NCBI GenBank assembly: GCA_009926295.1
Contig: RFPF01000004.1
Location: 1-33,841 of the forward strand
DNA from: Planctomycetia bacterium
GTDB taxonomy: Bacteria; Planctomycetota; Planctomycetia; Pirellulales; UBA1268
Reading direction: 5' to 3'
DNA: 33,841 bases
The notes beneath the pieces were generated by a model, which saw nothing but the letters and a program-made list of their open reading frames with translations, did not search any database and was not told the origin of the DNA. Both the position numbers and the translations under genes were made by a program. This document shows, piece after piece, positions 1 through 33,841 of this stretch. Numbering within the stretch: the first letter of the stretch is position 1; every line of letters starts with the position of its first letter.

Positions 1-456
1 TGCGAGGGCATCGAGCATGTCGGCATCGTCGGCAGCGAGGAGGTAGATGCCCTTGTCGAGAATGGGCAGCTCCGCGAGCTCGGCGTGGGCGATCTCCGCC
101 GCGCCGGTGGCGATCGCGGCGTCGAACACGGTCGTGTAGCCGAGAGCGGCGTAGAGGGCTCCGGTGGCGTGGATCGTGGGCACGGCGGCCGGGCCCGAAG
201 CGCGGTGACGGGCGAGGTGGGGCGCGATCCGCCGACCTGCGTTCACCTTCGGGCCGGCGACATGGCTGTGGAGATCGACGCCGCCCGGCATCACGACGAG
301 CCCGGCGGCATCGACGATCGCGAACGCCGCCGGATCGGCCGGCCGGCCGACGATCACGCCGTCCTCGATCCAGATGTCGGCGACAAGGCCGTCACGGTCG
401 TTGGCAGGATCGTGGATCGTGCCGCCGCGCACGACGATACGGTGCGATGAGCTCAT
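1..456 (-). CDS. fhcA: Formylmethanofuran dehydrogenase / formyltransferase-hydrolase subunit A, N-terminal part (cut by window edge)
   Basis: The reading frame starts with ATG at 456 and is still open at base 1, so only the first 152 residues are visible. It is an amidohydrolase-fold protein: after an N-terminal beta region, the metal-binding stretch PGGVDLHSHVAGPKVNAGR carries the H-x-H typical of subunit A of formylmethanofuran dehydrogenases. In bacteria with tetrahydromethanopterin-linked C1 transfer the homologue FhcA is the hydrolase subunit that releases formate from the formylated cofactor. Its ATG overlaps the stop of fhcB as ATGA, so the two are translationally coupled, which supports the call. 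FhcD and FhcC would be expected beyond the left edge. Family recognition is firm; exact substrate is inferred. Confidence 0.88.
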   Translation of the reverse strand, partial: MSSSHRIVVRGGTIHDPANDRDGLVADIWIEDGVIVGRPADPAAFAIVDAAGLVVMPGGVDLHSHVAGPKVNAGRRIAPHLARHRASGPAAVPTIHATGALYAALGYTTVFDAAIATGAAEIAHAELAELPILDKGIYLLAADDADMLDALA

Positions 457-1337
457 CGCAGCCCCCCGGTCGGCCGGCTCTCCACCGCCGCCAGCAAGAC
501 CCCGAGCGGCTCCGGGTCGGCGGGCACGCGGAATACCTCCAGACCGTCGCAGCGCCGAGCGATCGCCTCCTCGACTTCGTCGACGACCCGGCCGACGGCG
601 AGCACGCAATCGACTTCGCCCCGCCCGATGATCCGTCGGGCGGATGCCTCGGCGGGCAGGAATCTTCCACCGTCGCGATCGGCGCGGGCGATCGCCCCCG
701 CGGCCCCATATCTCCAGGTGCATACCGCCGCCGCCGCGGAGTGGTCGGCGGCACGCAGTGGAATCTCGAACGCCGGCTTGTGGTGGGCGATCTCGCGGAC
801 GAGGTGCGTGATGGCCCACGGCTCGATGCCCAGTGGGTCGGCGGAGTCGTCGGTGACGACCGCCACGCACGCGGCGCGCACGATGGCATCCCGTGTGGCG
901 GCACAGTCCGCGGTCCACGGGGCATCCAGGTCGGGTGGCGTGCCGGAGCGCACCATGTGGTGGAGCATCCGGGCGGCGGTGAGGGCATCCGCGCCAGCCG
1001 GCGGCATCCGGATGATCGTGGCCCGGGGCGATACGAGCGCCGCGATCCCGTGATGCGAGCGTGCCGGATCGCAGTTCCAGAGGATCACGAGATCGGCCCG
1101 GTCGCGCATCTCCTCCGGCGCCGCCGTCACCGCTCCGGCCCGGGCGATCGTGGGCCCGGAGGGCCGATCGACGTCAGCCTGCCCGAAGTCGACGGCGGCC
1201 CCCACCGCCTCGGCGATGTCGCACGCGGCGGCTGCGGCCTCGACGGAGGCCCCGACGAGTCCCGTGACGAGCACGCGGCGCGCGGCGGCGAGACGGGCCG
1301 CAGTGCGGGCGAGGTCGGCGGGATCCAGCGGGTTCAT
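453..1337 (-). CDS. fhcB: Formyltransferase/hydrolase complex subunit B (FwdB-like), lacking the N-terminal metal domain
   Basis: A 294-residue protein resembling the central and C-terminal part of subunit B of formylmethanofuran dehydrogenase, including the stretch VILWNCDPARSHH, which parallels the WG-NP-HPRH region of the archaeal enzyme. Archaeal FwdB is about 430 residues and begins with a Cys-rich iron-sulfur segment; none is present here, and the pterin-metal Cys region is replaced by VDRPSGP. This matches the established view that FhcB of methylotrophic bacteria is redox-inactive and structural, the complex acting only as formyltransferase/hydrolase. I chose ATG 1337 over the in-frame ATG 1388, because 1388 would overlap the preceding DUF1552 gene by 26 bases. 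The stop overlaps fhcA. Start choice moderate, family fairly sure. Confidence 0.82.
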   Translation of the reverse strand: MNPLDPADLARTAARLAAARRVLVTGLVGASVEAAAAACDIAEAVGAAVDFGQADVDRPSGPTIARAGAVTAAPEEMRDRADLVILWNCDPARSHHGIAALVSPRATIIRMPPAGADALTAARMLHHMVRSGTPPDLDAPWTADCAATRDAIVRAACVAVVTDDSADPLGIEPWAITHLVREIAHHKPAFEIPLRAADHSAAAAVCTWRYGAAGAIARADRDGGRFLPAEASARRIIGRGEVDCVLAVGRVVDEVEEAIARRCDGLEVFRVPADPEPLGVLLAAVESRPTGGLR

Positions 1338-1362
1338 CGACGATTCCGGGGAGCGGGGGCCG

Positions 1363-2712
1363 TCAGGCCAGGCCCGTGAGCGGGCCATCGCCGCAGTAGT
1401 CTGGGTTGCCGAACCGCACGAGGCTGGTGTGGCCCATCGCGTGGGCGAGCGCGAGATGCAGCCGGTTGTGGGGCACGCCGGGATACTGGAGAGCCCGGCC
1501 CATCGTGAACCCGAGGCCGTTGCCGATCATCACCCAGGGGATGTCGTCGAGCGAGTGGGAGTTGCCCTCGCCGAGTTCGTTCGTCCACAGGATCGTCGTG
1601 TGGTCGAGGAGCGAGCCCGCCCCGCCCGGCTCCGGAGTCTCGGAGAGTCGCTTCGCCAGATGCGCGATCTCGCCGGCGTACCACGCGTTGATCCTCGTCA
1701 GCTTCTCCTGGGCGGACTCGTTCGAATTCGGCTCGTGCGAGAGCTCGTGCTGCCCCTCGTCGACGCCGAGCCACTTCATGTGCGGCTGGCCGACGGAGTT
1801 CGTGAACTGCAGCGTCATCACGCGGGCGAAGTCGGCGGCCAGCGACGAGACGACGAGCTCGATCTGCATCCGGCTGATCTTCGGCATCTGGTCGTTCTGC
1901 TCGACGATGCCCTGCTCGAGCACCGGCACCGCATGGTTCACCGGGGCCCTGTTCCCCGCAAGTTCCTTCTCGAAGTCACGCACGAGGGCCGTGTGCTCGT
2001 CGAGGATCCGCCGATCCTCCGCGGGCAGGCCGGCGGCGACCTTCGCGAGGTCTTCGTGCAGTTCGTCGAGCACGCTCTGCATGCTCTCCCGGTCCTTCAG
2101 CTGGCCGTAGAGCTTGTGGAACATCTGGTAGGGATCGTCGATCGGGGCCACGGGCTTGTTGGGCCCGGCGTAGACCATGCGGGTCCACGTGTCGGCGCGA
2201 TTGGGCACGAGCACGCCGAATTCGAGCGAGCCGAAGCGAGTCGCCGTCTCGGGCTGCGACTGCAGATGGCCCTTGAGCTCCTGATCGATCGAGAGGCCGC
2301 TCGACCAGCCGGCGGGCGTCTCGCCGCCCCCCTGGATGTTGCCGGGGAAGAGCTCGATGCCCGTGAGCAGGCAACCCATGCCGCGCATGTGGCGGTCGCC
2401 GTCGCCACCCACCTTGTCGTGCACTCCCTGCAGCGTGAGCAGGCGATCGCGAAACGGCTCGAAGGGCTGGAGGATCGGCGGCAGTTCCGCGGGCACCCGC
2501 ACCGGGCCGGGGGTCAGGAACGGCCCGGCGACCGTCGGCCAGAAGTTTTTCTTCACGACGCCGTCGGGGCTGAATACGATGACGAGCCGGCGCTTTGGCC
2601 CGGCGGGGTCGGCGAGGGCGAGGCTCGGCAGGTTGCCGATGAATGGCAGCACCGCGGTACTCACGCCGAGCCGGCGCAGCAGATCACGGCGGGAAAGCGG
2701 GGGCGTCGTCAC
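1363..2712 (-). CDS. DUF1552 family exported protein (Tat signal)
   Basis: A 449-residue protein beginning with the twin-arginine motif [10 protein letters not shown] and a short hydrophobic stretch ending near an ALA-type cleavage site (about residue 34), so it is probably exported folded. The body matches DUF1552, a family abundant in Planctomycetota, with the motif [16 protein letters not shown] just after the signal and a C-terminal [18 protein letters not shown]. The biochemical role of DUF1552 is not established. It starts with GTG, and that codon overlaps the TGA stop of the upstream cytochrome gene as GTGA; this cytochrome/DUF1552 pair recurs in planctomycetes and suggests the two act together at the cell surface. 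It ends 25 bases before fhcB. Confidence 0.9.
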
Positions 2713-5066
2713 GGCACGGATTCCGGCGGGCGGGCAGCGGGCTGGACGCGGGCGAGGTCGACCCGTGGCTGCGTCGCGGCCACCACCATGATATCGACCA
2801 CCAGCCGTCGGATATCGAATCCGCCCGCCTCGAACGAGGCACGCAGGTTTTCGAGGGCGTCCGGGCCCCAGGCGCGCACGGGCTGCTTCACGACGGCGTG
2901 GAACAGGCTCTGTACGAATGCCTCCTGGGCGTCGTGGCTGCAGACGAGATAGGCGGCGAGTTCGCGGGCACCCTTGAACGTGGCCTCGCTGCCGTCCCGC
3001 GGCAGGTACGAGCCCGAGGCGTCGACCGGCTTTTCCACGCCGCCGAGCGTTTCGACGACACGGTGGCGACCGATCGCGTCGAACTCCTCGAGCGCGAACC
3101 CGAGCGGATTGATCATCGTGTGGCAGGTCTGGCAGGCGACGGCACTCGTCTGGAGTGCCACCCGCTCCCGCGTGGTCAGGTCGGGATGTTCTTCAGGGGC
3201 GAGCGGGGCCACCGCCTCCTCGGGCGGCTTGAGCACGTTGCCGAGCACGCTGCGGGCGAGGAACACGCCACGGTGGATGGGGGAGGTGGCGGACGTGTAG
3301 GAGAGCACGCTCATCATGTAGGGATGCGAGAGCACGCCGGCCCGCCGGCCATCATCGAGGCGAACGGGCTTGAAAGGGGCGTCGGCGGCGAGCTTCGCGC
3401 CGTAGAGCGGCGCCAGCCGGCCGTTGATCCAAACCTCCTCGGTGGTGAACAGCCGGCGGAAGTCGGCATGGCCTGTCCCGGCGCCGACGAGCACGTCGTC
3501 GATTGAAAGGAGCAGGCTCGTCCGCAGGTCGGCGGCCGCCTCCGACGAGAAGCCCGGATAAAGCGCCCTGTCCTTCCCGAGTTCCGGACCGTGGTCGATC
3601 CGCAGCCAGGAGAGGAGAAAGTCGCGGAGCTTCGCCTGCGAACGCCGGTCGATGACCATCCTTTCGGCCTGCTTTCGCACCTGGTCGGGCGTCGACAGCT
3701 GGTTGCGCTGGGCCGCGTTCCAGAGCGGCTGGTCGGGGATCGAATCCCAGAGGCCGAAGGAGAGTTGGGCCGCTGTGCCGAAAGGATCGGACTGGCCGGC
3801 TGCGACCGGCTCGCGAAACAGAAACCGTGGCGATCCGAGCACGAGCAAAAACGTGCGTTTGAGGGCCGCATCGAGGTCGGGTGCGTCGGCGAACGGCCGG
3901 TCGACGACGAGCGTCTTCAGGTCGGGCGACAGCGGCCGCCGGAAGGCACGTTCGGCGAAGGTCGCCGCGAACGCCTGCAATTTCTCGCGCCGGTCGGCTG
4001 CGTCGCGCCGCACGCCGGCGAGATGCTCGGCATGGTCGAGCACATGGCCGGCCGTCTCGCTCGCGGCGGCCGTGGCCGCCTGGAACCAGTCCTTCGAGAC
4101 GGCCGTGCCGCGTTCGTAGCCGATCGACCTGTCGTCGGGTGGAAACGGTGTCGTGAGCACGAATACGGGCGGGCAGTCGTCTGGAATCAGACACCGCGTG
4201 GGGACCGTCTCCAGCACCCCGTGCGGTGGCTTCCAGAGGAGTTGGATCGAGGCGTGCGTCGGCGGTTCGTAGCGCACGTTGTCCACGCCCTGATTGGCCT
4301 TCGAAAACTCGAGCCGGAGAGGGTAGGCGCGGCCTCCGAGAAGGAAGATCGTGCCCCGATATTCGGTCTCGTCGCCCGACTTCACTGAGGCGTCGATGAG
4401 CGGCGGCTCGTACCAGGCGGTGTTCAGTGCGAGCTTCGCCGAGTGGGCCGTGCGGACCACGAATTCGTAGTGGCCCGTCTCGGGTGGAACGATCGAGCCC
4501 GTCCAGCGGATCGCGAACCGATTCGGCTCGAACCGCTCGGGGTCGGGCCCCTCGAGGCCGAAGTCGAAGTCCACCTGCGGATCGACCTGCTCGTAGACGA
4601 GACTCGTGCCGCGGTTGAAGTCGCGGGTCCTGAAGTATTCGGCGTGCAGGCCGCGCCTGCCATCGACGCCGGGCCCCCGGCCCCGGAAGCTCGCGACGAG
4701 GTCGGCGACAGTGTTGCGATACTGCCTCACCGTGAGCCGTGAGAGTTCGACGCGGGCGGGCCGGTTGCGGTCGCGGGCCACGGGTGAATAGAACGCCCCG
4801 TGGATGTACTCGGCCACCTGCCGCGCCGCCTCTCCCGTGACCTTCGAGGGGTCGTCCTCCGGCATGGTCTCGTCGATGTAGGCGGCGAGCTGGTTGATGG
4901 AGCGTTCGCCCAGGAGCGGGTCGGGCACGTCCTTCGTGCCCGACCCGGTGTCGCCGTGGCAGCGGGCGCAGTGCTCCCTGTAGACGGCCAGGCCCGGGTG
5001 GTCGGCCGCGTCGACCGCGGCCGACCCGAGAATCGCGGCCGCGGCGAGGAGATGGGGGAATCGCAT
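2709..5066 (-). CDS. Planctomycete cytochrome c protein with PA14 insert (DUF1587/1595/1592/1588/1585)
   Basis: A 785-residue exported protein. Residues 1-21 form a Sec signal peptide. A cytochrome c domain follows with haem motif CARCH (C33, C36, H37). A DUF1587-like segment is interrupted by a PA14-type beta domain (about 135-290, GLHAEYF to LLWKPPHG). Then come DUF1595 (AFRRPLSPD), DUF1592 ([13 protein letters not shown]), DUF1588, which carries a second CXXCH (CQTCH) followed by [13 protein letters not shown], and DUF1585. The longer upstream frame is ignored because the signal peptide starts at ATG 5066. PA14 domains often bind sugars, so electron transfer linked to polysaccharide binding is an inference. 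It is first in a minus-strand run with DUF1552, fhcB and fhcA, and divergent from the oxidoreductase gene. Confidence 0.9.
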
Positions 5067-5080
5067 GCCGGCTCTCTCGG

Positions 5081-5086
5081 TACAAT
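5081..5086 (+). promoter_or_regulatory. Possible -10 hexamer for the Gfo/Idh/MocA gene
   Basis: TACAAT, one mismatch from TATAAT, lies 40 bases before ATG 5127 in the short divergent spacer. No convincing -35 hexamer sits 16-18 bases upstream, so this is a weak call. Confidence 0.25.
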
Positions 5087-5126
5087 CTCCATGATATTGA
5101 TCGGGTCGCACGGGAGAAAATATCGC

Positions 5127-6455
5127 ATGAAATCGCGTGCCTCGGCGCCGCACGGCAGGCTCGGACGGCGTGCGTTCACGGGCCTCGTCGCCGGGTTTCC
5201 CGGTTTTTTCGCCACGCACGGCTTCGGGGAGACGCCATCCGAGGGCCCCTCCGACAAGCTCAACCTCGCCATCGTGGGGATCGGCGGGCAGGGGGAGGCG
5301 AACCTTCGCGACCTCAAGACGCAAACGATCGTCGCGCTCTGCGACGTCGACGAGAAGCGGGGCGGCAGGTCGTTCGAGGCGTTTCCGCGGGCCCGGCGGT
5401 TCGCCGACTTCCGGAGGATGTTCGACGCGCTCGAGAAGCAGGTCGACGGCGTCGTGATCAGCACGCCCGACCACACGCACTTTCATCCCGCCTGGTGGGC
5501 GATCGAGCGCGGCAAGCACGTCTATCTCGAAAAGCCGCTGGCACACGAGGTGGAGGAAGTGCGGCGGATCACCGAGGCCGCTCGCGTGAAGAAAGTCGCG
5601 ACCCAACTCGGATCGCAGCGGCATGCACTGCCAGGGCTCCGCGCCGGGGTCGAGTTCGTGAAGGCGGGCACCATCGGCACGGTCACCGAGGTGCACTCGT
5701 GGATCGCCAGCAAGCGTGGGATGCCGAAGCCGCTGGGAGCCAGCGAGCAGCCGCCTGCGACGCTCGACTGGGATCTCTGGCTCGGGCCCGTGGCGGAGCG
5801 GCCCTACGCTCCGGGTCTGGCGCCCTATGACTGGCGGTTCTGGTGGGACTTCGGCACCGGCGAAGCGGGCAACTGGGGCTGCCACATCCTCGACATCCCC
5901 TTCTGGGCGCTCGATCTCTCCCACCCGGTGCGTGTCGCGGGCAGCGGACCCACGCCCGACCCCCGGCGGACGCCGACGCAGTTTGCCAGCCGGCTCGACT
6001 TTCCGGCCCGCACGTCGGCCGACGGCAAGGCCCTGCCCCCGGTCAGCGTGCATTGGTATCAGGGAATGCCGCCGGTGCTCGCCGAGCGCGGCATCGGCGA
6101 AGCATCCATCGAGAAGAAGAACACGCTGTTCGTCGGCACCGCCGGGATGCTCCTCTGCGGCTTCGACGGCTGGCTTTTGCTGCCGGAGAAGAAGTTCGCC
6201 GAGGTCAAGAATCCGCCGCAGACGCTCACCCCGTCGCCGGGCTTCCGCAGGGAGTGGGTCGACGCCTGCCGCGGCGGGCGCCCCGCCACCTGCAACTTCG
6301 ACTATTCAGGCCCGCTTGCCGAGAGCGTGCTCCTCGCGAACATCGCCTACCGCGTTCAGGCGGAGTTTTCCTGGGATGCATCCGCCATGAAAAGCGACCG
6401 CGACGACGTCAATGCGATGCTCGGGCGCAGGTATCGCGGGGGCTGGGAAATCTGA
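5127..6455 (+). CDS. Gfo/Idh/MocA family oxidoreductase with Tat signal
   Basis: A 442-residue NAD(P)-dependent oxidoreductase of the family acting on sugars and inositols. The N-terminus carries a twin-arginine signal (GRRAFTGLVAGFPGFF); then the Rossmann nucleotide loop IVGIGGQGE, the cofactor/substrate motif LEKPLAHE near residue 140, and a C-terminal dehydratase/oxidoreductase half with GNWGCHILD supplying the usual H-x-x-D. Tat-exported members with this arrangement are numerous in planctomycetes. Start ATG 5127 is chosen because it precedes the Tat motif directly and has GGGAG about ten bases upstream; an in-frame ATG at 5091 would merely lengthen the signal. Substrate cannot be read from sequence. 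It is divergent from the cytochrome gene over 60 bases. Confidence 0.9.
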   Translation: MKSRASAPHGRLGRRAFTGLVAGFPGFFATHGFGETPSEGPSDKLNLAIVGIGGQGEANLRDLKTQTIVALCDVDEKRGGRSFEAFPRARRFADFRRMFDALEKQVDGVVISTPDHTHFHPAWWAIERGKHVYLEKPLAHEVEEVRRITEAARVKKVATQLGSQRHALPGLRAGVEFVKAGTIGTVTEVHSWIASKRGMPKPLGASEQPPATLDWDLWLGPVAERPYAPGLAPYDWRFWWDFGTGEAGNWGCHILDIPFWALDLSHPVRVAGSGPTPDPRRTPTQFASRLDFPARTSADGKALPPVSVHWYQGMPPVLAERGIGEASIEKKNTLFVGTAGMLLCGFDGWLLLPEKKFAEVKNPPQTLTPSPGFRREWVDACRGGRPATCNFDYSGPLAESVLLANIAYRVQAEFSWDASAMKSDRDDVNAMLGRRYRGGWEI

Positions 6456-6470
6456 CGCCGCGGTGCGGCG
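6456..6470. terminator. Hairpin between convergent genes
   Basis: A perfect six-pair stem, CGCCGC / GCGGCG with loop GGT, fills most of the 37-base gap between the stops at 6455 and 6493. There is no T-run on either side, so bidirectional termination is plausible but unproven. Confidence 0.35.
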
Positions 6471-6492
6471 GGCCTCGGCCGGCGGCGCACGA

Positions 6493-7518
6493 TCAGGTGC
6501 GGGCGAATTCCGGGCGGGCGAACACGAGCCTTCCGGCCGACGTCTGCAGCGTGCTCGTGACGCTCGCATGCACCATCCTGCCGATCTGGTCGCGTCCCCC
6601 CTCCACGACGACCATCGTGCCGTCGTCGAGGTAGCCCACACCCTGCCCCGCACCCTCACCGGGCTTGACCAGTCGCACCTCGAGCAGGTCGCCCGCCACG
6701 AACGTGGGCTTGAGGGCGAGGGCGATGTCGTTCACGTTCACGGCCTGCACCGATCGGAACGCCGCGATCTTGACGAAATTCGGGTCGTTCGTGATCAGCC
6801 GGCCGCCAAGCCGCCGAGCCATGCCCACGACCCGCTGCTCGTCGGAACTCGCGGCGTCGGTTTCATCCAGCGGTGCGAGCACCTCGATGTCGACGAGTTT
6901 GTTCTCGCGGAGCCGCGCCAGGACGTCGAGTCCGCGTCGGCCGCGGAGCCGCCGCTGTCGATCCGCGGCGTCGGCCGCCTCCTGCAGTTCGTCGACCACG
7001 AAGGAAGGGACGACGAACCGGCTCTGAAAGAGTCCGGTTTCGGCGAGATCGGCCACGCGCCCGTCGACGATGGCGCTGGAGTCGAGGATGTTGGGCCGCA
7101 GTCCCTTCACGTCGCGGGCGAACTCGACGTAGGGGATCAGGAACCGGAAGTCGTCGCGCGTCTGCAGGAGAAGGCTCGTGCACACATAGCAGAGGAGCAT
7201 GCCGAGGATCAGCGGCAGCCAGGCAGTGACGGGATGGTTCGGGTCGGCGGGGAGGATCGGCGTGAGCGCGAGGATGGCCACATAGGTCACGAACACCCCC
7301 ACCAGCAGGCCGAAGTAGACCGCGGTGATCACCGTGAGGTCCTTGCGCTGCAGGGAGGAGTCGATGCCGATCGCGGAGAGCGGCAGGGCGACCATGCCGA
7401 CGAGCACGGTCCACGGCACCCACGCCTCGGTGTCGCGCATCTCCGGCGAGCTGATCATGAGCACGGCGATCCCCACGGAGACCGCCACGAAAATCGCCCG
7501 GAGCATGACGAGTGCCAT
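6493..7518 (-). CDS. Membrane-anchored PIN domain - TRAM domain protein
   Basis: 341 residues with four predicted transmembrane helices (about 4-22, 32-52, 61-85 and 97-119), then a PIN nuclease domain (141-265) and a C-terminal TRAM RNA-binding domain (about 275-336). Acidic residues expected of a PIN active site are visible: D146 in NILDSSAIVDGR, E177 in VVDELQE and D245 in LITNDPNF. The layout matches the YacL family of Gram-positive bacteria and many other phyla. A membrane-tethered RNA-cleaving role is inferred from the fold. The start has AGGA eight bases upstream. It lies ten bases after the dNTPase gene and is probably the last gene of the HIT-dNTPase-PIN operon. Confidence 0.9.
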   Translation of the reverse strand: MALVMLRAIFVAVSVGIAVLMISSPEMRDTEAWVPWTVLVGMVALPLSAIGIDSSLQRKDLTVITAVYFGLLVGVFVTYVAILALTPILPADPNHPVTAWLPLILGMLLCYVCTSLLLQTRDDFRFLIPYVEFARDVKGLRPNILDSSAIVDGRVADLAETGLFQSRFVVPSFVVDELQEAADAADRQRRLRGRRGLDVLARLRENKLVDIEVLAPLDETDAASSDEQRVVGMARRLGGRLITNDPNFVKIAAFRSVQAVNVNDIALALKPTFVAGDLLEVRLVKPGEGAGQGVGYLDDGTMVVVEGGRDQIGRMVHASVTSTLQTSAGRLVFARPEFART

Positions 7519-7528
7519 GCCGCAAATC

Positions 7529-8677
7529 CTAGCACAGCCGCCGACCGTGATCCCATTCCAGGTAGCGATCGGTCATCCCGGCGATGTAGTCGGCGGTGCT
7601 CCGGGGCACGCCACATGCTCCCGCCCGGGCCCGGAAGCGGGCCGGCAGTTCCTCGGGGTGGGCCACATACCAGGCGAAGAGCTGCGAAAGTTTTTCCTGG
7701 GCGGCGGCCCGGACCGTCATCACGCGGTCGCTGCGGTAGACCTTCTGGAACAGGAACATCTCGAGCTGCTTCTTGCCGGCGGCCACGGGCGGACTGTGGG
7801 CGACCACCCGCACGCCCCGGCCGGCGCCGTCTCCGTCGAACACCGCGCGGACCCTCGCGACCGAGTCGATCGCGAGCCGCTCGATCGTGCCGCGGCTCTC
7901 CGCGACGAGGTCGGCCACCTGCAGGTCGACGAGTTCATGGAGCACGGCGCGACGCAGGTCGCCGCCGGTGACGTCCCCGAGCACCTCGCGGGCCCGCGTT
8001 GCCGCTTCGGCCACGATCGGCAGCTCCAGCAGCTCGTCGAGGCCGACGAGGCCGAGCTCGATGGCGTCGTCGGTGTCGTGGGTGTCGTAGGCGATCGAGT
8101 CGGCGGCGTCGACGACCTGCGTTTCGAGAAGGGGCGCGGGTGCCGAGCCGTCGCGTTTGCGGGTGGCCTGGGCGTCGAGCACCTCGCGGGAGAGGTTCAG
8201 GCCGGGGAACCGCGATGACAGCCCTTCGAGAAGCGTCATGATCCGCAGCGCCTGCGCGTTGTGGTTGAAGCCGCCCTCGGCGGCGAGCAGGTCGGCGAGA
8301 GTGTCTTCGCCGGCGTGACCGAGCGGCGGATGTCCGATGTCGTGGCCCAGGGCCAGCGTCTCGACGAGGTCCTCGTTGAGGGCCAGCGCCCGGGCCAGGG
8401 TGCGGGCGATGCTCGTCACCTCCAGCGTGTGCGTGAGTCGGCTGCGATGGTAGTCGTCGGCGAGTCCGGTGAAGACCTGCGTCTTGTGGGCGAGCCGCCG
8501 AAATGCCGCCGAGTGGACGATGCGGTCGCGGTCGCGCTGGTAGGGGCTGCGGAACGGATGCGGCTGCTCCGCGTGGACGCGGCCCGCCGAGTCGGCGGAG
8601 TGCATCGCCCAGGCGCCGAGCGTGTGCCCCTCCCGGGCCCGCCAGTCGGAGATGTTCGCCCAGTCGATCCCGGTCAT
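7529..8677 (-). CDS. dgt: dGTPase-like HD domain deoxynucleoside triphosphate triphosphohydrolase
   Basis: A 382-residue HD-superfamily phosphohydrolase that should cleave dNTPs to deoxynucleoside plus triphosphate. Conserved pieces visible: FRSPYQRDRDRIVHSAAFRR near the N-terminus, the first metal His in SRLTHTLEV (H83), the HD pair in GHDIGHPPLGHAGE (H112, D113), and the distal Asp in VVDAADSIAYDTHD. These match the shorter dGTPase-like class common outside enterobacteria, so nucleotide specificity is open. Although the frame is open far upstream, ATG 8677 is chosen because it precedes the conserved core closely and overlaps the HIT gene stop as ATGA. Confidence 0.9.
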   Translation of the reverse strand: MTGIDWANISDWRAREGHTLGAWAMHSADSAGRVHAEQPHPFRSPYQRDRDRIVHSAAFRRLAHKTQVFTGLADDYHRSRLTHTLEVTSIARTLARALALNEDLVETLALGHDIGHPPLGHAGEDTLADLLAAEGGFNHNAQALRIMTLLEGLSSRFPGLNLSREVLDAQATRKRDGSAPAPLLETQVVDAADSIAYDTHDTDDAIELGLVGLDELLELPIVAEAATRAREVLGDVTGGDLRRAVLHELVDLQVADLVAESRGTIERLAIDSVARVRAVFDGDGAGRGVRVVAHSPPVAAGKKQLEMFLFQKVYRSDRVMTVRAAAQEKLSQLFAWYVAHPEELPARFRARAGACGVPRSTADYIAGMTDRYLEWDHGRRLC

Positions 8678-9213
8678 CGCGACGCCCCCGCAGCCGACGT
8701 GAGCTGCTCCCACAGGCCGTCGAGCGACTGGGGCAGCACCCGCACGCCGGCCGTGGTCGGCATGAAATTCACGTCGCCGCGCCAGCGGGGGACGATGTGC
8801 CAGTGCAGGTGGCCGGGCAGGCCCGCCCCCGCGACGCTGCCCAGGTTGAGGCCGATGTTGAATCCCTGGGCCTGCATGGTGCGTTCGATCAGGCCGCACC
8901 AGCGCACGAGCTCGAGCTGCAGGTCGAGCAGGGCCTCCGCGTGGAGGTCGGCGAGCGCGGCGCGATGGTCGAGCGGCGCGACGAGCAGGTGCCCGTTTGA
9001 ATAGGGAAACCGATTCACGACGACGATGCTGCTGGCGGTCGCCGCCACCACTCCGAGCGCCCGGTGGTGGGCGGCATCGGCCGCCGCCGCCCTGCAGAGA
9101 AAGCAGCCGCGGTCGGCTCCGGGCCGCCACGCCTCGGGTTCGCCGGCCGCACCCTTCTCGTGCCCCTGCACGTATCCCAGCCGCCACGGTGCCCAGAGGA
9201 TTTCGTTCGACAT
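8674..9213 (-). CDS. HIT family hydrolase/phosphorylase (Ap4A phosphorylase-like)
   Basis: 179 residues with the histidine triad HLHWHIV (H135, H137, H139), which marks nucleotidyl hydrolases and transferases, plus a CXXC pair (CFLC, 37-40) that may bind zinc. The N-terminal ILWAPWRLGYV resembles actinobacterial Ap4A phosphorylase-type HIT proteins, so a dinucleoside polyphosphate is the likely substrate. ATG 9213 is preferred over the ATG at 9279 because the family begins with this W-x-P-W-R region and 9279 would overlap the divergent scpA start. Co-directional and overlapping with the dNTPase gene, which suggests nucleotide clean-up. Confidence 0.87.
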   Translation of the reverse strand: MSNEILWAPWRLGYVQGHEKGAAGEPEAWRPGADRGCFLCRAAAADAAHHRALGVVAATASSIVVVNRFPYSNGHLLVAPLDHRAALADLHAEALLDLQLELVRWCGLIERTMQAQGFNIGLNLGSVAGAGLPGHLHWHIVPRWRGDVNFMPTTAGVRVLPQSLDGLWEQLTSAAGASR

Positions 9214-9277
9214 GACGTGATCGTACCCCAGGGGATCCGGCATTGACACGCCGTGGCCGGCCCCTGCAAATGGCCGC

Positions 9278-10042
9278 ATGGAATTCAGGGTCGCGACCGA
9301 AGTCTTCTCCGGGCCGATGGATCTCCTCCTCTACCTCGTGAGGAAGCACGAGGTGGACGTCGCCGAGGTGCCGATCGCGAAGATCGCCGAGGAGTTCGTC
9401 GCCTACCTCGACGTGCTCGAGGACCTCGCGATCGACCAGGTGGGCGAGTTCGTGGAGCTTGCGAGCGTCCTCCTCGAGATCAAGGCGAGGGCGCTCGTGC
9501 CTCGGCCGGAGGAGCAGCCCGAGGAGACCGTGGAGCCAGCCCGCGAGGATCTCGTGCAGCGGCTCCTCGAATACAAGCAGTATCGCGACGCGGCCGTGAT
9601 GCTCGAGGACCGCGCCCGGCAGTGGGAACTCCGGTTTCCGCGGCTGGCGACCGACGGGCCCGTGCACCGTTCCGGGCCGGTGGAGGTGACGATCGGCGAG
9701 GTGCAGGTGTGGGACCTGGTCGGCGCGCTGTCGCGCGTACTCCGCAAGCGCGAGCGGCGCAAGCCCCGGCAGATCGTCCAGGACGACACGCCGATCGAGG
9801 TGCACATCGAGCGGGTCGGGGCCCTGGTGCACGAACGTGGGAGGGTCGCTTTCTCCGAACTGCTCGAAGAAGACATGCCACGCAGCCGGATCATGGGTAT
9901 CTTCTTGGCGGTGCTGGAGCTCGTGCGCCGGGGCAGGCTCTCGACGCGTCAGGAGAGGCTGTTCGACGAGATCTGGCTGGAGCCACGGCCGGCCCCGGCG
10001 CCCGTCGTCGAGCCGGCGACCCCGTCCGCGGAGCCCTCATGA
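9278..10042 (+). CDS. scpA: Segregation and condensation protein A
   Basis: A 254-residue kleisin subunit of the SMC-ScpAB chromosome condensation complex. The N-terminal SMC-neck-binding helix region reads FSGPMDLLLYLVRKHEVDV, followed by FVELASVLLEIKARALVP, both hallmark ScpA segments; a winged-helix-like C-terminal part (about 165-235, VAFSELLEEDMPRSRIMGIFLAVLEL) binds the SMC head. No clear Shine-Dalgarno sequence precedes ATG 9278. The stop overlaps the next gene as ATGA. scpB is not in the window, so the two ScpAB genes are separated here. Confidence 0.93.
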   Translation: MEFRVATEVFSGPMDLLLYLVRKHEVDVAEVPIAKIAEEFVAYLDVLEDLAIDQVGEFVELASVLLEIKARALVPRPEEQPEETVEPAREDLVQRLLEYKQYRDAAVMLEDRARQWELRFPRLATDGPVHRSGPVEVTIGEVQVWDLVGALSRVLRKRERRKPRQIVQDDTPIEVHIERVGALVHERGRVAFSELLEEDMPRSRIMGIFLAVLELVRRGRLSTRQERLFDEIWLEPRPAPAPVVEPATPSAEPS

Positions 10043-10878
10043 TCGACAACGCGCCGCTGCGAACCCTCGTCCACAAGGGGCTCACGATCGAGGGCTACTC
10101 ACGGGCGGCTGTGCAGAGCTACTGGCGCATCCCGGAGCTGAAGCTCGGCTTCGACCTCGGCGCGCAGCCATGGAGCTTCATGGCCACGAGCACCTGGTTC
10201 CTCACGCACACCCACCTCGACCACATCGCGGCCCTGCCCGTGTACGTGGCCCGGCGGCGGATGATGAAGATGGAGCCCCCCACGATCTACATGCCGGAGA
10301 CGGCGATCGAGCCGATCGAGAAGCTCCTGAGGGCCGTGAGCCGGCTCGACCGCGGGCGACTCCCCTGCACGCTCCTGCCGGCCCGGCCCGGCGACGAAAT
10401 CGAGCTCTCGCGCGAGCACGTTGTGACGGTCTCGAGCACCTGCCACACGCTGCCGAGCGTGGGCTTCGTGGTGTGGGAGCGGCGGCGGAAGCTCAAGCAC
10501 GAGTTTCAGGGGCTGCCCGGTGACAGGATCCGCGACCTCCGCCTCTCGGGCGCGGATGTGACGCACGAGGTGCGCACGCCGCTCGTGGCCTATCTCGGCG
10601 ACAGCTCGCCCGAGGGGCTCGACCGCTGCCCGGCGATGTTCGAGGCGATGGTGCTGATCACGGAGCTGACCTTCGTGGCCCACGCGCACCGCAAGGAGAA
10701 GATCCACAAGTTCGGCCACATGCACCTCGACGACCTGCTCGCCCGCCGCGAGCGGTTTCACAACGAGGTGATCATCGCCACGCATTTTTCCACGCGCTAC
10801 ACCGACGACCGGATCCGAAAGATCCTCGCCAAGAAGCTCCCCGACATGCTCGACGGCCGCCTGCACATTTGGCTGTGA
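10039..10878 (+). CDS. RNase Z-like MBL-fold hydrolase
   Basis: 279 residues of the metallo-beta-lactamase fold. The metal motif HTHLDH (H57, H59, D61, H62) follows a first strand and Tyr/Trp-rich N-terminus, and further ligand candidates occur in SSTCHTLPSVGF, YLGDSSPEGL and the C-terminal IATHFSTRY. The order is that of the tRNA 3'-processing endonuclease (RNase Z/ElaC) group, though the exosite arm is not obvious, so it may be an RNase Z paralogue. The frame is open upstream but ATG 10039, overlapping the scpA stop, is the natural start. It is probably cotranscribed with scpA. Confidence 0.82.
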   Translation: MIDNAPLRTLVHKGLTIEGYSRAAVQSYWRIPELKLGFDLGAQPWSFMATSTWFLTHTHLDHIAALPVYVARRRMMKMEPPTIYMPETAIEPIEKLLRAVSRLDRGRLPCTLLPARPGDEIELSREHVVTVSSTCHTLPSVGFVVWERRRKLKHEFQGLPGDRIRDLRLSGADVTHEVRTPLVAYLGDSSPEGLDRCPAMFEAMVLITELTFVAHAHRKEKIHKFGHMHLDDLLARRERFHNEVIIATHFSTRYTDDRIRKILAKKLPDMLDGRLHIWL

Positions 10879-10896
10879 TGGGTTCCCGCCCGCGCC

Positions 10897-11038
10897 GGCT
10901 CGCGGCTGCCCGGCGCCTCTCGCTTGACGTTCGCCTCGGCCCTCCCGGCCTCGGCTCACTGCATGTCCGCTTCGCTTTCGCCATCCATGGCTGCGCTCGC
11001 TCCCATAGCCCGCTCGAGGGCACGGGCAGCCCCGAGCC
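10897..11038 (+). repeat. Dispersed inverted-repeat element, copy A
   Basis: A 142-base stretch bounded by GGCTCGCGGCTGCCC (10897-10911) and its near-complement GGGCAGCCCCGAGCC (11024-11038). The interior shares long blocks with the opposite-strand copy at 16686-16827, such as GACGTTCGCCTC, CGGCTCACT and GCCATCCATGGCT, in the same order and almost the same spacing. It carries no gene and sits between the RNase Z-like gene and hemW. Similarity continues a few bases past both ends. Probably a planctomycete intergenic repeat family; no transposase is nearby. Confidence 0.8.
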
Positions 11039-11106
11039 TCCCGAACTGAACTTCATTGGGGGAGCCCGAAGCCGGCGCGAACGCGTAGACCAAGTCGCCT
11101 AAGCCG

Positions 11107-11112
11107 TATAGT
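11107..11112 (+). promoter_or_regulatory. Possible -10 hexamer for hemW
   Basis: TATAGT, the same hexamer found before purF, ends only ten bases before the hemW ATG, implying a nearly leaderless message. No good -35 hexamer is seen. Confidence 0.3.
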
Positions 11113-11122
11113 GGCATAAGAG

Positions 11123-12253
11123 ATGAACGCTCGTCCCCGCCACGCCTATGTCCACGTGCCCTTCTGCCGGCACCGGTGCGGCTACTGCGACTTCACGCTC
11201 GTGGCGGGCCGTGACGATCTCATCGATCGTTACTTCGCTGCTTTGACGGTCGAACTCGAACGGCTGCGGGAGCCGCTCCAGCTCGATACGCTGTACCTGG
11301 GCGGAGGCACGCCCTCACACCTCGGGCCCGATGGACTGCGCCGGCTGTTCGACCTGCTAACACCGCGGCTACGGCTCGACACGAATGCGGAAGTCACGCT
11401 CGAAGCCAATCCGCTCGATGTGACCGACGACCTCGTCGCTGCCTGCCAGGATCTGGGTGTGACGCGCGTGAGCCTTGGCGCCCAATCGCTCGATGCCACG
11501 ACGCTCAAGGCGCTCGATCGCGACCACGGGCCAGCTGATGTACGGCGGGCTGTGGAGCGGCTGATCGCCGCCGGCTTCGTCGTGAACCTGGACGTGATGA
11601 CGGCCGCACCGGGCCAGTCGCTGGCCCACGTGGAGGCCGATCTCGCCGCGGGGGTGGCCCTCGGCGTGCAGCATGTGTCGGTGTACTGCCTTACCTGGGA
11701 GCAGGGCACGGCGTTCGAATCGGCTCGGGCTCGGGGCGAACTCGTGCCCGCCGAGGAGTCGCTCGAACGGGCGATGTTCGAGGCGGCGATCGACGGGCTC
11801 ACGGCGGCCGGGTTCGAGCACTACGAGGTGTCGAACTTCGCCCGGCCCGGATTCCGCTGCCGGCACAACGAAGCCTACTGGGACTGCCGGCCCTGGGAGG
11901 CCTTTGGGCCGGGTGCCGCACGGTTCGACGGCCGGACACGGATCACGAGCCACCGCAGCACGACGACCTGGATCAACAAGGTGCTCGCCGGAGACGACGG
12001 CACTGGCGATGTCGACGCCATGACCGCCGAGCAGGCTGCCAGGGAGCGGATCGTCGTGGGGCTTCGGCGCCGCGACGGCGTGGAGCGGGCGCCGTTTCAG
12101 GCGGCGAGCGGGTTCGATCTCGACGTGCTCGTGCGGCCCTCGATCGGCCGCTGGGTGGCAGGCGGACTGGCCACCGACGACGGCGTGCGCGTGCGGCTCA
12201 CGCGAGCTGGCCTGCTCGTCTCCGACGCCCTGTGGGCCGACGTGCTGGGGTGA
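11123..12253 (+). CDS. hemW: Radical SAM haem chaperone HemW
   Basis: A 376-residue radical SAM protein of the coproporphyrinogen-oxidase-like group. The [4Fe-4S] motif is FCRHRCGYC (C15, C19, C22), preceded by YVHVPFC; the SAM-binding LYLGGGTPSHL follows. Near residue 250 it has the H-N-x-x-Y-W motif (RHNEAYWDC) typical of HemW, which carries haem to target proteins, rather than of the true oxygen-independent HemN. Length fits HemW. ATG 11123 is close to the motif and is preceded by AAGAG. Its stop abuts the stop of the convergent pntB with no spacer, inside TGATCA. Confidence 0.9.
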   Translation: MNARPRHAYVHVPFCRHRCGYCDFTLVAGRDDLIDRYFAALTVELERLREPLQLDTLYLGGGTPSHLGPDGLRRLFDLLTPRLRLDTNAEVTLEANPLDVTDDLVAACQDLGVTRVSLGAQSLDATTLKALDRDHGPADVRRAVERLIAAGFVVNLDVMTAAPGQSLAHVEADLAAGVALGVQHVSVYCLTWEQGTAFESARARGELVPAEESLERAMFEAAIDGLTAAGFEHYEVSNFARPGFRCRHNEAYWDCRPWEAFGPGAARFDGRTRITSHRSTTTWINKVLAGDDGTGDVDAMTAEQAARERIVVGLRRRDGVERAPFQAASGFDLDVLVRPSIGRWVAGGLATDDGVRVRLTRAGLLVSDALWADVLG

Positions 12254-13681
12254 TCAGCCGCGCTGCAGGGCCGCGGTGAGATCGAGGATCGCCTTCTTGC
12301 CGTCGGCGAAATACATGAGCGTGTTGTCGGCCGCGAACAGGGGATTGGGGATGCCCGCGAAGCCGGGCGACAGCGACCTTTTCACAACGACCACGGTCTT
12401 CGCCTTGTCCACGTCGAGGATCGGCATCCCCGCGATGGGGCTCTGGGGGTCGGTGCGTGCGGCCGGGTTCACCACGTCGTTGGCACCGATCACGATCGCC
12501 ACGTCGGTTTCCGGAAACGTGGGGTTGATGTCGTCCATCTCCCGCAGTTTTTCGTAGGGAATGTCGGCCTCGGCCAAGAGCACGTTCATGTGGCCCGGCA
12601 TTCTCCCGGCCACGGGATGGATCGCGTATTCGACAGTCGCCCCACGCTTCTCGAGGGCGTTGGCGAGTTCCCGGACGGCATGCTGGGCCTGGGCCACGGC
12701 GAGGCCGTAGCCTGGCACGATCACGACCCGCTCGGCCCCCTCGAGCACCATCGCGATCTCCTCGGCGCTCGCGCTCTTCACCTTGCCGGCGTAAACGTCG
12801 TCGGCATTCGCAGCCGTCGTCGTGCCGAGGCCGCCGAAGAGCACGCCCGTGAGCGAGCGGTTCATCGCCTGGCACATGATCGCCGTGAGGATCAAGCCCG
12901 ACGCGCCGACCAGCGAGCCGGCGATCACGAGCACGGAGTTGTCGATCACGAACCCGGCCGCGGCGGCGGCGAGCCCTGAGTAGCTGTTCAGGAGGCAGAT
13001 CACGACCGGCATGTCGGCCCCGCCGATCGGCATCGTGAGCGTGCATCCAAGCGCGCTTCCCACGATCACGAGCAGCCAGTAGAGAAGGATCCACGACGGA
13101 TGGGAGCACACGCCCCAGATCAAAAGGAGCGTTGCCGCGGCCAGCGCGAGGTTGATCCAGTGCCGGTTCGGGTCGGTCCATGCCTTCTTGAACCGCGGCA
13201 GTTCCTCGAGCTTGGCGAAGGCCACGAAACTGCCCCATAAGGTGACGGCACCGATCAGCCCCGTGAACGCGGTCGCGATCGCGAACTGCGTCCAGGCGGG
13301 AAGCGGCACCTCCGCCGCGGAGGCTGCGTTCCAAAGTTCGGCCCCGGCGACGATCGCGGAGGCGGCGCCGCCGAAGCCGTTCAGGAGGGCCACCATCTGC
13401 GGCATGCCCGTCATCGGGTATTTGAGCGCCATCACGGCGCCGATCACGCTCCCGATCGCGGCGGCGATCGCGAGCCAGACGAGGTTGCCGCTGCCCACGC
13501 TCGTGAGCCGCGCGACCACCGGGCCCTCGCAGCATGCCGCAAGGATTGCGATCACCATGCCCGCCGCCCCCAGATAGTTGCCCCTCACGGCCGTGCGTGG
13601 GCCGGTCATGAGCTTGAAGGCCACGATGAACAGCATCGAGGCGGCGAGGTACGCGAGGTTGATCAGGGCTTGGCTCGACAT
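12254..13681 (-). CDS. pntB: Proton-translocating NAD(P) transhydrogenase subunit beta
   Basis: 475 residues. The first half is a chain of transmembrane helices (LINLAYLAASMLFIVAF onward, about nine), the second half the NADPH-binding domain III, with VIVPGYGLAVAQAQHAVREL as its nucleotide motif and conserved HPVAGRMPGHMNVLLAEA and GANDVVNPAA. The enzyme couples hydride transfer between NADH and NADP+ to proton entry and supplies NADPH. It is third in pntAA-pntAB-pntB, four bases after pntAB. Length matches the family. Confidence 0.95.
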   Translation of the reverse strand: MSSQALINLAYLAASMLFIVAFKLMTGPRTAVRGNYLGAAGMVIAILAACCEGPVVARLTSVGSGNLVWLAIAAAIGSVIGAVMALKYPMTGMPQMVALLNGFGGAASAIVAGAELWNAASAAEVPLPAWTQFAIATAFTGLIGAVTLWGSFVAFAKLEELPRFKKAWTDPNRHWINLALAAATLLLIWGVCSHPSWILLYWLLVIVGSALGCTLTMPIGGADMPVVICLLNSYSGLAAAAAGFVIDNSVLVIAGSLVGASGLILTAIMCQAMNRSLTGVLFGGLGTTTAANADDVYAGKVKSASAEEIAMVLEGAERVVIVPGYGLAVAQAQHAVRELANALEKRGATVEYAIHPVAGRMPGHMNVLLAEADIPYEKLREMDDINPTFPETDVAIVIGANDVVNPAARTDPQSPIAGMPILDVDKAKTVVVVKRSLSPGFAGIPNPLFAADNTLMYFADGKKAILDLTAALQRG

Positions 13682-13685
13682 GCGG

Positions 13686-14027
13686 CTACTTCTTCTTCGG
13701 GTTGAACATCTCGAGCATCCGGTGCGTGACGACGAACCCGCCGACCACGTTGATCATCGCGAGCACCACGGCGAGCAGGCCGAGCAGCGTGCCCAACCGC
13801 GTCGCCATCGCGCCGGCCACGACGATCGCACCCACGGCCGTGATGCCGGAGATGGCGTTCGACCCGCTGGTGAGCGGAGTGTGGAGTCGCTGCGGCACCT
13901 TCGTGATCACCTCGAAGCCCACCCACATCGCCAGCAGGAACACGGTGAGCAGGCGAATGAAACGCGTGGCCGGATCCTCCGGCAGGACCGCGTCGGCGAG
14001 AAGGACGGGCAGCAACGGGCTCGGCAT
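13686..14027 (-). CDS. pntAB: NAD(P) transhydrogenase subunit alpha, membrane part (alpha2)
   Basis: A 113-residue membrane protein with three or four helices (FIRLLTVFLLAMWVGFEVI, ITAVGAIVVAGAMA, LLGLLAVVLAMINVVGGFVV) and the conserved HTPLTSGSNAISGI. In enterobacteria this is the C-terminal part of PntA; here it is a separate gene, the three-subunit arrangement known from Rhodospirillum and others. GGAG stands seven bases before ATG 14027. It lies 13 bases after pntAA. Confidence 0.95.
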   Translation of the reverse strand: MPSPLLPVLLADAVLPEDPATRFIRLLTVFLLAMWVGFEVITKVPQRLHTPLTSGSNAISGITAVGAIVVAGAMATRLGTLLGLLAVVLAMINVVGGFVVTHRMLEMFNPKKK

Positions 14028-14040
14028 GGTCTGGCTCCGG

Positions 14041-15228
14041 TCAGGCGGGGGCGGCTTCGAGGGGCGGCAGGCCGGCCCGCTCCCGAACCTTGGGATGGAC
14101 GATCTGGCCCCCCTTCGCCACGAGCGTCTCGCGGCAGATCTCGTCGTCGGTGGACACCTCCGGGAGGCCGCACTTCGCGAGGTGAGCGACGAAGGTGGTC
14201 ATGTTCTTGGCGTAGAGCTGGCTGGTGTGAAACGGCACCTCGGCGGCGAGGTTCGTCGGGCCGAGGATCGTGACGCCGTCGACGACCACGGCCTGATCGG
14301 CGACGGAGCCCTCGCAGTTGCCGCCGCGTTCGGCGGCCATGTCGACGATCACGCTGCCGGGGCGCATGCGGGCCACCATTTCGCGGGTCACCAGCACCGG
14401 GGCCTTCTGGCCGGGGATGAGCGCCGTGCAGATCACGATGTCGCTGTCGGCCACGACCTTGCCGAGGAGTTCCCGTTGCCTGGCGTAGAAATCCTCGCCC
14501 ATCGCCTTCGCGTAGCCGCCGGCCGTCTCGCTCGCGCCTGTCTCGAGCGGCAGCTCGACGAACTTCGCCCCGAGGCTCTGCACCTGCTCCTTCACGGCCG
14601 GACGCACGTCGTAGGCGCTCACCTGGGCGCCGAGCCGCTTGGCAGTGGCGATCGCCTGCAGCCCCGCGACGCCCGCCCCGAGAATGAGCGCCCTCGCCGG
14701 AGTGACCGTCCCGGCGGCCGTCGTCATCATCGGCAGGATGCGGGGAAGGGCGGTGGCCGCCACGAGCACGGCACGGTAGCCGGCGATGTTGGCCTGGCTG
14801 GAGAGCACGTCCATGCTCTGGGCCCGCGTGATCCGCGGCACGAGTTCGAGCGCGAAGAGGGTGGCGCCCTTCTCGGCGGCCTCGTGGCAGCCGCCGGGCG
14901 CGCCGAGCGGGTCGCAGAGGCCGATGACGATGAGCCCGGGCCGGATGAGCTCGCGGTCGGTGCACCACGAATCGCCACATGCGCCGGCGGTGCGCACGGT
15001 GAGCAGGCAGTCTGCTGCGAATGCCGCGGCACGAGGCACGATCTCGGCCCCCGCCTTCACGTAGGTATCGTCGGGAAAGCCGGCGGCCGCCCCGGCGCCG
15101 CTCTCGACGAGCACGTCGACCCCGCCGGGGAGCGCGGCACAGGCTTTCTTCAGCGGGGCGATCGCGGCGGGCACGAGGGCCACCCTCCGCTCCCCGGGGA
15201 AAGTTTCCTTCGCGACGGCAACCTTCAT
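14041..15228 (-). CDS. pntAA: NAD(P) transhydrogenase subunit alpha, NAD-binding part (alpha1)
   Basis: A 395-residue soluble domain I, related to alanine dehydrogenase. It starts MKVAVAKETFPGERRVALVP, the standard family opening, has the dinucleotide-binding loop ILGAGVAGLQAIATAKRLGA and the catalytic-region text SQANIAGYRAVLVAA. It binds NADH and docks on the membrane subunits. ATG 15228 is chosen for the match to the family N-terminus and for AAAGG eight bases upstream; the open frame continues far upstream but is not coding. First gene of the operon, divergent from rplM across 243 bases. Confidence 0.95.
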   Translation of the reverse strand: MKVAVAKETFPGERRVALVPAAIAPLKKACAALPGGVDVLVESGAGAAAGFPDDTYVKAGAEIVPRAAAFAADCLLTVRTAGACGDSWCTDRELIRPGLIVIGLCDPLGAPGGCHEAAEKGATLFALELVPRITRAQSMDVLSSQANIAGYRAVLVAATALPRILPMMTTAAGTVTPARALILGAGVAGLQAIATAKRLGAQVSAYDVRPAVKEQVQSLGAKFVELPLETGASETAGGYAKAMGEDFYARQRELLGKVVADSDIVICTALIPGQKAPVLVTREMVARMRPGSVIVDMAAERGGNCEGSVADQAVVVDGVTILGPTNLAAEVPFHTSQLYAKNMTTFVAHLAKCGLPEVSTDDEICRETLVAKGGQIVHPKVRERAGLPPLEAAPA

Positions 15229-15369
15229 GTGGCGGGCCTTTGGCGGGAGGGGACGAACGGACGCCAAGTGTGATCCGCGGCAGCGGCCGTGGCAACCGCG
15301 GACGGTCGTGGTCGCGTTCGCGGCCCAAGCAGCCGGTTTTTCGTGCACCGCGGGCGGGAGCCCGGCCGC

Positions 15370-15398
15370 TTGCCGGGGGATGATGCCATTGGTAGTCT
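15370..15398 (+). promoter_or_regulatory. Candidate promoter for rplM-rpsI
   Basis: TTGCCG (15370-15375) and TAGTCT (15393-15398) are separated by 17 bases, 73 bases before the rplM start. Each hexamer keeps only about half of the sigma-70 consensus, so confidence is modest. Confidence 0.35.
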
Positions 15399-15471
15399 CC
15401 GGGGCTTCCCGATCCATCGCGGCCGGCGGCCGCAACACGTCACACGTCAGCTGAAAACAGGTTTCCGACCG

Positions 15472-15906
15472 ATGAAGACATTCATGGCCAAGCCCGGCGA
15501 AGTCGAGCAGCGTTGGTGGCTGGTCGACGCGAGCGACAAGATCGTGGGGCGGCTGGCGAGCGACATTGCGATGGTGCTGATGGGCAAGCATCGGCCGACC
15601 TTCACGCCCCACGTCGACACCGGCGACTACGTCGTCGTGATCAACGCGGAGAAGGTGCAGTTCACAGGCAAGAAGTGGCAGCAGAAGGAGTACCGTTGGT
15701 ACACCGGCTACCAGGGGTTGAAGGCTGAAACGGCGGAGCATCGGCTCAACCGACGGCCGGAACTCATCCTCGAGGAGGCCGTGCGCCGCATGCTGCCGAA
15801 GACGAGGCTCGGGCGGGTGATGCTCGACAAACTCAAGGTGTATGCCGGCCCTGAACACCCGCACCAGGCGCAGGAACCCGCCGCCCTCGAAGCAGGCGCG
15901 AAGTAA
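15472..15906 (+). CDS. rplM: 50S ribosomal protein L13
   Basis: 144 residues with the universal L13 opening [19 protein letters not shown] and the signature [16 protein letters not shown], as well as [20 protein letters not shown] near the end. L13 is an early-assembly protein of the large subunit. ATG 15472 gives the standard N-terminus; the frame extends upstream but the extra residues have no family similarity. The gene is followed by rpsI after 51 bases, the classical L13-S9 pair, and is divergent from pntAA. Confidence 0.97.
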
Positions 15907-15957
15907 GCCCGCGGGTCCGTCACGATCCTTTCCAAGACCACACAGGAACCCCATTCG

Positions 15958-16377
15958 ATGGCCGCAGAGCAGTCTTCCAAGTCCGTCCGCTCCACCGACA
16001 TCCTCGCCACCGGCCGGCGGAAGACCGCCGTCGCCCGGGTGCGGCTTCGCAGCGGCTCGGGGAAGATCGTGGTCAACGGCCGCGAACTCGAGGCCTATTT
16101 TCCTGCCGTCAAGGATCGTGTGCTCGTGTCGGGCGCGCTCGAGACCGTGGGAAAGCTGACGGCAGTGAACGTCGACATCACGGTCGACGGCGGCGGGCCC
16201 ACCGGCCAGGCCGGCGCCTGCCGGCTCGGCATCGCGCGGGCGCTGAAAGCCTTCGACGCGGAACTCGCCGAACCGCTTCGCCACAGCAAACTCCTCACGC
16301 GCGACGGCCGCATGAAGGAACGCAAGAAGTACGGCCTCCGTGGCGCCCGCCGCGGCACGCAGTTCAGCAAGCGTTAG
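15958..16377 (+). CDS. rpsI: 30S ribosomal protein S9
   Basis: 139 residues. It has the S9 signature GRRKTAVARVRLRSGSGKIV near the start, GGPTGQAGACRLGIARAL in the middle, and the basic tail YGLRGARRGTQFSKR, whose C-terminal residues reach the P-site tRNA. A longer N-terminal lead (MAAEQSSKSVRSTDILA) is present compared with enterobacterial S9. AGGA lies ten bases before the ATG. Cotranscribed with rplM; a palindrome 26 bases after the stop may end the transcript. Confidence 0.97.
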   Translation: MAAEQSSKSVRSTDILATGRRKTAVARVRLRSGSGKIVVNGRELEAYFPAVKDRVLVSGALETVGKLTAVNVDITVDGGGPTGQAGACRLGIARALKAFDAELAEPLRHSKLLTRDGRMKERKKYGLRGARRGTQFSKR

Positions 16378-16403
16378 TCGCTCGCGATCTCGGCACGTAG
16401 CTC

Positions 16404-16675
16404 GACCAGGGCCTGGTCAGCACCTTCGCCGGAAGTTCAGGTAGGCGATAAGTACCCGCATTCGGAGCCGGCGGCACGCTGCTCCATCGCCGAGGGCGAT
16501 CGCTAGTCTGCTTCACGGGAAGTCTCGGCATCCTGCCGAACTTCCCGTGGCCGACCTCCGTCGGCTGGTACGCACCCGGCCCTCCGGGCCTTGCGCTGTG
16601 TGATAGCGCGCGTATCTGCCCGTCGGCTCTTCCGCATCGCACCGACCGTCTCCGCCGAAAGTTCCCTGCGCCTAC
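16404..16675. other. Multi-hairpin intergenic region, possible structured RNA or repeat remnant
   Basis: No gene is seen in 16378-16965. Instead there is a run of perfect inverted repeats: 16404-16418 (GACCAGG/CCTGGTC), 16486-16500 (ATCGCC/GGCGAT), 16514-16549 (16-pair stem, one bulge), 16550-16565 (GCCGAC/GTCGGC), 16578-16590 (GGCCC/GGGCC) and 16593-16609 (GCGCT/AGCGC). GTAGGCG at 16441-16447 can pair with CGCCTAC at 16669-16675, which would close them into one domain, and CGCCGGAAGTTC (16427-16438) recurs as CGCCGAAAGTTC (16653-16664). It matches no RNA family I can recall. Confidence 0.5.
16514..16549. terminator. Strong hairpin downstream of rpsI
   Basis: The arms CACGGGAAGT-TCGGCA and TGCCGA-ACTTCCCGTG pair over 16 positions with one bulged C and a TCC loop. 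It is the most stable element in the gap, about 136 bases after the rpsI stop. No T-run follows, so it could be a terminator or part of the larger structured region. Confidence 0.4.
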
Positions 16676-16685
16676 GAGTTGAGGA

Positions 16686-16827
16686 GGCTCGGGGTTACCC
16701 CTGCCGTTGAGACGGCGTATTTGACCAGCGGAGCCATGGATGGCGCAGCACAGGCAAATCCGAGTGAGCCGTAGCCTGGAGGGCGGAGGCGAACGTCCGG
16801 CGAGACGGTACGGGGTAACCCCGAGCC
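16686..16827 (-). repeat. Dispersed inverted-repeat element, copy B
   Basis: A 142-base element bounded by perfect 16-base inverted repeats, GGCTCGGGGTTACCCC (16686-16701) and GGGGTAACCCCGAGCC (16812-16827). Read on the minus strand its interior follows copy A at 10897-11038 block by block. A left-end fragment recurs at 32326-32366. Together these define a small dispersed repeat family with opposite orientations in one window. Confidence 0.82.
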
Positions 16828-16965
16828 GGCGCCTTCCCATGGCAGCGAGCGCCCGGCGATGAGTGGCACAACCGGCATATCCGGCCCGGAGGGCGGATTT
16901 CGCCGGGTCGGATGCCGAAGGCATACTTGTGGGGTAGGCCGACCCCAGTTTCCGGAGGATGCCCT

Positions 16966-17775
16966 GTGCTGCCGATCTCCCCGCGGCTCGCCATTGTCGT
17001 CGCCACGCTCGTCGTGATCGGCGCATCATCGCCGACGCACGCCCGCGAACCGGTCGCCCGGTCGCTCGCATCGAAGTCCGTCGATGCCCAGGATGTGCTC
17101 GAGGCCGAGGAGGCCGGTCTCGTCGACGTGCGGTACATACCCAACGATTCGCGGTCGGCCCAGATCATCGTCACCAACAGGTCGCGAAAGCCGCTCACGC
17201 TCCGGCTGCCCACGGCGTTTGCCGGAGTGCCCGTGCTCGCCCAGATGGGCATGGGCGGCGGTGGCGGCGGAGCCGGATTCGGAGCGGGAGGCATCGGCGG
17301 CGGCGCCCAAACCACCGGCGGCGGCGGATTCGGCCAGCAGGGCATGAACGGCATGGGCGGGATGGGAGGCGGTGGCGCCGGTGGCATGGGCGGCGGCGCG
17401 TTCTCGATTCCGCCCCAGAAGACGCGGGTGCTCCGCGTGGCGACCGTGTGCCTCGAACACGGCAAGCCCGAGCCCTCGCCGCGTTATCCCTACAGGCTCG
17501 AGGAGATCACGGCTTTTTCCAGCGATCCGAAGCTGGCGTTCGTGCTCGAGAGCCTCTCGCGCGGCGAGGTGCCGCAGAAGGTCGCCCAGGCGGCGGCTTG
17601 GCATCTCTCGAACGGGTTGTCGTGGGAAAAACTCGCCGCTGAAAAGATCGACCACGCTGGCGGCGTGCCGGACGAGGCGTATTTCACGGCGGCCGAACTC
17701 ATCGCCGCCCACCGCGTCGTCGAGGCAGCGTCGCGGGTGGCCGCTTCGCGGCAGCCCTCGTCGTCGGCTCAGTAG
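16966..17775 (+). CDS. Secreted protein with a glycine-rich central segment
   Basis: 269 residues, function not recognised. GTG 16966 is chosen because GGAGG lies seven bases upstream and it directly opens a signal peptide ([20 protein letters not shown], cleavage probably after THA). A short beta-type segment follows ([20 protein letters not shown]), then a Gly/Met/Gln-rich low-complexity stretch (about 102-148), then a conserved-looking C-terminal half with many charged residues ([29 protein letters not shown] is its clearest block, about 189-217). The end resembles a helical protein-interaction region. Its stop overlaps the stop of the convergent DUF1559 gene by seven bases. Probably surface-located; nothing shows a reaction. 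Confidence 0.8.
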
Positions 17776-18845
17776 TCGGCGCCGATCGATTCGGCTCCCG
17801 CCCGCGTGCCCAGCGCCCGCCACGTCGCGAGATCGATGCCCGACCCGATCGACCGCACCGAGCCGTCCATCATGGCCGTGTTGACCGTGTCCCGGTGGTG
17901 GCTGCGCGACGTGACGACCGCCTGCGTGAGGGCCGTCGCCGACGTCCCCTCGCGGGGTCCGCACACGTCGACGTCGTACTGCACCCCGTCGGTGTGGGTG
18001 TAGGGCACCACGGTGTTGGGTGCGAAGGTGGTCGTGACGCCGATGTGGAGGCTGCGTCCGCAGACCCACTCCGTGTGCCCGGACTCGACGCCCCACGTGC
18101 CGCCCGCCGCCAATGCCCCCGCTGCGGCGGGTGTGGCGGGGATTGCGGCGGGCATCGACGGGATGTCCTGGGCCCGCGGCGTCCGGGCCTTCACTTCCGC
18201 CATGGCCACGGTCTTGCTCAGGCCGTCGGGGTACGCAGCAGGCCGCAGTTTTCGAAACGGCGCGAACGCGCCGCCGCCGTCGGGCCGGGCGGGCGTGCTG
18301 GCGTCGAGAACGAGGTAGGCGCCCACGTTCAGGCCGTAGTTCAGCGGAAAATGCTTGGGCACGCCGTTGGCGTCGAACACGGGCGTGGCCTTCGTCTCCC
18401 CTGGGCACACGAGCACGTCGACCCGGGTCGCGGCCACGCCGTTGGGCGCGAACAGGGCCATGTTTACGGCGTTGCCGTACGGCAGCGAGAAGTCGATCTT
18501 CCGGAACAGGCTGTCGCCCTCGAGGTACGGCAGCAGAACCGCCTGTCCGGACCAAGGCGCCTGCGGCGCCCCGGCCACGACCACCTCGGCGCCCGACGGC
18601 GGGAAAGCCCGCTGGGAGTTTTCGTGGTTGTGGATCGCCAGCCCGAGTTGGCGGAGGTTGTTCTGGCAGGAACTGCGTCGGGCTGCCTCCCGGGCGCTCT
18701 GGACGGCCGGCAGAAGAAGGCTCACGAGCACCCCGATGATGGCGATCACGACGAGCAGTTCAACGAGCGTGAACGCGTCGCGAGGGGAATGCCCCGCGGG
18801 GGTGATCGACGTTCGGGAAGATGCCTTCGGAGCGATTTTTCGCAT
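17769..18845 (-). CDS. DUF1559 family pseudopilin-like protein
   Basis: 358 residues. The N-terminus has the type IV prepilin signature [20 protein letters not shown], with the Glu five residues after the cleavage position, so it should be processed by a prepilin peptidase and sit in the inner membrane or a pseudopilus. The rest is DUF1559, greatly expanded in planctomycetes, with [20 protein letters not shown] after the helix and the C-terminal [23 protein letters not shown] 18845 is preferred over the in-frame ATG 18896, which coincides with the predicted transcription start; AGGG lies nine bases before 18845. The cargo or role of this family is not known. Confidence 0.9.
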
Positions 18846-18880
18846 GCTGAGCACCCTAAAATGCCAAGGTAAGAAGATTT

Positions 18881-18895
18881 TGAGACTCAGTATCA
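18881..18895 (-). promoter_or_regulatory. 7-1-7 dyad at the predicted transcription start, possible operator
   Basis: On the minus strand TGATACT-G-AGTCTCA is an inverted repeat with one mismatch between arms. Its first arm differs by one base from the Fur-type half-site TGATAAT; the second arm differs by two. It begins right at the predicted start of the DUF1559 transcript, where a bound protein would block initiation. Identity of the regulator is inference. Confidence 0.4.
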
Positions 18896-18902
18896 ATACC
18901 GT

Positions 18903-18930
18903 AGTATAGGAGTTCCTCAGGCCGTGTCAA
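18903..18930 (-). promoter_or_regulatory. Near-consensus sigma-70 promoter of the DUF1559 gene
   Basis: Read on the minus strand, TTGACA (18930-18925), a perfect -35, is followed after 16 bases by TATACT (18908-18903), five of six matches to the -10 consensus. The start would be near 18896, giving a leader of about 50 bases to ATG 18845. It is the best promoter in the window. Confidence 0.65.
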
Positions 18931-19046
18931 CGGGCTTCTCTGAACCCCACTTCAATCCCCGAGGGTTGCCGCTACAACAACAGAGACCGCGATTTTTTCC
19001 GCGTGACGTCCTCGGACACCGTCTGCGAAGGGAAGGGTTCGATTCC

Positions 19047-19973
19047 ATGCACGCCGAACCGGCGACGGCTCGCGGGGCCGGGAGCGACGAGGTGATCGTC
19101 GCCGCCCGCAACCTCTCGAAAACCTACCGCGATTTCTGGGGACGCAGCAAGAAGGTGGCACTCAAGCCCCTCGACCTCGAGATCCGCCGCGGCGAGATCT
19201 TCGGGCTCCTCGGCCCCAACGGCTCGGGCAAGACGACGACGATGAAGCTCCTGCTCGGACTCATCTTTCCCACCTCCGGCGAGGCGCTCGTGTTCGGCCG
19301 CGACGCGACCGACGTCGCGAAGAACGAGCGGCTCGGCTACCTCCCGGAAGAGACGTATCTCTACAAATTTCTCGATGCCGAGGAGACCCTCGACTTCTAC
19401 GGCCGGCTGTTCGACATGCCGCCCGAAGAACGCAGGCGGCGGGCCGACGCGCTGATCGCGATGGTCGGGCTGTCCCGCGACAAGAAGCGGCAGCTCAGGG
19501 AGTACTCGAAGGGCATGACGCGGCGCATCGGCATCGCACAGGCGCTGATCAACGACCCCGAACTCGTGCTCCTCGACGAGCCGACCAGCGGCCTCGATCC
19601 GATCGGCACCCGCGAGATGAAGGATCTCATCATCGATCTCAAGCGGCGGGGCAAGACGGTGATCATGTCCTCGCACCTCCTCGCCGACGTCGAGGACGTG
19701 TGCGACCGGATCGCCGTGCTCCACCAGGGCGAACTCAAGGAACTCGGCCGCGTGGAGGACCTGCTGCGGGTCACGGACGTGACGCAGATCCGGGCCCGCG
19801 GCCTGCCGGCGGCAGCCGTCGAGGAAGTGCGGGCGGTGCTGCAGCGGCACGGCGGGGCCGATGTCGAGATCGGCAATCCCACGACGACGCTCGAGGAGCT
19901 CTTTCTCGAGGTGGTGCGTGACACCGAGGCTCGCCCCGGTCGGCGGGCCCGTCAGGCCGACAGGAGCGAGTGA
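19047..19973 (+). CDS. ABC transporter ATP-binding protein
   Basis: A 308-residue ATPase of the ABC-2 exporter type. Walker [10 protein letters not shown] (56-64), signature YSKGMTRR (154-161, a divergent form of LSGGQ usual in this subgroup), Walker B LVLLDEP (174-180), D-loop SGLD and switch His in [14 protein letters not shown] are all present. The C-terminal about 80 residues are an extra regulatory part with the ending [11 protein letters not shown] common in drug and lipid exporters. ATG 19047 is chosen for the purine-rich AAGGG upstream and for the usual distance to Walker A; the in-frame ATG 18924 overlaps the DUF1559 promoter. It is followed by its permease after 36 bases. Confidence 0.93.
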
Positions 19974-20009
19974 GCCGGGAACCTCCCGGCCCCGCGGGGC
20001 TGACCACGC

Positions 20010-21836
20010 ATGGTGCTCGAAGAGGACATTCCGCGGTTCACGGCCTGGATCGGACCCGCGCTGGTCTCGTGGCTGTTCGCGGCCGGCCTCGTGGCGGTGT
20101 TCGCCGCGGCGCTGGCGTGGCTGGTGCAATCGGTGCTGCACGGGCCGCTGGCCGCCGGTGACCGCGTCTACCGCGGCGTGCTCACCACGCTCGCGGACCT
20201 GGCCGGGATGTCGCCGCGGCGGGTGTGGGCCCTGGCGCGGCTGGCCGTGCAGGAATCACTCCGCAGGAACGTGCTCGTCGTGCTCGGCGTGTTCGCCGTG
20301 ATCGTGCTCTTCGCCGGCTGGTTCCTCGACCCCGCGAGCGTCAATCCCGGCAAGCTCTATCTGGGGTTCATCCTCTCGGCGACGAACCTGCTCGTGTGCC
20401 TCGTGGTCCTCGTGCTCTCCGTGTTCAGCCTGCCTGCGGACATCAAGGCCAAGGCGATCCAGACCGTGACGACCAAGCCCGTGCGCACCGGCGAGATCGT
20501 GCTGGGCCGCATGCTCGGCTTCGCCCTCGTGGGCACCGTGCTCCTGGCGTTGATGGGGGCCGTCGGCTGGGCGTTCGTCGTGCGCAGCGTGCAGCACTCA
20601 CACCTCGTGGAGGCCGCCGACGTGGTGGAGCTCGAGGCGGAGGACGGCTCGACCGCCGGCTTCGAGGGCCGGACGAGCCTCGCCCGCGGTCACCGGCATC
20701 GCCTCGATCTCGGCCCCGACGGGGTCGGCCGCACCGACACCGTGCAGGGTCACCGGCATGCCGTGCGGGCCCTGTCGGGGCCGGCGGGCACGACCTACGA
20801 AGTGGGGCCACCGGAGGGCCTTCTCGAGGCCCGCAAGCCGCTGCGTGGCACGCTGCGGTTCCTCGACCGGCAGGGCAAGCCGAGCACGAAGGGGATCAGC
20901 GTCGGGGCCGAGTGGTCGTACCGGCAGTACATCGAGGGCGGGTCGCTGGCGGCGGCGATCTGGACCTTCGACGGCGTGAGCGAGGCGCGGTTTCCCGACG
21001 GCCTGCCGCTGGAGATGATCGTGCGGGTGTTCCGCACCTACAAGGGCGACATCGAGAAGGGGATCGCCGGCAGCGTGCGGGTGCGCAATCCGGCCAACGG
21101 CCTGCAGTGCGACCCGATCTACTTCACGGCAAAGGAGTTCACGATCGACTCCCTGCTCATTCCGCGGCAGCTCGCGGCCACCACCAACGACGGGGGCACG
21201 CGGCAGGTCGACCTGTTCACCGACATCGTCACCGACGGCCGCGTGGAAGTGGTTCTGCAGTGCCTCGAACCGGCCCAGTACTACGGGGTGGCCCAGGCCG
21301 ACTTCTACCTGCGGCAGGGCAGCGGTTCGTTCGCGGTGAACTATCTCAAGAGTTGCCTGGGCATCTGGTTCTCGATGCTCATCGTGACGGCACTCGGCGT
21401 GATGTTCAGCACGTTCCTCGCCGGGCCGGTGGCCCTGCTGGCGGTTCTCTCGGTGGTGCTGGTCGGCCAGTTCCGCGAGTTCATCCAGAGGCTCTTCGAG
21501 AGCCAGGTCACGGGCGACAGCCGTCTCGTGCCCGGAGGCGGGCCGATCGAGTCGCTCTACCGGATCGTCACTCAGACGAGCATCACGCTGGAACTCGACC
21601 CCTCGCCCGCCGTGAGCGCGATGAAGGCCCTGGACACCCTGCTTCTGGCGCCCATGCGGCTGGGCGCCGCCCTGTTTCCGTCGCTTTCTGCGCTCGGCAC
21701 GGGTGATTTCCTCGCCGGCGGCTTCGACATCCCCTACGATCTGATCGGGGCTCATGCCGTGGAAACGTTCGGGTATCTCGTCGCGTTTTTCATCGCCGGG
21801 GCCGTCTGCCTCAAGGCCCGGGAGGTGGCCGCATGA
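20010..21836 (+). CDS. ABC-2 type permease with large extracytoplasmic insert
   Basis: 608 residues. Transmembrane helices are predicted near 14-40, 85-107, 115-145 and 165-190, then a soluble region of about 250 residues (195-445), then two helices (about 450-490) and a last one near the C-terminus. The segment IQTVTTKPVRTGEIVLGR between helices is the typical ABC-2 cytoplasmic motif. The insert includes two His-rich repeats, RGHRHRLD and QGHRHAVR. Fused size and layout differ from ordinary 250-400 residue ABC-2 permeases. Its stop overlaps the next gene as ATGA. Substrate unknown; the ATPase next to it supplies energy. Confidence 0.85.
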   Translation: MVLEEDIPRFTAWIGPALVSWLFAAGLVAVFAAALAWLVQSVLHGPLAAGDRVYRGVLTTLADLAGMSPRRVWALARLAVQESLRRNVLVVLGVFAVIVLFAGWFLDPASVNPGKLYLGFILSATNLLVCLVVLVLSVFSLPADIKAKAIQTVTTKPVRTGEIVLGRMLGFALVGTVLLALMGAVGWAFVVRSVQHSHLVEAADVVELEAEDGSTAGFEGRTSLARGHRHRLDLGPDGVGRTDTVQGHRHAVRALSGPAGTTYEVGPPEGLLEARKPLRGTLRFLDRQGKPSTKGISVGAEWSYRQYIEGGSLAAAIWTFDGVSEARFPDGLPLEMIVRVFRTYKGDIEKGIAGSVRVRNPANGLQCDPIYFTAKEFTIDSLLIPRQLAATTNDGGTRQVDLFTDIVTDGRVEVVLQCLEPAQYYGVAQADFYLRQGSGSFAVNYLKSCLGIWFSMLIVTALGVMFSTFLAGPVALLAVLSVVLVGQFREFIQRLFESQVTGDSRLVPGGGPIESLYRIVTQTSITLELDPSPAVSAMKALDTLLLAPMRLGAALFPSLSALGTGDFLAGGFDIPYDLIGAHAVETFGYLVAFFIAGAVCLKAREVAA

Positions 21837-23353
21837 CCGCGCCCGTGAAATCCTGGCTCGGCCTGCGACGGGAGACGCTTCTCGCCCTCGTCGCCATCGC
21901 CGTGCTGCTCGTGCCGCTTTCCGTGCTCAGCCAGCCGGCCGACTCGACGAGCGCCGGCGGCTTCCTGGCCCGGCAGCGGGCCAAGTTCGGGCTCTCGCAG
22001 GCGAACCTGGGCGAGGTCGATCCCACGAGCGAGACGATGCGGCTGGCGACGCTGGGCCTGAAGAACGTGGCCGTGACGCTGCTCTGGGACCGGGCCAACC
22101 ACTACAAGAAGGTGGAGGACTGGACGAACCTGTCGGCGGCCCTCGAGCAGATGACGAAGCTGCAGCCGAACTTCTACTCCGTGTGGGACTTTCAGGCCCA
22201 CAATCTCTCCTACAACATCTCCGTGGAGTTCGACGACTACCACGACCGCTACGCGTGGGTCATGAAGGGGATCGAGTTCCTCAGGCAGGGAATCTTTCTC
22301 AACCAGCGCGAGCCGAGGCTGCTCGGCAGGATGGGCTGGTTTCTCGGGCAGAAGATCGGGCGGGCCGACGAGAAGAAACAGTATCGCCGCCTCTTCAAGG
22401 CCGACGACGACTTCCACGAGCGCGACCGCCCTGGCCGCACGCTCCCGGAACGGGACAACTGGCTGGTGGCCCGTGAAAAATACGTCGCGGGTCAGCAGCT
22501 GGCCGACTCGGGTGCGCCGCTCCGGACGACGCCGCTCATCTTCCACAGCGAGCCGATGATGACGGCGATCAACTATGCGAGGGCGATCGAGGAGGATGGC
22601 GTCTTCGGGGAGACGGCCCGCGACGCGTGGAACCTCGCCGGCGACGAGATGCGCCGGTATGCCGTCCGCGAGATTCCCACGAGCTGGGATGTGCCGATCC
22701 GGCTCGGCCTGCGCGAGGCGGAACTGGCCCGTGCGCAGAAGCTGGCCGAGGAGCTCGAGGCGCTCGTCCCCGGCAAGTTCAAGGAACTCGAGGAGCGGCA
22801 GCGGGCGGCCCTCACGCCGGATCAGCGGGCCGCGCTCGACACGCCGCCGCTCGACCGCACCGAGGCCCAGCAGAGGGCTGCCGCCGAGGCGGGCGCAGCC
22901 TTGACCGTCACGTGGCCGATGGTCGCCCGTGAAGCGCCGGCCGCTGTCCGCGAGAGGGCCCGGGATCTTGCCCGTCGGTATCTCGAGGCCTCCGAGACCG
23001 CCCAGATCATCGAGCGCTACCGGGAGATCGTGAACTTCGACTTCTGGCGGGCGGCCTGCGAAGTGGAGGTCACTGAACCCGCGCTGCGGGCCCGCGAGAC
23101 GGCCTGGCGGGCGGAGCGGGAGTTCGAGAACGCCCGGCTCCTGCCGGCGAAGAAGGCCTACGAGGAGTCTTTTGCCGCGTGGCGGGAGGTGCTTGACGCC
23201 TCACCCGTACTCAAGGCGGACGACCTCACGGGCGATGACCTGGTGGAGTTGGTGGATCGCTACCGCAAGGTGCTCGAGCAGCTGGATGAGAAATTCCCGA
23301 AGCCGTTCATTCTCCAGGACGTGCTCGACAAGGCGCGGCCCGCGGGCGGCTGA
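21833..23353 (+). CDS. Membrane-anchored accessory protein of the ABC module
   Basis: 506 residues, no named family recognised. One N-terminal helix (about 16-33) anchors a long, mostly helical body. Residues 75-190 look TPR-like (WTNLSAALEQMTKLQPNFYSVWDF, SVEFDDYHDRYAWVMKGIEF as separate helices). The C-terminal part (about 240-506) is charged and coiled-coil prone (ELEERQRAALTPDQRAALD) and has the block IIERYREIVNFDFWRAACEV. Translationally coupled to the permease by ATGA, so it probably works with it outside the membrane. The C-terminal half is repeated in the shorter protein encoded next. Confidence 0.75.
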   Translation: MTAPVKSWLGLRRETLLALVAIAVLLVPLSVLSQPADSTSAGGFLARQRAKFGLSQANLGEVDPTSETMRLATLGLKNVAVTLLWDRANHYKKVEDWTNLSAALEQMTKLQPNFYSVWDFQAHNLSYNISVEFDDYHDRYAWVMKGIEFLRQGIFLNQREPRLLGRMGWFLGQKIGRADEKKQYRRLFKADDDFHERDRPGRTLPERDNWLVAREKYVAGQQLADSGAPLRTTPLIFHSEPMMTAINYARAIEEDGVFGETARDAWNLAGDEMRRYAVREIPTSWDVPIRLGLREAELARAQKLAEELEALVPGKFKELEERQRAALTPDQRAALDTPPLDRTEAQQRAAAEAGAALTVTWPMVAREAPAAVRERARDLARRYLEASETAQIIERYREIVNFDFWRAACEVEVTEPALRARETAWRAEREFENARLLPAKKAYEESFAAWREVLDASPVLKADDLTGDDLVELVDRYRKVLEQLDEKFPKPFILQDVLDKARPAGG

Positions 23354-23531
23354 CGGGGGGCTTGATACCAGGTGTCCGGCGGCGGCCCAGACGCCCGGAA
23401 AGCACGGGCCAGCGGCATCGACGCGGCCCCGGTGAACCCTCTCGGCCCGCGCGACGTATGGTTGGCAACACCGCGGATGAGTCCGTGCCACCCGGGGCAG
23501 GCCGCACCCACCGCTTCACAAGGAGTCAGTC

Positions 23532-24380
23532 ATGGCCACCATCGTCGCGCCCACCCACCGCCAGCATGCCTTCTGGCTGAGAGTCGTCGAGGATATCGCC
23601 CTGGTGATCGCCTGCACGGCCGTCGCCTGGATGCTCTACGCCGTCGTGGTGCTGCGGCCTGCATCGTGGCGGGAGACGCTGCCGCTGCAGGGGATCGTCG
23701 GCGGAACGTCCCCGCGCGAGTCTCTTCCGCTGCCGGTGGTGGCCGCCAGCCGGCCCATGATGGCCGCCATCGCAGCCGCGACGGAGCTCGAGGAGCATGG
23801 CGAGTTCGGCCCCCAGGCCGCGGCGGCCTGGGAGAAGGCTGCCGCCGAGTGCCGCAGGCTCTCGGTGCAGCCGATTTCCCGTCAGGGCGGCGTCCCGCTC
23901 ATGCTCTGGCTCCTGGAGGCCGAGCAGGAGCGTGCGGGCGAACTGGCCGCGGTCCTCGCGTCGCCCGGCACCCCTCCCGATGAAGTCGCCGCCCTCGAGA
24001 CCCTCCAGGCCGAGGCCACCGACAACGTGGCGTTGATCCAACGCTATCGGGACATCGTGAACTTCGATCACTGGCGGGCGGTGTGCGAGATCGGCACCAC
24101 CGCCGCCGGCCGCGAGGCGCACGCGGCGCAGTGGTTGGCGGATCGTGCCACAGCCGCGGGGCGGACCGCGGAAGCGAGGGAGGCCCACGAGGCGTCGTTC
24201 CGCGCCTGGCGGCAGGTGCTCGACGCCCGGCCCGCCCTCCTCGACGACGCGCTTGTGGTCGAGGACATCGCCGACAGGATCGGCAGTTACCGCAAGGTTC
24301 TCGCCGGTCTCGATGCGCCGTTCCCCGAGGCCTTCGTGCTCCGGGACGTCGTGGTCCGGGCCGGTGGCATCGCCGACTGA
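23532..24380 (+). CDS. Membrane-anchored paralogue of the preceding protein
   Basis: 282 residues. One helix (about 22-42) anchors it. From residue 74 it follows the preceding protein: SRPMMAAIAAATELEEHGEFG against SEPMMTAINYARAIEEDGVFG, then IQRYRDIVNFDHWRAVCE against IERYREIVNFDFWRAACE, then the same C-terminal RKVL-x-LD-x-FP-FvL block. The TPR-like N-terminal part is missing, and the region between the two blocks is shorter. AAGGAG sits seven bases before the ATG. It is 178 bases downstream of the larger paralogue and ends inside TGATCA, abutting the convergent gene. Function unknown. Confidence 0.75.
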   Translation: MATIVAPTHRQHAFWLRVVEDIALVIACTAVAWMLYAVVVLRPASWRETLPLQGIVGGTSPRESLPLPVVAASRPMMAAIAAATELEEHGEFGPQAAAAWEKAAAECRRLSVQPISRQGGVPLMLWLLEAEQERAGELAAVLASPGTPPDEVAALETLQAEATDNVALIQRYRDIVNFDHWRAVCEIGTTAAGREAHAAQWLADRATAAGRTAEAREAHEASFRAWRQVLDARPALLDDALVVEDIADRIGSYRKVLAGLDAPFPEAFVLRDVVVRAGGIAD

Positions 24381-25670
24381 TCAGGCCCTCGTGACCAGCA
24401 GCTTGTCGATCCGCCGTCCGTCCATGTCGACCACCTCGATCGAGAGTCCCTGCCAGCGAGTTTTGTCACCCGTGGCCGGAATCCGCTCCAAAAGCGCGAG
24501 AACCAGCCCCGAGACGGTGGAATATTCGCGCGGCAGGGACTCGAGTTTGATGTCGAATCGCTCCGCGAGTTCCTCGACACCGGCACCGCCGTCGACCAGC
24601 CACGATCCGTCTTCGCGCTGTACGAACGCGGTCGCCTTGTCGCGCCGGTGTTCGTCGTGGATCTCACCCACGAGCTCTTCGAGGACGTCCTCGAGGGTCA
24701 CGAGCCCCTCTGTGCCGCCGTACTCGTCGAGCACGATCGCGAGCTGATTCCGCTCCTTCTGGAAGAGCTCGAGGAGCCGGTCGAGCGGCATGGTCTCGGG
24801 GACGAACAACGCGCGGTGGAGCATCTTCCGAAGTTCGATCGGCCAGCCCATCCAGTTGTGCCGCAGCACGTCCTTGAGCGACACGAATCCGAGGATGTGA
24901 TCGAGCGAGCCCTCGTAGACGGGCAGCCGCGAGTAGCCCGCCATCGCGATCGCCCCCAGGACCTCCGAGGGGGGCGTGTCGATGTCGAGGGCGTCGAGGT
25001 CGATGCGGGGCCGCATGATGTCACGCACGGTGCGGTCGCCGAGCCTCAGGGCCTCGGCGGCGACGGCCTGCTCGACGGCCTCGAGCACGCCCTCGGCGCG
25101 GCCGGCCTCGAGCAGGTGCTCGATGTCGTCGACCGAGACGGTCGGCCCGTCCTGCTTGTGGGCTCCGAGCACGAACAGCATGGCCGACGTGGCGGTGCTG
25201 AGTCCCCACACGAGCGGCTTTGTGATCCGCGCGAACAACTGCATCGCGGGGGCGACGATCCGGGCGATCGGCTCGGCCCGCCGCAGTGCCAGCCGTTTCG
25301 GCACGAGCTCCCCGAGCAGGAGCGTGAGGAACGAGAGGATCGCCACGAACGACGTGAGTGCGATCGAGCGGGCCACGGCCGGGGAAACCGACGGCCCGTG
25401 AGTGGTGATCCATTCCGCGAGGTCGCTGACGATCCGATCGCCTCCGTACGCCGCCGCCAGCGTCCCCACGAGCGTGATCCCGATCTGCACCGTGGGCAGG
25501 AACTTGTCGGGACTCGTCGCCAGTTCGAGCGCCTTGCCGGCGGCGGCGTCGCCGGCCTCGGCCATCTGCCGCAGCCGCCCGCGCCGGCTGGCGACGATCG
25601 CCATTTCGGCGCCCGAGAAGAACCCGTTGGCCAGGATCAGCGCCAGGACGATGAGAATTTCCTGCAGCAT
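24381..25670 (-). CDS. CNNM/CorC family membrane protein (hemolysin-related)
   Basis: 429 residues. An N-terminal CNNM (DUF21) domain with about three to four helices (LIVLALILANGFFSGAEMAI) and the conserved GELVPKRLALRRAE; then a pair of CBS domains (about 205-335, with MRPRIDLDALDIDTP and LAIVLDEYGGTEGLVTLEDV); then a C-terminal CorC/HlyC transporter-associated domain. Proteins of this kind are linked to magnesium or cobalt efflux; the old name hemolysin is misleading. GGAG lies just before the ATG. Twelve bases beyond its start lies the end of proB on the same strand, so proB is probably upstream in the same transcript. Confidence 0.9.
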   Translation of the reverse strand: MLQEILIVLALILANGFFSGAEMAIVASRRGRLRQMAEAGDAAAGKALELATSPDKFLPTVQIGITLVGTLAAAYGGDRIVSDLAEWITTHGPSVSPAVARSIALTSFVAILSFLTLLLGELVPKRLALRRAEPIARIVAPAMQLFARITKPLVWGLSTATSAMLFVLGAHKQDGPTVSVDDIEHLLEAGRAEGVLEAVEQAVAAEALRLGDRTVRDIMRPRIDLDALDIDTPPSEVLGAIAMAGYSRLPVYEGSLDHILGFVSLKDVLRHNWMGWPIELRKMLHRALFVPETMPLDRLLELFQKERNQLAIVLDEYGGTEGLVTLEDVLEELVGEIHDEHRRDKATAFVQREDGSWLVDGGAGVEELAERFDIKLESLPREYSTVSGLVLALLERIPATGDKTRWQGLSIEVVDMDGRRIDKLLVTRA

Positions 25671-25681
25671 GGGACTCCGGT

Positions 25682-26839
25682 TCAGCCTGCGGCGTGGTCG
25701 CGACGTGTGATCGCGAGGTTGTCGCGGTGGATCACCTCCTCATACGGGCAGAAGCCGAGCATTCCTGCGATGCTGTCCGTCTTGAGGCCGGCGATGCGGC
25801 GCAGCTCTGCCCCCGAGTAGTTCACGAGTCCGCGGGCGAATTCCCTGCCGTCCTCGGCGGCGATCGCGACCACGTCGCCGGAGGCAAAGTCGCCCTCCAG
25901 CCGCCGCACTCCCGCCGCCAGCAGGCTCCGGCCGTTGGCCACGATGGCGTCACGGGCGCCCTCGTCGACGATCACCCTGCCGCGGGCATCGGCCGACCAT
26001 CCGAGCCAGCGCTTCCACGCCGGTACCGTCGCGCCCCGGCCGACGAAGGCCGTGCCGATGTCCTCGCCCGCCATCAGACGCTCCAGCACGCGGTCGTCGC
26101 GGCCGGAGGCGATGACGCAGTGGCTGCCCGCCTCGGTCGCGATGCGCGCGGCCGTGATCTTGCTCGCCATGCCGCCCTTCGACACACCGCCGAGGTGATC
26201 GCGCGCGAGGGCCTCGACGGCGCCGTCGATCCGCTCCACGAGCGGAAGCCGGGCCGCGCCCGGCTCGGCGGGGTGCCGGTCGAAGACGCCATCGACGTCC
26301 GACAGGAGCACGAGCAGGTCGGCCCCGAGGAGCGTGGTGACCAGGGCGGCGAGCCGATCATTGTCGCCGAAGCTCGTCCGCAATTCCTCGACGCTCACGG
26401 TGTCGTTTTCGTTGATGACCGGGATCGCGCCGTAATCGAGAAGGGCGCGAAGCGTGTTGCGGATGTTGAGGTATCGGGCGCGGTCCTGGAGGTCTTCGGC
26501 CACCAGCAGCACCTGCGCGGCATGGCGGCCGTGACCGCGGAAGGCCCGCTCGTAGGCCTCGATGAGAGAACTCTGCCCGATCGCCGCCACCGCCTGGAGG
26601 TGGGCGAGTTCCTGGGGCCGCTCCGCAAGCCCCATGCGGCCCATGCCCGCCCCCACGGCGCCGGAACTCACGAGCACGACCCTCCGGCCCTGGGAAAGCA
26701 AGGCGTCGAATTGTCGTCCCAAGGCTTCGATGCGGGCCGAGTCGAGCAGGCCGTCCGCCCCGGTGAGTACGCGGGTGCCGACCTTCACGATGATCAATCG
26801 CGAGGATTCGGCGAGGACCCGGCGCGTGGGATCAGCCAT
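25682..26839 (-). CDS. proB: Glutamate 5-kinase
   Basis: A 385-residue amino-acid kinase that phosphorylates glutamate in the first step of proline synthesis. Motifs: SRLIIVKVGTRVLT at the N-terminus, VSSGAVGAGMGRMGL (nucleotide loop), NENDTVSVEEL and FGDNDRLAALV (substrate site), and GTGGMxTK-like SKGGMASKITAARIA. A C-terminal PUA domain follows (about 290-375, VIVDEGARDAIVANGRSLL). ATG 26839 starts right before the kinase core; the longer frame reaches into the purF promoter. No proA is visible. Divergent from purF. Confidence 0.94.
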   Translation of the reverse strand: MADPTRRVLAESSRLIIVKVGTRVLTGADGLLDSARIEALGRQFDALLSQGRRVVLVSSGAVGAGMGRMGLAERPQELAHLQAVAAIGQSSLIEAYERAFRGHGRHAAQVLLVAEDLQDRARYLNIRNTLRALLDYGAIPVINENDTVSVEELRTSFGDNDRLAALVTTLLGADLLVLLSDVDGVFDRHPAEPGAARLPLVERIDGAVEALARDHLGGVSKGGMASKITAARIATEAGSHCVIASGRDDRVLERLMAGEDIGTAFVGRGATVPAWKRWLGWSADARGRVIVDEGARDAIVANGRSLLAAGVRRLEGDFASGDVVAIAAEDGREFARGLVNYSGAELRRIAGLKTDSIAGMLGFCPYEEVIHRDNLAITRRDHAAG

Positions 26840-26983
26840 GGACTTGGGAAGATTCGGTGCCGCGAAACGGTAACGGGCCCGAATCCTACCCTTCCGGTGT
26901 CGCGGTCGGCCACCGCCGCGCCGCCACGGCGAAAATCGCCCATCCCATCGGCATCGCCAATCCTGCCGCAGGAGTTCGGCCCG

Positions 26984-27013
26984 TTGAGTCGCGTCGGGGC
27001 GAACGGCTATAGT
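26984..27013 (+). promoter_or_regulatory. Candidate promoter of purF
   Basis: TTGAGT (26984-26989) and TATAGT (27008-27013) are separated by 18 bases, giving a leader of about 40 bases before GTG 27060. Both hexamers are close to sigma-70 consensus (four and five of six). Confidence 0.5.
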
Positions 27014-27059
27014 CACGAATACGTCGAGTGCCTGCCCGGCTGTCCCACGGTCCTTCCCG

Positions 27060-28628
27060 GTGAGCGAACTCCATCACGAGTGCGGCCTCGCGGCGATCTA
27101 CCACCTGCCGGGTGCCGAGCCGAGTCCGCTCTGCCCGGCACAGGGCCCGGACGAGGTGTCCCGTCTCCTGCCGCGGATGCTCCTCGACATCCAGAACCGC
27201 GGCCAGCTCTCCGCCGGGATGACCGCATGGAGCCCGGCCCGCAGCCAGCTCCTCGCCACGCTCAAGGACGTCGGCACCGTGAGCGAGGTCTTTCGGCTCG
27301 GCCACCGTGGCAAGTACGAGAGCCTCATGGAGCAGCACCTCGGCCGTGCGGCGATAGGCCACGTCCGCTACGCCACCTGCGGTGCCGACGACCGCGGCTA
27401 TGCGCAGCCGCTCGAGCGGCCGCACATCCAGAAACGGAAGTGGTTCTCCTTCGGATTCAACGGCCAGCTCGCCAACTATCCGGAACTGCGGACCGAGATC
27501 CTCGCCGGAGACGACAACCATCTCGTTCGTGACAACGACACCGAAGTGATCATGCACGCGATCGGCAACGAGCTTTCGCGCAACCCGGAAATGGCCCCCG
27601 CCGACCTGCTCGCGGCGATCTCGGGGCGTTTCGACGGTGCCTGGAACATCGCGATGCTCGACGCGTGCGGGCGAATGATCGTCGCGCGCGACCCGCTCGG
27701 CATCCGGCCGATGGAGTACGCCCGGCTCGGCCCGCTCGTGGCCGCGGCGAGCGAGAGCGTTGCCCTGCTCAACCTCGGCTTCCCGCCCGAGTCGATCCGT
27801 TCGCTCGAGCCCGGGACGGCGCTGGTCATCGACGAAGGACAGGTGCGGATCGACCGCTTCGCCGCCAGCCCGCGGCGGGCACACTGCTTCTTCGAGTGGA
27901 TCTACTTCGCCAACGTCGCGAGCACCATGGACGAACGCAGCGTGTATCTGACGCGGAAGCGACTCGGCGAGGAACTGGCCCGGCTCGAGACCGTTCCGAT
28001 AGATGCCGACACGGTGGTGGTGCCGGTGCCCGACACCAGCAAAGCCGCCGCCGACGCGATGGCCTACGCGCTGTCGACGCCCTGCGTCGAGGGCCTGATC
28101 CGCAATCGCTACACCGGCCGCACGTTCATCGACGGGGCCTCGAGCAGGCGGCAGAAGGCCGAGTCGAAATATACGCCGCTCCGCGAGGTCCTCGAGGGGA
28201 AGAGAGTCCTGCTCGTCGAGGACTCGATCGTGCGCAGCACCACGATGAAGGTGCTGCTGGGGAGGATGCGGTCGCTCGGCCGGGCCCGCGAGATCCACGT
28301 GAGGGTCGCCTGCCCGCCGATCATCGCGCCGTGCTTCTACGGGATCGACATGTCGACGATCGACGAGCTCTTCGCGCCGGCGTTCCTTCCCGACGGACGG
28401 CTTTCGGAGGAGGCGCAGGGGGCGATGGCCGCCAAACTGGGGGCCGACTCGCTCCGCTACCTGCCCGTCGCCGCGGTGGCACGGTCGATCGGCCTGGAGG
28501 CCTCGGAACTCTGCCAGGCCTGCCTGACGGGTGACTATCCCACGCCCGCCGGGGAGCGGCTGTACCAGGTCGCCCTCGCCCAGACAGCGCGAGGCCGAGC
28601 GTGCCGCACGTACGAGGCCGTTCCGTAG
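27060..28628 (+). CDS. purF: Amidophosphoribosyltransferase, Fe-S type
   Basis: 522 residues; the first committed step of purine synthesis, moving glutamine amide nitrogen to PRPP. GTG 27060 places the nucleophile Cys at residue 8 ([11 protein letters not shown]), so a short leader must be cleaved, as in Bacillus-type enzymes. Glutaminase motifs HVRYATCG and GFNGQLANY are present. The four [4Fe-4S] ligands known from the Bacillus enzyme are visible: C276 ([10 protein letters not shown]), C425 (PCFYGID), C485 and C488 (CQAC). The PRPP loop reads [15 protein letters not shown], with E and S where VDDSIVRGTT is usual. It is single and monocistronic, convergent with trmB. Confidence 0.9.
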
Positions 28629-28630
28629 GA

Positions 28631-28644
28631 CGGGCCTCAGCCCG
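28631..28644. terminator. Hairpin between purF and trmB
   Basis: CGGGC-CTCA-GCCCG forms a five-pair stem directly after the purF stop and over the trmB stop codon. A similar GACGGGCTTCAGCC sequence occurs at 32282-32299. No T-run follows. Confidence 0.35.
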
Positions 28645-29362
28645 GCGCCTCTCGGCGGCGAGCCGGGACCCCGGCGGAATCCGCTTCATCTCCGCTGCCG
28701 CGCACGACCGACGCGGGCCGGTCGTTGCGGGTGAGCAGCGCACGCCACACCGGAGCGCCCGCGAGGCGTGTGCGGCGCTCGAAGTGCGTGCGGTAGTCGA
28801 GGTCGTGCTCGGCCGGCCTGGGCTCGACCGCAGCCGGTTCGGCGAACAGGCCCGTGGCCCGCGATACCTCGAGCGATTCGAGGAAGTATTCCTCGACGTC
28901 GGTCCACACGTGAACCACGCCGCCGGGCGGGAGCACGCGGCCTGCGTGGCGGAGGAACGTCGGCGACAGGACGCGGCGCTTGCGGTGCCGGGCCTTCCAC
29001 CATGGGTCGGGAAAGTAGACGTGGATCGCGTCCAGGCAGGCGTCGGGCAGGAGGCCACGGACGAGCCACGTTGCATCGCCATGGATGATCCGCGCGTTCG
29101 CGGCGGCACGGCGGGCGAGACGGGCCGCGCACAGCCGGGCGTAGCCGGCGGCGATCTCCACGCCGAGAAAGTTGCGTTCGGGCCGGGCAGCCGAGGCCGT
29201 GTCGAGAAACAGGCCCTTGCCGCTGCCCACCTCGAGTTCGATCGGCGCCGGACGCGGGAAGAGCGTGGCCGGATCGAACAGGTCGGTCAGGTTGCCCAGG
29301 GCCACGAGATGCGTCGACAGATCGAGCGCCGGGTCGGGTTTCTTGGGCGGCCGGCGCGGCAT
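28637..29362 (-). CDS. trmB: tRNA (guanine-N7-)-methyltransferase
   Basis: A 241-residue SAM-dependent methyltransferase that makes m7G46 in tRNA. It has the SAM loop IELEVGSGKGLFL, the family motif YFPDPWWKARHRKRR (usually PDPWPKKRHHKRR), and HVWTDVEEYF. The C-terminal tail after LTRNDRPA looks poorly conserved and overlaps the hairpin with purF. ATG 29362 is chosen because it is one base inside the stop of the FabZ-like gene (TGATG coupling) and begins the normal short basic N-terminus. Confidence 0.92.
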   Translation of the reverse strand: MPRRPPKKPDPALDLSTHLVALGNLTDLFDPATLFPRPAPIELEVGSGKGLFLDTASAARPERNFLGVEIAAGYARLCAARLARRAAANARIIHGDATWLVRGLLPDACLDAIHVYFPDPWWKARHRKRRVLSPTFLRHAGRVLPPGGVVHVWTDVEEYFLESLEVSRATGLFAEPAAVEPRPAEHDLDYRTHFERRTRLAGAPVWRALLTRNDRPASVVRGSGDEADSAGVPARRREAPG

Positions 29363-29889
29363 CAGTGGGCCGCCGCGCCGCCGGAAGACTGGAGCAGAAA
29401 GTCCATCGGCAACGGCACGCCCTTGATGACTCCGTCGACCACGATGCTCTCGCGGACGATGCCCTGGAAGCGGCACACGATCATGGCCTTCGGCCGCACC
29501 CGTACCCGCTCCACGGCGATCACGAGCCGGTCGCCCGGCACCACCGGCTCCCGAAAACGAACGTCTTCCATGCCGCCGAAGCCGATCACTTGGGCGTCGA
29601 GCAGGTTGTGCTTCTGGGTGTAGTAGCTGGAGAGCTGCGCGGCCGCCTCGCACATCAGCACGCCCGGCATGAGCGGCACCGCGGGGAAGTGCCCGCGAAC
29701 CCAGAATTCGTCGCGGGTCACATCCTTGTAGCCCACGCACAGACCGCGGCTCTGGTCCTCGTGCACGATCGCCGTCAACTGCTCCATCTCGAACCGCTGC
29801 TTGTTCCAGCGGCGGATCTCGTCGATGTCGGCGATGACGTGCTCGAGGTCGTATTCGCTCGGATGGATGATGTAGTCACGCGGGGCCAC
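29362..29889 (-). CDS. FabZ-like beta-hydroxyacyl-ACP dehydratase
   Basis: 175 residues of the hotdog fold. The catalytic His is H67 in RGHFPAVPLMPGVLMCEAAAQ-type sequence, with Glu81 as the second catalytic residue; this is the FabZ pattern. The N-terminus differs: instead of the LPHRYPFLLVDR motif it has about 40 residues with EYDLEHVIADIDEIRRWNKQ. So it may be a second dehydratase for specialised lipids rather than the main FabZ. Start is GTG 29889 with GGGAG about eight bases upstream. The gene lies 28 bases after the small basic protein gene and couples to trmB. Confidence 0.85.
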   Translation of the reverse strand: MAPRDYIIHPSEYDLEHVIADIDEIRRWNKQRFEMEQLTAIVHEDQSRGLCVGYKDVTRDEFWVRGHFPAVPLMPGVLMCEAAAQLSSYYTQKHNLLDAQVIGFGGMEDVRFREPVVPGDRLVIAVERVRVRPKAMIVCRFQGIVRESIVVDGVIKGVPLPMDFLLQSSGGAAAH

Positions 29890-29917
29890 GGCCGTGCTCC
29901 CTCGGGCAGCCAGCGGG

Positions 29918-30016
29918 TCAGGTGCGGATGTGCTTCCGCTTCATCTTCCGGGCCTTGCTGTTGGCGGGCCGGGCGCCGTGGTTGGCCTTCTTCAGGCCTC
30001 GATGGGGCTTTGCCAT
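29918..30016 (-). CDS. Small highly basic protein, 32 residues
   Basis: A short open frame from ATG 30016 to TGA 29918. Thirteen of the 32 residues are Lys or Arg, with blocks KPHRGLKKANHG and NSKARKMKRKHIRT, and there are no acidic residues. GGAG stands eight bases upstream of the ATG, a better ribosome binding site than many neighbours have. The composition is that of a ribosome-associated mini-protein such as the bTHX or bS22 kind, but I cannot match it to one of these. It precedes the FabZ-like gene on the same strand, in an operon-like run. Absence of stops over 99 bases alone proves little; the binding site and composition carry the call. Confidence 0.6.
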   Translation of the reverse strand: MAKPHRGLKKANHGARPANSKARKMKRKHIRT

Positions 30017-30097
30017 GATTGGTTCTCCGGGCGGATGAGATGGTCGGCGATCGGCGAGTTGTACCACGCCGCCGCCCCCGCCGCCACGCCGCCCGGT

Positions 30098-30619
30098 TCA
30101 GGGTCGGCGGTCCGCCGCCGCGGTCTCGCGCTCGGCCGCGATCGCCTCCCGGAGGCTCGTGCGGAGGATCTCCACGAAGCTCGCCCCGAGAAACCCGAAC
30201 AGGCCGCCGATCACGCCCGAAGACAGGCCACCGAGCGCCGCGCCCGCCCACGAGCAGGTCGTGCAGGTGACCAGTGCCGCCGCACCGATCACGGCTCCGG
30301 AAACCGCGCCGATCGTCGCGGACACCGCCGCGAGCCTTCCGAGGCCGCCTGTCCGCTCGAGGTGGGTGGTGCCCGCCGCGGGCAGCACCGTGGGCCAGAC
30401 CCTGATCCCGGCGTGCCTGGCGAGGTCGCGGTCGGTCGCGTCCCGCATCCTCGTGCCGAGGGCGTTGCCTGCGACGTGCGCCGCGAGGCTCGCGAGCACC
30501 ACGGCCATGGCCATCCAGCCCGCGATGCCGAGCCAATTGACGGCGGCGCAGGCGACCGCGACCACGACCACGAGCCAGGAGTAGTTGACCAGTCGCAAGG
30601 CGCCCTCCGCCACCATCAT
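30098..30619 (-). CDS. Small integral membrane protein, unknown function
   Basis: 173 residues starting at ATG 30619, with a second ATG directly after it. Helices are predicted around 14-30, 33-53 and, after a soluble part, 108-155 (LAAVSATIGAVSGAVIGAAAL, LGGLSSGVIGGLFGFLGASF). A CTTC pair lies between the last two helices. The frame is open far upstream, but those residues antisense the neighbouring gene and look non-coding. It begins 23 bases after the end of the toroid-protein gene on the same strand. No clear Shine-Dalgarno sequence; start uncertain. No family recognised. Confidence 0.6.
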   Translation of the reverse strand: MMVAEGALRLVNYSWLVVVVAVACAAVNWLGIAGWMAMAVVLASLAAHVAGNALGTRMRDATDRDLARHAGIRVWPTVLPAAGTTHLERTGGLGRLAAVSATIGAVSGAVIGAAALVTCTTCSWAGAALGGLSSGVIGGLFGFLGASFVEILRTSLREAIAAERETAAADRRP

Positions 30620-30642
30620 AGCCGCGGGCTGCGCGGAGGCGG

Positions 30643-32160
30643 TCAGAACTCGCTGTCGACCGCCTCTTCGCGATAGATCGGCAGCAGGCGGTAGTAGACC
30701 TCGAGCGTGAGCACGGCCAGCGCCGTGTGGGCCAGCCGGCCGCCGGGCGCCGTGTCGTGGTCGGCGAAGAACCAACTGCCGGCTTCGTGGCCGAACCGGG
30801 CCTGCTGGGCGACGATCTGGTCGCGGTTCTTCGCGTTCCACCGGGGCCAGACGGGGTGGTCGAGCTGGAGGAGCGCCTGCGACAGGTAGAAGTTTTGGTA
30901 GATGTTCGTGGGATGGGGGCCGGGCTTCGCCAGGTTCGTGATGCCCCGCTGGAGCGGCTCCTGGGTGCTGCCCCAGCCGGTGTACATGCGGCACAGAAGG
31001 CCGATCGCCGACGTGCATGGCTTCGCGGCCGGCGTGCGGTATCCGTAGGCGGCTCCGCCCTGCGTCTGTACGCGGTCGAGGAACCGCCGCGCCGCTTCGA
31101 TCGTCGGCGACGGCACCTCCATGCCGGCGAGCGCCGCGCTCTTGAGGGCCGCGATTTGCCAGGCCGTCACGGTGATGTCACCGGCCTGCCCGGGCAGGTA
31201 GCGCCAGCCGCCGCCGTGGAGATCCTGCGCCGTCTCGGTGAAGCGTATGGCATCGCGCAGGTAGGGCCGGAGCATTTCGTCGCGGGTCATGCCGAGGGCC
31301 TCGGCGAGCGCGAGGGTCGTGACGCCGTGCCCGTACATCGTGCCCTCGCAGAAGTCGCCGCCGCGGGGGGTTGGCTGCATCCGGCTGACGAGATAGTAGA
31401 TGCCGCGCGACACCGTCTGCTGATACGGTCCGTCCACGTGCGTGCTGCCCGCACCGAGGAATGGCAGGATTGCGATCGCCGTGCTCGCCGTCGAGCCGGT
31501 GAGCGTGCCGGGGTCACGGCACGCCCCGTCGCAGAGACAGCCCGAGAGGTTGAATTGCCACGAGCCGTCCACGGCCTGATGGCGTGCCAGCCACGCGAGT
31601 CCGGCCTCCACCGCGGCCTCGCTGGCCGCCGATCCACCCCGCGCCCGAGCGCCGGCGGTGCGGCCCTTCCCGCGCCGCGCTGCGAAGGCTGCCGTGCCGG
31701 TCGTGGCAGTCCGGATCGCCACATTCGAGCCTGCGGCCGCCGGTGCCGGGCCGCCACCGATCCGCACCGACACCGCCAGCGCCGGCGGGCCGGCGGGGTC
31801 GAACGGTTCCGCGCCGCTGCCCGGGACGTCGAGCAGGGCGGCGTCGGGTTCGGCGACGGCGACGACCGGCACCTCCTCGCTCGCCGGGGCGTCGGCGGCG
31901 GGCGGCGTTGCAGCGGCCGTTTCCGCCGCCGGGTCGCCAGCGTCCACGCCGACGTCGGCGAGCAGCGCGTCACCGGCCGCTTCGGGGCCGAATTGCAGGA
32001 CCAGCGGCCTCACCGGGTCGGGGCGATTCCCGTCGAGAAAGAACAGGGCCAACACGATGCAGATGAAGAGGTGCGCGACGAGGCTCGCGTAGCCTGCCCG
32101 CACGGTCGGGCTCGTGATCGCCCGTTCGATCCACGGCTTTTTGGGGTGCCCGTGCGGCAT
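30643..32160 (-). CDS. Membrane-anchored prenyltransferase/squalene-cyclase-fold protein
   Basis: 505 residues. A single N-terminal helix (about 24-42, SLVAHLFICIVLALFFL) is followed by a long Ala/Pro/Glu linker (about 60-175) and then an alpha/alpha-toroid of the squalene-cyclase and prenyltransferase type (about 180-500). Repeats with the QW-like pattern are visible, for example EAGLAWLARHQAVDGSWQF and HGGGWRYLPGQAGDITVTAW. No DXDD or similar cyclase active-site motif is obvious, so enzymatic terpene cyclisation is unlikely; a structural or binding role is inferred. Cys at 208, 210 and 214 form a cluster (CLCDGAC). It is closely related to the next gene upstream. Confidence 0.82.
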   Translation of the reverse strand: MPHGHPKKPWIERAITSPTVRAGYASLVAHLFICIVLALFFLDGNRPDPVRPLVLQFGPEAAGDALLADVGVDAGDPAAETAAATPPAADAPASEEVPVVAVAEPDAALLDVPGSGAEPFDPAGPPALAVSVRIGGGPAPAAAGSNVAIRTATTGTAAFAARRGKGRTAGARARGGSAASEAAVEAGLAWLARHQAVDGSWQFNLSGCLCDGACRDPGTLTGSTASTAIAILPFLGAGSTHVDGPYQQTVSRGIYYLVSRMQPTPRGGDFCEGTMYGHGVTTLALAEALGMTRDEMLRPYLRDAIRFTETAQDLHGGGWRYLPGQAGDITVTAWQIAALKSAALAGMEVPSPTIEAARRFLDRVQTQGGAAYGYRTPAAKPCTSAIGLLCRMYTGWGSTQEPLQRGITNLAKPGPHPTNIYQNFYLSQALLQLDHPVWPRWNAKNRDQIVAQQARFGHEAGSWFFADHDTAPGGRLAHTALAVLTLEVYYRLLPIYREEAVDSEF

Positions 32161-32281
32161 GGCTGTGCGTGTGGCGGCAACTTTTCCGACTGGGCAAATC
32201 GTAGGCTCGGGACGGTCCGCGTTCCCCGCGCAGACTGCGATCCCCGTGGACCACCCCTGGGTTTCATCGTCTGAACCGTGG

Positions 32282-32299
32282 GACGGGCTTCAGCCTGTC
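32282..32299. repeat. Short palindromic repeat in the spacer
   Basis: GACGGGC-TTCA-GCCTGTC forms a seven-pair hairpin with one G-T pair. The same core appears at the purF-trmB junction (28630-28645). It may be a terminator of the upstream toroid gene or a dispersed short palindrome. Confidence 0.4.
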
Positions 32300-32325
32300 A
32301 CTGCCTGCCTCAACGTGCCCAATCC

Positions 32326-32366
32326 GGCTCGGGGTTGCCCCGTACCATCTCGGCGGACGCTTCCCG
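32326..32366 (+). repeat. Dispersed element, partial copy C
   Basis: About 40 bases starting GGCTCGGGGTTGCCCC match the left end of copy B on its minus strand with a handful of differences (GTACC-TCTCG-CGGACG order kept). The right half and the second inverted repeat are missing. It lies in the 277-base gap between the two toroid-protein genes; nothing else is seen there. Confidence 0.65.
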
Positions 32367-32437
32367 AACGATGGCGGCTGCGGCCAGAGTGAGGAGACTT
32401 TTGCCGCTCACCCGAAGCCAACGCGCGTTCCGCCTTC

Positions 32438-33841
32438 CTATTCTTTGAACTCCTCGTCGACGCTCTGCTGGCCGTAGAGCGGGAGATGTCGGTAGTAGAC
32501 CTCGAGGATCATCGTCGCCATCGAGGTCGTGTAGAGCCGGCCGCCCTGCTCGGGGCCGTGCCCCTTGTCGAATTCCTCGAACCAACTGCCGGTGGCATGG
32601 CCCTTGGTTTGTTGCGTCTTCACCAGCATGTCGCGCATCTTCGCGTTCCATGCCACCCACGCATCGCCCTCCACGTGGTGCAGGATCTGCGTCGCGTAGT
32701 AGTCGAAGTAGAGATCGGTGCCCGGGCCCTTTTTCGCGAGCCGCAGCACGCCGCGTTGGAGTGCAGGATTGTCCTTCTTCCAGCCGAGGTACATGCGGCA
32801 CAGCAGGCCCACGGCGGACGTCCCATAGGCATTGCCGGGATCGGTGTAGCCATACACCGCGCCGTCGTCCTGCTGCACGCGGTTGAGGAACTCGACCGCC
32901 TTCTTGATGGTCAGGGGGCTCACCTGGAGGAATGCCATGTGGCCGCTTTTGAGCGCCATCAATTGCCAGCCGACGGCGGACGTGTCGCCCGGCTGCTTGG
33001 GCGTGTACCGCCAGCCCCCGCCCACGGGATCCTGCGCCGCCATGATGTAGTTGAGGGCCAGTTGGGCCGGCCCCTGGAGCCGCTTGTCCTGCGTCATCGC
33101 ATAGGTCTCGGAGAGCGCGATGCCCGCGAGGCCCTGGGAATAGAGGTTGCCCCCCTTCTCGTACGCTTTGCCCTGGGTGTTCACCGTCAACCCCGCGAGG
33201 AACCCGATTCCGGCCTCGAACTGTTTCTTGTAGGGCCCCTCCTTGTGCGTGTAGCCCCGGCCGAGCATCGGGAGCAGCGCCATCGCCGTGGCGCCGCCAC
33301 GGTCCTGGATCTTGCCGGGATGGGAGCAGTTGCCCCCGCAGCTGGGGCACTTGCTGAAGTCGAAGCTCCAGCTCCCGTCGGGCAGCTGATGGTTGATGAT
33401 CCACTTGATGCCGGCCTCGACGGCGGCTTCGCTCTGGGCGTTGCCACCGCCGGTCTGGACGAGTTTCTTGCGCATCGAGGGGTCGGTGCGGCCGCCGAGG
33501 CCACCAGCCTGACCGCCGATCGCCCCGACGCTCGCGAGCAGGTCGGAGGAGGCGGCGGTTTCCGTGGAGAAGTCGGTGAACTCGACGGCGAGCGGCGCCG
33601 CGTCGAGGTCTGCCGCGTCGCTCACCACCTGCACGTTTTCCACGAAGGTGGCGTCGGGCAGCACGACCTCGTTCGACACGACCTCCGGCGAGTCGGGTTG
33701 CGGCTCGAGCGGCTGCTCCTCGAACTCCTCGAAATTCTCCACGACCTCTGGTGCGGACGACACGATGACCCGCGGCTTCTCCTCCTTGGGAGGCTCCTGC
33801 ACGATGAGCGCCATCGAGAGCAGGACCACGATGTGCAGGAG
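32438..33841 (-). CDS. Membrane-anchored prenyltransferase/squalene-cyclase-fold protein, paralogue (N-terminus cut)
   Basis: The frame is open to the window end; at least 467 residues are visible and the true start lies beyond. Codons before GTG 33829 continue a hydrophobic helix (LLHIVVLLSMALIV), matching the anchor of the neighbouring paralogue, so the GTG is not the start. An acidic linker (VVENFEEFEEQPLEPQPDS) follows, then the toroid (from about 130 residues after the GTG) with EAGIKWIINHQLPDGSWSF and GGGWRYTPKQPGDTSAVGW. The Cys cluster is CPSCGGNC. C-termini of the two proteins are alike (MILEVYYRHLPLYGQQ here). Tandem duplication is clear; function is not. Confidence 0.82.
   Translation of the reverse strand, partial: LLHIVVLLSMALIVQEPPKEEKPRVIVSSAPEVVENFEEFEEQPLEPQPDSPEVVSNEVVLPDATFVENVQVVSDAADLDAAPLAVEFTDFSTETAASSDLLASVGAIGGQAGGLGGRTDPSMRKKLVQTGGGNAQSEAAVEAGIKWIINHQLPDGSWSFDFSKCPSCGGNCSHPGKIQDRGGATAMALLPMLGRGYTHKEGPYKKQFEAGIGFLAGLTVNTQGKAYEKGGNLYSQGLAGIALSETYAMTQDKRLQGPAQLALNYIMAAQDPVGGGWRYTPKQPGDTSAVGWQLMALKSGHMAFLQVSPLTIKKAVEFLNRVQQDDGAVYGYTDPGNAYGTSAVGLLCRMYLGWKKDNPALQRGVLRLAKKGPGTDLYFDYYATQILHHVEGDAWVAWNAKMRDMLVKTQQTKGHATGSWFEEFDKGHGPEQGGRLYTTSMATMILEVYYRHLPLYGQQSVDEEFKE

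Follow-up and report, generated by a model that had tools for sequence, protein, structure and literature searches.

Probable nested mosaic of three dispersed hairpin repeat families in the gap behind rpsI of a planctomycete

The gap 3' of rpsI in the window (the whole stretch of 33,841 nucleotides that was analysed) is a repeat mosaic, located approximately at 16426-16861. Its cluster of hairpins is very probably a nest of three dispersed, non-autonomous hairpin repeat families, here called A, B and C, that arrived behind rpsI in this lineage. The evidence comprises the copy number of the repeats, a composite B-C-A copy at a non-orthologous site, the absence of the mosaic from four congeners, the covariation of the stems, and the placement of the repeats at the 3' ends of genes.

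Hairpins in the rpsI gap

The gene 5' of the mosaic encodes ribosomal protein S9 (rpsI, 15958-16377, + strand; Pfam PF00380, E-value 6.7e-43). All six inverted repeats that the initial annotation placed behind it are present, with perfect outer arms of 7, 6, 10, 6, 5 and 5 bp, and so is a direct repeat of 12 bases, CGCCGGAAGTTC (16427-16438) and CGCCGAAAGTTC (16653-16664), equal at 11 of 12 positions. Between 16404 and 16675 there are 9 perfect stems of 5 bp or more, where dinucleotide shuffles have 3.1, and the number of paired bases was reached by none of the 200 shuffles. The comparison of folding with shuffled sequence that had been proposed for both strands favours the hairpin region (z = -2.5 on the + strand and -3.0 on the - strand), no shuffle folding as well. 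The strongest inverted repeat of the gap, 16 bp and perfect (16686-16701 with 16812-16827), lies just beyond the coordinates annotated at first. The first palindrome (16404-16418, GACCAGG-G-CCTGGTC, with a centre of 1 nt) has no counterpart among the repeat copies, which begin 3' of it, and lies in spacer.

The initial annotation also described a seventh pairing (GTAGGCG at 16441 with CGCCTAC at 16669) that would close the cluster into one domain. The two strings are exact complements, but the pairing is lacking in most other copies of B (judged by eye on printed copies), and it is missing from the minimum-energy fold of the + strand. It is very unlikely that the locus encodes a structured RNA gene of its own, or a riboswitch-like domain, with that 7-bp pairing as the closing stem: the pieces of the supposed domain are dispersed and variously combined, the closing pair is not conserved, the cluster is missing behind rpsI in four congeners, and Rfam covariance models, with which an RNA family was sought, gave no match at threshold for the region (the weak matches are chance), even though the region folds better than its shuffles and the repeats truly covary. 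The suspicion of structured RNA holds for the repeats, which fold and covary, and not for a discrete RNA gene, of which there is no sign. The opinion that the gap is more than a terminator is sustained, no intrinsic terminator (a G+C-rich hairpin followed by a T run) having been found in 16300-17050. Approximately 95 bp before the next gene (16862-16958, + strand) are native conserved DNA, kept in two congeners that lack the mosaic (G002 and G005) with a common GGCATACT stretch, and are a candidate promoter or leader.

Modules of the mosaic and their copies

By comparison of copies, module B consists of a left part (16454-16508, + strand), which contains the hairpin at 16486-16500, and a right part (16592-16675, + strand). 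Inside B is module C (16510-16600, + strand), with three hairpins (16514-16549, 16550-16565 and 16578-16590), a single-stranded DNA fold z of -8.3, and a right edge that overlaps the match to B, so that the C/B joint is approximate. The Y-shaped module A (16683-16832, + strand) has the perfect 16-bp repeat as its end stem and two inner hairpins with GGA loops on the + strand, and is followed by a tail common to other composite copies (16833-16861, + strand; matched to 16861 by G004:C166 and to 16859 by G000:C234). At the left, 16426-16438 is 92% complementary to the right end of A (16791-16803) and, to judge from sequence comparison, is probably the remnant of a left terminal repeat; a longer form of the inverted A end is found at the matching position in three copies (L043, L044 and L049).

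Six genomes of the genus were compared, namely the window's own (G000) and five congeners (G001-G005). Multiple genomic copies had been set beforehand as evidence against an RNA, and BLAST gives 94 matches to the mosaic in the window's own genome, which points to a repeat. A copy of the whole B-C-A composite in another species (G004:C166) matches 16454-16861 over 408 bp (86% identical) beside a different gene. B is found without C at five loci (L041, L043, L050, L058 and L074) and with C in the window, L045 and L103; approximately 18-30 nt of B give way to C, which is not what a clean insertion would leave at the B-C joint. At other loci C is found inside A, and the junction of B, with or without C, to A is common to several copies. 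A is also present singly, and convergent A ends recur approximately 310-380 bp apart, bounding units. The initial annotation's other suggestion, a decayed repeat array, was right as to a repeat in kind, but the arrangement is a nest of three dispersed families. A decayed tandem array is extremely improbable: short tandem runs of C with a period of 114-122 bp do occur in some congeners, but each module is present once at the rpsI locus and the whole composite has a copy elsewhere.

A second copy of A occupies another gap of the window (10892-11041, - strand, 77% identical). In G002, the GCCAT of the first inner hairpin of A stands before many copies of C (L284, L289, L290, L292, L293, L294 and L296), as would result from an entry of C into the hairpin tip followed by spread of the joint unit. 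C lies in opposite orientations relative to the flanks in G000 and G002 at one gap that is apparently orthologous between them (L085/L097). The possibility that B is a remnant of coding sequence was also considered: one strand carries an open frame in several copies but not in others, and B was left as non-coding.

Covariation, distribution and placement

Covariation is strong in the stems of A and C, and their loops are near-constant. The consensus of A is a three-way junction fold (z = -7.3) in which, among 39 copies, compensatory changes occur at 19 of 37 predicted pairs, and both inner loops are GGA on the + strand of the window in nearly all of these copies. Hairpins 1 and 3 of C have 93% paired cells versus 82% when shuffled and 58 double-change cells versus 10.8, and the middle hairpin covaries by a per-copy count. 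On the + strand of the window the loops of C are TCC, although 11 of 32 copies have TCG in loop 1.

Sponge RNAs of the CsrB/RsmZ type have repeated hairpins with GGA loops, and so does the + strand of A. That the hairpins titrate multiple CsrA proteins is nevertheless highly improbable. The GGA of A's loops persists while the stems covary, and each of the six genomes of the genus has 3-5 matches to csrA, but A in its usual orientation behind genes puts UCC, not GGA, on the mRNA strand, the window copy being an exception; the GGA of C is also on the opposite strand, and its first loop is variable. The absence of an Rfam match is a further difference from the known sponge RNAs. One csrA locus of the window's own genome (G000:C2:22264-22419, L125) has copies of A, C and REP nearby.

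Covariance models were calibrated for A (154 positions) and C (88 positions). Within the family, 27 of 30 genomes carry A and 19 of 30 carry C, and 19 genomes from other families of the order yielded neither; copies per genome are lower bounds, with at least 62 candidates for A in several genomes and at least 90 for C. For B in its 157-bp form, good matches occur in four of the six genomes of the genus (G000, G002, G004 and G005), the other matches being short and weak (G001 and one genome from a different genus), which suggests that B is almost confined to this genus. The named records with the A core are planctomycete metagenome-assembled genomes (MAGs), one of which carries a lake name, and the record titles would suggest a freshwater habitat in general. 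An exact A core is also present in a contig labelled as a Candidatus Kuenenia stuttgartiensis MAG (L213), possibly a mislabelled or contaminated bin; other records are labelled Planctomycetia or Planctomycetaceae. The exact A pattern was not found in viral contigs.

The mosaic is missing behind rpsI in G001, G002, G003 and G005, whose gaps have their own differing sequence and offer no clean junction at which to read a target-site duplication, so that the edges of the mosaic are approximate. The purH locus has C in the window's own genome; in G002 its flanks are alignable and the gap is longer, with a B-A composite copy (purH and the other genes beside C were recognised by eye from translated ends). 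A large cross-genome BLAST for orthologous sites gave mostly repeat-to-repeat matches.

According to codon-usage gene calls, regions with A, B or C include 94 convergent, 86 tandem and 4 divergent ones, versus 9 convergent, 142 tandem and 73 divergent among regions without repeats (Fisher p = 2e-17 and 8e-30), as called by a home-made program trained on these loci and with compared regions drawn from loci that had been selected because they carry repeats. The contrasts were weaker under an earlier heuristic. The first codon-usage caller missed rpsI, and a refined caller recovered rplM, rpsI and the next gene. With the refined caller, single copies of A between co-directional genes are antisense in 20 cases versus sense in 4 (p = 0.0015, which is not a clean single test because one caller after another was applied to a largely shared set of loci); the ratio varied with the caller (25:2, 18:5, 16:3 and 20:4), the bias weakening from the first count and persisting. 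Composites of A and B are antisense versus sense in a ratio of 14:8, and that of the window is sense. C starts exactly 3 nt past a same-strand stop codon in approximately 10 copies of a first sample and in 5 of 39 copies of a second sample fetched afterwards.

These placements bear on the proposal that the repeats have been domesticated as RNA elements of 3' ends (for termination, or for 3' processing or stability) and spread because they are useful rather than as selfish DNA, which is possible, although the balance of evidence makes it doubtful. Convergent enrichment and divergent depletion, the antisense excess of single A, the starts of C past stop codons and the covarying stems are all in its favour. 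However, the rpsI locus has no U-run terminator, purging of promoter insertions also explains the placement, as the published placement of REPs would allow (PMC3733652), and the orientation count of A depends on the gene caller and is accompanied by a lesser excess in the A+B composites and a sense copy in the window.

Relation to known repeats and possible role

Most REPs are located between genes that converge or run in the same direction, near 3' ends, and their GTAG termini often supply a TAG stop codon (PMC3733652). A and C are likewise high-copy extragenic palindromes at the 3' ends of genes, some adjoining the stop codon, in dimers or clusters, but A is approximately 150 bp and C approximately 90 bp, folding as a three-way junction and three hairpins respectively, versus 20-40 bp for a REP; the GTAG/CGTC foot was not seen at the edges of A or C in the alignments; and a RAYT-type transposase was not detected in the window's draft genome. 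As in BIMEs (PMC2817692), palindromic modules are joined in varied order and orientation, but A, B and C are larger and one module lies inside another. MITEs are similar in their terminal inverted repeats, which convergent A ends parallel, but differ in that no autonomous partner was found for A, B or C and that A also occurs singly. A and C thus work like REPs and BIMEs but fail the defining features of the REP/RAYT class, and the mosaic looks like an uncatalogued relative of known repeats, not a new RNA gene. A literature search, which was not exhaustive, surfaced no paper describing A, B or C.

A 22-nt GTAG-headed hairpin of the classical REP-like kind flanks many copies and recurs in the window at 28625 (REP-like match 28625-28642) and 32278, where the GTAG-type REP hairpin (32278-32300) adjoins a 36-bp fragment of an A end (32324-32359).

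The Y1 transposase domain (PF01797) has no match in G000, G003, G004 or G005, which for G000 (a draft, 94% complete, in 472 contigs) is not proof of absence. Among the Y1 loci of congeners (L081-L083), a C-like stretch is found in L083 (G002) only, as a 15-bp match, with a longer match to C at 1935-2014. Longer intervals between convergent A ends were considered as autonomous elements and rejected, having ordinary genes inside; assembly gaps could hide one.

If the three families form a nested mosaic as proposed, A, B and C would have been mobile at least in the past, B coming to hold C inside it and B, with C, becoming joined to A. Spread may have proceeded via folded single-stranded DNA or via recognition of terminal repeats by an enzyme acting in trans, and the repeats would survive mainly where insertion spares promoters. 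Where transcribed, they would give strong hairpins in the 3' untranslated region that could stop 3' exonucleases or help termination, and C at 3 nt past a stop codon could affect the terminating ribosome. An RNA role of A and C is plausible but unproven. A more specific proposal, that A (as a Y-junction RNA) and C (as a triple hairpin after stop codons) are widespread family-specific modules of transcript ends or of translation termination, spread as mobile DNA by a non-RAYT enzyme, is put forward speculatively and is unlikely as it stands.

An apparent RNA domain behind rpsI has thus become a nest of repeats, and two calibrated covariance models are now available for A and C, which pervade one family and have no Rfam match. 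Whether repeats of such a kind act at transcript ends can be tested directly, given the orientation bias of A and the starts of C at 3 nt past stop codons.
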